Below, in pieces: positions 1 through 64,000 of a DNA stretch of 64,000 nt (its first letter is position 1; each line of letters opens with the position of its first letter). Origin of the DNA: Chryseobacterium limigenitum (lineage in GTDB: Bacteria; Bacteroidota; Bacteroidia; Flavobacteriales; Weeksellaceae). The DNA lies in NCBI RefSeq assembly GCF_900114875.1, contig NZ_FPKW01000010.1, positions 1 to 64,000 on the forward strand, given 5' to 3'. The translations under genes and the position numbers were made by a program. Under the pieces are notes generated by a model. The model worked only from the letters and a program-made list of their open reading frames with translations, searched no databases and was not told the DNA's origin.

Positions 1-277
1 CTCTTTGGATGATATTACCGGTTTTCGTATCGGTCCATCTTCTGCGTTTGATGTGTAGTTTTACTGTTTTTCCACGAAGAGGAAAATCGTCAACGCTAAT
101 TTCCGGAACAAAACCTTTTGACTGCAATAACAGAGACGAAAACTCTTTCGGAGCTGTATTTTTCTCGTCAAAATAGATGTGGAGGATTTTATTTTCTTCC
201 TCAAATTTTACAATCTCAAAATGCTCAATCAAGAGTTCAGGTAAAAATAATTTGAGGAGTTCGGCATCGTTTAACAT
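1..277 (-). CDS. IS transposase N-terminal region protein, partial (ISAon1-like)
   Basis: Open frame on the minus strand starting at ATG (CAT at 275-277) and running off the left edge after 92 codons. The acidic, leucine-rich N-terminus (MLNDAELLKLFLPELL) and the later basic stretch KLHIKRRRW match, from memory, the short N-terminal ORF of ISAon1-type insertion sequences that are common in Chryseobacterium and relatives. In that family a second ORF carrying the catalytic domain follows; it would lie outside the window. The frame has no stop and carries its own consensus promoter, so it looks intact. I see no terminal inverted repeat between the start and position 360. Family assignment is by recognition only. 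Confidence 0.7.
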   Translation of the reverse strand, partial: MLNDAELLKLFLPELLIEHFEIVKFEEENKILHIYFDEKNTAPKEFSSLLLQSKGFVPEISVDDFPLRGKTVKLHIKRRRWTDTKTGNIIQR

Positions 278-281
278 TCCA

Positions 282-311
282 CAAAATTAGCAATATTTTT
301 TTCCTCCCCAA
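282..311 (-). promoter_or_regulatory. Consensus Bacteroidetes promoter of the IS ORF
   Basis: Read on the minus strand: TTG at 311-309, exactly 19 nt, then TAATTTTG at 289-282. This is an exact match to the flavobacterial -33/-7 consensus. Only four bases (TGGA) separate the -7 box from the ATG at 277, so the transcript should be leaderless or nearly so. Confidence 0.7.
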
Positions 312-380
312 CTTTTGAGATTGATCCGATTTCTCTATTTTAGCTTGCGGAAATAATTCTCTGCGATTTCATTTAACAAG

Positions 381-425
381 AAAAAAACCTCCTGGGAAGG
401 AGGTCAAAAAACACAAATGATGAAA
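381..425 (-). terminator. Hairpin module with conserved 19-bp flank, copy 1
   Basis: Stem ACCTCC / GGAGGT (387-392 and 399-404). Read on the minus strand it is followed by seven T, as in an intrinsic terminator. The adjacent 19 bp AAAAACACAAATGATGAAA (407-425) recurs exactly at 1951-1969 next to a second hairpin of different sequence. The transcript being terminated is not evident; an unannotated small RNA from the minus strand is possible. Confidence 0.5.
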
Positions 426-969
426 TAAAATTATATCGAAAGATATTAATCCATTTAATTCTCTAACAAAGTTATGATGTATAAAACCCATTTCTTATGA
501 GCATACTCATAAACCCTCAAAAAATAGGCTTAATTTTTATATAACTTAAGTATTACAGTTAATAAGAATAGATTTTTTGGAATAAAATATTAAACATATT
601 CTCTGCTAAATTCTTACTGAATAAAGAGAGTAAGCACCTAAAAATCAAACTATAACTAGATGTAATAGAACTATTATAGGAAAAAATTCTAAAATACATA
701 CTAAATTTGCAGATAAATATTGCAGATAAGGCAACGGTTAAATTCTATCTTTTTAATATTCCTATTTCAAAATACATATTCGAGTAATTAATTGGTTTTA
801 AATTATTAATCCCTAAAATGAAAGATAAAACAAGTCCTAAATTACAATTTTCAACAATTAATAATCATAATAGTTAAAATATATTTTAAAAATATTCATA
901 ACTATAAAATATAAAATTATTATTAAACATACATTGATTTAAATCATGATTTTCAATGAATTTAATTGA

Positions 970-977
970 TAAATTTG
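970..977 (+). promoter_or_regulatory. Putative -7 box of the glycosyltransferase gene
   Basis: TAAATTTG lies 25 nt upstream of the ATG at 1003 and fits TAnnTTTG. No TTG occurs at the ideal 19-nt distance, so this is a partial match. Confidence 0.4.
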
Positions 978-1002
978 AAATTAAATTATAAGTCACATAA
1001 TA

Positions 1003-1830
1003 ATGAATAAAATCTCTATTCTAATTGCAAATTATAACAACGGAAAATATTTTCTGGAAGCTTATAATTCAATTATTGATCAGACCTATAAAAACTGGGA
1101 GGTTATAATTGTTGATGACGCGTCTACTGATGATTCAATAGAGATCATTAAAAATATTATTGGTAACGACAACCGTTTTAAGCTGTATGAAAATATATCA
1201 AACAAAGGTTGCGGTTATACAAAGAAAGAGTGCATGAAGTATGCAACAGGAGAAATATGTGCTTATTTAGATCCTGATGACGCACTTTACCCTATTACTT
1301 TAGAAGAATCGGCTGAAGAATATTTATTCAATAATAAAATTGTCGCCACTTATTCTAAAATGATGCTGTGTGATGAAAATCTGAATCCTCAGAAAACATT
1401 TAGCGCCACAAAAAGAATTTTCAATGACAGATACTTTTTTAACTGTCCTATACAATTTGCTCATTTTTTCACTTTCAAAAGAGAAGTATATTTTAAAACT
1501 CAAGGAATCGATCCTGAATTAAAAAGTGCAGTAGACCAAGATCTGTATTTGAAAATCCTTGAACTTGGAGAAGTAGCTTTTATTAATGAAAACCTATACA
1601 AATATAGGCTTCACGCTGATGGTATTTCTCAAAACAACTCAAAACAAGGCGCAAAAGATTCGTTTGCAAAAGTCATTCACAAAGCCATGGAACGAAGAGG
1701 AATCAAAAGAATCAACGGCAAAAATGTTCCGGATCAATTTACCAACGCAGACGAGATCTATAAACTTTTAGAATACCAGACCGCACCATTATTCAGAATA
1801 AGAAATAAATTTAATATCGCATTCATGTAG
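1003..1830 (+). CDS. Family 2 glycosyltransferase
   Basis: 275 aa, about the usual length for a single-domain GT-A enzyme. The N-terminus has the nucleotide-sugar binding beta strand ILIANYN (6-12), DDAS at 38-41 and the metal-binding DPDD at 90-93, all typical of GT2. A possible acidic catalytic region is AVDQDLYL near residue 178. No membrane segment or signal peptide is visible, so it should act at the cytoplasmic face, transferring a sugar to a surface glycan or lipid carrier. Substrate cannot be told. It stands alone, flanked by long AT-rich spacers rather than in a polysaccharide cluster, which is unusual for such enzymes and may mark a small acquired island. Confidence 0.85.
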   Translation: MNKISILIANYNNGKYFLEAYNSIIDQTYKNWEVIIVDDASTDDSIEIIKNIIGNDNRFKLYENISNKGCGYTKKECMKYATGEICAYLDPDDALYPITLEESAEEYLFNNKIVATYSKMMLCDENLNPQKTFSATKRIFNDRYFFNCPIQFAHFFTFKREVYFKTQGIDPELKSAVDQDLYLKILELGEVAFINENLYKYRLHADGISQNNSKQGAKDSFAKVIHKAMERRGIKRINGKNVPDQFTNADEIYKLLEYQTAPLFRIRNKFNIAFM

Positions 1831-1922
1831 ATTCTAAAAACCAATGAAAATATTTGTTCCCAAATAAGTATTGACTGTATTATTTATTCCTAATTTCTAT
1901 AATTCCCTTACTAATATTCATC

Positions 1923-1969
1923 AAAAAAGGTCTCCCTTGCGGGAGACCGTAAAAACACAAATGATGAAA
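1923..1969 (-). terminator. Hairpin module with conserved 19-bp flank, copy 2
   Basis: Strong stem GGTCTCCC / GGGAGACC with loop TTGC (1929-1948). On the minus strand it is followed by TTTTTT, and on the upstream side it carries the same 19 bp as the module near 407-425. It lies between the 3' ends of the glycosyltransferase (+) and the lipoprotein gene (-), so it may end the latter, but 240 bp separate it from that stop codon. The interval 1970-2204 is AT-rich and otherwise featureless. Confidence 0.55.
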
Positions 1970-2204
1970 AAAATCTATCCGGAAATGAAAACCCGAATAG
2001 AATATCGTAAAAGTAATTCACATTACTTTATTGTCCTTTTTAAATTATAAACTGTTACAAATTTATAATAATAAAGCATTAGTTAAAAATCCTAATTTAC
2101 TATCTATCAGTAAAACAAATGAATAATAATTACAATTAGAATACTTTTTAAATAAAAAATTTCTAGACTGATATTTTACCATTGCAAATATAAACTAATT
2201 TTTA

Positions 2205-2654
2205 TTATTCCTCCCATGCAATAGGAATATAAACAGTAACATATCCATCTGCATCCAAATACGCATCGGAAACCACTCCTACAACTGAGCCATAACCAAC
2301 CCAGCCACCTTGTCCCTGCATCGCCGTAAAGGTGTAGGTTCCGGCAGGAATTCCATCATAATATTTAGGTAAAGCCTGAAATCCACCACTGGCATACGTA
2401 TCGTAAGACTCTCCTGTATTATTATTTGTTGCAATAAAACTTCCTACATCATAATTTCCGGAAAGAATTTTAGTTCCTGTACTGGAAAGCAATCCGTAAC
2501 GAATATGATATGCCTGTGTTTTGGAGGTTTCCTTTGAAGTTTTATTATTCAAATTTGCTTGGGAATCAATCATAACATCATCATTTGGCGAACAGCCTGT
2601 AAAGATTATCGCTAATCCCGCAAAAGCTAAAATCTTAACTATTGAGTTTTTCAT
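2205..2654 (-). CDS. Small secreted lipoprotein of unknown function
   Basis: 149 aa with a type II signal peptide: basic MKNS, a hydrophobic core and the lipobox FTGC (Cys at about residue 21). After a Ser/Thr/Asn-rich linker comes an 80-residue region rich in Gly, Tyr and Thr (YDTYASGGF, TYTFTAMQGQGG) with alternating hydrophobic residues, suggesting a small beta-sandwich. The residues just after the Cys (SPNDD) are acidic, similar to the surface-export signal described for Bacteroidetes lipoproteins, so surface exposure is plausible. I do not recognise the family. A -7 box, TATTTTTG, lies just upstream (2682-2675). Confidence 0.7.
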   Translation of the reverse strand: MKNSIVKILAFAGLAIIFTGCSPNDDVMIDSQANLNNKTSKETSKTQAYHIRYGLLSSTGTKILSGNYDVGSFIATNNNTGESYDTYASGGFQALPKYYDGIPAGTYTFTAMQGQGGWVGYGSVVGVVSDAYLDADGYVTVYIPIAWEE

Positions 2655-2674
2655 ATTAATATAATTTGGTCATT

Positions 2675-2702
2675 CAAAAATATGAATTTTATATTAATTC
2701 AA
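2675..2702 (-). promoter_or_regulatory. Putative promoter of the lipoprotein gene
   Basis: Read on the minus strand: TTG at 2702-2700, 17 nt, then TATTTTTG at 2682-2675, about 20 nt before the ATG at 2654. It fits the TTG / TAnnTTTG pattern with a slightly short spacer. Confidence 0.45.
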
Positions 2703-2963
2703 TGAAAATCAACAGTTAACATTAGTTTATATTAAATTTTAACAAAAATAAATTCTCATACACAAAGACGTAGAAAAATGAGATAATAAAGCAATTTCAT
2801 TTAAAATTAAATAAACATTAACCTTATTTCGCAATCAACAAAGGGTGTTTTAATATATTTTTAGAACATTTAACATTGGTTAACTTAAGGTTGGCTTCAT
2901 AATTGAAAATATTATCATAGTTAAGGTCAATTCGACTAAAACAACCTTATTAAAATTTGAGTT

Positions 2964-3506
2964 ATGAAAAATATAGTGTTAACAGGGCTTTTGTCAGTTT
3001 TTTTATTGACAGCCTGTAAGAAAGACGACCAATTAGCTGAAAAATCTCTTGAACAACAGAAAATCGAATTTCAGGCAAAACAGTTGGATATAGAGAAACA
3101 AAAATTAGCAATTGAGAAAGAGAAAATGGCTTATGAAGCTCAGAAAAAAGCTGATAGTATCGTTGAAGTTCAAAAAGCTAAAACAGTGGCAGCTAATAAT
3201 TCAAAACCACAGGTAATAAGAGAAACAAAAACCATTTACAGAGAATCAAGCTCTAGCTCTAACAATGGAACATATGCAGATAACGGAAACAGTTCTACAG
3301 GAACCACTGCAACCAAGAAAAAAGGAATGAGTAAAGCTGCAAAAGGTACCATAATCGGTACTGTAGGTGGTGCCGCTGCAGGTGCGATCATTGCTAAGAA
3401 AAATAGAGGTCTTGGTGCCGTGATTGGTGGTGTAGTTGGTGGTGCAACAGGATATACAATCGGTAGAGCCGGTGACAGAAAAGACGGTAGAGTTCAACCG
3501 AAATAA
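2964..3506 (+). CDS. Lipoprotein with coiled coil and glycine-zipper domain
   Basis: 180 aa. A lipoprotein signal peptide ends at LLTAC (Cys 18). Residues about 25-75 are a charged coiled coil rich in Glu, Lys and Gln with heptad character (EQQKIEFQAKQLDIEKQKL). A Ser/Asn/Thr-rich linker follows. Residues about 120-170 are a glycine-zipper (YMGG-like): GTIIGTVGGAAAGAIIA and GAVIGGVVGGATGYTIG form two Gly/Ala-spaced hydrophobic hairpins. Such proteins are usually tethered to the outer membrane from the periplasm. The gene stands alone and ends in a strong terminator. The precise role is unknown. Confidence 0.75.
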   Translation: MKNIVLTGLLSVFLLTACKKDDQLAEKSLEQQKIEFQAKQLDIEKQKLAIEKEKMAYEAQKKADSIVEVQKAKTVAANNSKPQVIRETKTIYRESSSSSNNGTYADNGNSSTGTTATKKKGMSKAAKGTIIGTVGGAAAGAIIAKKNRGLGAVIGGVVGGATGYTIGRAGDRKDGRVQPK

Positions 3507-3530
3507 TTAATATTTTCACAATAAATTTAA

Positions 3531-3561
3531 AAGATTGCTTATTTTTAGGCAATCTTTTTTT
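3531..3561 (+). terminator. Intrinsic terminator
   Basis: Stem AAGATTGC / GCAATCTT followed by seven T, 25 bp after the stop of the glycine-zipper lipoprotein. It also shows that an upstream TTG in frame with the next gene (3535) cannot be that gene's start. Confidence 0.85.
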
Positions 3562-5196
3562 ATGATCTTAATTTTACTTTCTACAATTCTTATTATTCCG
3601 ACCTTGCTGGGTTTCGGGAAAATTGCGGAAAATTTTTCAGGTTCTTTATTTGATGGAATTTCCTCAAAAATTTTTTCCGGAATATTGGGAATCAGCTTCA
3701 TATGGACGATTCTTGCATTTTTTATTCCTTTGAATATTTATGTAGAAATTATAACGTTGTTAATTGGACTTCTTTATTTTTTTAAAGATCAATTATACCA
3801 AGAAATTTATGATTTTTCAAAAAAAGATACAATTTCAATTGCAATAATCTCATTTGTAATTCTCTTAGCAAGTTCTTATTATCCTTATATATTGGATCAT
3901 TTTGGATATTACGTTCCGACCATAAAATGGCTCACAGAATACGGATTCATAAAAGGAATTTCAAATCTGGATCTTACATTAGGGCAAATGTCTGTGTGGC
4001 ATATTTTTCAGGCGGGATTTTCTAATTTTTCCGATCCATTCTTAAGAATTAATGCTATTTTATTGATTGTCTATGCTATTTATATTATAGAAAAGAAAAG
4101 CTGGATTCAATTATGTTTCATTCCGATTCTGCTATTGTTTTCACAATCTCCAAGTCCGGATCTTCCTGTCATCATTTTTTCGATGATTATCTTAAAAGAG
4201 ATTCTTTCAGGAAATAAAAATGCGTCCTTATTAATAGGATTCTCATTTTTTGTTTTTGCCATAAAACCCACGATGATCTGGCTGCCGATTTTAAGTTTCC
4301 TCTACTCTATTCTTATTATTAAGTCAAATTTTAAAAGTCTGATTTTTGGAAGCTCAATTCTTACTTTATTCTTAATTAAAAACATCTGGACTTTCGGTTT
4401 TCCAATATTTCCGGTTTCAGTTGGCGATTTGGGAATAAGTTGGAAACCCAATCCCGAAGTTTTAAAAATATCCTCACAATATGCTATTCTGAAGACGTAT
4501 GATATGCAATATTCTTATCAGGAAATCCAGCAATTTTCTACGATAGATTATATTAAAAACTGGCTTTTGTTAGATGGAATTAAATCAAAAATCAACATTT
4601 TATTCATTGTAAGCTTAATATTATTTATTGGTTTTACGATTATAAAAAAAAATAAGATCATTTCATTAATTTGCATTTCATTGATAATAAAAACCGTTTT
4701 AGTTCTTTTATTCTCAGCACAATACAGATTTCTCATTGATGTTTTTTTCGTGATATTTTTTGTAATGTTCATTAATTATTTTACCAAAAAGAAAGCTTTT
4801 TTTGTTTTCACATCATTAAGTATATTTTTCATCGGATTTTTATCTTTCCCGAATCTTATTCAAAAATATATCCCGAGTTTCAAATTAAGTAAATTCATGG
4901 GAACATTTGAAAAAGAACAATTATACAAACCTTCAAGTTATATTTATAAAAATTTCAGTACTCAAAAAGTAGGCAATTTGAAATTTAATATTTCTAAAAA
5001 ATATTCATTTAATTTTGATACTCAGCTTCCTGCAATCACATCAAGCTATATTTCTGATGATGTAAAGGCAGAAATTTTCCCGCAACTTATTGATGAAAAT
5101 AATATCAAAAAAGGATTTATCTGGAGAAAAATGACTCCAAAAGAGAAAAAAGAAGCCCAAAACGTTATCAATACTATCGAAAACACCAATAAATAG
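3562..5196 (+). CDS. Polytopic membrane protein, GT-C-like (LIC_10190-type)
   Basis: 544 aa from the ATG at 3562. A longer frame from TTG at 3535 would begin inside the preceding terminator, so I reject that start. The protein has about 11-13 hydrophobic segments over residues 1-430 and a soluble C-terminal tail of about 110 residues. The overall plan resembles integral-membrane GT-C glycosyltransferases and the poorly characterised LIC_10190 membrane family. A catalytic acidic motif in the first loop is not clear. The ATG begins within a few bases of the terminator's T-run, leaving almost no room for its own leader, so expression may depend on read-through. Function is inferred only from topology. 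Confidence 0.6.
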   Translation: MILILLSTILIIPTLLGFGKIAENFSGSLFDGISSKIFSGILGISFIWTILAFFIPLNIYVEIITLLIGLLYFFKDQLYQEIYDFSKKDTISIAIISFVILLASSYYPYILDHFGYYVPTIKWLTEYGFIKGISNLDLTLGQMSVWHIFQAGFSNFSDPFLRINAILLIVYAIYIIEKKSWIQLCFIPILLLFSQSPSPDLPVIIFSMIILKEILSGNKNASLLIGFSFFVFAIKPTMIWLPILSFLYSILIIKSNFKSLIFGSSILTLFLIKNIWTFGFPIFPVSVGDLGISWKPNPEVLKISSQYAILKTYDMQYSYQEIQQFSTIDYIKNWLLLDGIKSKINILFIVSLILFIGFTIIKKNKIISLICISLIIKTVLVLLFSAQYRFLIDVFFVIFFVMFINYFTKKKAFFVFTSLSIFFIGFLSFPNLIQKYIPSFKLSKFMGTFEKEQLYKPSSYIYKNFSTQKVGNLKFNISKKYSFNFDTQLPAITSSYISDDVKAEIFPQLIDENNIKKGFIWRKMTPKEKKEAQNVINTIENTNK

Positions 5197-5234
5197 AACC
5201 AATCCGAAAGCTTTATTATGTGGAGAAAAATCGG

Positions 5235-5242
5235 TAATTTTG
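5235..5242 (+). promoter_or_regulatory. -7 box of aroC, predicted leaderless
   Basis: TAATTTTG ends four bases before the aroC ATG at 5247 (TATC between them). With the usual distance from -7 box to start site, transcription would begin at or next to the A of ATG. The -33 position reads TTT rather than TTG. Confidence 0.55.
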
Positions 5243-5246
5243 TATC

Positions 5247-6317
5247 ATGTTCAATACTTTAGGTAATCTTCTCAGTCTTACAACATTTGGAGAAAGTCAC
5301 GGTGTGGCTTATGGTGGAATCATCAATAATTTTCCGGCAGGTTTGGAAATCGATCTTGATAAAGTTCAGTACGAATTAGATCGCAGAAAACCAGGTCAAT
5401 CGGCTATTGTTACACAACGAAAAGAAAGTGACACCGTAAAATTTCTTTCAGGAATGTTTGAAGGAAAAACAACGGGAACTCCAATTGGTTTTATCATCGA
5501 AAACGAAAATCAGAAATCAAAAGATTATGATCACATCGCTAATTCTTATCGTCCGAGTCATGCAGATTTCACGTACGATCAAAAATATGGGATTAGAGAT
5601 TATCGTGGCGGTGGAAAATCTTCAGCGAGAGAAACAATCAACTGGGTTGTGGCAGGTGCGCTTGCAAAACAGCTTTTATCAGATATAGAGATCAATGCTT
5701 ACGTTTCTTCTGTAGGCGATATTTTCTGTGAAAAACCGTATCAGGCTTTAGATTTTTCTAAAACTGAAAGCAATGAAGTTCGTTGCCCGGATTCAGAAAC
5801 AGCAGAAAAAATGATCTCAAGAATCAAAGAAATCAAAAAAGAAGGAAATACAATTGGCGGAACAATTACCTGTGTAATTAAAAATGTTCCCGTGGGAATT
5901 GGAGAGCCTATTTTCTCTAAACTTCAGGCAGAATTAGCAAAAGCAATGCTAAATATCAATGCCTGCAAAGGTTTTGAATATGGAAGCGGATTTTGCGGAG
6001 CTAAAATGACAGGAAGTGAGCACAACGATGGTTTCAACACAGATTTCACGACAAAATCTAATCTTTCAGGGGGAATCCAGGGAGGAATTTCTAATGGAAT
6101 GGATATTTATTTCCGTGTAGCTTTCAAACCTGTGGCTACAATTTTACGACCTCAGGAAAGCGTTGACAAATACGGAAATCCGGCTATTGTGGAAGGAAAA
6201 GGAAGACATGATCCTTGTGTGGTTCCAAGAGCCGTTCCTGTGGTAGAAAGCTTGGCTGCTTTTGTATTGGCAGACTTATTTTTGATCAACAAAACAAGAA
6301 ACATCAATAATTTTTAA
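5247..6317 (+). CDS. aroC: Chorismate synthase
   Basis: 356 aa, normal for the family. It converts 5-enolpyruvylshikimate-3-phosphate to chorismate, the last shikimate-pathway step, in the cytoplasm with reduced FMN. Hallmarks are GESHG near the N-terminus (15-19), the basic DRRKPGQS segment, the [10 protein letters not shown] signature (about 122-131), and [11 protein letters not shown] in the second half. The C-terminus [23 protein letters not shown] is the conserved one. The start is fixed by the -7 box four bases upstream. The two downstream genes encode thioredoxin-fold proteins and could be read through, but nothing functional links them to aromatic synthesis. Confidence 0.97.
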
Positions 6318-6331
6318 TAAAAATTAATCGT

Positions 6332-6895
6332 ATGAAAAATTACTGGGATAAAGGAATTTCTTTCGAAGAGTATGTAAATACAGGAAGAGAAAGATTAGAA
6401 AATCCAACCACTGAACAGGACAAAGATTATAAACAATATTACGAATTGGGACTTCAAAGAATGGAAAGAACTTTAAAAAAGTACACTCCCGATGAAGAAC
6501 AATTAAAAGAATTGGAATCTAAAAATTTCGACGGAAAAATTTTAATTATTTCAGAAACCTGGTGCGGGGATGCAAGTGCAACCGTTCCAGCTTTGGTTAA
6601 ATTTTTCGAAGGTCACAACGAAGTAAGAATATTTTTAAGAGACAGCGATAAAAGCCTGATCAGTCAATTTCAAACCAACGGAACAGAATCTATTCCGAAA
6701 GTTATTATCTTGGATAAAGATTTTAACGTAAAAAATTCTTGGGGACCACGTCCAAAATTCGGAAAGGAATTATTAATGAAATACAAAGCCGATCCGGAAG
6801 CATATACAAAAGATCAGTTTTATAATGACCTGCAGTTGTATTATGCCAAAAACAGAGGTAAAGACGCTGTTCAGGAGATATTGGAGTTGTTATAA
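6332..6895 (+). CDS. Thioredoxin-fold protein with a single active-site Cys
   Basis: 187 aa, no signal peptide, so cytoplasmic. Residues 1-60 are helical and charged; the thioredoxin-like core starts at about 68 (ILIISETWCGDASATVPAL) and includes the cis-Pro strand ESIPKVIILD near residue 130. It resembles the Thioredoxin_9-type family of Bacteroidetes and Firmicutes. The active-site motif is WCGDA: only the first Cys is present, so classic CxxC dithiol chemistry is impossible. It starts 15 bp after the aroC stop and may share its transcript. A peroxiredoxin-like, glutathionylation-related or purely binding role is possible. Confidence 0.75.
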   Translation: MKNYWDKGISFEEYVNTGRERLENPTTEQDKDYKQYYELGLQRMERTLKKYTPDEEQLKELESKNFDGKILIISETWCGDASATVPALVKFFEGHNEVRIFLRDSDKSLISQFQTNGTESIPKVIILDKDFNVKNSWGPRPKFGKELLMKYKADPEAYTKDQFYNDLQLYYAKNRGKDAVQEILELL

Positions 6896-6949
6896 ATAGG
6901 TATTAGTGTTTGGAAGTTAGTATTTGGTGTTTGGTTTTAAAAAGTAAAA

Positions 6950-7489
6950 ATGAAAAAAAATATAATTTATATAGTCTTGATCGCCATTATCGGCGTGAGC
7001 GCTTTCGTTCCGGGAGTAAAGCACACTCTTAAAGACCTGTTTTTCCCGATCGCGACGATTGAAAACGCGGTACACATCAGCGAAGAAGATTATGATATCG
7101 AATTAAAAGGAATCAACGTTCCAAGCACGAATCTTAAAAACTTCAAAGACAAACCTATTTTCCTGAACTTTTGGGGAACCTGGTGCCCGCCGTGCAGAAA
7201 AGAATGGCCTTCAATTCAAAAATTATATGACACCAGAAAAGGAAATATAGACTTCGTTTTGATTGCAATGAATGATCAGGAGCCGGCTGTGAGAAAATTT
7301 TTAGAAGAAAACAAATATAACGTTCCCGTTTATATTGCTCAAAGCCCGATCTCAGAAAAGCTTTTGCCAAAAGTATTTCCAACTACCTTTCTCTTAGATA
7401 AAAGCGGAAGAATCCTTATAAAAGAGGATGCTTCAAGAGACTGGAATACAGAATCTACCCATCAATTTATTGATAATATTATTAAGTAA
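6950..7489 (+). CDS. TlpA-family thiol-disulfide oxidoreductase
   Basis: 179 aa. One N-terminal hydrophobic segment (about 4-22) acts as an uncleaved anchor or signal, placing the thioredoxin domain in the periplasm. The active site WCPPC lies at 78-82 and the cis-Pro region reads KVFPTTFLLD near residue 145. TlpA/ResA-like proteins reduce disulfides in periplasmic partners such as apocytochrome c or metallochaperones; the partner here is not indicated. It sits 54 bp after the single-Cys thioredoxin-fold gene in the same direction. Confidence 0.88.
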   Translation: MKKNIIYIVLIAIIGVSAFVPGVKHTLKDLFFPIATIENAVHISEEDYDIELKGINVPSTNLKNFKDKPIFLNFWGTWCPPCRKEWPSIQKLYDTRKGNIDFVLIAMNDQEPAVRKFLEENKYNVPVYIAQSPISEKLLPKVFPTTFLLDKSGRILIKEDASRDWNTESTHQFIDNIIK

Positions 7490-7573
7490 TATTTAACTAA
7501 AATTTTTATTGAGTTGGTACGGAATTTGCGAAATTTGTATAGTTGAAAAAATTATTTCAAAACTAAACACACA

Positions 7574-7921
7574 ATGAAGTATTCAAAATTAAATTTGGCA
7601 AAAGAAGCCATTAGCCATAAAGGTTTCGTAAAAAAAATCCCTGATATATTCAGGATGATAAAAATGTGGAGGAAAGGAGAATATCCTGTAAATTCGATTG
7701 ATATTATTCTACCTTTATTAGGTCTTGTCTATGTAATTTCACCAATCGATTTACTTCCTGAGGTTGCAATACCTGTTTTGGGAGTTTTGGATGACCTGGC
7801 AGTTCTGTCATTAACGATTCCTAAATTGGTAAAAGAAGTTGACAAGTTTTTACTTTGGGAAGCCGAAAAGGAATACAGCTCGGGTCAGACGAAAGTAATC
7901 GACGCGCAAATAATAAAATAA
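7574..7921 (+). CDS. YkvA-family DUF1232 membrane protein
   Basis: 115 aa. The signature YVISPIDLLPEVAIPVLGVLDDLAVL (residues about 56-81) is the DUF1232 core: two short hydrophobic helices joined by the conserved ISPIDLLPE turn. Function in the family is unknown; a small inner-membrane protein is expected. It has its own downstream terminator and a 84-bp upstream spacer, so it is probably monocistronic. Confidence 0.85.
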   Translation: MKYSKLNLAKEAISHKGFVKKIPDIFRMIKMWRKGEYPVNSIDIILPLLGLVYVISPIDLLPEVAIPVLGVLDDLAVLSLTIPKLVKEVDKFLLWEAEKEYSSGQTKVIDAQIIK

Positions 7922-7924
7922 ATA

Positions 7925-7953
7925 AAAACCATTCCGAAAAGGAATGGTTTTTT
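7925..7953 (+). terminator. Intrinsic terminator after the DUF1232 gene
   Basis: Stem AAAACCATTCC / GGAATGGTTTT with a 4-nt loop, then TTTTTTG. It starts four bases after the stop codon. Confidence 0.85.
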
Positions 7954-8102
7954 GTTAATAGTGAATAAGTCAATTAACTTCGTTGTGAATTTTAATAATT
8001 TAAACCTAACAAATAACTGCAAACAATTCACAATTGCACTTTCACTTGCAAAGCAAAATTGACAATTCCCCTTTCACATTTTAAAGTTCCCTTTCAAATC
8101 CT

Positions 8103-8110
8103 TAAATTTG
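8103..8110 (+). promoter_or_regulatory. -7 box of the pyrEF fusion gene
   Basis: TAAATTTG ends 19 nt before the ATG at 8130. A TTG at the ideal -33 distance is not present. Confidence 0.45.
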
Positions 8111-8129
8111 CAACATCTAATAAAAAATA

Positions 8130-9509
8130 ATGGAAAGTAAAAAAGAATTCTTTTTGGAGTGCTACAAGCTAGGTATCATTAAATTCGGAAGATTCACTTT
8201 AAAAAGTGGCATTGAAAGTCCGTTTTATGTAGACTTAAGACCTTTAGCCTCAGATCCTAAAATTTTAAAAAATCTTGCTAATTATTTATTGGAAATGCTT
8301 CCTTTAGATAATTTTGATTTGATCTGCGGAGTTCCTTACGCTGCACTTCCGATGGCAACAGCTATGTCTCTGGAAAGCTACATTCCGTTGATTATCAAAA
8401 GAAAAGAAGCAAAAGATTACGGTACTAAAAAAATGATTGAAGGAATTTATCAAAAAGGACAAAACTGTCTTTTGGTAGAAGATGTAATTACTTCCGGAAA
8501 ATCTTTAGTAGAAACCATCGCCGAAATCGAGCAGGAAGATCTTAAAGTTGCAGACATCGTTGTTGTTCTTGACAGAGAACAAGGCGGAAAACAGCTTTTA
8601 GAAAACAAAGGATTTAGAGTTCATACCCTTTTCAATATTTCAGAAGTTTGCGAGATTCTTCAGGAAACTGGAGATCTTAGTGATGAAGAAGTAAAAAGAA
8701 TTCAGGATTTTCTTCAAGGGAATCATATTCAGTTTGAAGAGAAAACAAGATCTTCTTATGAGCAGAAATTGCAGAATGCTCAACATTCGGTTTCTAAAAA
8801 ATTATTAGAGACAGCTTTAGCAAAACAATCAAACCTTATCGCTTCTGCAGACGTTACCACAACCCAGGAATTGTTGGAACTGGCAGAAAAAGTAGGTCCA
8901 AATATTATTGCATTAAAAACTCACATTGATATTATTTCTGATTTCGATTACGAAAAAACAATCGTTCCATTAAAAGCATTGGCTACAAAATATCAATTCT
9001 TATTAATGGAAGACAGAAAATTTGCCGACATCGGAAACACTCAGGAATTACAGTTCACAAGCGGAGTTTTCAAAATTACAGATTGGGCAGATTTCGTGAC
9101 TTCACAAGTTATCGGAGGTTTTGAATCGTTAGACTGCTTCAAAAATGTAGGTGTTGTAGCCATCATCGGAATGTCTTCAAAAGGAACTTTAACAACCAAC
9201 AGTTATAGAGAAGAAGCTCTTAAAGTTGCTTTATCTCATCCAAATGTAATCGGTGGTGTTTCTCAAAATCCTATTCCGGAAGAGATCTTATTGTTTACTC
9301 CGGGAGTAAATCTGGCAGACTCAGGAGACGGAAAAGGACAGCAGTATAATACACCTGAACATGTATTCAAAACACTTCACACAGATTTCATCATTGTAGG
9401 AAGAGGAATTTATAAATCTGATAATCCTGAACAGGCTTCTATCACGTATAAAAACGAAGGTTGGAGCGCCTATTTGAATTCTTTGGAAAAAAAAGCAATT
9501 CAGAACTAA
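8130..9509 (+). CDS. Bifunctional orotate phosphoribosyltransferase / OMP decarboxylase (UMP synthase-like)
   Basis: 459 aa, equal to PyrE plus PyrF. Residues 1-190 are orotate phosphoribosyltransferase: FTLKSGIESPFYVDLR near the N-terminus and the PRPP loop VEDVITSGKS (116-125). Residues about 215-459 are OMP decarboxylase: ALKTHID (261-267) and the catalytic MEDRKFADIGNT (293-304) with the Asp-Lys-Asp array, then a C-terminal phosphate site (VGRGIY). The protein makes UMP from orotate in two consecutive steps. Domain order and the EDRKFADIGNT motif are those of eukaryotic UMP synthase, not of the type II PyrF usual in many Bacteroidetes. No other pyrimidine gene is adjacent. Confidence 0.95.
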   Translation: MESKKEFFLECYKLGIIKFGRFTLKSGIESPFYVDLRPLASDPKILKNLANYLLEMLPLDNFDLICGVPYAALPMATAMSLESYIPLIIKRKEAKDYGTKKMIEGIYQKGQNCLLVEDVITSGKSLVETIAEIEQEDLKVADIVVVLDREQGGKQLLENKGFRVHTLFNISEVCEILQETGDLSDEEVKRIQDFLQGNHIQFEEKTRSSYEQKLQNAQHSVSKKLLETALAKQSNLIASADVTTTQELLELAEKVGPNIIALKTHIDIISDFDYEKTIVPLKALATKYQFLLMEDRKFADIGNTQELQFTSGVFKITDWADFVTSQVIGGFESLDCFKNVGVVAIIGMSSKGTLTTNSYREEALKVALSHPNVIGGVSQNPIPEEILLFTPGVNLADSGDGKGQQYNTPEHVFKTLHTDFIIVGRGIYKSDNPEQASITYKNEGWSAYLNSLEKKAIQN

Positions 9510-9561
9510 AATCTTACGAAATTTCTTCAAAATAAGTTATATTTGGTACTTTATCAGAATT

Positions 9562-12387
9562 TTGAAAAAAAGTATTAGTATTTGTCTTGTTTTGTTTTTG
9601 GGTGTTGTAGAGGTTTCTGCGCAGAAAGACAGCATTTATATTGAGGCCAAATTGTCTTCGGATAAAAAAACGCTGAACATTAATCAGGAACTCGTTTATT
9701 ACAATAATTCCGAAAAAGATCTCAATACCGTAAAACTTTTAAACTGGGTTTCAGCTTACAGAAAAAGAGGAACTTCGCTGGTTTATAGAAAACTGGAAGA
9801 CAGAAATAACGATCTGCATTTTGCCAAATCTGAGGAACAGGGAAAACTTTTAAGTTTAAACATTAAAAGTTCTGACAATCAGGACATTTCTGTAAATAAT
9901 ATTTCAGAAGAGAATCTTTTCCTTCCTTTGGCTAAGGTTTTAAAACCCGGCGAAAGCGTAAAATTACAACTGCAATATCAGATGCAGCTGCCTGATAAAA
10001 AATTTACAGGCTACGGAACATCTGATAAAAATATAGCTTTAAAATATTTCTTTATTGTTCCGGATCATTTTGATCCGGACAATATTTCTCAGAGAAATTA
10101 TCATGATATTGAAGAATCTATCAGCTTTAATACGTATTGGACGATCAATTTTGACATTCCCGTCAATTATTTTATTGAAAGTAATCTTCAGCAGATCCAG
10201 ATGAACTCTTTTAAAGGATATTTAGATTCTGATCCTGAATTCCTGATCTCACAAAATGAGTTTCCTTCCATAAAAATCAATACTGAGGATATTAATACCG
10301 AAGTAAAATTTGGATATAATTTAACTCCGGAAGAAAAGCAGAATTTAGAATTTTATTTACCCTTACATTTAAAATTCATTAAAGAAAAAATAGGTTCCGT
10401 TCCTGAAAAAATATTTATTTCAGACAAGTTCAGAGACAAAGAAGACTTCTTTGGAAATAATGATATTACGTTTTTGAAATTCAGATTCAGGCTATTTACC
10501 GAAGCTGAAAAAACAGATATGGATTATTTTGGGATCATTGCTAAAAAAATTCTTGACGAAGGTATTATCACAGACAAACAAGACAACCATTGGTTTAAAA
10601 ATGGTTTAAAATCTTATCTTGAAATCCAGTATTTAAATAAATTTTACTCAGAAACTAAACTTTTAGGAACTTTACCCGAAACCAAAATCTTCGGTGTAAA
10701 ACCTTTAAAACTGTTTCATGCTTCAAAAGTTAAGTTGATCGACCGTTATGGTTTGGCATATCAATATATCATGTCTCAAAATCTTGATCAGAAAATTGAT
10801 GAAAAATTTACTGTTTTAAGCAATTTTAATGACATGGCGATCAGTGGTTTCGAAACAGGAAGTCTGTTCAATTATTCAGCCGATAAAATGGGGTACGAAA
10901 AATTCAATACTCTGTTAAAGAATTATATTGCTGAAAATACTGATAAACAAATTAATCCAAAGGATTTCTTAAAAGAACTTTCTCAGGAAGATAAAACAAC
11001 AGGTTATTTAACTGATTTTCTTGAACATAAAAACAGGGTTAATTTTAAACTGAAAAGATTTAAAAAAGAAGATGATTCTTTAAATATCAATATCTATAAG
11101 AATACCCTTTCTTCAATTCCCGTAAAACTGGAAACTGAGACTAGGGAAACAGAAGAGAAAAAAGAATATTGGATAGAAACAGATGAAAATGAAAAGTCGA
11201 AAATGTTTTCTATTCCGGCATTAGATATTTATAAAATCACCTTGAATAACGATTTTATTTTCCCGGAATCGAAGTACCGAGATAATTTTCTTTATGCAAA
11301 AGGCTTCTTTTCAAATACAAAAAAGATCAAATTAAAACTGATAAAAGATATTCCGAATCCTGAATTCAATGAAATTTATATTAGTCCGAGGGTTCGTTTT
11401 AATAATACCTATGACAAATTTTTGATCGGATTTAATTTTAAAAATCAATCTTTTTTTGATCAGAAGTTTTTGTACTCTGTAACGCCTACTTACAGTACAG
11501 GAACCGGGAAAATGACAGGTTCAGGAGCTGTTTCATACTCTTTTCTGCCTGCTGAAAGCATTCTCAGAAGTTTGACTTTTGGAGTTTCAGGATCTTATTT
11601 TCATTATGATTATGATCTTGCTTACAGAAAAGCATCCATTTTTTCTAATATCAATTTCAGGAAAAATCCTAGAAGTACAGTAAGCAGAGGAATTGGCCTT
11701 TCTTATACTTATTTTGAAAGAGACCTGAGTCAGGCAATGATCGATAGACATGATTATGACAAATATAATCTTTGGAGTGTTGGTTATGGATATTCCGACA
11801 GTCAGATGATTCACGAAAAAAGTTTAAGCGTAAGCACACAAGGAATGGAAGATTTCAACAAAATCACCGCAGAAGCTTTTTATAGATGGGAATTTGCCCC
11901 AAAACAAAAATTAAGCGTAAGATTGTTCGGAGGCTATTTTCTTAGAAACGATACACGAAATAACACTTTCAATTATGGTATTTCCAGAGTTTCCGACTAC
12001 TCTTTTTCTTATAATCTTTTAGGACAAAGTGCCAACAGCGGAATTTTATCCCAGCAATTTATTTTGGCTGATGGCGGTTTCAAATCGTTTATTCCCGGAA
12101 GTGTTAACAAATGGATTACCTCTGCGAATGTAGATTCAAGTGTCTGGAAAATATTTCATATTTATGCTGATGCAGGTGTTTATAAAAATAAAGATCAGCC
12201 TACAAAGTTTATTTGGGACACAGGCGTAAAAGTAAGAGTAATTCCTGATTTCCTTGAAGTGTATTTTCCAATTCAGTCTTCTTTAGGATTTGAGCCTTCA
12301 TTTAAAGATTATGCGAGAAGAATAAGATATACATTGGTTCTTAACTTAGGGTCAATCATCAATGCAGCCAGAAGAGGATGGTATTAA
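9562..12387 (+). CDS. Outer-membrane protein: degenerate M1-peptidase-like domain plus beta-barrel
   Basis: 941 aa, apparently starting at TTG; no Met codon is available before residue about 130, whereas the TTG start gives a proper signal peptide (MKKSISICLVLFLGVVEVSA). Residues about 25-230 look like the N-terminal beta-domain of M1 aminopeptidases. Residues 240-480 resemble a gluzincin fold, and HWFKNGLKSYLEI matches the segment after the catalytic motif, but no HExxH is present, so peptidase activity is unlikely. From about residue 600 onward alternating aromatic/polar strands and the C-terminal RRGWY suggest an outer-membrane barrel. A TATATTTG box (9538-9545) lies 16 nt upstream. Possibly a surface substrate-binding or assembly protein. 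Confidence 0.65.
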   Translation: MKKSISICLVLFLGVVEVSAQKDSIYIEAKLSSDKKTLNINQELVYYNNSEKDLNTVKLLNWVSAYRKRGTSLVYRKLEDRNNDLHFAKSEEQGKLLSLNIKSSDNQDISVNNISEENLFLPLAKVLKPGESVKLQLQYQMQLPDKKFTGYGTSDKNIALKYFFIVPDHFDPDNISQRNYHDIEESISFNTYWTINFDIPVNYFIESNLQQIQMNSFKGYLDSDPEFLISQNEFPSIKINTEDINTEVKFGYNLTPEEKQNLEFYLPLHLKFIKEKIGSVPEKIFISDKFRDKEDFFGNNDITFLKFRFRLFTEAEKTDMDYFGIIAKKILDEGIITDKQDNHWFKNGLKSYLEIQYLNKFYSETKLLGTLPETKIFGVKPLKLFHASKVKLIDRYGLAYQYIMSQNLDQKIDEKFTVLSNFNDMAISGFETGSLFNYSADKMGYEKFNTLLKNYIAENTDKQINPKDFLKELSQEDKTTGYLTDFLEHKNRVNFKLKRFKKEDDSLNINIYKNTLSSIPVKLETETRETEEKKEYWIETDENEKSKMFSIPALDIYKITLNNDFIFPESKYRDNFLYAKGFFSNTKKIKLKLIKDIPNPEFNEIYISPRVRFNNTYDKFLIGFNFKNQSFFDQKFLYSVTPTYSTGTGKMTGSGAVSYSFLPAESILRSLTFGVSGSYFHYDYDLAYRKASIFSNINFRKNPRSTVSRGIGLSYTYFERDLSQAMIDRHDYDKYNLWSVGYGYSDSQMIHEKSLSVSTQGMEDFNKITAEAFYRWEFAPKQKLSVRLFGGYFLRNDTRNNTFNYGISRVSDYSFSYNLLGQSANSGILSQQFILADGGFKSFIPGSVNKWITSANVDSSVWKIFHIYADAGVYKNKDQPTKFIWDTGVKVRVIPDFLEVYFPIQSSLGFEPSFKDYARRIRYTLVLNLGSIINAARRGWY

Positions 12388-12394
12388 AAAATAA

Positions 12395-12422
12395 AAACAG
12401 CTACAAATGGCAGCTGTTTTTT
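12395..12422. terminator. Bidirectional terminator
   Basis: Stem AAAACAGCT / AGCTGTTTT between convergent genes. T-runs follow on both strands, so it can end both the 941-aa outer-membrane gene and the minus-strand lamin-tail gene. Confidence 0.85.
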
Positions 12423-12443
12423 ATATACAAAGATTATTTAAAA

Positions 12444-13310
12444 CTAATCTTTTAGTATTTTTTGAGAAACAGGTTCATTATTGATGGTTCCCGTAACAAT
12501 ATAATTTCCTTTTGGCAAATCAGAAACATCTAAACTTAGAATATTTTTCACAGAAGTTGCTTTTAGAATAGCTCCTGCGGAGTTGTATATTTTTACATTT
12601 TTCACTTCAGTTCCGAATATCAATTCATTTTCTTTTACAAATCCATTTTGGATGAAATTGAATTTTCTAGAATTATTATAAATATCAGCAACCGCTAATG
12701 TTCCACCGGAAGAATTACCCGGAGAAGCCGTTGCAATAGTAAAATCGACTACATTATTATTGGTGTCGCCAGAGATTCTTGTAATAGAAGTTGTTGTGGT
12801 TGGTGAAGGAGCCGGCCCAGGACCTTCAAATTGATCTGCTGTAGGTCCATAGCCTACAAAATCTAACACATTTGTAGCTGTCGGTCCGGTAACCTGTGTC
12901 GCATTACTAGCCAAAACAACTTTTCCGGAAGTAACAGCTATCCCGATTCCGACTGAAGGATTTGGATTTCCATTAAAGTTAATAACCGTTGTAGCAATAA
13001 AATCCGGAGTTGGGAGATCTACCGTTCCGCCGCCGCCGGTTGCCTCTTGAATCAGGTACGCCTGGCCAGGAGTCAAAGTAATAGTTGGCAACGTATGATA
13101 TTGAGTAAAAGCTCCAACAGCCGGAGCGTACTGAATGGTTGCTCCTGTTAAAGTAGCTGTTGACGAACCAATATTTTTCAGTTCTATAAAGTCATTCTTC
13201 AATGTTGCCCCCGAATTTCCGCCGCCGCCGTATATTTCGCTGATAACAATCTGAGCATTCGTTAATGCAACCGTCGAAACTAATCCGATAATAGTAAAAA
13301 TTTTTCTCAT
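12444..13310 (-). CDS. Secreted lamin-tail-domain protein with T9SS sorting domain (paralog 1)
   Basis: 288 aa. A Sec signal peptide (MRKIFTIIGLVSTVALTNA) is followed directly by a lamin tail domain: IVISEIYGGGGNSG and NDFIELKNIGSSTATLTG. Residues about 215-288 are a T9SS type A sorting domain (VKIYNSAGAIL, SLDVSDLPKGNYIVTG, ending SQKILKD), so it should be exported through the outer membrane and attached to the surface or released. Lamin-tail domains are often fused to nucleases or adhesins, but here no catalytic domain is present. It is a tandem paralog of the next upstream gene. Confidence 0.85.
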   Translation of the reverse strand: MRKIFTIIGLVSTVALTNAQIVISEIYGGGGNSGATLKNDFIELKNIGSSTATLTGATIQYAPAVGAFTQYHTLPTITLTPGQAYLIQEATGGGGTVDLPTPDFIATTVINFNGNPNPSVGIGIAVTSGKVVLASNATQVTGPTATNVLDFVGYGPTADQFEGPGPAPSPTTTTSITRISGDTNNNVVDFTIATASPGNSSGGTLAVADIYNNSRKFNFIQNGFVKENELIFGTEVKNVKIYNSAGAILKATSVKNILSLDVSDLPKGNYIVTGTINNEPVSQKILKD

Positions 13311-13474
13311 GATAATATGATTTTTGTGATGTTATCATGAAAATGCAAAAATAATACCGAAAACAATAATTAAAATCAAATATATATTTAATTATTTAAA
13401 TTAAAATCAACATAATTAATTTAAAAGAACATTATCTATTTTAAACGAATATATTTAATAAAGATTAATTAAAC

Positions 13475-13508
13475 AAAAAAAACCGCTGCTTCAATGAAAC
13501 AGCGGTTG
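13475..13508 (-). terminator. Terminator of lamin-tail paralog 2
   Basis: Stem AACCGCTG / CAGCGGTT with a run of eight T on the minus strand, 23 bp beyond the stop of the 273-aa gene. It separates the two paralogs into distinct transcripts. Confidence 0.85.
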
Positions 13509-13531
13509 TATATCTAAAAAAATATTTCAGA

Positions 13532-14353
13532 TTAGTCTTTCAAGATTTTTTGAGAAACCGGTTGGTTATTTACCGTTCCTGTAACGATATAATTACCTTT
13601 TGCTAATTCAGCAACATTTAAAGTTTCATTTTCTTTTACAGAAGCAGTTTTTACAACTTGTCCGAACATATTGTAAACTTTTACATCTTTAGCCTGAGAT
13701 CCGAAAGTAATTCCTTCATTTTTAACGAAAGTGTTTTTCACGAAGCTTCCTTTTACTTTAGATAGATCAGAAACTGCTAAAGTTCCTGTAGAAGAAGAAT
13801 TTTGTGGTGTTGGCGCACCTGCTACAAAATCAGCACCGTTATTGTTAGTATCTCCACTAACTCTAGCGATTGAAGTTGTATTAGATGGCGCAGGTGCTGC
13901 TGATCCCTCATAATAATTTGCAGTTGCTCCAAATCCAACGAAATCAATTACGTTAGTACTTGTTGCAGAAGTAACAGCTGTACTGCTAGAAGTTAATGCA
14001 ACTTTACCGGCCGTTCCAGACAAGTTAAGAGCACCTGTAAAATCTGCAGTTGGCAAATCTACACCATTTGCACCCCCTGATTCCTGAATTAAATAAGTTT
14101 GTCCTGGAGCCAAAGTAATATTCGGTAAAGAGTGTGTGTTTGTTCCTCCATTAAAAGTTCCTGTCGCTGATGCGTACTGTATAAACGCTCCTGTTAAAGT
14201 AGCTGAAGATGTACCTACATTTTTCAATTCAATAAAATCATTTTTGTAAGGAGCACCTGAGTTACCTCCTCCTCCATAAACTTCATTAATCACAATCTGA
14301 GCATTTGCAGACGAAATAATAGCAATCCCTAAAATAGTAAAGATTTTTTTCAT
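13532..14353 (-). CDS. Secreted lamin-tail-domain protein with T9SS sorting domain (paralog 2)
   Basis: 273 aa. Signal peptide MKKIFTILGIAIISSANA, then a lamin tail domain (VINEVYGGGGNSG, NDFIELKNVGTSSATLTG) and a T9SS type A C-terminal domain ending SQKILKD, identical in its last seven residues to paralog 1. The two proteins align along their whole length, differing mainly in a loop of about 15 residues in the middle. A tandem duplication is the simplest origin. The 220-bp spacer upstream of paralog 1 is AT-rich, as is the 150 bp upstream of this gene. Confidence 0.85.
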   Translation of the reverse strand: MKKIFTILGIAIISSANAQIVINEVYGGGGNSGAPYKNDFIELKNVGTSSATLTGAFIQYASATGTFNGGTNTHSLPNITLAPGQTYLIQESGGANGVDLPTADFTGALNLSGTAGKVALTSSSTAVTSATSTNVIDFVGFGATANYYEGSAAPAPSNTTSIARVSGDTNNNGADFVAGAPTPQNSSSTGTLAVSDLSKVKGSFVKNTFVKNEGITFGSQAKDVKVYNMFGQVVKTASVKENETLNVAELAKGNYIVTGTVNNQPVSQKILKD

Positions 14354-14503
14354 GATTTAAATTTTTAATTATTAATAATTTACATGACAAAATTACGTAG
14401 ATTTTTTTATTCTATACAATAATTGGGTTAATTTTTTGTTAATAATGATTAACCCCTCACCATTAACATTTTTTAAGTATTTTTACCAATTATTATTAAA
14501 AGC

Positions 14504-17500
14504 TTGCGGAATTTTATCCTATTATTCTCGTTGTTTTTTATGGGCCTATTCTCGGGAAATGCCCAAGTCTTTTCGTGGAAAAATCCTAATATTCAGGAAG
14601 ACAGTATAAAAAAGGACAGTATTCTCGCCGCAAGACTTGAACAGGATATTTTCACAAAAGATACTTTAGACTTTGTAAGAACAAGCAACAGAATTATTGT
14701 AGATGAAGCTGTACTTGCAAAAAATGATAAAAAAAGATTCTTAGGAGAACTAAATTCTAAAGGTTCAATTATTCGAGGGATAACTTTTGGTAATAATCAG
14801 GGGCAATCTGTGCAAAGTTCGATGGATCTGCAAATTTCGGGGAGACTTTCTAAAGATGTGACTATTTTGGCCAGTATCTCAGATCATAATTTACCCATTC
14901 AGGCAGATGGATACACGCAAACTTTAGAAGAATTTGATAAGATCTACATGCAGCTTAATATAAAGGATAAATCTATTCTCAGGGCCGGACATCTTGATCT
15001 TAATGAATCTAAAAACTATTTCGCAAAATACCAGAGGCGAAGCATGGGACTTCAGTTCCAGACAGAATTTGGAAAGGACAATAAAACTTTTGTAGATCTT
15101 TCCATGGGTGTGGCTCGAAGTGAGTTCCACAGAGTTCGTTTTCAGGGAGTCGAAGGAAACCAGGGACCTTATCGTTTAACAGGTAAGAATGGCGAACAGT
15201 TTATTACCCTGATCTCAGGTTCCGAACAGGTTTTCATTGATGGTATCTTAATGAAACGTGGTGAAAACCAAGACTATATCATCAATTACAATACAGGCGA
15301 GGTAACTTTTACCAGTTTCCGACCTATTTTCCAGCAAAATTTCATTACTATTTCTTATAATTATGCGAATAGAAATTATTCGAGATATTTATTTACCGGA
15401 AAACTTGAGCATAAGAGAGAAAAAATGAAAGTCGGCTTAAGCTGGTTTATGGAAAATGATAACAAAAATGCTCCCTTAGCGCTTAATCTTTCTAAAGAAG
15501 ACGAGCTGATCTTGGCTAATGCTGGAAATGATCCTAATTTAATGTATGCTCCATCAGGCGTGATTACCGAATATGATGTCAATAAGATTTTATATAAATT
15601 ATCACAAAATGGTAACGGAAATTTCTATGAATTTTCCACCGATCCTAACGAAACACTTTATCAGGTCTCGTTTACGTATTTCGGGGTCAATCTTGGAGAT
15701 TATAAAATCACGCAGACCACCAATAACGGTCGTGTTTTTGAGTATGTAGGACCAAATGCCGGAGATTACAGAGCTGTAAGAAAATTGCCTTCACCACAAA
15801 AATCTCAGGTATATTCCGTAAATTCTGAATTCTTACTGAAAGACGGTAAAATAGGAGCCGATTTTTCATTAAGCAATTATGATTTAAACTTATTCTCCTC
15901 AAAAGATTCTGATCAGAATATTGGCTATGCGGGTCGTATTTTCGGGAATAAAACTTTCACCAAAAACAACTGGAAAGGTACTCCAAGCTTTGAGTATCAA
16001 TATATAGATAAGCAATTCCATATTTTAGACAGAATTAATGATGTAGAATTCTCGAGAGACTTCAACTTGACTCAGGAATTCAGCGGAAGAACTCAAAACA
16101 GATTTATTTTCAGTTTTTTAAACAAATGGAATAATAAATCTACATTAAACTACCGCATTAACTATCTGGACGAACAGGATTCTTATAAAGGAATGAAAAA
16201 TGATCTGGATTTTGGCTGGTTCAAAGGAAAATTTTTCACAAAAGGAAATTTATCTTATTTGAACACCAATGCCATTCAGCAGGATACAAAATTCATCAGA
16301 GGTGGTGTTTCAACCGAATTTACGGGACAAAAAGGAAGCTGGGCAGTCGGTGGAAGCATGGAACACAACGAGAAAAAATACAACGACACCCAATTGATGG
16401 ATGTTACAAGCTTCAGTTGGAAAGAGCTGTTTGTTCAGAAGAAAATTGGTGATAGTACAAGAACGAAATTATTGGCCAGAGTTTACATGAGAGACAATGA
16501 CTCGGTGCGTGACAACAGGCTTCAAAATATGAATAATATTTTAGGTTTCATGGCAGAAAGTCAGATCATCAAAACCGAAAAAACGACTTTAAACGCTTTA
16601 ATTCATTACAGAAAATTCTTCTATCAAAATCAGGATATTGACGCTTCAAGAAACAATGATTTTGTGGTTGGAAATATTCTTTACAATCAACAGCTTTTCA
16701 GAAACGGTATGCGTTTGCAGGCTTTTTATGAATTAGGAAACGGACAGGAAGCGCAAAGAGAATTTCAATATTTAAAGGTTACGGACGGGCAGGGAATTTA
16801 TAAATGGACCGATTACAATGGTGACGGCGTTCAACAGCTTGATGAATTTGAAATTGCAGAATATTCGGATCTGGCACAATACATTAGAGTTTACACGAAT
16901 TCTGTGCGGTATATTCCTTCCAATAAAAATAAGATCCAGTTGGCATTATTTGTAAATCCTTCTATCGTTTTTAATTCTGAAAATAAATTTTTAAAGCGTT
17001 GGAATTTTAATATTTCCTTAAATTCTCAAAACTCATTCTACAAAAAAGATAAGGTTTTGGTGATAAATCCTTTTGAAAAAAATGCTGATCAGATTCTGAA
17101 AAATCAAAACATATTAGCATCGTTCCAATTCAGTCCGACAGAAAAATCCGGATGGAATGGTAATTACCGCTTTATTTCCAACGACAACCTCATCAATGCC
17201 AATTTCAGTAATGAAGAAAGAGAGCAGATTTCTCATTTCTTAAATGTTGGATATTGGTTTAATAAAGAATTCAGGGTAGATTGGGAAAATTCTGTTCATG
17301 ATATTCAAAACTCGTCACAGTTGTTTGCTACGAGAGATTATCGTCTGAATAATTTTGAGACTAAGCCAAAAGCAACGTATAAATTTACGGATGCCATTCA
17401 GGCTGAATTATCGTCTGCTTTCCGCCAAAAGCAAAGAATGGATGGCGAAGAATTATTAAAGGCCTTTGACATCACAGGAACGATACAGTGGGATCGTAAG

Positions 17501-17737
17501 AAAACTTCCATCAGAGGAAATTTCTCTTTCATTAATAATAATTTTAATGGAAATAATTTCAGCATCGTCGGAAACCAAATGCTGGATGGCTTAAAGCCGG
17601 GTAAAAACCAGGTTTGGAGTGTTTTCATTCAACAGGCAATCAATTCTTTCTTACAACTGAATTTAAATTATGAAGGAAGAAATTCCGGAGACAGAACGAT
17701 ACACATCGGAAGTATGCAGGTGAAGGCGAGTTTCTAA
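14504..17737 (+). CDS. Large outer-membrane beta-barrel protein, function unknown
   Basis: 1077 aa. It starts at TTG, which gives the signal peptide MRNFILLFSLFFMGLFSGNA; no suitable ATG precedes it. Residues about 60-130 contain the conserved-looking GELNSKGSIIRGITFGNNQGQSVQSS (split here: GELNSKGSIIRG, then ITFGNNQGQ). Residues about 230-290 form a small beta domain (DGILMKRGENQDYIINYNTGEVTF). The rest is a long series of amphipathic strands typical of a large barrel, ending in VKASF with a terminal Phe, as in outer-membrane proteins. An EF-hand-like DYNGDGVQQLDEFEIAEY lies near residue 780. I recognise it as a flavobacterial family of about 1,100 aa but know no function. Confidence 0.65.
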   Translation: MRNFILLFSLFFMGLFSGNAQVFSWKNPNIQEDSIKKDSILAARLEQDIFTKDTLDFVRTSNRIIVDEAVLAKNDKKRFLGELNSKGSIIRGITFGNNQGQSVQSSMDLQISGRLSKDVTILASISDHNLPIQADGYTQTLEEFDKIYMQLNIKDKSILRAGHLDLNESKNYFAKYQRRSMGLQFQTEFGKDNKTFVDLSMGVARSEFHRVRFQGVEGNQGPYRLTGKNGEQFITLISGSEQVFIDGILMKRGENQDYIINYNTGEVTFTSFRPIFQQNFITISYNYANRNYSRYLFTGKLEHKREKMKVGLSWFMENDNKNAPLALNLSKEDELILANAGNDPNLMYAPSGVITEYDVNKILYKLSQNGNGNFYEFSTDPNETLYQVSFTYFGVNLGDYKITQTTNNGRVFEYVGPNAGDYRAVRKLPSPQKSQVYSVNSEFLLKDGKIGADFSLSNYDLNLFSSKDSDQNIGYAGRIFGNKTFTKNNWKGTPSFEYQYIDKQFHILDRINDVEFSRDFNLTQEFSGRTQNRFIFSFLNKWNNKSTLNYRINYLDEQDSYKGMKNDLDFGWFKGKFFTKGNLSYLNTNAIQQDTKFIRGGVSTEFTGQKGSWAVGGSMEHNEKKYNDTQLMDVTSFSWKELFVQKKIGDSTRTKLLARVYMRDNDSVRDNRLQNMNNILGFMAESQIIKTEKTTLNALIHYRKFFYQNQDIDASRNNDFVVGNILYNQQLFRNGMRLQAFYELGNGQEAQREFQYLKVTDGQGIYKWTDYNGDGVQQLDEFEIAEYSDLAQYIRVYTNSVRYIPSNKNKIQLALFVNPSIVFNSENKFLKRWNFNISLNSQNSFYKKDKVLVINPFEKNADQILKNQNILASFQFSPTEKSGWNGNYRFISNDNLINANFSNEEREQISHFLNVGYWFNKEFRVDWENSVHDIQNSSQLFATRDYRLNNFETKPKATYKFTDAIQAELSSAFRQKQRMDGEELLKAFDITGTIQWDRKKTSIRGNFSFINNNFNGNNFSIVGNQMLDGLKPGKNQVWSVFIQQAINSFLQLNLNYEGRNSGDRTIHIGSMQVKASF

Positions 17738-17764
17738 AATTCATTATTTATCATTTCAAAGCAA

Positions 17765-17792
17765 CAAAAAACCCGACTTAAAAGCCGGGTCA
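17765..17792 (-). terminator. Terminator of the beta-helix gene
   Basis: Stem ACCCGACT / AGCCGGGT with a T-run on the minus strand, 24 bp beyond the stop of the 654-aa T9SS gene. Confidence 0.8.
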
Positions 17793-17814
17793 TAATTTTA
17801 ATTCTTATTTGGTT

Positions 17815-19779
17815 TTATCTTTTTATAACTTTTATGGATTGTGATTCTCTTTCAGAATTAACTTTCAGGATATAAATACCGGCTGGTACTTTTCTCATAT
17901 CAATTAATGCTTTATCTGAATTTACATTTTCAACAATCACTCTTTGTCCAACCGTATTGTATACTTCTACGCTTTTGATTTTATTCACATCATTAATGGA
18001 GATAAAATCAACCACAGGGTTTGGATAATAATTGAGTTTCTTCTTAGCAACATCCTGTACCGCTAAAACTGTTGTAACAAACTCATAACCTCCAAGATCC
18101 GGTGTTGTTGCATTTCTGGCATTTCCGTCAGCATCTACCGTAACTTCCGGAACCGGTGTTGCTTTATTATCAAGAGTGGAATTACCTGATGATGCTAAAT
18201 GAAAATCTGTAGCCGAAACAAATACAGGAAGTATATTAAGGGAATTTACATTTCCTCCGAAACCCGTTTGTATATCCGCCAAAGTAGCTCTTGAGGAACC
18301 TATATATCCAAGATTTGCTCCCGAAGAAAAATAATCATTATAATTAATATTAGAGAAAATAGTATTCGCAGCACCTGAATAAACTGTATATCTGTCACCT
18401 GTCTGTGTTTGGCTGTTTACAAAAATATTATTTCTTAAATCTATTGCTCCTGCAGCTGTTACAGTTGACAAAGCATTGAATGCAGAAGGTCTTCCTGCTA
18501 CAGTCTGGTTCACATCCATCACAACGGTATTATAATAGATTTTATAGCCGCCACCTGCACCGACTACAATTCCGTTACCGTTATCATTTACTCCGCCACC
18601 TGCAGCATATCCGTATCCAGAAATACCATTTACAATGTTATTGGATATCAAAGTATTTGCAGCAGGATTTGTAGAAGCTACATAAATACCCTGAGAGCCA
18701 TAGCCATTTATATTCGTATTTTTAATTGTACTCACTTTATTTTTATCTATGACTACCCCATTTGTCAAAGTACCCGCAACATAAATCCCAGTAAAGATAG
18801 TGCCCGTTCCGCTTGACGTAAAATTGTTAATATTATTACTTCTTATAATAATATTTGCAGCTGCTGACGCCCCTGTATTGCCCGATGTCACTGTAATTCC
18901 CGTTGCTCCTCCTGCACCTGTACCGGTATATCCAAGATTCGTTATCGTATTTGATGTTATTGATGAGTTCACCGTTCCTGTTGCAAACCAAACACCTCTT
19001 TTAATTTCGGCATTTGCAGTTTCAAAATTTCCAATTGTATTATTGGTAACTGTTGCTCCGTCTAATCCCTGCAAATATATTCCTACCAATCTGTTTGCAT
19101 CCGTTCCGGTTGCAGTAAAGTCGTTGCCCGTAACCAATGTATTCGCACCGTTACCTGCAGCTATCGCCGTAAACAGATACATTCCTATATAAGATTTTTT
19201 TACGGAGTTATTTTGAAGAGTAACATTATTAAAATATCCTCCTGTAGGCGTTGTGTTTCCATCGTACATGATAAAGGCTGAAGAAGTATTAATACCATTA
19301 ATGATATTTAAATTCTTAACAACAATATTCGTATTTGCCGCTGCCGCAGAGGTAGCTATAAAGTTAATAACCTGTGGCGCTGTTGTAGCTGTATTTGTAA
19401 ATGTAAGATCTCTTGTTGTTCCTGAAACTGTATTACTTCCGTCCAATGTAATATTACTTCCCAGAATTCTTACAAGCGCTGAACTTGCCAAATTCCCTGA
19501 AACAACCGGGGTTGTTCCCGTTGCAGGTTTTATAGCAACAGAAGTGTAATTTGTTGTTCCTCCGCTTGCATTTAAAACCGCCATCGCTGTTTCTGTAGTA
19601 CTTGCTGTAATACTAATATTAATAGCTCCCTGATGTGTTCCTGCATTAATGGCATCAAAAGCATCCTTTAATGTAGTATACGTTCCTGTTGTTGTGCCTG
19701 AAGTAGCAGCCAAGCTGACTTGTGCATTTAAGTTCACAGCTGCAGCACTTACAGCAATAAAAAATAGAATTTTTTTCAT
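17815..19779 (-). CDS. Secreted parallel beta-helix protein with T9SS sorting domain
   Basis: 654 aa. Signal peptide MKKILFFIAVSAAAVNLNA; then many short Asn/Thr-rich repeats such as NIVVKNLNIINGIN, TLVTGNDFTATG and TLISNNIVNGISG, the pattern of right-handed parallel beta-helix (pectate-lyase-like) folds. Residues about 580-654 are a T9SS type A sorting domain (LNYYPNPVVDFISI, VEVYNTVGQRVIVE, VPAGIYILKV). No lyase catalytic residues can be assigned, so adhesin or carbohydrate-binding roles are as likely as an enzyme. It is monocistronic. Upstream to 19967 lies about 190 bp of AT-rich DNA. Confidence 0.85.
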   Translation of the reverse strand: MKKILFFIAVSAAAVNLNAQVSLAATSGTTTGTYTTLKDAFDAINAGTHQGAINISITASTTETAMAVLNASGGTTNYTSVAIKPATGTTPVVSGNLASSALVRILGSNITLDGSNTVSGTTRDLTFTNTATTAPQVINFIATSAAAANTNIVVKNLNIINGINTSSAFIMYDGNTTPTGGYFNNVTLQNNSVKKSYIGMYLFTAIAAGNGANTLVTGNDFTATGTDANRLVGIYLQGLDGATVTNNTIGNFETANAEIKRGVWFATGTVNSSITSNTITNLGYTGTGAGGATGITVTSGNTGASAAANIIIRSNNINNFTSSGTGTIFTGIYVAGTLTNGVVIDKNKVSTIKNTNINGYGSQGIYVASTNPAANTLISNNIVNGISGYGYAAGGGVNDNGNGIVVGAGGGYKIYYNTVVMDVNQTVAGRPSAFNALSTVTAAGAIDLRNNIFVNSQTQTGDRYTVYSGAANTIFSNINYNDYFSSGANLGYIGSSRATLADIQTGFGGNVNSLNILPVFVSATDFHLASSGNSTLDNKATPVPEVTVDADGNARNATTPDLGGYEFVTTVLAVQDVAKKKLNYYPNPVVDFISINDVNKIKSVEVYNTVGQRVIVENVNSDKALIDMRKVPAGIYILKVNSERESQSIKVIKR

Positions 19780-19967
19780 GGTATTGTAATTTGAATTGGA
19801 TTATAAATATATGCAAAATATTCAAACAAAAATTAAAATAAATTAATTTAACACAAATAATCTATCATTAAATTAAATAAGAATCAATTAATTAGGGATT
19901 TTTAACACATATTTCATTCCCAACTTAAACACAGTAAAAGTACTTTTTTAAATGTTTTATAATTTCG

Positions 19968-19975
19968 TAAATTTG
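19968..19975 (+). promoter_or_regulatory. -7 box of dus, predicted leaderless
   Basis: TAAATTTG ends four bases (CATC) before the ATG at 19980. This is the same geometry as aroC and implies a leaderless or nearly leaderless transcript. Confidence 0.55.
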
Positions 19976-19979
19976 CATC

Positions 19980-20975
19980 ATGATAAAAATTGGCAACATA
20001 GAACTGCCGGAATTTCCGCTTTTGTTAGCTCCAATGGAAGATGTAAGTGATCCTCCATACAGACGCTTGTGTAAAATGCATGGTGCAGATTTAATGTATT
20101 CAGAATTTATTTCTTCTGAAGGGTTAATTCGTGATGCTATGAAGAGCAGAAAAAAATTAGATATTTTCGATTATGAAAGACCTGTTGGCATTCAGATTTT
20201 TGGTGGAGATGAAGAAGCAATGGCAATGTCTGCAAGAATTGTAGAAACCGTGAATCCTGATCTTGTGGATATCAATTTTGGTTGCCCTGTAAAAAAGGTA
20301 GTCTGCAAAGGCGCCGGAGCAGGGGTTTTAAAAGATATTGATTTAATGGTGCGTCTTACAAAAGCCGTTGTAAGCTCTACTCACCTGCCTGTAACCGTGA
20401 AAACACGTTTAGGATGGGACAGTCACACGATCAATATTGATGAAGTAGCAGAACGTCTGCAGGAAACCGGGATAAAAGCATTAACGATTCATGCAAGAAC
20501 ACGTGCCCAAATGTATAAAGGCGAAGCTGATTGGGAACATATTTCAAGAATTAAGCAAAATCCAAATATTGAAATTCCGATTTTCGGAAACGGTGACATT
20601 GATTCTCCCGAAAAAGCTTTAGCATACAAACAAAAATATGCGTGCGACGGAATCATGATCGGTCGTGCAGCCATTGGTTATCCTTGGATTTTTAATGAAA
20701 TAAAACATTTCTTTAAAACAGGAGAACATTTGCCTGAACCTACAATTTTCGACAGATTATTAGCTGTTCGCCAACATGCAGAATGGAGTGCAGAATGGAA
20801 AGGTGAAAAATTAGGATTGATAGAAATGAGACAGCATTACAGCAATTATTTCCGTGGAATCCCTCATTTTAAAGATTTCAGAAGAAAATTCTTAGAAGTA
20901 TATACTTTGGAGGAAATGGATGAAGTAATTAAAGAAACTCACTCATTTTACGAAGAATTTCAGGCTCAACTATAA
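19980..20975 (+). CDS. dusB: tRNA-dihydrouridine synthase (DusB-type)
   Basis: 331 aa, the usual length. An FMN-dependent enzyme that reduces specific uridines in tRNA. Visible hallmarks are the N-terminal APMEDVSDPPYRRLC, the barrel motif INFGCPVKKV with the conserved Cys at 102, GAGAGVL, the VTVKTRLGWD strand near residue 140, LTIHARTRAQMYKGEADW and the FMN phosphate site GNGDI / GRAAIGYPWIF. It is a single gene ended by a terminator. The letter B is by overall similarity to the bacterial DusB group rather than proven specificity. Confidence 0.93.
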   Translation: MIKIGNIELPEFPLLLAPMEDVSDPPYRRLCKMHGADLMYSEFISSEGLIRDAMKSRKKLDIFDYERPVGIQIFGGDEEAMAMSARIVETVNPDLVDINFGCPVKKVVCKGAGAGVLKDIDLMVRLTKAVVSSTHLPVTVKTRLGWDSHTINIDEVAERLQETGIKALTIHARTRAQMYKGEADWEHISRIKQNPNIEIPIFGNGDIDSPEKALAYKQKYACDGIMIGRAAIGYPWIFNEIKHFFKTGEHLPEPTIFDRLLAVRQHAEWSAEWKGEKLGLIEMRQHYSNYFRGIPHFKDFRRKFLEVYTLEEMDEVIKETHSFYEEFQAQL

Positions 20976-20979
20976 ACAA

Positions 20980-21009
20980 GAAAACCATCAAATATTTGAT
21001 GGTTTTCTT
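20980..21009. terminator. Terminator between dus and deoC
   Basis: Perfect stem GAAAACCATCAAA / TTTGATGGTTTTC. It is followed by TTTTATT on the plus strand and lies between convergent genes. Confidence 0.85.
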
Positions 21010-21031
21010 TTATTATTTAAAATTGAATATT

Positions 21032-21775
21032 TTAATATCCTTCTGAAGAAGACTGATTCTTAATTAACCCTAATGCTGAAGAAGTTCCTATTCTTTTCAC
21101 TCCCATATTGATCATTTTCTCGGCATCTTCTGGAGTTCTTACACCTCCTGCAGCTTTCACAGGAAGTTTTCCGGCATTATCAAGCATAATTTTTACACCT
21201 TCAAACGTTGCTCCGTTAGGTTTTCCACCGGTAGTTTCATAAAAACCTGTTGAAGATTTCACAAAAATATTCGGAAGATCATTTTCAGAGAAATTTTCTT
21301 CTGCCCAATTGGATATCTTTTTAGTAAGATCTGCAATTTGCTCATCAGTTAAAGCTGCGATCTCAATGATCCATTTTGCAACCTTATGATTCTCGATACA
21401 CAATTGTGTACACTTTACAAATTCTTCTTTTACCAACTCAAGATCTCCGTTCAGATAGGCATTATAATTAATAACAAAATCTAATTCGTCCGCTCCGTGC
21501 TGTATTGCTTTTGAGGCTTCTGCAAGCTTTTCATCAACAGAATAAGTTCCTTCATGAAAACCGATCACAGTCCCTACAATGACATCTGAATTCTTTTCCC
21601 GAATATACTTTTTGATCTCGGACACATAATCCGGACGGATCATGACCGCAAGAATACTATTATCAATAGCCTCTTGTGCAAGATCTTTGTCTTTCTGTAA
21701 AGTTTCTTCGTTTGAAATACCTGATTGTGCAGGAGTTTTCAAATATGTTGAATCCAAATATTGAGCAATATTCAT
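21032..21775 (-). CDS. deoC: Deoxyribose-phosphate aldolase
   Basis: 247 aa. It cleaves 2-deoxyribose 5-phosphate to glyceraldehyde 3-phosphate and acetaldehyde. The class I aldolase residues are present: Asp in ADELDFVINYN (D99), the Schiff-base Lys in FVKSSTGF (K173) and the second active Lys in VKAAGGVRT (K207). The start follows the Lrp/AsnC-type gene by six bases, so both should be on one mRNA and the regulator may control deoxynucleoside breakdown, though that is inference from position only. The C-terminus SSSEGY ends 22 bp from the dus terminator. Confidence 0.95.
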   Translation of the reverse strand: MNIAQYLDSTYLKTPAQSGISNEETLQKDKDLAQEAIDNSILAVMIRPDYVSEIKKYIREKNSDVIVGTVIGFHEGTYSVDEKLAEASKAIQHGADELDFVINYNAYLNGDLELVKEEFVKCTQLCIENHKVAKWIIEIAALTDEQIADLTKKISNWAEENFSENDLPNIFVKSSTGFYETTGGKPNGATFEGVKIMLDNAGKLPVKAAGGVRTPEDAEKMINMGVKRIGTSSALGLIKNQSSSEGY

Positions 21776-21781
21776 AATCTG

Positions 21782-22252
21782 TTATACTTTCAATTGTCTG
21801 TAAATACCTTGTTCCAAAGATATGAAAGTTTCTGTTCTTGTCACTCCTTTTAACTTCTGAAGTTTGCTGAGAATCATCATCAAATGATCATTATCCTTAC
21901 AAAGAACTTTTAAGAAAATCGTATAATTTCCTGTGGTGTAATGCGCTTCTACTACTTCATTGATTTCTTTTAAAGCTTTCACAACTTCAGGATAATGACT
22001 TGGCTGATCTAAAAACACACCGATATAAGAAATTACCTTATATCCGATCTTTTTAGGATTCAGAAAAGAAATTGAATTTTCAATAACTCCTGCATGCTCC
22101 AGCTTCTTAATTCTCTGGTGTACAGCGGTTGTTGAAATTCCTACGTTTTTTGAAATGTGAGCTAAAGAAGTTTTAGCATTATCCATCAACATATAGATGA
22201 TCTCCTTGTCGATTGAATCTAAATGGTAGTTTGCGTTTGTTGAATTTTTCAT
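21782..22252 (-). CDS. Lrp/AsnC-family transcriptional regulator
   Basis: 156 aa. N-terminal winged helix-turn-helix (LDSIDKEIIYMLMDNAKTS, then STTAVHQRIKKLEHAGVI, residues about 12-60) followed by the RAM ligand-binding domain (about 75-150, with EAHYTTGNYTIFLKV). Such proteins form octamers and respond to amino acids or related ligands. It lies six bases upstream of deoC and 39 bp downstream of the endonuclease-fold gene, all on the minus strand. Confidence 0.92.
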   Translation of the reverse strand: MKNSTNANYHLDSIDKEIIYMLMDNAKTSLAHISKNVGISTTAVHQRIKKLEHAGVIENSISFLNPKKIGYKVISYIGVFLDQPSHYPEVVKALKEINEVVEAHYTTGNYTIFLKVLCKDNDHLMMILSKLQKLKGVTRTETFISLEQGIYRQLKV

Positions 22253-22291
22253 TTTTTCTACTTTTTAAATTATTTATGTTTTTACATTGTG

Positions 22292-23221
22292 TTATAAATC
22301 TCTAAATTTTACAAAAACCGGAAAATGATCGCTATACCCGCCCAAATACCGTGTACCGGCATAAGTTCGAAAGGGTCTGCCTTCAAAATTCCTGTTCCTA
22401 CTGCTTATTTTTTCAGAGTTGAACACTTCAGCATCCTGAAATGATAAACCTACATTATCAAATAATGATTTTGACAATATAATCTGATCAAACAGCAATC
22501 CGGATTTATAATGAAAAGTAGAATAATTTCTTGAGGAAAACAACTGCTGGAAAGGATTTTCTAATACCTTTTCACTGGCGTTGTCATAGAGAATTTTTAC
22601 TAAATTTTCATCATCTGGGTTTTCGTTAAAATCACCACACAAGATTACATGCTCTTTTTCATTTATTATATTCAAGATCCGCCCCCGAATCTCGTTCAAT
22701 ATAAAAGCTCTTTTTGGCTTATTAATATCTTTTTCTCGCTTTGAGGGAAGGTGCGCGATAAAGACATTAACAATCTCTCCTTTATATTTCACTTTAGAAT
22801 ACAATACATCTCTTGTTGTGTCGTAGTTTTCTGTGTTTTTATCTATAATTTCAAAGAAGAAAGTAATGGTTTCTGAGTCTATTACTTCTACTTTATTCTT
22901 ATCATATAACAGGGCAACATCTACATTTCTCTCATCCATAGAATTGTAATGAATGATGCCATATTCTGAATTAAAGGGTTCCAGTTCTACAAGATCTTCC
23001 AATACTTTCCTTCCGGATACTTCAGACAGACCTATCATAAATGGTAATACCCCATTCTCCTCCTTCATCAATTGAAATACGTGCGCAATTTTAAGAAGCT
23101 TGTTTCTGTATCTTTTGTCGTCCCAACCTTTTAATCCTGATTTTGTAGGATCCAATTTATGAATTGGTGTGGGATCTGGCAAAAATAAATTTTCAACATT
23201 GTAAAAACTGAACAACTCCAT
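22292..23221 (-). CDS. Endonuclease/exonuclease/phosphatase-family protein
   Basis: 309 aa with no signal peptide. EEP fold motifs: FYNVENLFLPDP at the N-terminus (Asn/Glu metal site), GLSEVSGRKVLEDL (conserved Glu near residue 70), the catalytic GDFNENPDD near residue 195 and the C-terminal YSDHFPVFVKF with the catalytic Asp-His pair. The protein should hydrolyse phosphodiester bonds, but whether DNA, RNA or a phospholipid is unknown. It is probably the first gene of the unit with lrp and deoC. Confidence 0.85.
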   Translation of the reverse strand: MELFSFYNVENLFLPDPTPIHKLDPTKSGLKGWDDKRYRNKLLKIAHVFQLMKEENGVLPFMIGLSEVSGRKVLEDLVELEPFNSEYGIIHYNSMDERNVDVALLYDKNKVEVIDSETITFFFEIIDKNTENYDTTRDVLYSKVKYKGEIVNVFIAHLPSKREKDINKPKRAFILNEIRGRILNIINEKEHVILCGDFNENPDDENLVKILYDNASEKVLENPFQQLFSSRNYSTFHYKSGLLFDQIILSKSLFDNVGLSFQDAEVFNSEKISSRNRNFEGRPFRTYAGTRYLGGYSDHFPVFVKFRDL

Positions 23222-23594
23222 CGCCTCGCATTTCTATTCTTTATTTTTTATACCTTAGTTTCGATATGTAAATTTATTATTTTTTTTCAAATATGGTTAA
23301 TTTATTTACAATATATTTACATTAATTTCATACTTAAAACAATAATGTATTAGTAATAAAAATAACCACTTACAATAATTTAATTAAAATTTTTAATCAT
23401 AATCAAGTTCTATCACTCAAAACAAAATCAAAACAGTATATAAAATTTAAAATAATTAGAATAATAATCTATTATAAATAGGATTATGTAAACATATTTA
23501 AATCTTAATCGCAGTTATTGCAATTATTATTCCATTTTTCGAATTAATTATTCAAAAAGTAAAAAAAATGTTTCTGATTAACGAATTTAAGTAA
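23222..23594. other. AT-rich spacer without features
   Basis: About 370 bp of very AT-rich DNA upstream of the EEP gene and downstream of trmD. I see no ORF, strong hairpin or repeat. Confidence 0.6.
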
Positions 23595-24272
23595 CTATTC
23601 CGAGAGTAAATCAGGACGTTTTTCTCTTGTAATCCTCATTGCCTCGTCATGACGCCATTCTTCAATTTTAGCAAAATTACCGCTTAATAAAATTTTAGGC
23701 ACTTCTAAACCTTTATAATTTTCAGGTCTTGTATAAATTGGCGGAGACAAAAGATCATCCTGGAAACTATCCGTCAAAGCGCTTTGCTCGTCATTTAAAA
23801 CTCCGGGAACCAAACGGATAATTGAGTCTGCAAGAACACACGCGGCCAATTCGCCACCCGTTAGAACATAGTCTCCGATCGAAATTTCTTTTGTAATATG
23901 CATATCTCTCACTCTTTGGTCGATACCTTTATAATGTCCGCACAAAAAAATCAGATTATTTTTAATAGAAAGTGTATTAGATATTTTTTGAGTTAAAGTA
24001 ACACCATCCGGTGTCAGATAAATAACTTCATCATATTCTCTCTGAGATTTAAGCTCTGAGATACATTTATCCAGCGGCTCAATCATCATCACCATTCCTG
24101 CCCCACCTCCGTAAGGCTCATCATCAATCTGCCTGTGCTTATTAATTGACCAATTTCTCAATTGGTGAAAATGCACTTCTACCAACCCTTTATCCACCGC
24201 TCTTTTCAAAATGGAAGTCTGAAAAGGACTTTCCATCAACTCAGGAAGCACGCTTATGATATCAATTCTCAT
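23595..24272 (-). CDS. trmD: tRNA (guanine-37-N1)-methyltransferase
   Basis: 225 aa. A SPOUT-fold enzyme that methylates G37 of tRNAs reading CNN codons, preventing +1 frameshifts. Recognisable motifs are MRIDIISVLPELMESPFQTSIL at the start (given here in parts: IISVLPELM, SPFQTSILKRA), RQIDDEPYGGGAGMVM, the knot sequence FLCGHYKGIDQRV and SIGDYVLTGGELA, and the tRNA-binding RPENYKGLEVPKILLSGNFAKI segment near the end. The ATG overlaps the last codons of the NADH dehydrogenase gene by four bases, so translation is coupled. The usual rimM/rplS neighbours are absent. Confidence 0.96.
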   Translation of the reverse strand: MRIDIISVLPELMESPFQTSILKRAVDKGLVEVHFHQLRNWSINKHRQIDDEPYGGGAGMVMMIEPLDKCISELKSQREYDEVIYLTPDGVTLTQKISNTLSIKNNLIFLCGHYKGIDQRVRDMHITKEISIGDYVLTGGELAACVLADSIIRLVPGVLNDEQSALTDSFQDDLLSPPIYTRPENYKGLEVPKILLSGNFAKIEEWRHDEAMRITREKRPDLLSE

Positions 24273-25531
24273 TGTAATGTTTCGTTTTTCTTATTCGGTA
24301 AAATAATGAGTCTTAAAGAAGAGTCTTTATTAAAGTAGCTCCACATCCAGTTGAAGAACACAGCAAGTTTATTTCTTACACTTAAAATTAACATTAAGTG
24401 TAAAAACATCCAAAAATACCATGCAAAAAAGCCCTGGAATTTTATAAATGGTAAATCTACAACAGCTCTGTGTTTTCCGATGGTTGCTAAAGATCCCTTA
24501 TCTTCATATTCATACTCCTTCCATTCATCAGAAGTTTTCTTTAAGAAGTTTTTACCTAAATTTTTAGCTTGATTTATGGCCACATTGGCAACCTGTGGAT
24601 GCCCCTGTGGATATTTTGGAGTTTCCATATAGGAAATATCTCCGATAGCATATATATTATCGTAGCCTTTTATTTTATTAAAACGATCTACAATATATCT
24701 GTTTCTGTTTAATTTATCCTGAGGAAAACCATCTACAACGTTTCCTGTAACTCCGGCTGCCCAAATCACATTGTTTGACGGAATACTTTTTCCGCTTTTC
24801 ATGTGAACCTTATCACCGTCATAATCAGTAACATATTCTTGGCTCATGAAAGTTACTCCCAGATCTTTCAGATACTTTTCAGATTGAACCTGAGCTTCCG
24901 GGCTCATTACAGCAAGCGGTTTTTCTGTAGAACTTATTAAAATGATCTTCAGATTATCGAAATTCATGTAAGGATAATCTCTTGGCAGAATTTCTTTTTT
25001 CATTTCAGCAAAGGCTCCGGCTAGCTCAACACCTGTCGGCCCGCTTCCTACGATAACTATATTCCAGTTTCCGTCGTCGCTTCGGCTTTTTTCGATAATC
25101 AGCTTTTCGAAGGTCATCAAAACATGATTTCTGATTCCGATTGCTTCCTGAGTATTTTTCATTCCGAAAGCCCTTCCTTCAAGATCTTTATTACCGAAAA
25201 AATTAGTCTTACAACCTGTCGCGATTACTAATTTATCATATGTAAATTCTGCTTCATCCGTAATCACTTTATTATTAGCCGCATCAATTTCTCGAACTTC
25301 CGTCAAACGAAACTGCGTATTCCTGGACTGCTGAAAAATTTTTCTGAACGGGAAAGAAATATTGGAAGGCTCTATCCTTCCACACGCTACCTGATAGAAG
25401 AGCGGCTGAAACATATGATGATTAACTTTATCCAGAACAATTACCTTTTTGTTCTTGTTATTCAACGTTTTTGCAAGTTGTAATCCCGCAAAACCTCCTC
25501 CTATAATGATGATTTTTTCGCGTGTTTCCAT
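24269..25531 (-). CDS. ndh: Type II NADH:quinone oxidoreductase (NDH-2)
   Basis: 420 aa from ATG at 25531; a longer frame would begin at a TTG that lies inside the -7 box and is rejected. Rossmann motif for FAD: IIIIGGGFAGLQLA near the N-terminus; second Rossmann motif for NADH: IVIVGSGPTGVELAG near residue 170; FAD-binding YAIGDISYM near residue 305. The C-terminal 60 residues hold a hydrophobic stretch (FFAWYFWMFLHLMLILSV) that anchors such enzymes to the inner membrane. It passes electrons from NADH to menaquinone without pumping protons. It is co-transcribed with trmD. Confidence 0.9.
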   Translation of the reverse strand: METREKIIIIGGGFAGLQLAKTLNNKNKKVIVLDKVNHHMFQPLFYQVACGRIEPSNISFPFRKIFQQSRNTQFRLTEVREIDAANNKVITDEAEFTYDKLVIATGCKTNFFGNKDLEGRAFGMKNTQEAIGIRNHVLMTFEKLIIEKSRSDDGNWNIVIVGSGPTGVELAGAFAEMKKEILPRDYPYMNFDNLKIILISSTEKPLAVMSPEAQVQSEKYLKDLGVTFMSQEYVTDYDGDKVHMKSGKSIPSNNVIWAAGVTGNVVDGFPQDKLNRNRYIVDRFNKIKGYDNIYAIGDISYMETPKYPQGHPQVANVAINQAKNLGKNFLKKTSDEWKEYEYEDKGSLATIGKHRAVVDLPFIKFQGFFAWYFWMFLHLMLILSVRNKLAVFFNWMWSYFNKDSSLRLIILPNKKNETLQ

Positions 25532-25537
25532 ATTATA

Positions 25538-25545
25538 CAAATTTA
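25538..25545 (-). promoter_or_regulatory. -7 box of ndh-trmD, predicted leaderless
   Basis: Read on the minus strand: TAAATTTG, then six bases, then the ATG of ndh. It is divergent from the lysozyme promoter 35 bp away. Confidence 0.55.
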
Positions 25546-25579
25546 CTGATTTTATTTAGCATTTTAGTCGTTAAAAAGT

Positions 25580-25587
25580 TAGTTTTG
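25580..25587 (+). promoter_or_regulatory. -7 box of the GH25 gene
   Basis: TAGTTTTG ends nine bases before the ATG at 25597. The leader would be very short. Confidence 0.45.
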
Positions 25588-25596
25588 CAAAACTTT

Positions 25597-26460
25597 ATGA
25601 CACAAAAAAAGTACACCAAAAAAACTGCCAAAAAGATTCATAACAACAGGCGAAAAAATTATTTTTTCCGCAGGAAAATCGTTTTGGCTATTTTATTTGT
25701 TGCTTTATTGGGTACAGGATTGTATTTAAAACAGTCGATAAGCTATTACTACGCTTTATATTTTAATAAATTCAGTCATAAAAAACTCCATAATAACGAA
25801 AGGGAAACATTAAGAATTCAAAAAATTCTTAGTGATAACCTCGATAAAACGTATGGTTTTGACATTTCTCATTATCAAAACAGAGAAGATATAAAATGGG
25901 ACAGCCTGAGTATCGGGAATAAAACCATTCCGTTAGAGTTTGTTGTGATGAGAGCTACAATGGGCAACCGAAGTGCCGACAAACATTTTGAAGAATTCTG
26001 GCAACAGGCAAAGAAAAATGAATTAATACGTGGCGCTTATCATTTCTACAGAGCAGATGAAGACCCTGTAATTCAAGCGAATAACTTCTTAGCAAATGTA
26101 AAATTGGAAAGCGGAGATCTTCCCCCAATTTTAGATATTGAAAAAATTCCGAAACGAAAAACCAACAAAAAATTAATTGAAGATTTAAAGGTTTGGTGCA
26201 AAATCATCGAGGAAACTTACGGCGAAAAGCCTATTATCTATACCTATTATCATTATTATAAAGATTTTCTAAAAGGTGAATTTGATGATTATCCGCTTTG
26301 GTTGGCCAATTACAATGACGTTCCCACTCCCGCTCCTGAGGGCAATTGGGATTTCTGGCAGTTTACAGAAAACGGAATCGTTCACGGAATCAACACCAAA
26401 GTAGATCTCGACATTTACAATGGCAGCTTATGGTCTTTGAAAAGGCTGACGATAGATTAA
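25597..26460 (+). CDS. Glycoside hydrolase family 25 (lysozyme-like), membrane-anchored
   Basis: 287 aa from the ATG at 25597; the open frame extends upstream to 25522 but that part overlaps the promoters. A Lys/Arg-rich N-terminus (about 30 residues) precedes one hydrophobic segment (VLAILFVALLGTGLYL), so it is an inner-membrane anchored periplasmic enzyme. The GH25 barrel begins at YGFDISHYQ with the conserved Asp and continues FVVMRATMG, GAYHFYR, PPILDIEK (acidic pair) and WDFWQFTENG. Family members cleave the beta-1,4 bond of peptidoglycan at muramic acid. Likely a cell-wall remodelling enzyme. Confidence 0.9.
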   Translation: MTQKKYTKKTAKKIHNNRRKNYFFRRKIVLAILFVALLGTGLYLKQSISYYYALYFNKFSHKKLHNNERETLRIQKILSDNLDKTYGFDISHYQNREDIKWDSLSIGNKTIPLEFVVMRATMGNRSADKHFEEFWQQAKKNELIRGAYHFYRADEDPVIQANNFLANVKLESGDLPPILDIEKIPKRKTNKKLIEDLKVWCKIIEETYGEKPIIYTYYHYYKDFLKGEFDDYPLWLANYNDVPTPAPEGNWDFWQFTENGIVHGINTKVDLDIYNGSLWSLKRLTID

Positions 26461-26461
26461 A

Positions 26462-28108
26462 TCATTTTCTAAGAAATTCTAAAATATCAGGATTTAATTC
26501 TTCAGGATTTTCAAAAGGGATAAAATGCGTTCCGTTTTTATAGATTTTAAACTCAGAATTAGGAATCTGTTTCGCTATAAATTCGGTATGTTGCTTTTTG
26601 ATCACATCATTTTCTCCCGCAATCACAAAAACAGGATTTTGAATTTTATTTAAAGAATTTTTAGTAATATTCGGTTCTTTCAGCATAATTTTCAGCAAGC
26701 GTATTTCATTGAACTTCGCAGGATTATTTTCCGCCTGCAGAACCTGAAGCTGAGTTTTCATATTATTTAAAAGTCGAGAATCTACACCTTCAGGAAATAC
26801 GTTAGCCCCTATCGTTACAAGTTTTTTTACATGATCGGGATATTTCAGGGCAAATTCAAGACCTGTATTTCCGCCATCGCTCCATCCGACGATATTTACT
26901 TTTTTTAAGCCCAATTCATCAATCAAAGACTCTACATCATCTGCGAAAATTTTATAGGTAAAATCGGTTTTTGATGTATCTGTACTTTTTCCCTGACCTC
27001 TCGTATCTACCGCAATTACTTTATAATATTTAGAAAGCTCAGGAATCTGCTGATAAAATTCTTGAATACTTCCACTGTTCCCGTGAAGCAAAATCAAAGG
27101 CTCGCCTTCACCATATATTTCATAATACAGATCTGCATTTTTTAGCTTTAAAACCTTTCCTGCAGAAGAATTTTTACCGTAAATAGAATTTTCTTTTTCC
27201 ATATTATATTTGCTTAAATCAGGAATAAGGTCTGTAAGGTTTTCATCAGAAACAACCGTTTCGTCTTTTACATTCTTTCCTTTTTTATCAACTTTAACAT
27301 CAATATTTATTGCAGGAGCCGCCAACGTTATCTTTTCCCAATCTCCGTAGAATTTTCTTAAAAAACCTGTCCGAAATAATGCTGCACTGATATTTATCTT
27401 ACCCTCAAATTCCTTTAAAAACTGAATTCCAATGAAAAATTTTCCCTGAACCCAAATATTATAATGATTAACATCTAACGAAAAAACTCCGTCTTTTATC
27501 ATATCTTCAGTTAATTGCACCGTAATTTCTTCCTCTAAAATATTTTTATTCGGAAAACCATTTTTCTCGCTGTAAATACTGTAACGCATTACAACCGGCT
27601 TATCCGATTTATAACTTGCAATATTTAAGTTGATATTTTTAATCTTGGATCTTTTGCTGGCATTAAATTCCAAGGCAGTTTCTCCCAAGAAATCTTCTTT
27701 TCGAAATTGTGGATTTACCGAGTACATCACATGTTTCGTCTTGGTATTCACACCCCAGTTTTTATCAACTACCTTTTTAGGCGCAATTTTTACTTCCTGA
27801 ATACTTCTAACTTTCTCATTTAGAAAAATTTTCTGATAATTTTGTTTAGAAAAATTTTGAACAGATTCTGAATAATTTTCATAACCAGGAACTTCAATTC
27901 TTACTTTATGAGCTGTATCACTTCCGGAAAGATCGATTGAAAAATTTCCTTTTTCATCTGAAATAGCACCTATTTTTTCTTTTTCAACACCTATCTTTAC
28001 ATAAGGAATCGGTTTATGGTCTTCTTTTGAAAAAACGGTTCCCGAAACAATCTGCGCGTTGATGCAAAAAGTAAAAAATATAAGAAATAAAATATTGAGT
28101 TTTTTCAT
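26462..28108 (-). CDS. Carboxypeptidase-regulatory-like domain fused to alpha/beta hydrolase
   Basis: 548 aa from the ATG at 28108 (six more N-terminal codons from a TTG are unlikely). A signal peptide (MKKLNILFLIFFTFCINA) leads into a CarboxypepD_reg-like beta-sandwich (IVSGTVFSKEDHKPIPYVKIGV, in parts IVSGTVFSKEDHKPIPY). Residues 90-310 form a middle beta-rich region of unknown type. From about 320 there is an alpha/beta hydrolase with LHGNSGS (oxyanion), VDTRGQGKST, nucleophile elbow GWSDGG (Ser about 410), Asp about 501 in GENDV and His about 528 in GTHF. The triad is complete, so an exported esterase/hydrolase is likely; substrate unknown. Confidence 0.8.
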   Translation of the reverse strand: MKKLNILFLIFFTFCINAQIVSGTVFSKEDHKPIPYVKIGVEKEKIGAISDEKGNFSIDLSGSDTAHKVRIEVPGYENYSESVQNFSKQNYQKIFLNEKVRSIQEVKIAPKKVVDKNWGVNTKTKHVMYSVNPQFRKEDFLGETALEFNASKRSKIKNINLNIASYKSDKPVVMRYSIYSEKNGFPNKNILEEEITVQLTEDMIKDGVFSLDVNHYNIWVQGKFFIGIQFLKEFEGKINISAALFRTGFLRKFYGDWEKITLAAPAINIDVKVDKKGKNVKDETVVSDENLTDLIPDLSKYNMEKENSIYGKNSSAGKVLKLKNADLYYEIYGEGEPLILLHGNSGSIQEFYQQIPELSKYYKVIAVDTRGQGKSTDTSKTDFTYKIFADDVESLIDELGLKKVNIVGWSDGGNTGLEFALKYPDHVKKLVTIGANVFPEGVDSRLLNNMKTQLQVLQAENNPAKFNEIRLLKIMLKEPNITKNSLNKIQNPVFVIAGENDVIKKQHTEFIAKQIPNSEFKIYKNGTHFIPFENPEELNPDILEFLRK

Positions 28109-28271
28109 GGTAAAAGTTTGATGCAAAAATGTCCATTTTTTTCATCAAAAGTTCCCAACAGCTTATTAAATTTAAAATCAATTTAGTTAAAGTTATTCTA
28201 AAAAATCACTCCCACGGATTACAAAAATTTGCCAGATGACTGAGTTACAAATTAATTAATTCCGATAAAAA

Positions 28272-29402
28272 TTATTTAAAAGGTCTCCTCTGAATCCATT
28301 CAGATTTAGGATTAAGTGATGAAAATATTTTTCCCATGAACCGATTTAGTAGAATATTATTATGTTTTATTAAACCAAAAATTTCAATAGGTTCTGCGCC
28401 AATGGTTGATTTTATTTCCAAGGCTGTTCTTCCGAAAATGATTCTTTTAAACTTGTTATTAATTGAAAATTCCACTATGTCTAAAAGCATATTAAGATAC
28501 AATTGATTTTCCTTTTGAAGCTCTTTATCATAGCCTAAAAAATAGGTATCAATATCTTTGTCATTCAGAATTAAAGTATAAAATCCAATCAATTTTTGAT
28601 CTAAAAAATATCCAAATATTTTAAAATTTTGATTTAAATTTTCTTTCATACTTTTAAAATGATTTTCAGCAAGAAAAAAAGTATTGAAAGGAGCATTTTC
28701 GGCTACATTTTGATAGAGAATAGTCATTTCTTTTTGATGCTTCTTTATATCATCAAAATTCATTTCGCACTTTTCAATTCCCTCAAATTTCTTTCTGGCA
28801 GAGCGGGCTCTTGTTCTGTATTTTTTAGAAAAATCATTTAAATAATCTTCAAAAACAGTCCAGTTTTCTTTTAATTTCAACATCATATTCGGCTGAACTG
28901 AAAATCTGAAATAAGACTGGTGACTTTTACCCTGAAAATAGTTCACAAAATTAGACTGATAATCTTTATAAATGATCAAAGATGTTTTTCTGATTTCTTT
29001 TTGCATCTTTTGAACCGCCTTATCCAAAAGCAGAATAACTTGTTCTAAAGTGATCTGAGATGAATCAAAATAAAATCCATTTTGACCTGTCAACATATTG
29101 TTTCCCAACACCATAACATCTTTACTGAATTTTCTCCCAAAGAAATTTCTGATGTTGCACCAAACTTCATTCTTCTGAAAAGTTGCATGATTTTGAAAAT
29201 TTAAATACTGAAATAAAGCACCGCCAATCAGCTCATTATCTTTAAAAAATCCAACATAAAAACATTCCATATTATCCGGTCTGGAAGATTCTAATACTTG
29301 AAAATACTCTTTGGAAAGCATGATATTCTGATTTCCGATCACAGCATTCCACTGTAAGGGTAAATCCGAAACGCGATTGTATATTTTTAGATTATATGAC
29401 AT
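28272..29402 (-). CDS. GNAT/FemAB-like N-acyltransferase
   Basis: 376 aa from ATG at 29402; an in-frame GTG four codons upstream falls inside the -7 box TACATTTG (29421-29414). No signal peptide. The protein has two halves as in double-GNAT (BioF2/FemAB-like) enzymes: N-terminal CFYVGFFKDNELIGGALFQY and C-terminal FKIFGYFLDQKLIGFYTLILNDKDIDTYFLGYD (in parts: FLDQKLIGFYTLIL), with a conserved Tyr/Phe-rich acyl-CoA or aminoacyl-tRNA groove. A basic segment KYRTRARSARKKFEG lies near residue 200. Substrate unknown; cell-surface amide formation is a reasonable guess. Single gene. Confidence 0.7.
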   Translation of the reverse strand: MSYNLKIYNRVSDLPLQWNAVIGNQNIMLSKEYFQVLESSRPDNMECFYVGFFKDNELIGGALFQYLNFQNHATFQKNEVWCNIRNFFGRKFSKDVMVLGNNMLTGQNGFYFDSSQITLEQVILLLDKAVQKMQKEIRKTSLIIYKDYQSNFVNYFQGKSHQSYFRFSVQPNMMLKLKENWTVFEDYLNDFSKKYRTRARSARKKFEGIEKCEMNFDDIKKHQKEMTILYQNVAENAPFNTFFLAENHFKSMKENLNQNFKIFGYFLDQKLIGFYTLILNDKDIDTYFLGYDKELQKENQLYLNMLLDIVEFSINNKFKRIIFGRTALEIKSTIGAEPIEIFGLIKHNNILLNRFMGKIFSSLNPKSEWIQRRPFK

Positions 29403-29447
29403 AAAAAAGGCCACAAATGTAGCCTTATAATTTTGACCGTTAGAATT

Positions 29448-29966
29448 TTATTTTTGTGTAACCCAATTAAAACCTTCCGGAGAATACCAACCGCAGACAA
29501 TTCCACCCATAATTGTGATCGTTATCGTCCAATATGCAGTATTAATGAAGGTGTATTTCCAAGATTTCCTTTCAAACATCGCATTAATTGCGGTAAGAGG
29601 AAACACAAAGAAAACTCCCGCCATAAAACAATGCAAAGCACCGTGGCCAAAAGAACGATACGCAGTTCCATAGTCTTTCATAAAGGCAAAAAATGAAGGT
29701 TTTGCGTTCGTTTCGTCTCCACCAACCATTCCTAAAGCTCCAAATTGATGTATTGTAATCATTTGTAGGAAAAAAGCAATCAAAAAAGATAGAATAAATG
29801 CGAAAACAAAGACAAATCCCATGTTTGATCCTTTCATTTTCTCTTCTGTTAATCCTACTTCCTGCATCCAAACAGTTCCGAAAATTTTTGGATGATACCA
29901 GATAAATCCCATAACAAGGGGTACTAATGCGGCTACCGCAATAGCCAAAAAGTTAATTTGCATCAT
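29448..29966 (-). CDS. DUF1761 family membrane protein
   Basis: 172 aa starting at the first of two adjacent ATGs (29966 or 29963); the upstream extension of 26 codons has no Met-like support. The DUF1761 pattern is visible: a first membrane helix with VMGFIWYHPKIFGTVWMQEVGL, then helices near 50-75, 100-125 and 135-160, the last with TIMGGIVCGWYSPEG. Four membrane segments in total. Function of the family is unknown. Confidence 0.85.
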   Translation of the reverse strand: MMQINFLAIAVAALVPLVMGFIWYHPKIFGTVWMQEVGLTEEKMKGSNMGFVFVFAFILSFLIAFFLQMITIHQFGALGMVGGDETNAKPSFFAFMKDYGTAYRSFGHGALHCFMAGVFFVFPLTAINAMFERKSWKYTFINTAYWTITITIMGGIVCGWYSPEGFNWVTQK

Positions 29967-30192
29967 AGTTTTGTATTTTAATTTGTATATCAAATCTACA
30001 TTAAAAAACAATATAAAATACACTTTAGATAAATTATAATTCATTTTAACTAAAAATTAAAACCAAAATAGAGCAAACTCAATTAAAAAGCCAATAGCAA
30101 TCTACATTTTTATACTAATTATAAAAAATGATATCTGTTTTAAAAGATATTTATATAATAATATTAATAAGTTTTAAGTGTTTACATTTTCG

Positions 30193-30200
30193 TATTTTTG
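30193..30200 (+). promoter_or_regulatory. -7 box of the ABC-F gene
   Basis: TATTTTTG, 39 nt upstream of the ATG at 30240. The -33 position reads TTT rather than TTG. Confidence 0.4.
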
Positions 30201-30239
30201 CCGCTCAATTGAATTCCTAAATCAAACCATTAAATTCCA

Positions 30240-32132
30240 ATGAATTACGTTTCTGTCGAAAACCTTACCAAATCTTATGGCATCAAAGTTTTGTTCGAAA
30301 ATATCTCTTTCCATGTAAATGAAGGAGACAAAATTGCCATTGTTGCCAAAAATGGGAGCGGAAAATCTACCCTTCTGAAAATTTTAATGGGAAAAGAAAT
30401 TGCAGACAGCGGAACTGTAGTTATTAATAAAGATATTCAGGTTGTTTTGTTTGATCAGGAAATCGAGTTTGATTCTGACTTAACGATCGACGAGTTCATG
30501 ATGACTCTTGATTCTGCACCGATTCAGGCATTGAAAAATTATCATAAATCACTACTTTCAACAGATTATGATTTCATTGAAAAAGCTTTAGCCGAAATGG
30601 AAATTCATAAAGCCTGGGATCTGGAAAATGACATGAAACAAATTCTGTCTCAACTGAAAATCACAGATTTGGAAGCCAAAATGGGTACGCTTTCCGGAGG
30701 GCAAATAAAACGTGTTGCGTTGGCAAAATTATTAACCGAAACCAGAGCGGAACACCGCCACACTCTTCTTATCATGGATGAGCCTACCAACCACCTTGAT
30801 GTGGAAATGGTAGAATGGCTGGAAAGTTATTTAAGTAAAGCTAAAATCACTTTAATACTGGTAACCCACGACAGATATTTCCTAGATGCTGTTTGTGGAA
30901 TTATCTGGGAAATGGAAGATAAAAATCTATATTTCCACAACGGTTCTTATGCGACGTATCTTGAAAACAAAATGATTCGTGAGGATAATATGAATTCTAC
31001 TATCGACAAGGCCAACAATCTTTACAGAAAAGAATTGGAGTGGATGAGAAGACAACCTAAAGCACGAACTACAAAATCGAAATCCAGACAAGATGACTTT
31101 TACGAAACTGAAAAAATAGCTAAAACCGATACCAGAAAAGAATCTCTTGAGCTTGATTTCGAAATGAAAAGGCTCGGAAATAAAATTCTGGAACTTAGAG
31201 ACATTTCTAAAAGTTATGGAGATAAATTATTATTAAAAGATTTCAGTTATCAGTTTCAAAGAGGCGAGAAAGTAGGAATTGTAGGAAAAAATGGTGCGGG
31301 AAAATCTACATTATTAAATATTATCCAAGGGCTTGAACCAAAAGATTCCGGAGAAATTGAAACCGGAGAAACCATCAAATTCGGTTACTTTTCGCAAAAA
31401 GGACTTAAATATAAAGAAGACGAAAGAGTTATTGATTTCATCAAAGAAATTTCTGAAAATTTTCCTTTAGCCAACGGAAGAACAATTTCTGCATCGCAGT
31501 TTTTGAGATTATTTTTATTTGATGACCAAACTCAATATTCGCCTATTTCAAAACTTTCCGGAGGTGAAAAAAGACGACTGCATTTGATGTATATTTTATA
31601 TCAAAATCCAAACTTTTTGATATTTGATGAACCTACGAATGATCTTGATCTTCCAACTTTGACGGTATTAGAAAATTTCCTATTAAACTTTCAAGGAAGT
31701 TTGATTATTGTTTCTCACGACAGATATTTTATGGACAGAATTGTTGACCATATTTTAGCGTTTGAAGGGGAAGGAAAAATCAGGGATTTTATCGGAAATT
31801 TCTCGGAATACAGAGAGAATTTAAAACTAGAAGAAAAAAATCCGAAAGTTGTTGTTGAGAAAAAAGCTGAAGCTCCTGTTTCGGCTCCTGTTCCAGTTTC
31901 AACACCACAGCCGCAGGCTCCAAAAAGAAAACTTTCTTTTAAAGAACAAAGAGAATTGGAAACTATTGATAAGGAAATCCCTCAATTGGAAGAACAACGC
32001 GCAAAGATTCTTGAGCAACTGAATAATGAAACTGAATACGAGAAAATTGCTAAACTGTCTGCTGAGTTAGAAGCAATTTCCGAGAAATTAGAAAACCATG
32101 AAATGAGATGGCTGGAGCTTCAGGAGATTTAA
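30240..32132 (+). CDS. ABC-F family ATPase
   Basis: 630 aa, two ABC domains and no membrane segments, as in ABC-F ribosome-associated factors. First domain: Walker A AKNGSGKST near residue 40, signature LSGGQIKRVAL near 155, Walker B LLIMDEPTNHLD near 180. Second domain: Walker A GKNGAGKST near 355, signature LSGGEKRRLHL near 445, Walker B LIFDEPTNDLD near 465. A Pro/Ala/Val-rich linker (residues about 545-565) leads to a charged C-terminal coiled coil (570-630), the arrangement of the Uup-like branch. Expected role is clearing stalled or damaged ribosome states; antibiotic resistance is less likely but not excluded. Confidence 0.9.
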   Translation: MNYVSVENLTKSYGIKVLFENISFHVNEGDKIAIVAKNGSGKSTLLKILMGKEIADSGTVVINKDIQVVLFDQEIEFDSDLTIDEFMMTLDSAPIQALKNYHKSLLSTDYDFIEKALAEMEIHKAWDLENDMKQILSQLKITDLEAKMGTLSGGQIKRVALAKLLTETRAEHRHTLLIMDEPTNHLDVEMVEWLESYLSKAKITLILVTHDRYFLDAVCGIIWEMEDKNLYFHNGSYATYLENKMIREDNMNSTIDKANNLYRKELEWMRRQPKARTTKSKSRQDDFYETEKIAKTDTRKESLELDFEMKRLGNKILELRDISKSYGDKLLLKDFSYQFQRGEKVGIVGKNGAGKSTLLNIIQGLEPKDSGEIETGETIKFGYFSQKGLKYKEDERVIDFIKEISENFPLANGRTISASQFLRLFLFDDQTQYSPISKLSGGEKRRLHLMYILYQNPNFLIFDEPTNDLDLPTLTVLENFLLNFQGSLIIVSHDRYFMDRIVDHILAFEGEGKIRDFIGNFSEYRENLKLEEKNPKVVVEKKAEAPVSAPVPVSTPQPQAPKRKLSFKEQRELETIDKEIPQLEEQRAKILEQLNNETEYEKIAKLSAELEAISEKLENHEMRWLELQEI

Positions 32133-32168
32133 TTGAGTTATAAGTTTTGAGTTATAAATTATAAGTTA

Positions 32169-32268
32169 AGATGCTTCGACTTCGCTCGGCATGACATCGC
32201 TAAAAATTTACTGCTAAAATTAGACAGTTAGTATTAGAAATGTCATGCCGAGCGAAGTCGAAGCATCT
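32169..32268. repeat. REP-like element with perfect 28-bp inverted repeats
   Basis: The 28 bp at 32169-32196 recur as an exact inverted copy at 32241-32268, with 44 bp of AT-rich DNA between. The outward arms contain the GC-richer core CTTCGACTTCGCTCGGCATG. This type of palindromic unit is, to my knowledge, scattered between genes in Bacteroidetes genomes. It lies between the convergent ABC-F and oxidoreductase genes. Confidence 0.85.
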
Positions 32269-32295
32269 CTTTTTATATAAAATTCAACTTATTCT

Positions 32296-33354
32296 TTAAA
32301 TCAAATTTATAATCTTCCCAGCATTAGAGCTTTCCCAAGCGGCATCAATAATCTTCATATTCTGAATGATCTCTCCTGCCGGCGATGGTAAATAGTATCC
32401 AAACACAATATGTTCGTAGATATTTTGGTAATAATTCATGTAATTTCCGGATTCACTTGAGGTAAGAATTCTTTCTGTTTCTGAATTTTCATTTAAAACA
32501 TTTAAAATTCCGTCCGCTTCTTTTAAAGGAATTGTCCAGTCTTTACCGTAAACAGGAATTGATCCTGCAACCAATTCATTCTCCTGATTGTCTGTCCTTT
32601 CCTGTAAAAAAGTTCCTTTTTCACCATGAATTACATAAGCGTAATGCGCTTCTTTACTGAAAACAGAAGATTTTAATCTTACTCTTAAGTCATTCTTATA
32701 ATAAAGAAGGATCTCGAAATAATCATTCGCAAACTCTTCTCCTTTCATAGAAAATACATCAGCAAAAAGTTTTTCGGGAAAACCAAAATACTGTACCGCC
32801 TGATCTACCAAATGCGAGCCTAAGTCATGAAGTGAGCCAGAACCCGTTTGCTCAGGATTTTCTTTATGCGCTTTTCCGCTCGCTGTTGTACGGAAACGGT
32901 CAAAACGAATTTCAGCTTCTTTGATTTCACCTAATTTCCCTTCACTCATTATTTTTTGAACCTGAAGAAAATCACGGTCAAATCTTCTGTTTTGATAGAC
33001 ACTTAAAAATAAACCTTTCTCTTCTGCTAATCTTACCAATTCTTCAGCTTCAGCAACATTTACGGTGAAAGGTTTTTCAACAATTACATTTTTCCCTGCT
33101 TCAAGAGCCATTTTAACATATTCAAAATGAGTCTGAACCGGAGTATTGACTACCACTAATTCAATATCAGCATGAGCCAACATTTCTTCTACCGATTTAT
33201 AGATTGTCGCGTCCGGATATTTTTCTTTTGACTCTTCTTTACTTCTTTCTACAACAGCCGACATAAAAAATCCCGGATGTTCTTTTAAAAAAGGAGCGTG
33301 AAAAATTTTTCCGCTCATCCCAAAAGCACAAAGACCAACCTTTACCAATTGCAT
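32296..33354 (-). CDS. Gfo/Idh/MocA family oxidoreductase
   Basis: 352 aa from ATG at 33354; the frame upstream (13 codons) lies in AT-rich spacer. N-terminal Rossmann fold for NAD(P): KVGLCAFGMSGKIFHAPFL, then VVNTPVQTHFEYVKMAL and the conserved EKP in NVIVEKPFTVNVAEAEEL. The C-terminal domain has the family's GSGSLHDLGSHLVDQAVQYFG active-site helix (given in parts: LHDLGSHLVDQAVQ). It oxidises or reduces a sugar or related polyol; the substrate is not predictable. Single gene. Confidence 0.92.
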   Translation of the reverse strand: MQLVKVGLCAFGMSGKIFHAPFLKEHPGFFMSAVVERSKEESKEKYPDATIYKSVEEMLAHADIELVVVNTPVQTHFEYVKMALEAGKNVIVEKPFTVNVAEAEELVRLAEEKGLFLSVYQNRRFDRDFLQVQKIMSEGKLGEIKEAEIRFDRFRTTASGKAHKENPEQTGSGSLHDLGSHLVDQAVQYFGFPEKLFADVFSMKGEEFANDYFEILLYYKNDLRVRLKSSVFSKEAHYAYVIHGEKGTFLQERTDNQENELVAGSIPVYGKDWTIPLKEADGILNVLNENSETERILTSSESGNYMNYYQNIYEHIVFGYYLPSPAGEIIQNMKIIDAAWESSNAGKIINLI

Positions 33355-33501
33355 AATTTTATTTTTAACAAATATATTCATAAAAAATTTCACAATGAAT
33401 AGTCTGCGCTATTAATAGAAATAATCCATTTATCTATAAAAAATATGACAAAAATCACAATAATTATTTTGAATTAGTCTAAATAACAATGACTGAATAC
33501 T

Positions 33502-33509
33502 TACATTTG
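33502..33509 (+). promoter_or_regulatory. -7 box of the TonB receptor gene
   Basis: TACATTTG, 34 nt upstream of the ATG at 33544. No convincing iron-regulator operator could be identified around it. Confidence 0.4.
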
Positions 33510-33543
33510 CACCTTATTTAAAACCCCTCTAAATAAAGTGAAC

Positions 33544-35769
33544 ATGAAAAGACAAATTACCACCTTAGGCTTTATAGTGCTAGCAACCGCCGCTACTGCA
33601 CAAATGAGGTTTACACCTGAAAATGATACGATTAGAATCCAGACTATAGAAGACGTAAATCTTCATAAAACAGGAAACCCTAATAAAGCAAGACCATTAT
33701 CTACCAAGTCTAATCTTACGGTAATGGAAACACCGCAACCAATTTCAATTGTTACTCATGAAATTATTGAACAACAGCAGGCAAAACAATTGAGTGAGGT
33801 CCTTCAAAATGTAAATGGTGTTTATCTTACTTCTGCAAGAGGTGGTTCGCAAGACAGTTTCGGAGGACGTGGTTTTATTTTCGGAAACGATAATATTTTC
33901 AAAAACGGATCAAGAATTAACAGTGGAGTTTTTCCTGAAGTAAGTGGCTTAGAAAGAGTTGAAGTTTTAAAAGGAGCCAACGCAATGCTTTACGGAAATG
34001 CGGCTGCCGGAGGTATTATTAATATGATTACTAAAAAGCCTAGGTTCAATTTCGGAGGAAGTGTTGGATTGAATGGCGGAAGCTGGAATTCTTACAAACC
34101 TACGGTTGACATTTACGGGCCACTATCCAAAAACATTGCCTTCAGGGTAAATGGAGCTTATGAATATGCAGAGAGTTTCAGAGATGTGGTGCAGTCTACA
34201 AAATATTATTTTAATCCTTCATTTTTATTCAATATCAGTCCAAAATCACAATTGATAGTTGAGGCTGATTATCTTAAAAATGATTTGACACCGGATTTCG
34301 GGGTTGGATCAATAGAAAATAGGGATAAAAGCTATTCTTTGAATACCGGTGTAGGAAGGAATGTCTTTTTTGGAACAGATTGGCAGTATCAAAATGTTGA
34401 ACAAGTTTCAACGAATGTTACTTTCAATCATCAGTTTAATGAAAAGTGGTCTTTAAACACCACTGCTGCTTATTCTAATTACACCAAAGATTATTTTTCT
34501 ACAGAAAGAGTACAGTGGGCTTTTGACAAAGTGCAGACTAATCGTATTTCATGGTCAAGACCTTTTGGAAAAACTTACAACGAACAAAACTATACTTCTG
34601 CACAGGTGAATTTGAATGGTGAATTTAATACCGGAAAAATTAATCATAAAGTATTATTTGGTACAGATGCAGATTATAACCAAGCAGATTCTTATGCTTA
34701 TAATGTAACTGCCCCAACGAATGTATTATTCTTGGACGATCCTACGACATGGGGAAATGTAGCAATGCCAAGTAGCAGTAAAAACACTAAGACCAGAGTA
34801 AATACCCGAAGAATAGGTGTTTACGCTCAGGATTTCATCAGCTTAACCAAAGAGTTTAAGATAATTGCAGGCTTACGTTGGTCGTATATTCAAAATATGC
34901 CTTCTATAAAAGAAACTGAAGCTACTAACAGTAAACCTTATGACAAGAGTTTCGTTACCAATTCTTCCACTTCAGACCAAGCCTTTTCACCAAAAGCAGG
35001 TTTAGTTTATACACCAAATGAAAATCTTTCTGTTTTTGCAACATATACTAATTCTTTTATAGCGAATACCGGACAGACAATATTTAATGAAGCTTTGAAG
35101 CCAACAACTGTTGATCAATATGAAATTGGAGTTAAGAAAAACATCTGGAACAATGCAGTTGCCATTAATTTATCTTTATATCAAATAATTAATCAAAATT
35201 CTTATCAAACTGCCTTATTTAAAGCAGATGGAACGCCAAATATTGACACCAACTTTAAAGAATTTGTAGGTAAAATGCGTAGCCGAGGTGTAGAATTGGA
35301 TATCACAGGTAATCCAATGCCAAACCTTTCCATTATTGGAGGTATTTCTTATAATAATTCAGTGTATTTAGATACACCAGAAAAAGTGGGTTATGTAGAA
35401 AATCAAAGATTAGTGAGAACCCCAGCTACGACAGCAAATGCCTCTGTATTTTACACCTTTACTAAAGGAATTAAAGGCTTGAAAGTAGGCGTTAGTGCTT
35501 ATTATATAGGTGATAGATTGGCAGGATGGAACGATACAAAAACGGGAAGCAGTACAAGTTTAGAAGCAAGAAATGGAGTAAGCAGAACTTTTGAATTAAA
35601 AGATTACACAACAGTTGCTTTATCTGTAGGTTACGAATGGAGCAAATTCTCAATCCAGGGAAAAGTGGGTAATTTATTTGATGTTGTAAATTCCAATGTT
35701 CACGAAAACTACTCCGTAAACCCTATTACCCCTAGAAATTACTATTTCACATTAACATATAAACTGTAA
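33544..35769 (+). CDS. TonB-dependent siderophore receptor
   Basis: 741 aa from the ATG at 33544 (a GTG two codons upstream is less likely). Signal peptide to about residue 20. The plug domain spans about 45-190: ETPQPISIVTHEIIEQQQ, VNGVYLTSARGGSQDSFGGRGF (in parts), VEVLKGANAMLYGNAAAGGIINMITKKP, the hallmark of FhuE/FpvA-like siderophore receptors. A 22-strand barrel follows and ends with YYFTLTYKL, a typical outer-membrane C-terminus. It should import a ferric siderophore using TonB energy. The next gene encodes a PepSY-type membrane protein, commonly paired with such receptors. Confidence 0.93.
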   Translation: MKRQITTLGFIVLATAATAQMRFTPENDTIRIQTIEDVNLHKTGNPNKARPLSTKSNLTVMETPQPISIVTHEIIEQQQAKQLSEVLQNVNGVYLTSARGGSQDSFGGRGFIFGNDNIFKNGSRINSGVFPEVSGLERVEVLKGANAMLYGNAAAGGIINMITKKPRFNFGGSVGLNGGSWNSYKPTVDIYGPLSKNIAFRVNGAYEYAESFRDVVQSTKYYFNPSFLFNISPKSQLIVEADYLKNDLTPDFGVGSIENRDKSYSLNTGVGRNVFFGTDWQYQNVEQVSTNVTFNHQFNEKWSLNTTAAYSNYTKDYFSTERVQWAFDKVQTNRISWSRPFGKTYNEQNYTSAQVNLNGEFNTGKINHKVLFGTDADYNQADSYAYNVTAPTNVLFLDDPTTWGNVAMPSSSKNTKTRVNTRRIGVYAQDFISLTKEFKIIAGLRWSYIQNMPSIKETEATNSKPYDKSFVTNSSTSDQAFSPKAGLVYTPNENLSVFATYTNSFIANTGQTIFNEALKPTTVDQYEIGVKKNIWNNAVAINLSLYQIINQNSYQTALFKADGTPNIDTNFKEFVGKMRSRGVELDITGNPMPNLSIIGGISYNNSVYLDTPEKVGYVENQRLVRTPATTANASVFYTFTKGIKGLKVGVSAYYIGDRLAGWNDTKTGSSTSLEARNGVSRTFELKDYTTVALSVGYEWSKFSIQGKVGNLFDVVNSNVHENYSVNPITPRNYYFTLTYKL

Positions 35770-35799
35770 TAATTTAATATTATTAATAATTTCATCATT

Positions 35800-35836
35800 C
35801 AAAGTGGAAGTTGCATTTTAGCAGTTTCCACTTTTG
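35800..35836 (+). terminator. Hairpin between the receptor and the PepSY gene
   Basis: Stem AAAGTGGAA / TTCCACTTT (35801-35809 and 35826-35834). The T-run is weak, so it may only attenuate transcription into the PepSY gene. Confidence 0.5.
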
Positions 35837-35863
35837 AAATTTAATAAAAAAAGATATTGAGAC

Positions 35864-36379
35864 ATGGATAAGATTAAGAACACAAGAAGTTTTATGAGAA
35901 TCACCCACCGTTATCTGGGATATTTCCTTGCAGGAATTATGGCCGTTTATGCCGTAAGTGGTGTTTTATTGGTTTACAGAGATACAGACTTTCTGAAAAA
36001 AGAAAAAAAGTATGAAAAAATAATTGCTAAAAATCTGAATGAAAAAGAATTAGGCAAGGAATTAAAAATGAAAAACTTCGAAGTAGAAAAAACTGAAGGC
36101 GATATTTTAAAATTCAAACAGGGAACTTATAACTCTGTTACAGGTGAGGCAAAATACTCTAAAAAAGAGCTTCCTTTTGTTTTAGATAAGATGACAAAAC
36201 TTCATAAATCCCAATCTAAAGACAAACTATCACCATTAAATACTTTTTTTGGCATAGCATTGTTTTTCTTCGTTATATCAAGCTTCTGGATGTTTAATCC
36301 AAAGACAAAAGCATTCAAAAGAGGAATTATTTTCACTGTTGCAGGGCTTGTAATCTCTATAATTCTCTTATTTATATAA
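35864..36379 (+). CDS. PepSY-associated membrane protein
   Basis: 171 aa. The N-terminal helix RITHRYLGYFLAGIMAVYAVSGVLLVYRD (in parts: RITHRYLGYF, VYAVSGVLLVYRD) is the PepSY-associated transmembrane signature with a His that may bind heme. A periplasmic PepSY-like segment follows (residues about 45-110) with a second possible heme-ligand His in MTKLHKS. Two further helices close the protein (125-145 and 150-170). Larger relatives are ferric-siderophore reductases; this short form fits a partner for the preceding receptor, about 95 bp upstream. Confidence 0.8.
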   Translation: MDKIKNTRSFMRITHRYLGYFLAGIMAVYAVSGVLLVYRDTDFLKKEKKYEKIIAKNLNEKELGKELKMKNFEVEKTEGDILKFKQGTYNSVTGEAKYSKKELPFVLDKMTKLHKSQSKDKLSPLNTFFGIALFFFVISSFWMFNPKTKAFKRGIIFTVAGLVISIILLFI

Positions 36380-36541
36380 TATCATAAAATCCCTCATCAA
36401 ATGTTAAAATAATATGACATAAAAAACATTAATTCACGCCCTGGTTCCCAAAAAAACACGTGACATTGAGCAGTCTGGCACATTTGTTGTTTAATCTATA
36501 TTTTAAGAATAATAAACATTAATTATTAAAAATTATAAATT

Positions 36542-37132
36542 ATGAAAAAACTAATTCTATCAGGAATATTAGCTGTAGCAGGATTAACTACTACAATGAA
36601 TGCTCAAATTCAGGAAGGTAACTGGTTAGTTGGAAGTAGCCTTTTATCAAGTAATTTTGGATTAAACACTGGTGGTGGTTATAGCATTGCATTACAGCCA
36701 AAAGGTGCATATTTTATTAAAGATAATGTAGCAGTTGGGGGGTATGTAAACTTAGGTATCAGTAAAGTTACAAACGGAAGCCCGACAGATTTCACTTATG
36801 GAGTTGGTGCATTAGGTCGTTATTATCTATCTCCGGGTGAGAAAGGTGTTGATAACTTATTAAACCACGGTCGTTGGTTCTTCGAAGGTAACTTAGGTGT
36901 TGGAGGTAGATCTGTTGAAGGAGGTAACTCTACAACTGGTTTAGACTTCGGTGCTGGTCCTGGTTATTCTTACTTCATTACACCAAATATTGGTGTTGAA
37001 GGTTTAGTAAAATACCAAGGTCAGTCAGGATTCGGTAGTGAAGGATTAAATTCTAACATTACTTTCAACGTAGGTTTCAGTATTTATTTACCAACTTCTA
37101 AAGGTAAGCAGATTATCAACGACGTAAAATAG
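36542..37132 (+). CDS. Small outer-membrane beta-barrel protein
   Basis: 196 aa. Signal peptide MKKLILSGILAVAGLTTTMNA, then eight or so amphipathic strands (NWLVGSSLLSSNFGL, GGGYSIALQPKGAYFI, VAVGGYVNLGIS) and a C-terminal strand NVGFSIYLP followed by a short tail. This is the OmpW/OprF-like barrel type annotated as outer membrane beta-barrel protein. It has its own terminator. The 160 bp upstream contain no clear TAnnTTTG box. Confidence 0.8.
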   Translation: MKKLILSGILAVAGLTTTMNAQIQEGNWLVGSSLLSSNFGLNTGGGYSIALQPKGAYFIKDNVAVGGYVNLGISKVTNGSPTDFTYGVGALGRYYLSPGEKGVDNLLNHGRWFFEGNLGVGGRSVEGGNSTTGLDFGAGPGYSYFITPNIGVEGLVKYQGQSGFGSEGLNSNITFNVGFSIYLPTSKGKQIINDVK

Positions 37133-37168
37133 TCAATCACTTCACATATACATATAGTATACAAATGA

Positions 37169-37200
37169 AATCGCCTCGAAATATTTTTTCGAGGCGATTT
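37169..37200. terminator. Terminator between convergent genes
   Basis: Stem AAATCGCCTCGAAA / TTTCGAGGCGATTT, strong and nearly palindromic, between the small beta-barrel gene and the peroxiredoxin gene. Confidence 0.85.
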
Positions 37201-37239
37201 TCGTACAAATTAAAACTAAACTATAAAAAATCAAATAAA

Positions 37240-37875
37240 TCACGTATTCGGCTGTGGTGTGTATCTCAGATAAGGCTTAATCTCTGTAACACCTTTCGGA
37301 AATATTTTCCTTGCATCTTCTGTTGAGATTGATGGCGGAATAATAACATCTTCACCATCTTTCCAATTGACAGGTGTTGCAATTTTATAGGAGTCAACCA
37401 ACTGAAGAGAATCCAAAACTCTAAGAATTTCATTAAAATTTCTTCCTGTTGAAGCAGGATAAGTAATAATCAATCTTACTTTTTTCTCAGGGTCAATAAT
37501 TAATAAAGAACGAACCGTAGCTGTTAACGAAGCATTGGGATGAATAAAATCATACAACTCAGAAACTTTTCTGTCTTTATCCGCAATGATAGGAAACTGT
37601 ACATCCGTATTCTGAGTTTCATTAATATCTTTAATCCAATTTTGATGATCTTCTACTCCATCTACACTTAATGCAATTACTTTGGTATCTCTTTTTTCAA
37701 ATTCTGACTGTAATTTTGAAGTATATCCAAGTTCAGTTGTGCATACAGGCGTGTAATCCGCAGGATGCGAAAACAAAATCCCCCAAGAATCTCCCAAATA
37801 ATTATAAAAATCTACATCTCCCAAAGATGATTCAGCCTGAAAGTTGGGTGCGGTATCTCCTAATTTAATTGACAT
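37240..37875 (-). CDS. 1-Cys peroxiredoxin (Prx6-type)
   Basis: 211 aa, cytoplasmic. The peroxidatic motif HPADYTPVCTTE (Cys 45) is typical of Prx6-type enzymes; the C-terminal dimer domain has DSYKIATPVNWKDGEDVIIPPSI (in parts: TPVNWKDGEDVII), conserved in that subfamily. No resolving Cys in a matching position. It reduces hydrogen peroxide, peroxynitrite or lipid peroxides. An exact consensus promoter sits upstream with a palindrome across its -7 box, so it is probably under a specific repressor or redox regulator. Confidence 0.93.
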   Translation of the reverse strand: MSIKLGDTAPNFQAESSLGDVDFYNYLGDSWGILFSHPADYTPVCTTELGYTSKLQSEFEKRDTKVIALSVDGVEDHQNWIKDINETQNTDVQFPIIADKDRKVSELYDFIHPNASLTATVRSLLIIDPEKKVRLIITYPASTGRNFNEILRVLDSLQLVDSYKIATPVNWKDGEDVIIPPSISTEDARKIFPKGVTEIKPYLRYTPQPNT

Positions 37876-37891
37876 AATATTCTGCTTTATT

Positions 37892-37927
37892 AGTCTACAA
37901 ATTTAGTAGACTTTTTGAAACTGGCAA
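37892..37927 (-). promoter_or_regulatory. Consensus promoter with palindromic operator, peroxiredoxin
   Basis: Read on the minus strand: TTG (37927-37925), exactly 19 nt, TAAATTTG (37905-37898), an ideal promoter. A 7-bp dyad, AGTCTAC and GTAGACT with a 7-nt centre (37892-37912), covers the -7 box, the position expected for a repressor operator. Confidence 0.65.
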
Positions 37928-37974
37928 AATATTTGTTAAGAATTTATATATTTATTTAATAAAATTTTCATTTC

Positions 37975-38856
37975 ATGCAGAAAAATGGTTTAAGTTACAT
38001 CGATGTTGTATATAGAGTCCTGGAAAACTGGTATTTAAAGTTCGCAGAAATTACCCCAAAATTAATTGTAGGGATTCTGGTTTTTACCTTTTTTCTTATT
38101 ACAAGCAAATATTTAAGTCAGGGTTCTGTAAAAGTCTTCCATAAACTATTCCCGAAAAGCAAAAAAGAAAGCTCTTTAGTAACATTGATCGGAGTTTTCA
38201 GATTTCTGATCATGATCATGGGAAGTTTTATTGCTTTGGAAATTATGGGATTCAGTGGTTTCCTTTGGAAATTCATCGGAAGCTTGGGAGTTGCCGGGGT
38301 TATCGCCGGGGTTGCTTTGAAGGATCTTGTTTCGAGTATATTTTCAGGGATGCTTATCGGGATCGATAAAGCCTTTAAGATCGGAGATTATATCACAATA
38401 GGTGCTCATTCCGGGACGGTGCAGGAAATTGGTTTTTTAACCACCAAACTCATCACAGACGACGGAAAGAAAGCTTACATTCCCAATCAGGTAATTTTTA
38501 ATGCTCCTTTTTATAATATTACCGCTTCACCTCAGCGAAGGATTATTTTAAATTTTGAAATTCCGGGAGATGAAGATCTCAACAAAGCTCAACAAGGTAT
38601 TTTAGAAGTCATCAAGAGTCTGGAAAATGTTGATAAATTAGATACATTAGAAGTTATTTTCACAGATCTGAAACAAGGCGCATTCACGCTACAGGCGAAA
38701 TTCTGGATGAAGGTCGGGGCAAGTATGGTTCAATTAAAAAGCGAGGCTTTAATGAAGATCAAGCAACGTCTTGATGCAGATAATATTCAGTTGGTAACGC
38801 CCACAAGTATTAGCATTACGAATGGAGAAAGTCTTATCAATGAAAATCATGATTAA
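37975..38856 (+). CDS. MscS-family mechanosensitive channel
   Basis: 293 aa. Three hydrophobic segments (about 25-48, 65-85 and 92-115); the last is the pore-lining helix with FIGSLGVAGVIAGVALKDLVSSIFSGMLI in the MscS pattern (shown in parts: GSLGVAGVIAGVALKD). The cytoplasmic beta domain follows with FKIGDYITIGAHSGTVQEIGFLTT and an alpha/beta C-terminal part. It opens on membrane tension to release solutes in osmotic downshock. Its terminator, four bases downstream, has been split by a small mobile element. Confidence 0.92.
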   Translation: MQKNGLSYIDVVYRVLENWYLKFAEITPKLIVGILVFTFFLITSKYLSQGSVKVFHKLFPKSKKESSLVTLIGVFRFLIMIMGSFIALEIMGFSGFLWKFIGSLGVAGVIAGVALKDLVSSIFSGMLIGIDKAFKIGDYITIGAHSGTVQEIGFLTTKLITDDGKKAYIPNQVIFNAPFYNITASPQRRIILNFEIPGDEDLNKAQQGILEVIKSLENVDKLDTLEVIFTDLKQGAFTLQAKFWMKVGASMVQLKSEALMKIKQRLDADNIQLVTPTSISITNGESLINENHD

Positions 38857-38860
38857 TAAA

Positions 38861-39082
38861 AAAACCGCTTTGTGAAAGAGGGCACTGAAAAACTATCCAA
38901 AAATAAAAGGGCTTAAACTTTAAATCAGTTTAAGCCCTTCTCTTTGCTATATTTTCAAATTTAAAAGTTTTCAAACTCAATCAAGCGATTCTCTCAGAGC
39001 CTTTATTTCATTTTTTTTATCAAAATTTTGTCTCATTTTTTATAAGAGGACTTTTTCAGTGCCCTCTTGTGAAAGGCGGTTT
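38861..39082 (+). terminator. Terminator split by a MITE insertion
   Basis: The outer arms AAAACCGCTTT (38861-38871) and AAAGGCGGTTTT (39072-39083 region) would form one compact hairpin with a GTG loop and trailing T-run if the 189-bp element and one target copy were removed. The arms can still pair over the insertion, helped by the element's own inverted repeats. Confidence 0.75.
38878..39066. mobile_element. 189-bp MITE-like element with 15-bp TIRs and 8-bp target duplication
   Basis: Terminal inverted repeats GAGGGCACTGAAAAA (38878-38892 and, inverted, 39052-39066) are flanked on both sides by the direct repeat TTGTGAAA (38870-38877 and 39067-39074). The inside has no ORF but contains a hairpin, AAGGGCTTAAACT / AGTTTAAGCCCTT (38907-38938), followed on the minus strand by TTTTATTTTT, i.e. 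a terminator-like unit. The parent IS family is unsure: TIR and 8-bp duplication could fit ISL3- or IS1182-like elements. Confidence 0.85.
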
Positions 39083-39103
39083 TCTTTTATCTGTAAAGTG
39101 AAA

Positions 39104-39580
39104 TTATTTCAACTTTAAGCTATCTTTCTTAGGCATTGTAGCACAGGAATCATTTTCAATTTTAACTTCACCCATTTCGTACTTTCCATTTTTAGGAATA
39201 GAATCTTCTTCAACCACAACCATTCCTGTTGTTGCATAAGTAGTTTCTTTAGGTTTTGAGCATCCCGTTAAAAATAGAATTAAAGAAAATATAGCCATTG
39301 TAACTCTACTATTTTGAAAGTGTGATGGAATATATTTAAAAAATTGATTTTTTAACTGCTCAGATTTTTCAACTTCTTTAGTTAATTGATGACTGTAAAA
39401 TCTTCCGCAAACTTCTTCATCTTTCTTTTCATCAATAATTTGCAGGATTTCCTCCGGTTGTTTTTCTGTAAAATCAATCACACATTTATTGCAAACGGAA
39501 CAAAACCTCCCTTTTTCCTGAGAAGACATCGATTCCCAATTTTCTGAACACGGATTTGGAATGTGTAGATTTTTCATCAA
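39104..39580 (-). CDS. Cys-rich N-terminal protein with internal lipobox-like segment
   Basis: 158 aa. Residues 1-60 carry several Cys: IPNPCSENW, GRFCSVCNKCVIDF (CxxCxxC) and EEVCGRFY, a pattern I recall from many short Chryseobacterium proteins and which suggests a metal or Fe-S site. Residues about 93-107 are a hydrophobic segment ending FLTGC, like a lipoprotein signal placed in the middle. The tail is polar and acidic. The gene is convergent with mscS. Function unknown; a zinc-sensing or redox membrane protein is possible. Confidence 0.65.
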   Translation of the reverse strand: MMKNLHIPNPCSENWESMSSQEKGRFCSVCNKCVIDFTEKQPEEILQIIDEKKDEEVCGRFYSHQLTKEVEKSEQLKNQFFKYIPSHFQNSRVTMAIFSLILFLTGCSKPKETTYATTGMVVVEEDSIPKNGKYEMGEVKIENDSCATMPKKDSLKLK

Positions 39581-39603
39581 TTATTATTTAATTTTTAAAA
39601 AGA

Positions 39604-39632
39604 AAAAACCGTTCCAAAAATGAAACGGTTTT
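39604..39632 (-). terminator. Terminator of sucC
   Basis: Stem AAAACCGTTCC / GAAACGGTTTT with T-run on the minus strand, 24 bp beyond the sucC stop. Confidence 0.8.
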
Positions 39633-39655
39633 AATTTTATATAAAAATTTTAGTC

Positions 39656-40846
39656 TTAAGCTAAAACTTCTTTTACTTTGTTTGCAGCTTCTTCTAAAGT
39701 AATTGCAGAGTGTACTGGAAGACCTGACTCATCAATTAATTTTTTAGCTTCAACAGCGTTAGTTCCTTGTAATCTTACGATCAATGGAACCGGAAGGCTA
39801 CCCATTGCTCTGTAAGCATCAACAACACCTTGAGCAACTCTGTCACATCTTACGATACCTCCGAAGATGTTGATCAAGATTGCTTTTACGTTTGGATCTC
39901 TCAAGATGATTCCGAAAGCAGTCTGTACTCTCTGAGCATCAGCAGTACCTCCAACGTCCAAGAAATTAGCAGGGCTACCACCAGATAATTTGATGATATC
40001 CATAGTTGCCATTGCAAGACCAGCTCCGTTTACCATACAAGCAACGTTACCGTCTAGTTTTACGAAGTTAAGACCAGCTTCACCAGCTTCAACATCCATT
40101 GGATCTTCTTCTCTTGTATCTCTCAATGCTTCAAGATCTTTGTGACGGAACAATGCGTTACCATCTAAAGTTACTTTAGCATCTACAGCGATAATTTTGT
40201 TATCAGAAGTTTTCAACACAGGGTTGATCTCGAAAAGAGAAGCATCAATTCCTGTATAAGCATTGTAAAGAGATGCAATGAATTTTGTGAATTCTTTGAA
40301 TGCATTTCCTTCAAGACCTAAGTTGAAAGCAATTTTTCTAGCCTGGAAACCTTGAAGACCTAAAGCAGGATCAATGATTTCTTTGTGGATCAAATGAGGA
40401 GTTACTTCCGCAACGTGCTCAATATCCATACCACCTTCAGTAGAATATACGATTGTATTTTTACCTTCAGCTCTGTCTAAAAGAATAGAAACATAAAATT
40501 CTTTAGTTTCAGATTCTCCAGGATAATAAACATCTTCTGCAACCAAAACAGAGTGTACTTTTTTACCTTCAGCAGAAGTTTGTGGAGTTACCAACTGCAT
40601 TCCGATGATGTTTTGAGCGTTTTCTTTAAGCTTATCCATGTTTGGAGAGAACTTTACACCACCACCTTTACCACGACCACCTGCGTGAATTTGTGCTTTT
40701 ACAACCCAAGCCTGAGCTCCGGTTTCAGCAGTCAATTTTTCAGCAGCTGCTACAGCTTCTTCTACATTGTTCGCTACGAAACCACGTTGGATAGCAACTC
40801 CGTACTTTGATAAAATCTCTTTTGATTGATACTCGTGAAGATTCAT
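39656..40846 (-). CDS. sucC: Succinyl-CoA ligase (ADP-forming) subunit beta
   Basis: 396 aa. It couples succinyl-CoA cleavage to ATP formation in the TCA cycle together with SucD, which is not nearby. Motifs: N-terminal MNLHEYQSKEILSKYGV, ATP-grasp QIHAGGRGKGGGVK near residue 55, FEINPVL near 205, GLAMATMDIIKLSGGSPANFLDVGG (in parts) near 270-295 and INIFGGIVRCDRVA near 325. An exact consensus promoter lies upstream, and a 42-bp tandem repeat array begins about 115 bp before that promoter. Confidence 0.97.
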   Translation of the reverse strand: MNLHEYQSKEILSKYGVAIQRGFVANNVEEAVAAAEKLTAETGAQAWVVKAQIHAGGRGKGGGVKFSPNMDKLKENAQNIIGMQLVTPQTSAEGKKVHSVLVAEDVYYPGESETKEFYVSILLDRAEGKNTIVYSTEGGMDIEHVAEVTPHLIHKEIIDPALGLQGFQARKIAFNLGLEGNAFKEFTKFIASLYNAYTGIDASLFEINPVLKTSDNKIIAVDAKVTLDGNALFRHKDLEALRDTREEDPMDVEAGEAGLNFVKLDGNVACMVNGAGLAMATMDIIKLSGGSPANFLDVGGTADAQRVQTAFGIILRDPNVKAILINIFGGIVRCDRVAQGVVDAYRAMGSLPVPLIVRLQGTNAVEAKKLIDESGLPVHSAITLEEAANKVKEVLA

Positions 40847-40884
40847 ATTATTTTTATTATTTTATATTAAATTTTAAAGGTTGA

Positions 40885-40914
40885 CAAATTTACTAAAAAG
40901 ACATGGAAGTTCAA
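40885..40914 (-). promoter_or_regulatory. Consensus promoter of sucC
   Basis: Read on the minus strand: TTG at 40914-40912, exactly 19 nt, TAAATTTG at 40892-40885, 38 nt before the ATG at 40846. An exact match to TTG-N19-TAnnTTTG. Confidence 0.75.
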
Positions 40915-41027
40915 GTTTATTGGCTTAAAAATTCAGACAGTCTTTAGTATTTTTTCCGCGATCTAAATTAAGCAAAGATTTAAAATATAGAAAACTGCGA
41001 AAAAAAGATAAAATTTTTGAAGTCTTT

Positions 41028-41225
41028 ACGACAATGTTTGTAACCTAAATACAATTGACGAAGGTTTAAAACACTATTGTTTGTAACCAAATACAAAATA
41101 CATTAATCGAAAACACTATTGTTTGCGACCACATACAAACTATTTTTATTTAAAACAACAGTGTTTGTAATCAAATACAAAGTACTTTTGTTTCCCACAA
41201 TATTGTTTGTAACCAAATACAGTTT
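41028..41225. repeat. Five 42-bp imperfect tandem repeats
   Basis: The core TGTTTGTAACCAAATACAA begins at 41035, 41078, 41120, 41162 and 41204: spacing 43, 42, 42 and 42. Copies differ by one to four bases in the core and more in the AT-rich remainder. The core is itself a weak dyad (TTG-T-TTG and CAA-ATA-CAA). It lies between the clc gene's 3' end and the sucC promoter. The rest of the 420-bp gap is AT-rich. Confidence 0.9.
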
Positions 41226-41269
41226 TATTTACAATAAATCACTCAAATTATTATCAGATTAGCAAAAAA

Positions 41270-42547
41270 TCATTCTTCTTCTAACCTTTCTGACTGTGAC
41301 CCAATAAATGGAATTCTCGGAGCCAGAAAATAACCCGTTAAACTCGCAAAAAGTATTGGAACAAAATATGTAAACCCGGTTAAAGTTCCCAAAATAATGG
41401 TTGTACTCATCGGTGTTCTCGTTACACAGGCATTAATTGCAGCCATACAACTTACAATTGCCAGTGTTGTATCAACGGTCGGAAATAAATTATGGATAAT
41501 CAACCCCAATGTTGTTCCCACAAAGAAAAGCGGAATGATGAAACCACCTCTCCAACCCGAAGTTACGGTGACTGCGATGGCTAATATTTTGAAAATTAAG
41601 ATTAAAACTAAAAAGTTCAACGCAAAATTTCCGTTGATGATCTGATTGATCTCGTTATGCCCGAAATATCTTGTGATCGGAAAATAAAAAGCGATAATTC
41701 CCAGAATAACTCCACCTACAAAGGTTTTAATATAAATTGGTAAATTTCTGTATTCAAAAACTTTCTTGAAAAATTTAACGACAAAAATAAAGATCCAGCC
41801 AAATAAAGTTCCTACAATTCCGAAAGCGGTTGCATAAGCAAAATCGTAAACTCCTGTGTAATGATAGGCCTTCAGATCCCAAGTCGCCCCGATTCCCAAA
41901 TGGATGATCAAAGCAAACATCAGATAACTGAAACAACTCGCCACCAAAGCCGGAATAATGGCTTTATAATATTCAACTGCGTGTTTATGATGCAAAATTT
42001 CTAATGAAAAAAGACTTCCTCCAAGCGGAGCACCGAATAGTGCCGTAAAACCGGACGCCATTCCGGCAATACTTAAAGAACGTAATTCCTCTCCTTTCAA
42101 TCTGAAAATTTTTCCCAACCAAGTTCCTGTAGAACCCGTCACCTGAACCAAAGGTGCTTCCGGCCCTAAACTTCCACCTGACGCCACACAAAAAAGGGAT
42201 GACAAGATCATGGAAGGATTATTTTTCGGCTCTAGTTTTCCTTTATTAAATCTGATATTATTAACGATCAAATGAATTTCTCCCGGATCACCGATAAAAT
42301 GAATGACCAAACCGGCTAGTAAACCACAAATCGCCATCGTCGGAATCACCATCCAACCTTGAAATTGAGCTAAAAACTCAGTGAAATGCTCAAGGACGAT
42401 CCAATATAATCCGGCAATAACTCCACCGACAAGACCTGTAAAAGCCCACATAAAAAAGGTTCGACTAAACACAAACGGATTAAATCTTATGGGTTGATCC
42501 AAAAGATCAAATGTTTTGATTAAGCGCCTTCTTCTATTGATTTTCAT
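41270..42547 (-). CDS. CLC-family chloride channel/transporter
   Basis: 425 aa with about ten hydrophobic segments. CLC signatures: GSLGPEAPLVQ near residue 125 (the gating Glu), the following helix GSTGTWLGKIF, FGAPLGGSLFSLEIL near residue 170 and GWRGGFIIPLFFVG near residue 335 in place of the third selectivity motif. The first GSGIP motif is less clear: the region reads GLLAGLVIHFIGDPGEI. No C-terminal CBS domains, as in bacterial antiporters. Whether it is a channel or a chloride/proton exchanger cannot be said. Single gene. Confidence 0.88.
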   Translation of the reverse strand: MKINRRRRLIKTFDLLDQPIRFNPFVFSRTFFMWAFTGLVGGVIAGLYWIVLEHFTEFLAQFQGWMVIPTMAICGLLAGLVIHFIGDPGEIHLIVNNIRFNKGKLEPKNNPSMILSSLFCVASGGSLGPEAPLVQVTGSTGTWLGKIFRLKGEELRSLSIAGMASGFTALFGAPLGGSLFSLEILHHKHAVEYYKAIIPALVASCFSYLMFALIIHLGIGATWDLKAYHYTGVYDFAYATAFGIVGTLFGWIFIFVVKFFKKVFEYRNLPIYIKTFVGGVILGIIAFYFPITRYFGHNEINQIINGNFALNFLVLILIFKILAIAVTVTSGWRGGFIIPLFFVGTTLGLIIHNLFPTVDTTLAIVSCMAAINACVTRTPMSTTIILGTLTGFTYFVPILFASLTGYFLAPRIPFIGSQSERLEEE

Positions 42548-42622
42548 TTTAATTTATTTTAGATATTAAAAGAATCTCATCATTTGTCTTTGCTGATTAT
42601 TACAGCTATTACAATAAATATT

Positions 42623-43309
42623 TTATTCAAATCTTAACACAATTGGCTGTGCAAAGTTCTGAACAATCGGTTTTTTGTTATAAATCAAAGGTTTCTCCAA
42701 ACCTCCAACCGCATAAAGGAACAGTGCACTGATGATACCGAATTCTGTATCAGATGCTCCTTTATATTTTATATTTTTGAACTTTCCATCAACATCAATC
42801 ATAAAATACAAATTACAACGATAGGTTCCTCCGTCAAGATCTTCTACCAAATAAACCGGAAAGTCAAGTGTCAATTGTTTTTTCAACTCTTCAAGCTGTT
42901 GATAATTCTCAACCTCAGCAAGATCGATAGATTTGTTTTTCACTTCCACCGGAGGTGTGATTCCTGTTTGAGGCACATTATTTTCGATCTGTATTCCGCT
43001 TGTTGTTTTAAATGAAATATTGGGATCAACTTTTCCTATCATCGCCTCTTTGTCATAAATGCTTTGATACAGATTTTTCAGATTCTTTATTTTTTCACCA
43101 TAAAAAGCTTTGTACTTTTGACGATATAAAGCAGAATCTTTTTTGTAATCATACTGATAAATACTATCAGAAAAGCACTTTTGTATCCTTTTTACTTCCG
43201 TTAAAATACCTCTATTCATTAATTTTTTCTTTTCCTGAGCATTTATTTTTTGAACACTTAAAGAAGAGATTATGAACGTAATAAAAAATAATAAAAAGCG
43301 ATGATTCAT
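42623..43309 (-). CDS. Secreted protein with TonB-like C-terminal domain, unknown function
   Basis: 228 aa from ATG at 43309; a longer frame would overlap the DUF423 gene. Signal peptide MNHRFLLFFITFIISSLSV to INA. Residues 30-110 are charged and helical; the C-terminal 90 residues (VYLVEDLDGGTYRCNLYFMIDVDGKFKNIKYKG in parts: YRCNLYFMIDVDGK) resemble the TonB C-terminal fold found in many secreted flavobacterial proteins. Last gene of the minus-strand cluster that starts with mvaA. Function unknown. Confidence 0.65.
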   Translation of the reverse strand: MNHRFLLFFITFIISSLSVQKINAQEKKKLMNRGILTEVKRIQKCFSDSIYQYDYKKDSALYRQKYKAFYGEKIKNLKNLYQSIYDKEAMIGKVDPNISFKTTSGIQIENNVPQTGITPPVEVKNKSIDLAEVENYQQLEELKKQLTLDFPVYLVEDLDGGTYRCNLYFMIDVDGKFKNIKYKGASDTEFGIISALFLYAVGGLEKPLIYNKKPIVQNFAQPIVLRFE

Positions 43310-43364
43310 GGTTTGATTTTTCAATAAACAATCTACATAATATATTGCAGATCTACTTTTTTGA

Positions 43365-43751
43365 TTAAATTCTATTCTTAGCAAAATAAACAATCAGCAT
43401 TCCCCAGCTAATGATCATCAACAATCCTCCAAGCGGTGTAATTGGTCCTAAAAATTTAAGGTTAGCCCCCAAATAATCCTGTAAGCTCAAGAAATAAATA
43501 CTGAACGAAAATAACATCGTTCCCGCGATCATTAAAATAGAAACCCACTTTTCTGATGATGTTTCAAATTTTAAAATGTATCCAACGATCAATAAAAAGA
43601 AAGCTGCATACATTTGATATCTTACTCCTGTCTCAAAACTTTCCAGTCTTTCCACAGATAATATTTTCTTTAAAGCGTGCGCGCCGAATGCACCTAAAAT
43701 TACTGACAACATGCCGTAAACAGCACCAAAGACTAAAGTTATTGTTTTCAT
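43365..43751 (-). CDS. DUF423 family membrane protein
   Basis: 128 aa, four membrane helices. Family marks: GAFGAHALKKIL near residue 20, FETGVRYQMYAAFFLL near 40-55 and FLGPITPLGGLLMIISWGML near the end. Function of the family is unknown. The ATG lies three bases beyond the stop of the 356-aa gene, so it is translated from the same mRNA. Confidence 0.9.
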   Translation of the reverse strand: MKTITLVFGAVYGMLSVILGAFGAHALKKILSVERLESFETGVRYQMYAAFFLLIVGYILKFETSSEKWVSILMIAGTMLFSFSIYFLSLQDYLGANLKFLGPITPLGGLLMIISWGMLIVYFAKNRI

Positions 43752-43753
43752 TT

Positions 43754-44824
43754 TTATAATTCTTCTAATTCTAGATTTAAATATTTTTTTGTTTTATGAT
43801 CCTGCCAGGTTCCTATGATCTTATTGCCTTGTATATCTGCTTCAATCAAGCCTCTCAGCATCCATTGTCTGGCTTCCTCACTATAATAATCACTTTCTAC
43901 AAGCGAAATATGACTTCCTTGTATCTTCCCATTCCACTCGATCAGTTTTTTATTTTTATCATACCAGTACATCGCGGAAAAACCTCCGTCATCATACATC
44001 TTTTTGATCAAAACTGTAATAGGATATTTTCCATCAATTTTCCCTTTATATAGTTTATTACTTAGACTTGTTTTATCAATTTGTTCCGAACCTGACAACA
44101 AATTTTTCGCATAAGGGCTCCAATATTTATCCAGTTCTTTGTAAGGGAACTCAACAACGTGACTGTCCAGCTCATCCAATGCTCTCATTGCATGATTAGA
44201 ACATCTTCCAGCAATAAATCTTATTTTATCCTTTCCGAAATAATACCCTATATCATCTAAGCTATATGCTGTAAAACATTCTTCATATATGGAAATCTGA
44301 TCTAAAACCTCTTCTGAAGGATTTTTCTCAGATTTTAATTGTAAAAGAAAATCATCAACCTCTTTCTTTACCTGTTTCTGAATTAAATTTTCAACTGTTT
44401 TTATTGAATTGGCTTGAAATAAATCTTTAGCATTAATAAAGTTCCCAGTTCTCAGGTCAAAATTTTTCCAGATTAAAAAACTTTCAGGATAAGCTCCGGA
44501 AGCTTCACCGTCTAATGCAAGACTTAAAATATTTTTAGGAGTTTCCAACTTTTCCCAACTGTAAAAATAGACGTAATTGGAATATGAAGTTTTTCCTGCA
44601 GAAACCAGCTTAAAAGGATTTCCTTCTGCTCCCGGAACGTATTCCAACTGATCAACCTGCAAAAAAGTATTGATTTTATTTTCGACTCTAAGATTTTCAG
44701 AATAAGCAACCAAAGGAAAAACAGAATCCTCAGTCTTCGGTTTCAAATCAGTTATTTTTACATTTTTCTGTTGTGAAAAACTTAAACCTGAAATAAGCAA
44801 AAAGAATAAAATCTTACTTTTCAT
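43754..44824 (-). CDS. Exported protein of unknown function
   Basis: 356 aa with a signal peptide (MKSKILFFLLISGLSFSQQ). The region 30-240 has the feel of DUF4163/DUF3298-type exported proteins (YSENLRVENKINTFLQVDQ, EGNPFKLVSAGKTSYSNYVYFYS in parts), followed by a beta-rich C-terminus (YPITVLIKKMYDDGGFSAMYWYD) with a GTWQDHKTKKYLNLEL end. Its ATG overlaps the stop of the 55-aa membrane protein as TAATG. Family membership is tentative. Confidence 0.6.
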   Translation of the reverse strand: MKSKILFFLLISGLSFSQQKNVKITDLKPKTEDSVFPLVAYSENLRVENKINTFLQVDQLEYVPGAEGNPFKLVSAGKTSYSNYVYFYSWEKLETPKNILSLALDGEASGAYPESFLIWKNFDLRTGNFINAKDLFQANSIKTVENLIQKQVKKEVDDFLLQLKSEKNPSEEVLDQISIYEECFTAYSLDDIGYYFGKDKIRFIAGRCSNHAMRALDELDSHVVEFPYKELDKYWSPYAKNLLSGSEQIDKTSLSNKLYKGKIDGKYPITVLIKKMYDDGGFSAMYWYDKNKKLIEWNGKIQGSHISLVESDYYSEEARQWMLRGLIEADIQGNKIIGTWQDHKTKKYLNLELEEL

Positions 44825-44991
44825 TACTTAGATTTCAAATACAGGGTAATAAATCTGGCTACCAACGTAGAAATTCCCAAAATAATAAACATAATGGCGA
44901 ATTTCTTTGAACTTCTAAAACCCGGATTGTTTGTTTTCTTTAAAAATATTCCAAATATGATAAACAGGATCGGTAAAGCAATTTGCAGCAT
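44824..44991 (-). CDS. 55-aa two-helix membrane protein
   Basis: Small ORF M-L-Q-I-A-L-P-I-L-F at the start, LYLKSK at the end. Two hydrophobic segments (about 2-18 and 31-48) flank a basic loop KKTNNPGFRSSKK. Its ATG overlaps the mvaA stop codon as TAATG and its own stop overlaps the next gene's ATG as TAATG, strong evidence that it is translated. No family recognised. Confidence 0.8.
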   Translation of the reverse strand: MLQIALPILFIIFGIFLKKTNNPGFRSSKKFAIMFIILGISTLVARFITLYLKSK

Positions 44992-46319
44992 TATTTGTTT
45001 CTTAATCTGTTAAATTCATTGATAACTTCGTGATGTGTAACGGTTTTATCTTTAAAATAGGTCACAAAATGCTGTTTTTCTTCTTCCGTAGCTCCCATTT
45101 GATTCAGAATATTGAATAAATGCATTTTCATATGACCTTTTTGAATCCCCGTTGTCACCAAAGAACGTAATGCGCCAAAGTTTTGAGCCAGACCGGAAAC
45201 TGCCAAAATACTCATCAATTCCTGAGCAGAAGGTTTTCCTAGTAAGGCTAAAGAGAATTTTACCAAAGGGTGAAGATTCGTTAAACCTCCTACAACTCCT
45301 ACAGAAATCGGAAGATCGATCCAGAATCTGAAAATTCCGTTATCGGTTGTACAATGCGTTAATGACCTGTATTTACCGTCTCTTGCTGCGTATGCATGCG
45401 CACAAGCTTCTGTTGCCCTGAAATCATTTCCTGTTGCAATTACCACAGCATCCACCCCATTCATCACACCTTTATTATGAGTTGTCGCACGGAAAGGCTC
45501 AATTTCAGCAATCGTAACCGCCTGTTTGAATTTTCTTGCAAACTCTTCATTGGAAATTCCGCTGTCGTCTTTTAAGTCTTCAATTTTACAGGAAACCTCC
45601 GCCCTTACGATACAATCAGGTGTGAAATTAGAAAGAATATTCATTACAATCTGTAATGAATTCTTTTCTTCCTGCGTGAAAGATTCGCTTGTTGCAACTT
45701 CCTGCTTCAATGTCTTTCCAAACTGCTCAAGACAAGAATTAATAAAGTTGGCGCCCATTGAATCTACCGTATCAAAGCTTGCTTTAAGCTGGTAATAATT
45801 AGGCATTTCAGCAGTTTTATCAATCAATTTTATATCTAAAATTCCGCCGCCACGATTTCTCATGTTTGCCGTGATGTCATTGGTAGCTTCAATCAGTTGT
45901 TTCTTTAAATTGAAATTAAAAAAATTAAGCAGTTTATGAGGTTCTACATTAAATATAAAGTGCGTATGACCTAATTTCTCAGTATTGATGATTGTTGTTT
46001 TAAAACCACCTTTATCAATCCAGAACTTTGCAGCCTTTGAAGCTGCCGCCACCACAGAACTTTCTTCAACGGCCATCGGAAGAGCGAATAATTTTCCGTC
46101 AATTAAGAAATTAGGGGCAATTCCGTAAGGCATATAAAAATTGGAGATCGTGTTTTCAGAAAACTCATCATGAAGCTTCTGAAGATCAGCACTTTCGTTC
46201 CAATATTGTTTTAATATATTTTGATATTCTTCGTTTCCTTCAAGATATTCTGTGACAAGCCAGTCGATTTTCCCTTGTTTTGTTAATTTGGAAAAACCTT
46301 CTACGGGTTTATGGTTCAT
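44991..46319 (-). CDS. mvaA: Hydroxymethylglutaryl-CoA reductase, class II
   Basis: 442 aa. It interconverts HMG-CoA and mevalonate; in flavobacteria this serves the mevalonate route to isoprenoids. Class II features: GFSKLTKQGKIDWL near the N-terminus, the catalytic Glu in VEESSVVAAASKAAKFW near residue 82, THNKGVMNGVDAVVIATGNDFRA with the catalytic Lys and Asp near residue 275-295, and the His-bearing C-terminus (KGHMKMHLFNIL). No membrane domain, as expected for class II. First gene of a five-gene, tightly packed minus-strand unit. Confidence 0.95.
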   Translation of the reverse strand: MNHKPVEGFSKLTKQGKIDWLVTEYLEGNEEYQNILKQYWNESADLQKLHDEFSENTISNFYMPYGIAPNFLIDGKLFALPMAVEESSVVAAASKAAKFWIDKGGFKTTIINTEKLGHTHFIFNVEPHKLLNFFNFNLKKQLIEATNDITANMRNRGGGILDIKLIDKTAEMPNYYQLKASFDTVDSMGANFINSCLEQFGKTLKQEVATSESFTQEEKNSLQIVMNILSNFTPDCIVRAEVSCKIEDLKDDSGISNEEFARKFKQAVTIAEIEPFRATTHNKGVMNGVDAVVIATGNDFRATEACAHAYAARDGKYRSLTHCTTDNGIFRFWIDLPISVGVVGGLTNLHPLVKFSLALLGKPSAQELMSILAVSGLAQNFGALRSLVTTGIQKGHMKMHLFNILNQMGATEEEKQHFVTYFKDKTVTHHEVINEFNRLRNK

Positions 46320-46447
46320 ATGGATAGATTTTTATTTCTTATTATATGGATGATAAATCGCAAGTTTACGATTTAACGCATAAATTGATGACCGTAAATA
46401 TAGTAATTTTGTCTCTGTAATATATTGATAACTTCCATGAAAAAAGA

Positions 46448-46478
46448 TTGACATTTATCAATTTTGGAACTACATTTG
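46448..46478 (+). promoter_or_regulatory. Promoter of the radical-SAM/DNA-metabolism pair
   Basis: TTG at 46448-46450, 20 nt, TACATTTG at 46471-46478, then 42 nt to the ATG at 46521. A good match to the flavobacterial consensus. Confidence 0.65.
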
Positions 46479-46520
46479 AACAGAAAATAATATTTAATAA
46501 TAACATTTTCAATTAAAAAA

Positions 46521-47768
46521 ATGAATTTTGACCGTCTGAAAGAAAAACTCGAAATCCTTGCCGATGCCGCGAAATATGATGTTTCATGCTCATCCAGCGG
46601 AGGATCGAGAAAGAATAAAAAAGGCGCTTTGGGAGACAGTTCTGCAAGCGGAATTTGTCATACCTATACGGAAGACGGACGATGTGTTTCTCTTCTCAAA
46701 ATTCTATTGACCAATCACTGCATTTACGACTGTGCCTACTGTGTTTCCAGAAGTTCGAATGATATTAAAAGAGCCGGATTTACAGTGGATGAGGTAGTTG
46801 ATCTAACAATAAATTTTTACCGAAGAAATTATATTGAAGGACTATTTTTAAGCTCAGGTATCTTTAAAAATGCCGACACGACGATGGAACGCTTGGTTCG
46901 TGTTGCGAAAAAATTACGCCTTGAAGAGAATTTTAACGGGTATATTCATTTAAAATCAATTCCTGGTGCGAGTGACGAATTGATGCAGGAAGCCGCTTTG
47001 TACGCCGACAGATTTGAAATTCCTACAGAAAGCGGACTGAAATTACTGGCTCCTGAAAAAAATCGACAGGATATGCTTAATCCGATGAAATATATTCAGA
47101 ATGGGATTGCACAATACAAAGATGAAAAGAAAATCTTCAGGAAAGTTCCAAAGTTTGCGCCTGCAGGACAATCTACTCAAATGATTGTTGGTGCAACGAA
47201 TGAAAATGATTTACAAATCATCAAAGTTGCAGACCATTTTTATAAAAATTTTAATCTGAAAAGAGTCTATTACTCTGGCTATGTTCCTGTTTTGGAGGAT
47301 AAAAGATTGCCTTCTTTAACGACAGCAGTTCCGATGCTTAGGGAAAACCGTTTGTATCAATCGGATTGGCTGATGCGTTTTTATGGTTTTAAAGCGGAAG
47401 AAATTTTAGATCCAAATATGCCGTTTCTTGATTTGGAAGTTGATCCGAAATTGAGCTGGGCATTGAGACATTTGCATCAATTTCCTATTAACCTTCAAAC
47501 TGCGGATTATCAAATGATTTTAAGAATTCCAGGAATTGGTGTGAAAACAGCTCAGAAAATTGTCAGTGCAAGACGTTTTCAGATTTTAACGATGGATCAT
47601 CTTAAAAAATTAGGAGCAGCCGTGAATCGGGCGAGATATTTTATTGATTTTAATGCAGGAAACGCTTATTTGAGATATTTAACGGATAAAAATTTGAGAA
47701 AATTATTGATTGGAGGAAGCTCTTCTAAATTTCATAATCAGTTTTCGCAGCAGTTGACTTTATTTTAA
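46521..47768 (+). CDS. Radical SAM protein, putative DNA modification/repair (TIGR03916-type)
   Basis: 415 aa. The radical-SAM cluster motif CIYDCAYC gives Cys 67, 71 and 74 (CxxxCxxC). The C-terminal third has helix-hairpin-helix DNA-binding elements (LRIPGIGVKTAQKIVSARR near residue 340). In this family, named as a putative DNA modification or repair radical SAM protein, the gene is nearly always followed by the partner found here. N-terminal Ser/Gly-rich CSSSGGSRKNKKG is also conserved. Actual lesion or modification unknown. Confidence 0.92.
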   Translation: MNFDRLKEKLEILADAAKYDVSCSSSGGSRKNKKGALGDSSASGICHTYTEDGRCVSLLKILLTNHCIYDCAYCVSRSSNDIKRAGFTVDEVVDLTINFYRRNYIEGLFLSSGIFKNADTTMERLVRVAKKLRLEENFNGYIHLKSIPGASDELMQEAALYADRFEIPTESGLKLLAPEKNRQDMLNPMKYIQNGIAQYKDEKKIFRKVPKFAPAGQSTQMIVGATNENDLQIIKVADHFYKNFNLKRVYYSGYVPVLEDKRLPSLTTAVPMLRENRLYQSDWLMRFYGFKAEEILDPNMPFLDLEVDPKLSWALRHLHQFPINLQTADYQMILRIPGIGVKTAQKIVSARRFQILTMDHLKKLGAAVNRARYFIDFNAGNAYLRYLTDKNLRKLLIGGSSSKFHNQFSQQLTLF

Positions 47769-47880
47769 ACTTTTTAAACACAAATTGCGCAAATAATTTT
47801 CACGAATTTCACTAATAATTCTAAAACTTAAATATCAATTCATTCTAAAACTCCAAAACCCTATAATTCTCCAACTCAAC

Positions 47881-48639
47881 ATGACTACCCTCCTCTACGA
47901 CGGAAGTTTCGACGGGCTTTTCACAGCGATATTTGAAGTTTTCGAATATCGTTACAGAGATGTAGAAATTGTAAGCAGAGAAAAGTTTCATCAGGAAAAT
48001 ATTTTTGCGGAAATCCATGACGTGATTACGCAAACTGAAAAAGCAGAAAGAGTTTTAAATAAATTAGAACAAAACATCGGCAAATCCGGAGTCCATGAAT
48101 TGCTGAAAGTGTATTTATCTGAGGATTTGGAGCTAGAACAGCTTATTTTATCCGCAGTCAAACAATCGATTCAACATCCAACCGAAAACATTCTGCAAAA
48201 TTATGCAGATAATGATATGTTGAAAATCTCTAAAATCTGCAAATCTGTAAGTCGAGAAAGACATAGAATGACCGCCTTTGTTCGTTTTGAAAAAATGCAG
48301 GATGATGTTTTTTTTGCTAAAATTGATCCCGATTTCAATGTACTCCCTTTAATTCGTAAACATTTTAAAGACCGTTACCAAGATCAAAAGTGGATGATTT
48401 ATGATCTGAGAAGAAACTACGGAATTTTGTATGATCTGGAAAACTGCGATTTCTTTTATCCTGATGAAAAATTAGATTTAAATAAATATCAACAGAAGTT
48501 TCACGATGAGGAAACTCAATATCAGAGGCTTTGGCAACGATATTTTACAAAGACTAATATTGTAGAAAGGAAGAATTTGAAATTGCATATCCAACATGTT
48601 CCAAGGAGGTACTGGAAGTATTTGACGGAGAAGAATTGA
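47881..48639 (+). CDS. DNA-metabolism partner protein (TIGR03915-type, DUF4130)
   Basis: 252 aa. Starts MTTLLYDGSFDGLFTAIFEVFE, the signature beginning of the TIGR03915 family, which always travels with the radical-SAM protein upstream. It contains SVSRERHRMTAFVRFEKM near residue 120-140 and the later FKDRYQDQKWMIYDLRRNYGILYD (in parts: WMIYDLRRNYG), with similarity to uracil-DNA-glycosylase-associated DUF4130. The intergenic gap is 112 bp. The pair probably acts on DNA, but the reaction is unknown. Confidence 0.9.
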   Translation: MTTLLYDGSFDGLFTAIFEVFEYRYRDVEIVSREKFHQENIFAEIHDVITQTEKAERVLNKLEQNIGKSGVHELLKVYLSEDLELEQLILSAVKQSIQHPTENILQNYADNDMLKISKICKSVSRERHRMTAFVRFEKMQDDVFFAKIDPDFNVLPLIRKHFKDRYQDQKWMIYDLRRNYGILYDLENCDFFYPDEKLDLNKYQQKFHDEETQYQRLWQRYFTKTNIVERKNLKLHIQHVPRRYWKYLTEKN

Positions 48640-48698
48640 TTTTTTATTTTAATAGATTATTTTGTGAAAATCTGTGGTCAAAATACTTATATAAATCT

Positions 48699-48815
48699 GG
48701 GCGTGCCCCTCGCCAAAGCAAACCCGGAGCTCGGGTCGGGCTTCTCCGGGCTCCACTTCGTTTCGGTGCTTTGCACTGCTCGCTTCGCTCGCACCCTCCA
48801 TATCCCTCACGCAAA
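48699..48815. repeat. GC-rich dispersed repeat element
   Basis: A patch of GC-rich DNA in an otherwise AT-rich spacer: GGGCGTGCCCCTCGCC, GAGCTCGGGTCGGGCTTCTC, CGCTTCGCTCGCACCC and a final CCCTCACGC. I recall closely similar blocks scattered in Flavobacterium and Chryseobacterium intergenic regions. The two short ORFs that cross it are not real genes. No promoter or gene is otherwise evident from 48640 to 49109. Confidence 0.7.
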
Positions 48816-49109
48816 ACTGTCAGTCCAAAGAATTGGTCAGCACGAAATATCGATAAGCTAAAATCCCTCTCTGAATTTTGGTAAGATCGCTTTATTGATT
48901 TTATTGACGAGTTTAAAAAATGATTTTTTCATAACTTTATATTTTAATGAGAAACACCATTGAAGCTATTAGAGTTCAAAAATGATGCAAAACAAATAAT
49001 ACTGTATTCTATCCTTTCGTAACTTTGCTGAGTGAAACGCCTTTGCGAACTTAAAAACACTAAGTTTGTAAAAAAAAGCTTTGCAATCTTTGCGTTAAAA
49101 ACCAAAAAA

Positions 49110-49406
49110 ATGGACGAAATATTCAAACAGCAAGTCTGGGAAATTACCAAGCTCGTTCCCAAAGGAAGAGTAACAAGTTATGGAGCTATTGCAAAAGCAG
49201 TCGGTTACCCCAATCATTCACGACATGTGGGAAAAGCAATGGGAGGCTGCCCGAAAGATGTTCCGGCTCATCGTGTTATTTCAAGTTCAGGAACTTTATC
49301 CGTTCCGGAATTTCAAGTTAAATTAGAAGCAGAAGGAATTGAGGTTGAAAATTTCAGAATTAAAAATTTCAAGAAACTATTTTGGAATCCATTGGAAGAA
49401 TTATAG
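49110..49406 (+). CDS. Alkyltransferase-like protein (MGMT family without active Cys)
   Basis: 98 aa from the ATG at 49110; an upstream frame extends to 49032 but that part looks non-coding. The sequence is the DNA-binding domain of O6-alkylguanine-DNA alkyltransferase: VPKGRVTSYGAIAKAVGYP, HSRHVGKAM. The active site should read PCHRV; here it is PAHRV (residues 52-56), Ala in place of Cys. Such alkyltransferase-like proteins bind O6-alkylguanine and mark it for nucleotide excision repair rather than removing the alkyl group. It is the third DNA-damage-related gene in this stretch after the radical-SAM pair. Confidence 0.92.
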   Translation: MDEIFKQQVWEITKLVPKGRVTSYGAIAKAVGYPNHSRHVGKAMGGCPKDVPAHRVISSSGTLSVPEFQVKLEAEGIEVENFRIKNFKKLFWNPLEEL

Positions 49407-49476
49407 GATTTCTACAGCTCAGCAAATAAAAAATACGGCTGAGTACCTTTTTTTAGTGAAAAATGTTTGAGGAGTT

Positions 49477-49484
49477 TAGTTTTG
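49477..49484 (+). promoter_or_regulatory. -7 box of the secreted hydrolase gene
   Basis: TAGTTTTG, 21 nt upstream of the ATG at 49506. A TTG at the ideal distance is not seen. Confidence 0.4.
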
Positions 49485-49505
49485 TCTCATAAAATAAATG
49501 AAACC

Positions 49506-50300
49506 ATGAAAACAAAGCTTTTATCTACCGTATTTTTCTTATTTACCATTTGCTTATCAAAGGCACAAATGGACGATAAATTTTACCAGCCGAGTAAAGA
49601 AATGAAGCCATTAGAATTTTCAAATGTAAAATTCATTGCACTTCCTGTAGAGAATGATACGATCACTGCGGTAGTGTTGAAACCTCAAACCAACAACATT
49701 AAGAAAACGATTTTATTTTTCCATGGTGCGAATGGAAATGTTTCGACTTATCAATATATTACAAAGCCATTGGTGGATGATGGTTTTCAAATCGTAATGA
49801 TAGATTTCAGAGGATACGGAAAATCAACAGGAAAACCTACTCATGTTAACGTAGCTTCAGACGGGCAAAAAATGTTTGACTTCTTACTAAGTAAGCCTGA
49901 GATCAAAAACACTAAAATATATATTTACGGAGCTTCATTAGGTTCTCAGATTGCGACTCATTTGGCAAGAGAAAATAAAGAGAAAATATCTGGATTGATC
50001 ATAGATGGCGGGATGTCATCATTTGCAGACATAGCAACAGTTCATGCTCCTCAGTACAAAGATTTTATTAACCAAATGTTACAAAACGTTTACTCGGCAA
50101 AAGAAGATGTAAAATATACGCAAGGTCTTCCTAAGCTATTTATCTATAGTAAAAATGATAAAACAATTCCTTTTTCTCAAGGACAGGAATTTTTTGGAAA
50201 TGCCTCGGAACCTAAACAATTTCTTGAAAACACATCAGATCATATTCAAGGTTTAAAAGATGAGCCTAAAGAGATTTTAAAGGCAATTGAGAACTTATAG
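49506..50300 (+). CDS. Secreted alpha/beta hydrolase
   Basis: 264 aa from the ATG at 49506; the 13-codon upstream extension overlaps the promoter. Signal peptide MKTKLLSTVFFLFTICLSKA. Hydrolase core: ILFFHGANGNVSTYQYI (oxyanion), MIDFRGYGKSTG, nucleophile elbow YGASLGSQ, Asp in SKNDKTIPF and His in TSDHIQGL, so the catalytic triad is complete. It resembles BAAT/dienelactone-hydrolase-like and YqiA-type serine hydrolases in Bacteroidetes. Substrate unknown. Ends at a strong terminator. Confidence 0.88.
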   Translation: MKTKLLSTVFFLFTICLSKAQMDDKFYQPSKEMKPLEFSNVKFIALPVENDTITAVVLKPQTNNIKKTILFFHGANGNVSTYQYITKPLVDDGFQIVMIDFRGYGKSTGKPTHVNVASDGQKMFDFLLSKPEIKNTKIYIYGASLGSQIATHLARENKEKISGLIIDGGMSSFADIATVHAPQYKDFINQMLQNVYSAKEDVKYTQGLPKLFIYSKNDKTIPFSQGQEFFGNASEPKQFLENTSDHIQGLKDEPKEILKAIENL

Positions 50301-50324
50301 AGATTGATTTGTTTGGATAAAAAA

Positions 50325-50355
50325 GTTTCGGGGTCGACTTTGTCGACCCCGAAAC
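50325..50355. terminator. Bidirectional terminator
   Basis: Near-perfect stem GTTTCGGGGTCGA / TCGACCCCGAAAC with a 5-nt loop between the hydrolase and htpG, which converge. Flanking T-runs are short, but the stem is very stable. Confidence 0.75.
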
Positions 50356-50374
50356 CACAATATAATTAATTGAA

Positions 50375-52267
50375 CTATTTTTCCAGTTGTTTATAGCTTC
50401 TTTGGATAAAATCGGTAAGATCTTTTCCTTTCAATAAGTTTTGAGAAAGTTTAGCTAGATCTAAAGCATGCTTTATTAATCCTTCTTTCTCTTCGGTATT
50501 TTCAGTTTTTAAGATCTGGTTGGCAAATTCACTGTTGGAGTTTACAACCAAATTATACATTTCTGGGAAACCGCCCATTCCAAACATTCCGCCACCGCCG
50601 GTTGCCTGCATATCCTTCATTCGTCTCATGAATTCGGGCTGAGTGATGGTGAACGGAGCATCATTACTTTCCAAATCTTCCAGCTGAACAGTGAATTTTT
50701 TATCCTGAACCGCATCTTCAACATTCTTTTTTAATGATTCTTTTTCAGTTTCATTTAATTTAGAAATAGTTGGTTCGTCTTTTTTGATCAGATTATTTAC
50801 ATGATCAGCATCCACTCTTGCAAATGAGACTTTCTCCTTAGAAGTTTCCAGTTTTTGAATAACGTGAGGAATGATATGAGAATCTAAAAGAAGAACTTCA
50901 TATCCTTTATCTTTTGCAGACTGAATATAGCTGTGCTGCTCATCAGCATTAGAAGCATAAAGAATGATTAAATTACCATCTTTATCTGTCTGTGTCGGCT
51001 TCAGTTTTTCTTCCAACTCATTCCAAAGGAAATATTTTCCGTCAGTGGTAGGATATAAAGTGAATTTGTCTGCCTTTTCTGCAAATTTTTCTTCAGTAAC
51101 GATTCCGTATTCAATAACTATTTTAATGTCATTCCATTTTTGTTCGTAATCCTGACGGTTTTCGTTAATTAAAGAAGCCATTTTGTCGGCTACTTTTTTA
51201 GTGATATAAGAAGAAATTTTCTTTACAGCACCATCCGCCTGAAGATAAGAACGGGAAACGTTCAACGGAATATCAGGAGAATCAATTACTCCACGAAGAA
51301 GCATTAAGAAATCCGGAACGATGCCTTTTACTTCATCTGTTACGTATACTTGGTTTTGGTATAATTGAATTTTATCTTTCTCGATATTTAAATTGTTGCT
51401 CAATTTAGGGAAGAATAAAATCCCTGTTAAGTTGAAAGGATAATCAACATTCAAGTGAATATTGAATAAAGGCTCCTCAAACTGCATTGGGTACAACTCG
51501 TGATAGAATGACATATAATCTTCACTCGTCAAATCACTTGGAGCAACCGTCCATGCCGGAGTTGGGTTGTTGATGATGTTGTCTACTTCTTCAGTTTCAG
51601 CAACCGCATCTTCCGGAGCGTCCTCTGGTAAAGGTAAAGTGTGCGTTTTTGTTCCGAACTTAATAGGAACTGGCATGAATTTGTTATACTTTAATAATAA
51701 TTCACGGATTTTTGCTTCCTCTAAAAACTCTAATGAATCTTCTGCAATATGAAGAATGATCTCGGTTCCTCTGTCGGTTTTATCTGTTGTCTCTTCAAGA
51801 GTAAATTCCGGGCTTCCGTCGCAGATCCAACGAACTGCTGGTTCATCTTTGTAAGATTTAGTTAAGATTTCAACTTTTTCAGCCACCATAAACGCTGAGT
51901 AAAATCCAAGTCCGAAATGACCGATAATTCCTGAATCTTTTGCGGTGTCTTTATATTTTTCTAAGAACTCTTCAGCTCCTGAAAAAGCAACTTGATTGAT
52001 GTATTTTTCAACTTCTTCCGCAGTCATTCCAATTCCCTGGTCGATGATGCGAAGTGTTTTTTGTTCTTTATCAATTTTCACTTCAAGCTTCGGATTTCCG
52101 TACTCTACTTTTGCTTCGCCGATACTTGTTAAATGTTTCAATTTTAAAGTAGCATCCGTTGCATTTGAGATCAACTCTCTTAAGAATATTTCGTGATCAC
52201 TGTAAAGAAATTTCTTGATAAGCGGGAAAATATTTTCCACAGATACATTAATATTTCCTTTAGTCAT
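50375..52267 (-). CDS. htpG: Hsp90-family chaperone HtpG
   Basis: 630 aa, the normal length. GHKL ATPase domain: IFPLIKKFLYSDHEIFLRELISNATDA (in parts: LRELISNATDA), IIDQGIGMT and GHFGLGFYSAFM. Middle domain: FNIHLNVDYPFNLTGILFFP in the client-binding part; C-terminal dimer region to the end. An acidic insertion (EDAPEDAVAETEEVDNI) lies near residue 220. It folds or stabilises proteins under stress, in the cytoplasm. Upstream lie TGACA repeats that may be stress-control elements. Confidence 0.97.
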   Translation of the reverse strand: MTKGNINVSVENIFPLIKKFLYSDHEIFLRELISNATDATLKLKHLTSIGEAKVEYGNPKLEVKIDKEQKTLRIIDQGIGMTAEEVEKYINQVAFSGAEEFLEKYKDTAKDSGIIGHFGLGFYSAFMVAEKVEILTKSYKDEPAVRWICDGSPEFTLEETTDKTDRGTEIILHIAEDSLEFLEEAKIRELLLKYNKFMPVPIKFGTKTHTLPLPEDAPEDAVAETEEVDNIINNPTPAWTVAPSDLTSEDYMSFYHELYPMQFEEPLFNIHLNVDYPFNLTGILFFPKLSNNLNIEKDKIQLYQNQVYVTDEVKGIVPDFLMLLRGVIDSPDIPLNVSRSYLQADGAVKKISSYITKKVADKMASLINENRQDYEQKWNDIKIVIEYGIVTEEKFAEKADKFTLYPTTDGKYFLWNELEEKLKPTQTDKDGNLIILYASNADEQHSYIQSAKDKGYEVLLLDSHIIPHVIQKLETSKEKVSFARVDADHVNNLIKKDEPTISKLNETEKESLKKNVEDAVQDKKFTVQLEDLESNDAPFTITQPEFMRRMKDMQATGGGGMFGMGGFPEMYNLVVNSNSEFANQILKTENTEEKEGLIKHALDLAKLSQNLLKGKDLTDFIQRSYKQLEK

Positions 52268-52315
52268 AATAATTTAGTTTTGATTTGTTTTATTATTCAC
52301 AAAAAAAATACCACG

Positions 52316-52338
52316 CGTCAGAAAGTGACAGATTGACA
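52316..52338 (-). promoter_or_regulatory. Candidate heat-shock control element upstream of htpG
   Basis: TGACA occurs at 52326-52330 and 52334-52338, eight bases apart, plus a related GTCAG just before. It lies about 60 bp upstream of the htpG start. No operator of this form is known to me with certainty, so this is a candidate only. Confidence 0.3.
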
Positions 52339-52536
52339 TTATTTTTTTTGCAGGAAGAAGGAAGCTTGAGGAAGGTAGTTATAGTATCGTCCTTTAATTT
52401 CGGAGAGAGGCGAACCTTTAGCAGGATTGAAGTACCAAGGTAATTTTGTCTGTCTCCCTCTTCCATTAAAATTACAACTGTGTAATATGAATTTTCAATG
52501 AAATGTCTTACTTTTAATCCTTAAATTTTTTTTAAA

Positions 52537-55434
52537 ATGAAGTTGAAATGTATAGTTTTTATTCTGCTCGCCATGACCTGTTTTATGTATGGACAGAAAA
52601 AGCCTTTGGATCATTCTGTTTACGACAGTTGGCAAAATATAGGTGCGAGAAAAATCTCAAATGACGGAAAATGGATTGCCTATTCTGTAGATGCTCAGGA
52701 AGGAAATCCCATCCTTTTTTTATATTCGGTTAAAAATAAAGATTCGAAGAAGTTTCCTAGGGGAACGAAAGTGGAATTTACAAATGATTCAAAGTTTGGC
52801 ATTTTTCAAATCCGCCCTTTGTATAAAGATGTAAAAGCGGTGAAGGATAAAAAATTAAAACAGAATAAGCTAACAAAAGACAGTCTTGTCATCGTTGATT
52901 TTTCGAGTGGTAAAACGGAGAAAATTCCTAATGTAAAAGGGTTTAAAATTCCTGAAAAAGGAGGTTCTTATGTCGCCTATCTTTTGGAAAACATGAAAGA
53001 TAAATCTTCGGATGATGCTTCTGATAAAGATGATGGAGAAGAAAAGAAAGACGACGATAAAAATGCAAAGCCTTTGCAGCTGGTAGTTCGGAATCTTTTG
53101 GATGGAAAAAGTACAACCTATGAGAATGTTTTCCGCTATGAATTCAGTAACAATGGGAAGCAACTTGTTTTTGTAACCAAGAAACCGGAAGAGAAAACCA
53201 ATAAAGATAAAAAAGAGAAGAAAGATTCTTTGGATGCTCAATCTGCAGAGAAAAAAGTTACGGACAAATCAAAGCCAAAGAAATATACGCTTCAAACCGT
53301 ACAGGTAGTTAATTTACAAACAGGAGCTGTAAATAAAATTTCGGAAATGGAAGGCGATTTCTCCCAGTTATCTTTTGATGAAGAAGGAAATCAGCTGGCG
53401 TTTGTAGGAACTTCTTCTGCACAGAATGATTTGGTGAAATTGTATCAGTTTTATTATTTTAATTTAAAAAACAATAAAAAGGAAATTGTAGCCAATGATA
53501 ATGCACAAATGAAGAAGAATTGGGTAATTTCTGAAAATAGGTTACCAAAATTCAGCAAAAATGGGAAGCAGTTATACTTTGGTGTTGCTCCAAAACCTAT
53601 TGCAAAAGATACTGCAATGATTGCAAACGATCATGCTGTTGTGGACATTTGGAATTATAAAGATGATTATCTGCAAACGGTACAGCTAAAGGAATTGAGG
53701 AATGATCTGAAAAAATCTTATGCAGCAGTAATGCAAACCGAAAAACCGGATTTCTTCAGAAATATCAATGGTGAGGATCTGGATACTTTACGATTGGTAA
53801 GCGAAGGAAATGCCGAATTTGCGCTGGGTATTACCAGTTTGAATAACCGTATTTCTTCGCAATGGGAAGGCTCAACAAAGAAAACCTATTTCCTTATCGA
53901 TAATAAAACAGGAGAGAGAACAGAAGTTATTAAAAATCTGGATGGGGCAGTTGCAGTATCTCCGCTTGGAAATTTTGTTGTGGTTTTTGACAGAGAAAAA
54001 GGGAAATGGCTGAGTTATAATGTGAAAACAAAACAAACACTTCCGTTGAGTACCGATTTGCCTGTTTCCTTCGTTGAAGAAGAATTTGATATGCCGGACT
54101 TTCCAAATTCTTATGGTATTGCATCATGGACGGATAAAGATGAATCTGTGATTATCAGAGACCGTTATGATCTTTGGGAATTTTTCCTGAACGGTTCAAA
54201 AAAACCAAGAAATATCACCAATGGATTCGGTCGTAAAAATAAAATAACATTTGATACTTACGATTTAGATAAAGATATTAAAAGCTTAAACCGAAAATCT
54301 TCCATTTACTTGTCGGCTTTTGATAACACATCCAAAGCGAACGGAATTTTTAAAACATCTATTCATTCGAATGGTGATCCTGTAAAAGTTCAGATGGAAA
54401 ATGTCTGGGGATATCGCAGTCTTCAAAAAGCGAAAAATGCGGAGGAGTATATTTTGATTAAAGAATCATACACTGACTCTCCAAATATTTTTACAACATC
54501 AGATTTCTCTAAGCAGGACAAGTTGAGTGATACCAATCCGCAGCAAAAGATTTACAATTGGGGAACAGACGAATTGGTAAACTGGACAACGCCAAAAGGA
54601 AATACATCTACAGGAGTTTTATACAAACCGGAAAATTTTGATCCGAATAAAAAATATCCTATGATTGTCTATTTCTATGAAAAACTTTCGGATAACCTGA
54701 ATCGTTATGTAGCTCCGGCTCCAACGCCTTCAAGATTAAATATCTCTTATTTTGTGAGCAACGGATATTTGGTTTTCACCCCTGATATTTCTTACACTGA
54801 TGGCTTACCTGGAGAATCTGCGATGGAATACATTAATTCCGGAGTTGAAAAGCTAAAGCAAAATCCGTGGGTAGATGGCGCTAAAATAGGAATTCAGGGG
54901 CAAAGCTGGGGAGGATATCAGGTGGCTTATCTTATTGCTCATACCGATATGTATGCTGCAGCATGGAGTGGCGCACCTGTCGTCAATATGACTTCTGCTT
55001 ATGGAGGAATTCGTTGGTCTTCAGGGATGAACCGCCAATTTCAGTATGAAAAATCGCAGAGCAGATTAGGGAAAAATCTATGGGAAGCACCGGATCTTTA
55101 TATTAAAAATTCACCGCTTTTTACAATTGATAAAGTGAAAACTCCCGTAGTTATAATGAGTAATGATAAAGACGGAGCAGTGCCTTGGTATCAGGGAATT
55201 GAAATGTTTACCGCATTACGCCGTCTGGGGAAACAAGTTTGGCTTCTGAATTATAATGGCGATGATCATAATCTTATGAAACGCCAGAACAGAAAAGATA
55301 TCCAAATCCGTGAACAGCAGTTTTTTGATTATTATCTTAAAGATACTAAAGCTCCGGCTTGGATGACCAAGGGCGTTCCTGCCACGCAAAAAGGGAAAGA
55401 CTGGGGATTTGAGCTAACAGACGAAAAGCCTTAA
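52537..55434 (+). CDS. S9 family prolyl-oligopeptidase-type peptidase
   Basis: 965 aa with an N-terminal signal peptide (MKLKCIVFILLAMTCFMYG). The N-terminal half is a beta-propeller (WDELYE-like blades, e.g. GARKISNDGKWIAYSVDAQEG). Lys/Asp-rich insertions near residues 160-185 and 220-250 interrupt it. The C-terminal catalytic domain has GQSWGGYQ (Ser 790), NDKDGAVPW (Asp about 879) and GDDHNLM (His 911), a complete triad. Secreted or periplasmic serine peptidase cutting after Pro or similar residues. Single gene ended by a terminator. Confidence 0.93.
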   Translation: MKLKCIVFILLAMTCFMYGQKKPLDHSVYDSWQNIGARKISNDGKWIAYSVDAQEGNPILFLYSVKNKDSKKFPRGTKVEFTNDSKFGIFQIRPLYKDVKAVKDKKLKQNKLTKDSLVIVDFSSGKTEKIPNVKGFKIPEKGGSYVAYLLENMKDKSSDDASDKDDGEEKKDDDKNAKPLQLVVRNLLDGKSTTYENVFRYEFSNNGKQLVFVTKKPEEKTNKDKKEKKDSLDAQSAEKKVTDKSKPKKYTLQTVQVVNLQTGAVNKISEMEGDFSQLSFDEEGNQLAFVGTSSAQNDLVKLYQFYYFNLKNNKKEIVANDNAQMKKNWVISENRLPKFSKNGKQLYFGVAPKPIAKDTAMIANDHAVVDIWNYKDDYLQTVQLKELRNDLKKSYAAVMQTEKPDFFRNINGEDLDTLRLVSEGNAEFALGITSLNNRISSQWEGSTKKTYFLIDNKTGERTEVIKNLDGAVAVSPLGNFVVVFDREKGKWLSYNVKTKQTLPLSTDLPVSFVEEEFDMPDFPNSYGIASWTDKDESVIIRDRYDLWEFFLNGSKKPRNITNGFGRKNKITFDTYDLDKDIKSLNRKSSIYLSAFDNTSKANGIFKTSIHSNGDPVKVQMENVWGYRSLQKAKNAEEYILIKESYTDSPNIFTTSDFSKQDKLSDTNPQQKIYNWGTDELVNWTTPKGNTSTGVLYKPENFDPNKKYPMIVYFYEKLSDNLNRYVAPAPTPSRLNISYFVSNGYLVFTPDISYTDGLPGESAMEYINSGVEKLKQNPWVDGAKIGIQGQSWGGYQVAYLIAHTDMYAAAWSGAPVVNMTSAYGGIRWSSGMNRQFQYEKSQSRLGKNLWEAPDLYIKNSPLFTIDKVKTPVVIMSNDKDGAVPWYQGIEMFTALRRLGKQVWLLNYNGDDHNLMKRQNRKDIQIREQQFFDYYLKDTKAPAWMTKGVPATQKGKDWGFELTDEKP

Positions 55435-55448
55435 TATTGATAAATAAG

Positions 55449-55477
55449 AATCGGCGGCACCTTTGGTGCCGCCGATT
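55449..55477. terminator. Bidirectional terminator
   Basis: Stem AATCGGCGGCACC / GGTGCCGCCGATT with loop TTT, between the S9 peptidase and recA, which converge. Confidence 0.85.
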
Positions 55478-55497
55478 TGTTTAATATGAATTAGAAA

Positions 55498-56505
55498 TTA
55501 CTGCTTTTTAATAGCGATTTCTTCTTTGATTTTGTTTTCTAATTCCTCAGAAAGCTCGGGATTGTCTTTTAATAGATCTCTTACAGCATCACGGCCTTGT
55601 CCAAGCTTAGTTTCGCCGTAGCTGAACCAAGAACCACTTTTCTTCACAATTCCCATATCTACTGCAGCATCAAGGATTTCTCCTGTTTTAGAAACACCTT
55701 CACCGTACATAATGTCAAATTCTGCCATTTTGAAAGGTGGAGCAACTTTGTTTTTCACAATTTTCACTTTTACACGGCTTCCAACAGCTTCATCTCCGTT
55801 TTTGATCGGCGCACTTGCTTTTCTGATGTCTACTCTTACAGAAGCATAGAATTTCAATGCGTTACCACCCGTTGTTGTTTCAGGATTTCCGAACATTACA
55901 CCGATTTTCTCTCTCAACTGGTTGATGAAAATTACTGTACATTTTGTTCTGGAAATAGTTGCCGTCAATTTTCTTAATGCCTGAGACATCAATCTTGCAT
56001 GAAGACCCATTTTAGAATCTCCCATTTCACCTTCGATCTCCGCTTTTGGAGTTAACGCAGCTACAGAGTCAATTACCACAATGTCAATTGCTCCTGAACG
56101 GATCAGGTTGTCAGCAATTTCTAAAGCCTGCTCACCGTTGTCGGGCTGAGAAATGATTAAGTTTTCAAGATCAATTCCCAACTTTCCTGCATAACCTCTG
56201 TCGAAAGCGTGCTCTGCATCAATAAATGCAGCAATTCCGCCTGCTTTCTGAGCTTCTGCGATTGCGTGAAGCGTTAAAGTTGTTTTACCTGAAGATTCAG
56301 GTCCGTAAATTTCAATGATTCTTCCTCTTGGATATCCGCCAACGCCTAAAGCGATATCTAATCCTAAAGATCCTGAAGGAATAACTTCGATAGTAGTGTC
56401 GATTGCACTATCTCCTAACGTCATTACAGTCCCTTTTCCGTATGTTTTATCTAGCTTGTCAAGCACTAATGCAAGTGCCTTTTTCTTATCTTCTATGTTG
56501 CTCAT
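55498..56505 (-). CDS. recA: Recombinase RecA
   Basis: 335 aa. It forms filaments on single-stranded DNA, pairs homologous strands and triggers SOS. Walker [10 protein letters not shown] (68-76), [11 protein letters not shown] (Walker B), [21 protein letters not shown] (L2 loop region, in parts: [14 protein letters not shown]) and the C-terminal domain to KQ. No LexA-type operator could be identified upstream. It borders the accessory region that starts at 57 kb. Confidence 0.98.
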
Positions 56506-56525
56506 CTGTTGTTAAAATAATTGCT

Positions 56526-56533
56526 CAAAAATA
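56526..56533 (-). promoter_or_regulatory. Putative -7 box of recA
   Basis: Read on the minus strand: TATTTTTG, 20 nt upstream of the ATG at 56505. The spacing to the nearest TTG is 14 nt, shorter than consensus. Confidence 0.4.
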
Positions 56534-56767
56534 GTGAATTTTACCGTCAAAAACTAATATTATTTGTTCCTGAGAATTGATTTTATAGTTAAAAAATAAT
56601 AAAATTTGATGGGGTATGTTATTCAAAACGAATTAAATGCAGGATTAAAATCGTGTTGCTTATTGAGGGGTAAAGTTTGCGAATATTTTTACTATTCAAA
56701 CATTCTTTTATATTGGGCTTATTTAAACTTTTCTTCTTTTAACAATCATCCCCAAAGCTTGTCATCA

Positions 56768-56829
56768 TGAAAGGATCTCGACATAGTATTAGAAAATAGC
56801 ATGGAAAGATTCGTGTTTGGATCCTTTCA
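56768..56829. repeat. Degraded REP-like inverted repeat
   Basis: Arms TGAAAGGATC (56768-56777) and GATCCTTTCA (56820-56829) with 42 bp between. The left arm is preceded by TGTCATCA, a start similar to the TGTCAT of the perfect repeat at 32 kb, so both may be members of one family of intergenic palindromes. Confidence 0.55.
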
Positions 56830-57000
56830 GGATTGTAAAATACAATACAAATATTTGATTTTCAATACTATTTAAATCAGCTTAGTCAACCCCTAGTCAA
56901 TAAGTTTAAATTTTAACTTTAATTGACTATAATTTATCTAAACTTTTTAGATTCTTTCATCTTACTTCTGCATTAAAAATCTTAAAAACAAATATAAAAT

Positions 57001-57029
57001 AAAAACGGAATGAAAGAATCACCCCGTTT
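57001..57029 (-). terminator. Terminator of the leftmost element gene
   Basis: Stem AAACGG / CCGTTT, followed on the minus strand by TTTTTATTTTA. It lies 44 bp beyond the stop of the 196-aa ORF. Confidence 0.6.
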
Positions 57030-57072
57030 ATACATAATTGCAAATCTTTTGCAAAAGTTACAGCAAAATTTT

Positions 57073-57663
57073 TTACATCAGTAAAGCCCTTTCCCAATCT
57101 TCAAAATTGATGTCCTTTCTTGCATTAATCTTTTTCATGAGCTGTAAATATTTCTTTGTCGGTTTCCCGTTATAGAACTTCTTAAAATGCTTTTTATAGA
57201 GTTCCTCATACAATTTATCATTCAGGTAAGAGCCAAAGACCTTTTCCCAATCCCTCCACTTTTTAGACTGCAACTGTTTTTCATAATACAAACCGTTAAA
57301 AGCTGTCCTATGCAGAAAGTACCCACTGTTTAAATGCAGTTTCCTGCAAACCTTTTGCGTATGAGGACAGACGAAAAACCATAATAAACCATTTCCCAGA
57401 TTGGAGGGACGGGTAATTAATTTCACTTTGTAATTGACCTTTTGAGAGTCATTAAAGGTATAATCTAGGGTAATGTAGCCATCCGTGTCGTTAGTCTCTA
57501 TAATGACCGTTATTGAACTTGCCTTGGCTCCATTGCTCGTATTCCAATATATACTCCTGTTAAGGTGTACATTAGGCTGTAAATAGCCCAATTTCTTTAA
57601 ATCTGCAATTGTGATTCGTTTTAAACATTCTACCTCATCGGGACTGTTGCTCCATCTTCCCAT
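57073..57663 (-). CDS. Unknown element protein with zinc-ribbon-like core
   Basis: 196 aa. The middle has WFFVCPHTQKVCRKLHL then GYFLHRTAFNGLYYEKQLQSKKWRD (in parts: FLHRTAFNGLYYEKQ), reminiscent of the degenerate zinc ribbons of phage and IS proteins (usually CPxC...RC). Only two Cys remain at 4-residue-plus spacing, so metal binding is uncertain. The N-terminal part (residues 5-90) is polar with a beta-rich feel (TVIIETNDTDGYITLDYTF). Leader and start share AAAATTAAGATTATGG with the 294-aa gene of the element. Family not recognised beyond this. Confidence 0.55.
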   Translation of the reverse strand: MGRWSNSPDEVECLKRITIADLKKLGYLQPNVHLNRSIYWNTSNGAKASSITVIIETNDTDGYITLDYTFNDSQKVNYKVKLITRPSNLGNGLLWFFVCPHTQKVCRKLHLNSGYFLHRTAFNGLYYEKQLQSKKWRDWEKVFGSYLNDKLYEELYKKHFKKFYNGKPTKKYLQLMKKINARKDINFEDWERALLM

Positions 57664-57950
57664 AATCTTAATTTTTAAATGTTACTTGGTGTTTATATCT
57701 ATTTTCCATTTGCATTGCGTTTGCACCGCGTTCGTTTCTGCAACTGCTTTATTAAATTTCACTTTAGGATCTTAAAATTTTCGAGCCTCTTTTTCCAGCC
57801 TGAAAATAAAACCTAAATTTTTAAGGAACTTTTCACCTTTTCCAGCCTATTTTTGACATAATTCCTTTATTCATAATGGTTTCAAACGTTTTTAAATGTG
57901 TCCGGAAACGACGTATATTAAAATCCGTTTATTTCCTCTGTAAACAGGCG

Positions 57951-58328
57951 TTATTTCTCAATAAACACCTCAGATTCCGGTAGTTCAATTTCAAAACTTA
58001 ACTTTTCCAACAGGTCTTGCCAATCCAAGTCCGACATTTCCACCAGCTTAAAATCCAATATATCGGAAAAATCTATACTCATTTCCGGAAGTTCTATATT
58101 TAACTCCTGCATATTTAATTCAGAATCCAACAAGACTACAAAATCAATTTCGGACCCTAACTCTAATTTCAATTCTAACTCCGAGAGATTAATTTCCAAC
58201 ACTTCAGTTTTCGGTTCCTGCAAATCCTGTTTACTGTCCTTTGCATTTTCCTTTCTTTTTTTAGATAAATCATAATTTCCGATACTTCTATTTTTAGCCT
58301 TATTTCCGGCACTAATTTTCTTTTTCAT
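57951..58328 (-). CDS. Small bipolar protein: basic N-terminus, acidic Leu-rich C-terminus
   Basis: 125 aa. Residues 1-40 are strongly basic (KKKISAGNKAKNRS, KKRKENAKD). Residues 42-125 are very acidic and Leu/Ile-rich (ELELKLELGSEIDF, ELNMQELNIELPEMSIDF), with about 30 Asp/Glu against a handful of Lys. No Cys. It precedes nothing recognisable and lies 11 bp after the Rep stop. Such charge patterns occur in DNA-mimic inhibitors, but also in disordered scaffold proteins. Between it and the 196-aa ORF lie 287 bp without a gene that contain two CTTTTTCCAGCCT-like repeats. Confidence 0.55.
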   Translation of the reverse strand: MKKKISAGNKAKNRSIGNYDLSKKRKENAKDSKQDLQEPKTEVLEINLSELELKLELGSEIDFVVLLDSELNMQELNIELPEMSIDFSDILDFKLVEMSDLDWQDLLEKLSFEIELPESEVFIEK

Positions 58329-58339
58329 AACTGTTAATT

Positions 58340-59383
58340 TTAGAGGATGTCATTTAGACTTTTTGACCCTATATCTGAACGGTCGAAAAGTCTAAACTTT
58401 TGTTTTTCATTTTCGTTACAATTGTCGGTCGAAAAGTCTAAACTTTTTTCAGATAATTTTTCGATTTTCTGTTTTATCAATTCCGAAACTTTAGCCTTTA
58501 CATTTTGAGAATATTTCAATGTCATTTCCTGAAACTTTTTCTTATGATAATATTTATCTTTCTTGTTGAGATTTACCCAGTAGTTAGGGTTCCTGTAATC
58601 TTTAAGCTTGTTTATCTCTGAGTTTTTCATATTGGTTTGATCCATAGTATAGTCGTAGAAACAGACTTCCTGAAATTCTTTTAATAAAAGGTTTTTGAGG
58701 GGTATCATCATTTCAGGTTTTGCAATATCCGGTAAATACATAATTCCTAAATCATTGAGTAGGTTCATTTTCAGAAACTTAATCTCAAATCGTAAAGTAT
58801 TGGGTTGTAAATGCTCATTAACCGTCTTTTTAAACAAACTAAACGCCTTCTTTTCATGCGGTTTCATAAAATTTTGGTTTTCGGCTATCTTTTTTAATTT
58901 CTTTTCATACTGTGCAGTTTTATTATAGATTTTAATAATGTAATCTCTCTTTGCCGATTGATAGTAAAAAGAGCCTGAAATAGTTTTATTAAATTCTACG
59001 GATCGGTGAAACAATAAATTTTGTAAGAGTTTATTCGGATCAAACGGTAATTGAATGTTTACTCCTATTTCGATATTTTCCAGTCTGCAACATTGAGGTT
59101 TTACTCTTATTTCTGTTTCAAGGTCTTGTAACGCTGTGGAAAAGTTTCTCATATCAAAATCATTTCCGTTAAAATCGGTACGGTTAAAAAACTTGTGAAC
59201 ACTTCCTTTTACCATAATCCGACCGGAAGCGTATTTAATAATCTGCATTCCGAAATATTCACCTTCTTTTTTGTCGTCTGTTTCTCCGGTTTCATTATTC
59301 ACGGAAATGATAAAATCGGTTTTGTCGGTGGGTAACTCATAATTTTTATCCGTATAATGAAATTTTACAAAGTCTGTCAGCAT
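58340..59383 (-). CDS. Rolling-circle replication protein, filamentous-phage gene II/X family
   Basis: 347 aa. Region KGSVHKFFNRTDFNGNDFDMRNFSTAL (in parts: GSVHKFFNRTDFNGNDF) followed by LENIEIGVNIQLPFDP near residue 100 is the Phage_CRI/phage replication gene II pattern; SGSFYYQSAKRDYIIKIYNKT near residue 140-160 and TLRFEIKFLKM near 195 continue it. The enzyme would nick one strand at a double-strand origin and be joined to it through a Tyr; several Tyr (YNKTAQYEKK region) are candidates, and none can be chosen by eye. The C-terminal coding DNA carries two 22-bp direct repeats. Upstream gap to 59465 holds a hairpin. Confidence 0.75.
   Translation of the reverse strand: MLTDFVKFHYTDKNYELPTDKTDFIISVNNETGETDDKKEGEYFGMQIIKYASGRIMVKGSVHKFFNRTDFNGNDFDMRNFSTALQDLETEIRVKPQCCRLENIEIGVNIQLPFDPNKLLQNLLFHRSVEFNKTISGSFYYQSAKRDYIIKIYNKTAQYEKKLKKIAENQNFMKPHEKKAFSLFKKTVNEHLQPNTLRFEIKFLKMNLLNDLGIMYLPDIAKPEMMIPLKNLLLKEFQEVCFYDYTMDQTNMKNSEINKLKDYRNPNYWVNLNKKDKYYHKKKFQEMTLKYSQNVKAKVSELIKQKIEKLSEKSLDFSTDNCNENEKQKFRLFDRSDIGSKSLNDIL
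58354..58447. repeat. Direct and inverted repeats at the 3' end of rep
   Basis: Two 22-bp direct copies (58380-58401 and 58426-58447, 46 bp apart) each contain the perfect dyad AAAAGT-CTAA-ACTTTT. A related inverted copy of AAAAGTCTAAA lies at 58354-58367. Together they resemble Rep binding sites/iterons or a nick site at the end of the rep gene, though they are translated (KKSLDFST, KFRLFDRS). Confidence 0.7.
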
Positions 59384-59438
59384 AATTTCTTATCTTTGTA
59401 AAGACAAAAGGTTTTGCAATTTGTCAGGTTTGAACGCC

Positions 59439-59466
59439 TTAAGGAATGTATTTTACATTCCTTTTT
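59439..59466 (+). terminator. Hairpin upstream of rep
   Basis: AAGGAATG / CATTCCTT with T-run on the plus strand (59439-59467). No plus-strand gene precedes it, so it may act in the origin or as a leader structure. Confidence 0.35.
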
Positions 59467-59909
59467 TATTTCCGGCAATTGGTGATTATCTCGCTTATCC
59501 GCGTATGCAGATCATGTTTTGGGCAGGGATAAAATTCCTCGAAAATCCTAATTTCTATTTCCTTGTTACTTAATTCATAATAGACAATACATAAAGCATT
59601 ACCCGATTTTATAAGTAGGTTTGTGTAATAAAAATTGGCAGTTCCGGCAGGTCGTAGCCCTAAAACAGTACATTTTGCCCAATTGGAAGCATCACGAAGT
59701 CGTAAAAGGTTATTGAGTCCGCTAAAGGTGTTATAACCGTTATTCCTTTCAATACGGATAAATTCAGGCAGTAAATGATCTTTTTCAGAATAATCTTTTA
59801 CATTTGGCGGTGTATCTGTCTTTTTATACTGTCGAAAGGTCTTTTTAACCTCATCTAACCTGTAGATAATAGTTCTCTGATCCTGATAATGAGTGTTGGA
59901 AACTGGCAT
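59466..59909 (-). CDS. Unknown element protein
   Basis: 147 aa from ATG at 59909; a start at 59933 inside the preceding gene's stop would add eight residues. Polar, with RTIIYRLDEVKKTFRQYKK near the N-terminus, FSGLNNLLRLRDASNWAKC near the middle and a mixed beta region NALCIVYYELSNKEIEIRIFEEFYPC. No signal peptide or membrane segment. It starts ten bases after the HTH gene, so they are co-translated. Family not recognised. Confidence 0.55.
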   Translation of the reverse strand: MPVSNTHYQDQRTIIYRLDEVKKTFRQYKKTDTPPNVKDYSEKDHLLPEFIRIERNNGYNTFSGLNNLLRLRDASNWAKCTVLGLRPAGTANFYYTNLLIKSGNALCIVYYELSNKEIEIRIFEEFYPCPKHDLHTRISEIITNCRK

Positions 59910-59919
59910 AATAGAAAAT

Positions 59920-60198
59920 TTAATCGTTAACAATCATTGCATTTTCTATTTCATCCAGCCTGTAATATACTCTGGAACCGAGTTTATGGGATTTTAGTAT
60001 TCCGCGTTTACGCCACTCGTGAATGGTAGGCTTAGTCACACCGAAACGTTCGCAGACCTCATCTGCGGAGAGGTAGCGTTTCGGTTCGTTGTTTTTAAAG
60101 GTTTGGGTTAAATCGGCAAGTAGGGAATCCTTTACCTTGCTTACGATTTCGTTGATGAGGTTCTCTGGTTCTACTCCGATAAAATTAATCTGTTCCAT
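59920..60198 (-). CDS. Excisionase-like helix-turn-helix protein (HTH_17)
   Basis: 92 aa from the ATG at 60198 (a TTG further up overlaps the putative -7 box). The C-terminal half KRYLSADEVCERFGVTKPTIHEWRKRGILKSHKLGSRVYYRLDEIENAM is the MerR-like winged HTH_17/excisionase fold (motif written in parts: LSADEVCERFGVTKPTI, WRKRGILKSHKLGSR). The N-terminal 35 residues are a charged helix. Such proteins direct excision or control element genes; three 11-bp direct repeats lie just upstream and are likely its binding sites. Confidence 0.82.
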   Translation of the reverse strand: MEQINFIGVEPENLINEIVSKVKDSLLADLTQTFKNNEPKRYLSADEVCERFGVTKPTIHEWRKRGILKSHKLGSRVYYRLDEIENAMIVND

Positions 60199-60262
60199 TG
60201 TATCGTGATTTTTGTTTGTTTCACAATACAAAGATTTGAAATATCCTTACCGTATTTTACTC

Positions 60263-60295
60263 CTTTGGGGTAGCGATGAGGTAGCGTTGGGGTAG
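60263..60295. repeat. Three tandem 11-bp repeats upstream of the HTH gene
   Basis: CTTTGGGGTAG, CGATGAGGTAG and CGTTGGGGTAG in direct head-to-tail order (consensus CNWTGRGGTAG), 65 bp upstream of the HTH start. Spacing near one helix turn suits cooperative binding of HTH_17/BldC-like or Xis proteins. Confidence 0.75.
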
Positions 60296-60329
60296 TAAAA
60301 TAGGTAAGATAAGTTTAAGGAAACTGCTT

Positions 60330-61214
60330 CTAATAAGTCTTGGAGTTATAAAAATTTCTAATTGTATTTTTATGTTTTTCGTTGATCTGATAATCTTTTG
60401 AGGATTTATTTTTCGTCTTTCTGTTGAGGCAGTATTTTTTGATATTGGTATAACTTCCTCCGATCAGATTATGAATAATTTTATATTCATTTTCGGGACT
60501 TACTCCGTCCTTGACAAGCTTGGTGAAAACACCCAAATGTTCCAAAAGTGCTATCTTTTCCGGAGTTGTTAAGTTACTTTTGGATTCTTTTTCCTTCTGT
60601 CTTTCGGGGGCTATTTTCTTTAAAATAAATTCGTTAATGAGTTTCATTTCACCCAAAAAAATGAGATACTTATCATAATCAAATACTACACAACCCATTT
60701 TAAAATTCCCTTCTTCAAATAAGGTTTTCCCTTCCTCATCCACTACAGGTTCGTTATTATCGTCATAAACAGATCGTGCCTCTACAATTTCTTTTTCTAT
60801 TTTAAAGAATGGGAGTAGCTGATAAATCACATTATTAAAATAAAATCTGTCATGTGGAACAAAGTTTATCAATTCACCTTCGAAATCATAAATAAACTCT
60901 ACCAGCTTATTATCGTTACATAAATTGAACTTTTTCTTGAAATTACTTTCCAAAACGCCAATAAAAATGGAAACATAATTAGGTATTTCATATTCTGTCG
61001 TAATTCCGTCAACACCGAACGACATATCAGTTAGAGTATATTTGGGTGTCTCGTCTTCAAATTCCCTGTACCCAACATAATATCCTGCAAGAGAATAAAG
61101 CCATTTGAGGTAATCTATTTCATTTTTGCCCGAATTGTCCTGTAACCAAAGTTCGAAATCGGTTTTATTATTATCTGTAAATTCTTTGTAAGAATAATAA
61201 AATGGTAAATCCAT
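60330..61214 (-). CDS. Unknown element protein, 294 aa
   Basis: Cytoplasmic, charged and aromatic-rich: YYSYKEFTDNNKTDFELWLQDNSG at the start, YSLAGYYVGYREFEDETPKYTLTDM (in parts), then VVFDYDKYLIFLGEMKLINEFILKK and, near the C-terminus, LTTPEKIALLEHLGVFTKL followed by SYTNIKKYCLNRKTKNKSSKD. The C-terminal segment with repeated EKIALLEHLG is similar to motifs in Bacteroidetes mobile-element proteins. Function unknown. A 9-bp dyad lies 36 bp upstream. Confidence 0.6.
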   Translation of the reverse strand: MDLPFYYSYKEFTDNNKTDFELWLQDNSGKNEIDYLKWLYSLAGYYVGYREFEDETPKYTLTDMSFGVDGITTEYEIPNYVSIFIGVLESNFKKKFNLCNDNKLVEFIYDFEGELINFVPHDRFYFNNVIYQLLPFFKIEKEIVEARSVYDDNNEPVVDEEGKTLFEEGNFKMGCVVFDYDKYLIFLGEMKLINEFILKKIAPERQKEKESKSNLTTPEKIALLEHLGVFTKLVKDGVSPENEYKIIHNLIGGSYTNIKKYCLNRKTKNKSSKDYQINEKHKNTIRNFYNSKTY

Positions 61215-61249
61215 AATCTTTAATTTTAGATCACTAAATTAAAAAGCTA

Positions 61250-61272
61250 ACACGACAAAACGTGTCGTGTTA
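61250..61272. promoter_or_regulatory. Palindromic operator candidate
   Basis: Arms AACACGACA and TGTCGTGTT with a 5-nt centre (AAACG), perfect over nine bases, 36 bp upstream of the 294-aa gene. It is GC-richer than its surroundings. It could be an operator or a site for element recombination. Confidence 0.55.
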
Positions 61273-61320
61273 AAATTTACTAGATCCAATCTTGCATGAA
61301 TTTGAAAATATTCTTTTCTT

Positions 61321-61354
61321 AAAAAAAAGAGACCGTTATTTAAAACAGTCTCTT
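61321..61354 (-). terminator. Terminator downstream of the immunity-like gene
   Basis: Stem AAGAGAC / GTCTCTT with TTTTTTTT on the minus strand, 76 bp beyond the stop of the 87-aa membrane protein. It closes the Rhs operon and separates it from the rolling-circle element. Confidence 0.75.
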
Positions 61355-61429
61355 ATAAAATAAAATAAAATAAATTAAATACTAAGTTCCTAGTCTAATA
61401 TAAGATAGCAACTGCAAGATTGAATTGAA

Positions 61430-61693
61430 CTAATTTCTCACATCTAATTGAAAAAGAACGACTAATAAGTATATGCAAATTCCACTTAATAGTATATTTA
61501 AAATTATAGATATTACTTCTATTCTTGTTATTTTTCTCTTTATATAAGTTACACTTATAAGAATTAGCATTCCTAAAGAAATTCCAAGATGCAAAATTGA
61601 ATTATCAATTAGTCCATTAATGGATAAATAGCAAATGATGATTGCATAAAACAAAATTAATATATTGCTAATCAATGTTATGTTATTTTTCAT
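61430..61693 (-). CDS. Putative immunity protein, three-helix membrane protein
   Basis: 87 aa, three hydrophobic helices (about 5-25, 31-51 and 58-82) with short basic loops (KRKITR). No signal for cleavage and no family recognised. Its ATG overlaps the stop codon of the Rhs gene as TAATG, the usual toxin-immunity arrangement. A membrane immunity protein fits a toxin that attacks lipids. Ends close to a terminator. Confidence 0.65.
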   Translation of the reverse strand: MKNNITLISNILILFYAIIICYLSINGLIDNSILHLGISLGMLILISVTYIKRKITRIEVISIILNILLSGICIYLLVVLFQLDVRN

Positions 61694-64000
61694 TATTCAG
61701 TTTTTTTATTTAATTCTTTAACTATTGCATTATAAACATTATAACGATACTTATCGTCAATTTCAGTATGTGTAGCATTAACAGGCACATTTAATATATT
61801 CGTTTTTGAGGGATCTTTAGCTTCAATGTCTTCTCCTCCAATACTAGAACCTAAAAAGCCGTCATTTTTGTTATAATAATTTACAGCACTTTTTACATTC
61901 GAAGGAATTTCATCATCATCATATGTGTCTGCAATATCTAATGTAAATAAAAGGTCAACCTTAATATCACTATGTTCATTAACCAATTCAATTAAATTAT
62001 CTGCACCTCTACTATGTCCAGCCATTATTAATTTTCCTTTGGGACTTTGTTTTCTAAAACTACTAATACTTTTTAAAATATCGTTTTTTGTATTTTCAGA
62101 AGATGAAGAAGCAAAAACTGCAACTTGATTCGTTTCACTATTAAGCTTGTCTATTATACCAATGCCCTGATAGTCTATATCACCATCTCTTCTTGTTTTT
62201 GCAAAATTTTGTGCTTGAGTTGCCCCATCAGGGGGATCATGCCCAATCCATCCTTGATTTACAATTATTAAATTTTTAGTACTCTTATTAATTTTTACAG
62301 CTTCCAACCCCTCCAATTCCCTGTGAGCCGTAACTTTATTTTCCGAGAAGTTAAACGGTGACTGGTACGCATACTTCTCCGCTAATGGATCGATATTGAA
62401 GAATCTTACATCAGCAGGATCATAGTTTCTCCATTTAAACGAACTCCATCCCGTGTCCTGCTGTTTCTCCTGTTCTTGGAACGAATATAGGTAATTTGGT
62501 GATAATGAACCAAACGTATTTAATCCGCCACCTCCGAACTCCAATCCAAACGGGTAAAAATCACCTGTTCTGTCTACTATGACATTTCCCGAAGTGTCCT
62601 TGTAATAGGCAAGTCTTACATTTCCAACCTGATCCTTATACTGGTAAAAATACTTATTTTGCAGGAAATCAAAATACCCCTCCTCGGTTGGCACAAACTG
62701 TAAAGTTGTCACAGGCTCACCAAATACGGTTCCCGCGTTTTCTGCACTGTACTGGAATCCGTCGAGGTACTCCGTCACCGTTGAAGCATCCGCCTCAGTA
62801 CGTCCTGAAAAATAGTTGTGAACCTTTTTAAGCTTACTGCCGTCTGCGCGATACAGGTATGTTGTATTCTTATACTTGGTGACTCCCCCCAATCCAAACG
62901 GATCATTTCGCACAACGGATTGATTGAACTTAATATAATTAGGCAGGTTGAGGTAGTTGTACTTAATTTCCAGCATTCCCTTATCGGTCTTACTCGTCAT
63001 ATTCACGTTCTCGTCATAGGTAATCGGACTTCCCGAAGTATCGGGATAGCCAAAGTAGTTTCCTGAGCCATCCGCAACAGTATCAAGCCTGTTTCCTGTG
63101 TAGGAATAGGTTAGGTCATCCATTAACTGCGCCCCGATATACTGCGCATTTCGGTTTCTTTTAAGCGTTTTTACATTACCATTCAGGTCATAGGTCAACA
63201 ACTCATTGTAGTAGTTGTTTTCAGGAATAGAGGCGTTGGGCTCGGAATAAATACCGCTTTTAAGTCTTCCCATTGCATCATACTGGTATGAATACCTTTT
63301 CAGCCCGTCACCGTTTGAGGCGATCCAGTCCACCTCAGCAATATTCCCGTTGTAGTACGGTGATGAAAGGTTGGTGTTTGCCGGATTGGTAAACTTCAGC
63401 TCATAGGCAAATAGCTTGTTTCCCAAGCTCTGCGGATTGTTGATCTTGATAAGCCATCCCTGAATATTGTAGGCATAGTCAACACTTTGAAGCGGAGTTG
63501 CCAAGTCCGTGCCCCCGACCTTCTTGTTCTTTACCTGTGAGAGTTCGTTATACTCGTTTTGAGCCAGTATTTCGACGGGATTGCTGTCTACTTGGTGCTT
63601 ATGTGTTAAAAGCCTGTTTCCGTTGTCATATTCGAACGTTTCGGTAATAACCTTTTCGGTGTCGGTGCTTACTCTTTTATGATAGGTAACACTTTTTTCG
63701 GTGAGTTCCCCCGTATAATCAAGCTTTAAATCCCTGTTGGTGTAACCTCCCAAGTGGTTCGTTGACTTTGTGGCAATGACTTTTCCCGTGGTATCATAAT
63801 ACGTGTAGGTCTTCGTCCAGTTATTATCCTCAATGTTTTTTACATACGAAGACGTCAGAACCCCATTTGTTGAGGTATCATTGTCAGCATCCAGCGTTTC
63901 CTGCATGGTATATTCCCCCAAAACCTTTAAGGGGATTTCAGGTGCCCCCGGCGGGTAGGTATCATAGTAATTAACCGTTAACAGGGTCATGCTTCCCGTA
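61693..64000 (-). CDS. Rhs-repeat protein with C-terminal alpha/beta-hydrolase toxin, partial
   Basis: At least 768 codons; the frame is open to the window edge, so the N-terminus is missing (the Met at 63990 is internal). The visible part has RHS/YD repeats: YSYQYDAMGRLKSGIYS, LLTYDLNGNVKTLKR, NKYFYQYKDQVGNVRLAYY. The core ends with the family signature RNYDPADVRFFNIDPLAEKYAYQSPFNFSENK (in parts: DPLAEKYAYQSPFNFSENK). The roughly 200 residues after it are variable: beta strands, KLIMAGHSRGA with a GxSxG nucleophile (Ser 660 counted from 63990), Asp candidates at 685/688 and His 741. This suggests a lipase or esterase effector. Confidence 0.88.
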   Translation of the reverse strand, partial: TGSMTLLTVNYYDTYPPGAPEIPLKVLGEYTMQETLDADNDTSTNGVLTSSYVKNIEDNNWTKTYTYYDTTGKVIATKSTNHLGGYTNRDLKLDYTGELTEKSVTYHKRVSTDTEKVITETFEYDNGNRLLTHKHQVDSNPVEILAQNEYNELSQVKNKKVGGTDLATPLQSVDYAYNIQGWLIKINNPQSLGNKLFAYELKFTNPANTNLSSPYYNGNIAEVDWIASNGDGLKRYSYQYDAMGRLKSGIYSEPNASIPENNYYNELLTYDLNGNVKTLKRNRNAQYIGAQLMDDLTYSYTGNRLDTVADGSGNYFGYPDTSGSPITYDENVNMTSKTDKGMLEIKYNYLNLPNYIKFNQSVVRNDPFGLGGVTKYKNTTYLYRADGSKLKKVHNYFSGRTEADASTVTEYLDGFQYSAENAGTVFGEPVTTLQFVPTEEGYFDFLQNKYFYQYKDQVGNVRLAYYKDTSGNVIVDRTGDFYPFGLEFGGGGLNTFGSLSPNYLYSFQEQEKQQDTGWSSFKWRNYDPADVRFFNIDPLAEKYAYQSPFNFSENKVTAHRELEGLEAVKINKSTKNLIIVNQGWIGHDPPDGATQAQNFAKTRRDGDIDYQGIGIIDKLNSETNQVAVFASSSSENTKNDILKSISSFRKQSPKGKLIMAGHSRGADNLIELVNEHSDIKVDLLFTLDIADTYDDDEIPSNVKSAVNYYNKNDGFLGSSIGGEDIEAKDPSKTNILNVPVNATHTEIDDKYRYNVYNAIVKELNKKTE

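Follow-up and report, generated by a model that had tools for sequence, protein, structure and literature searches.

Within the 64-kb window (the whole stretch of Chryseobacterium limigenitum DNA that was analysed), an open reading frame on the forward strand at positions 37975–38856 encodes a mechanosensitive channel of the mscS type, as judged by matches to PF00924 (E 2.1e-20) and PF21082 (E 2.4e-5). The predicted terminator of this gene is interrupted by an element of 189 bp (38878–39066), which starts 21 bp behind the gene and has the ends of a group of IS1182 elements, as comparisons of its ends and of its relatives indicate. The left terminal inverted repeat of the element, GAGGGCACTGAAAAA (38878–38892, forward strand), is 15 bp long and has a perfect complement (15/15 bp) at the right end (39052–39066, reverse strand). 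The element is flanked by two exact 8-bp copies of TTGTGAAA, at 38870–38877 and 39067–39074 (forward strand in both cases), the left copy spanning the loop of the host terminator. The arms of that terminator lie on either side: the left arm, AAAACCGCTTT (38861–38871, forward strand), follows an A-run and is defined by the fold of the rejoined site and by an empty site described below, and the right arm, AAGGCGGTTTT (39073–39083, forward strand), runs into a T-rich tail. A convergent neighbour, an open reading frame of 158 amino acids with a TTG start taken from the list of open reading frames, occupies 39104–39580 on the reverse strand; a Pfam search with this sequence gave no match.

An earlier note on this DNA had described the element, its 15-bp inverted ends and its 8-bp duplication, and all three proved exact on direct reading. 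The note had also claimed that deletion of the element and one duplicate restores a compact terminator with a GTG loop. The rejoined site, AAAACCGCTTTGTGAAAGGCGGTTTTCTTTT, does fold into a stem of 11 pairs that is followed by a T-rich tail (MFE -13.7 kcal/mol), but the loop in this fold is 4 nt long rather than the GTG that was claimed. By sequence, the site reads as an intrinsic terminator, that is, a stem followed by a T-run. The second hairpin that the note had placed inside the element is likewise present (38905–38941); it looks like a terminator on the reverse strand (read from 38941 to 38905), where it has the T-rich tail ATTTTTGGAT, the tail on the forward strand being weaker. The fold predicted for the filled site brings the old arms into pairing once more, with the paired ends of the element holding them together, and it is plausible on this model that the kept arms and paired ends still terminate transcription.

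The 189-bp element is a MITE in the loop of the predicted terminator behind the mscS-type gene. It is shorter than about 600 bp and too short for a transposase gene, it has inverted ends and a duplication, and its empty site exists, although it is present in a single copy, rather than in many, in its own genome (G000). (Note that the 64-kb window holds four matches to the 15-bp end in total, against 2.5 expected by chance when three mismatches are allowed, and that those other than the two ends of the MITE all have three mismatches.) An Rfam search of positions 38000–40000 returned only four matches, all far below their gathering scores.

The empty site and copies of the MITE in other genomes

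The region of the mscS-type gene was matched in 147 of 148 genomes of the genus, and 30 loci of the genus, one of which (L184) is the window itself, were read for 160 nt behind the gene. In G058, the second-closest genome as judged by the mscS-type gene (89% identity), we found an empty site, TAATAAAAAAACCGCTTTGTGAAAGGCGGTTATC, that matches the rejoined sequence with one base of the tail different. Because the rejoined sequence exists in G058, the resemblance of the window site to an interrupted terminator is not a product of chance. The MITE was absent from all 29 of the other loci within the 160 nt behind the gene. In G123, which is the closest genome by the same gene (94%), no such terminator was found in the 160 nt read, and short hairpins stand at the equivalent place in, for example, G043, G081, G104 and G133.

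These loci bear directly on whether the MITE, instead of being a mobile insert, belongs permanently to the mscS terminator as an attenuator or a regulatory RNA of the host. Such a reading would accommodate both the single copy of the MITE in its own genome and the terminator-like hairpin inside it, yet it conflicts with the empty site in G058 and with the absence of the element from the 29 other loci. Closely similar copies occur elsewhere in other genera and, together with the empty site, already refute it; we give it virtually no credence. (A role of the MITE as a host regulatory RNA was ruled out by the empty site.)

The MITE is mobile, as the same element is found at different places. Full-length relatives are present in Flavobacterium sp. 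ZT3R18 (L083, 90.0% identity), in G463 (two copies, 84.7% each) and in G545 (78.4%), and two distant relatives, L068 and L127, are 66.5% and 65.0% identical to it by global alignment. L083, L288 and L290 occupy the loops of three different terminators and are each flanked by an 8-bp duplication, which in L083 has one mismatch. The MITE is nonetheless rare, since searches with it matched only 2 of 148 genomes in the genus (its own genome and a fragment in G132), 2 of 395 in the order and 3 of 296 in the family.

Two further occurrences differ in form. A copy of the MITE in G463 (L289, G463:C26:480087-480272) sits on the axis of a perfect palindrome, and its flanks share only CATG, not 8 bp. In G132 (C131), truncated and repeated pieces of the MITE (L031, L283) are interleaved with another interspersed repeat, GACAGGCTCAGGGTGACAG.

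Full-length IS1182-family elements with the same ends

Public genomes were scanned for the 15-base end, which gave at least 118 stretches, and viral contigs for the end motif, which gave 33 stretches and one element (L162) that entered the counts. Among the matches listed, paired ends 1687–1774 bp apart were found in Lysinibacillus, Bacillus, Flavobacterium, Massilibacteroides, a Mediterranea MAG and a Clostridia MAG. At least six full-length IS were recovered from the scan; L060, L100, L111, L133 and L138 are exact at both ends and L135 has one mismatch. Moreover, the complete genome G075, from the same genus as the window, contains 13 IS copies of 1742–1743 bp with both ends exact in every copy. 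The MITE and the end of the G075 IS align over 49 bp at 81.6% identity (E 9e-5), and their 15-bp ends are identical.

The transposases of L100, L060, L135 and L138 belong to the IS1182 family by NCBIfam NF033551 (336.6–376 bits, cut-off 270), and all four combine PF05598, PF01609 and PF13751, that is, a DDE transposase with a DUF772 region. Nine transposases of this group, from Bacteroidota and Bacillota, form one branch (support 100/100). Members of this clade are 57–85% identical to the L100 protein, whereas 12 of 14 other IS1182 proteins are 20–27% identical to it and the remaining two gave no match. Note that because the nine were chosen by their ends, or by close relationship to proteins so chosen, the clade cannot serve as independent evidence of targeting. 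This transposase was found, at E <= 1e-80, in 4 of 148 genomes of the genus (in G005 only a partial one), and IS1182 transposases occur in 14 of 247 genomes sampled from the phylum.

In the window's own genome we found a single IS1182 copy, L183 (G000:C13, about 1310–3160). Its transposase is intact (490 aa, with 83% identity to the L100 protein; NF033551 363.5 bits), and one end, GAGGTCACTGAAAAA, is recognisable; a search for the second end of L183 did not find it. L183 could have been the source of the MITE in the window, and trans-mobilisation of the MITE in its own genome is unproven because L183 has one recognisable end only. Beyond the other side of L183 lies a terminator-like sequence, GAGGCTGTCTCAAAAGTGAGGCGGCC, and its first arm is complementary to the flank of the recognisable end.

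Hairpins also occur within the IS itself. In G075 copies (L215, L217–L225), hairpins belonging to the IS lie close inside both ends, and the one before the gene has a T-run. Like the inner hairpin of the MITE, these could insulate, those of the IS insulating its transposase gene. In Psychrobacillus vulpis (L082, L094), GC-rich repeat clusters carry the same 15-bp end motif several times in about 1 kb.

Insertions are centred on the dyad of terminators

The scans yielded a list of 67 candidate end pairings, some of them overlapping or due to chance, from which the Psychrobacillus clusters were excluded as unresolvable arrays. A first set comprised 36 non-Psychrobacillus insertions among the matches listed that had an 8–9 bp duplication with at most one mismatch. 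In a curated second set, which again numbered 36, 33 pairings had been dropped (12 from arrays and 21 others that lacked an 8–9 bp duplication or were removed by size, several of them overlapping or due to chance) and L288 and L290 had been added by hand. The pairings dropped included L036 and L049, which have a duplication and were removed by size, and the G075 copies L274, L279 and L281, which are without one; L289, the flanks of which share only 4 bp, was also excluded. Since sites were collected by their match to the ends, elements with diverged ends were missed. Some of the 36 insertions may be false end pairs (L049, L053, L064 and L142 are suspects), and chance pairs of this kind are expected to weaken the signal, not to produce it.

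A hairpin score of at least 9 was found at 23 of the 36 duplication-flanked sites, which come from many genomes, compared with 1.43% of all positions and 2.64% of intergenic positions in a background of 13 x 20 kb (260 kb) from one genome, G075 (binomial p 8e-28 against intergenic positions; p-values are approximate because background centres overlap). Scores of at least 7 occurred at 27/36 sites, compared with 7.6% of all and 9.7% of intergenic positions, and scores of at least 5 at 31/36 sites, compared with 33% and 36%, so that the contrast shrinks at looser cut-offs; 13 of the 36 elements scored below 9. A score of at least 7 was combined with a T- or A-run of at least 6 in 8 at 23/36 sites. 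In 21 of the 23 strong hairpins the dyad fell within 1 nt of the centre of the duplication (binomial p 2e-7, with 5/13 expected over +-3 nt). When insertion centres of the curated set were compared with centres 8–70 nt away in the same DNA, they beat more than 99% of these at 23/36 sites and more than 95% at 26/36. Complementarity across the axis in this set exceeded that of shuffled right flanks at 4–12 nt (z 2.2–4.6) and not at 1–3 nt, where the loop lies.

With regard to gene context, a rough ORF caller placed 13 of 35 sites (L289 and three G075 copies without a duplication included) between convergent genes, 19 between tandem genes and one between divergent genes, and left two without assignment; for 124 background gaps the numbers were 20 convergent, 90 tandem and 14 divergent. 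Convergent gaps are thus enriched (Fisher p 0.007) yet make up a minority, 13 of the 33 assigned sites, and the sites lie mainly behind genes, not mainly between convergent ones. The earlier note had presented insertion between convergent genes as the setting in which such elements are tolerated, which describes the window site and agrees with the enrichment but fails as a general rule. The enrichment fits the account in PMC9208149, where IS1182 appears among the IS families over-represented between convergent genes.

Tolerance, as invoked in the earlier note, explains too little, and the centring of insertions on the dyad to within about 1 nt speaks for a choice of site by the transposase. 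A more explicit form of the same idea is that insertion is random and that selection keeps the least harmful events, behind genes in terminator regions. Divergent gaps are indeed nearly absent (1/33 sites compared with 14/124 in the background), as selection against promoter disruption would have it. This account, however, does not accommodate the 21 of 23 dyads within 1 nt of the axis, and centres displaced by 8–70 nt seldom score as high (fewer than 1% do at 23/36 sites); we regard it as very improbable. The insertion pattern is one of targeting, beyond mere tolerance. The note's principal proposal, that the MITE lies inside the mscS terminator loop, is borne out by the ends, the duplication and the empty site in G058. 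What it had suggested looking for was also found: beside the one copy in its own genome, relatives 78–90% identical in other genera, an empty site in a relative, full IS of the IS1182 family with the same ends, and a preference of copies for terminator loops.

Contributions of stem and tracts

The sites share more than a stem. An A-tract and a T-tract flank the axis at +-12–16 at 26/36 sites, compared with 2.57% of 516,880 background centres, and A content in the curated set reaches 72–89% at positions -12 to -16. The transposase might accordingly read a duplex pattern, an A-tract and a T-tract about 24 bp apart (bent DNA with dyad symmetry), that terminators carry, and not the hairpin. In keeping with this possibility, the two tracts together are about as frequent as a good stem core (at least 6/8 pairs, 27/36), the G075 copies L272, L273 and L277 have tracts and little stem, and all 13 G075 copies, those without a duplication included, have at least 4/8 A on the left and at least 4/8 T on the right at 14–21 nt from the junction. 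When the tracts are held fixed, however, stem pairing remains far in excess of background (MWU p 8e-12); among centres with both tracts, at least 6/8 stem pairs were present at 21/26 sites compared with 22% of the background. Pairing above background was seen, too, at the 10 sites that lack one or both tracts (p 1.5e-4). Because the tract-controlled comparison shows excess pairing, a contribution of the stem is favoured, and we consider it rather unlikely that the duplex pattern is what the transposase reads.

The 13 copies in G075 illustrate the range of sites. Ten have an 8–9 bp duplication, of which nine score at least 7 and six at least 9. Tracts are accompanied by weak AT-rich stems in L272 and L273 and by no stem in L277. 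The dyads of L270 and L278 are 2.5 and 1.5 nt off the centre of the duplication, and these two copies therefore fail the stricter +-1 nt test. L274, L279 and L281, without a duplication, retain A-rich and T-rich flanks, as if the flanks had been exchanged by recombination between copies. To check for empty sites, each flank was matched in 36/59 genomes and the loci of 11 relatives were fetched. The empty terminator of L280 is recognisable in 9 of 11 relatives (L318–L324, L326 and L327), with other hairpins in L325 and L328, and that of L275 in 4 of 11 (L330, L331, L336 and L338), with other hairpins in the rest.

A model for insertion into terminator loops

We think it very probable that the MITE was moved in trans by a transposase of this IS1182 subgroup, one that picks terminators by their dyad and inserts with an 8–9 bp stagger such that the loop is duplicated and the arms are kept. 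In such a scheme the DDE transposase would bind both 15-bp ends, which may belong to its own IS or to a MITE. It would pick intrinsic terminators by their dyad symmetry, that is, a stem-loop between an A-tract and a T-tract that each lie about 12–16 bp from the axis. The ends of the element would then be joined 8–9 nt apart across the symmetry axis of the terminator, and gap repair would duplicate the loop while both stem arms survived as flanks. Because the duplication is nearly constant in length (8–9 bp) whereas the best loops measure 3 to 12 nt, it appears that the enzyme determines the stagger and the target the axis. The choice of site would on this model be made by the transposase itself, which probably reads structure rather than tract spacing alone.

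Terminators are also pause sites, and insertion might in principle be coupled to transcription, the target being single-stranded DNA at the T-run, or an RNA polymerase that has halted there, instead of a DNA dyad. Coupling of this sort would be expected to yield asymmetric insertion near the T-run, but the insertions observed are on the axis, and they are found in tandem as well as in convergent contexts; we judge it very improbable.

We propose more tentatively, as a possibility for the IS1182 clade, that targeting by the transposase represents structure-guided, sequence-independent DDE integration at the dyad or extruded cruciform of an intrinsic terminator, with a fixed stagger of 8–9 nt centred on the axis and with the terminator rebuilding itself as the paired ends of the element reunite the two old arms. 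If this were true, the element would be directed to the only type of site where its entry does no harm to the host. The findings suggest that mobile DNA has evolved towards terminators as safe harbours and that insertions contribute natural variation to the terminators that follow bacterial genes. With its 13 copies, G075 offers a natural system for how a DDE transposase recognises DNA shape.

Comparison with known elements

Group IIC introns are attracted to terminator hairpins as well; they move by RNA retrohoming and insert beside the hairpin, not into its loop. Closer to the present group are IS1272 and TnSha1, IS1182-family elements of staphylococci, which are described as targeting hairpins, often terminators, in the absence of a sequence consensus (PMC5678879, PMC4923244). 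According to these descriptions, on which the comparison rests, IS1272 removes the stem-loop and leaves no duplication, whereas the group described here duplicates the loop (8–9 bp) and keeps the stem, so that neither hallmark of hairpin replacement, deletion of the stem-loop or lack of a duplication, was found. Of three pathways drawn in PMC5678879, 'pathway c' places the joining at the 5' ends of the loops, which would leave only the loop duplicated; it is presented there as no more than a possible outcome. The GAGGGCACTGAAAAA-ended group looks like this hypothetical pathway in nature. It gives hairpin-directed integration by IS1182-family elements a second and clean outcome, which the authors of the IS1272 work had only drawn as a possibility. 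In the open-licence literature searched, we found no IS1182-family element reported to insert into terminator loops with a duplication.

Insertion into palindromes is described for IS that target REP sequences, such as ISRm22, ISPsy8 and IS1397 (PMC1525189). For ISRm22, a 6-bp duplication and insertion 'just at the palindromy axis' are reported, and 3/9 of its copies are without perfect repeats, which may be compared with the 3/13 G075 copies without a duplication (PMC1525189). The REP-targeting IS, as described there, belong to other families and have one repeated sequence as their target, whereas the targets here are unrelated terminators that share symmetry and A- and T-tracts. Similarly short MITEs with an IS1182-family partner, ISMac2, are described from Methanosarcina acetivorans (160 and 169 bp; PMC3852290); they differ in having inverted repeats of 26 and 25 bp and direct repeats of, apparently, 4 and 0 bp, and the word 'terminator' does not occur in the main text of that paper.

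De novo end-finding on other IS1182 lineages gave mixed results and was used for L292 and L306 (G796) only. No target-site duplication was found for these two by end-finding, or by eye for the copies in G634. These lineages belong to IS1182 by NF033551, as the present group does, but their transposases are 22–27% identical to that of L100. In L292 and L306, and in L311, L313, L315 and L316 (G634), the ends (AGGCTGTCT...) abut A-runs, T-runs or both, and they look to occupy the position of the stem, as if replacing the terminator hairpin.
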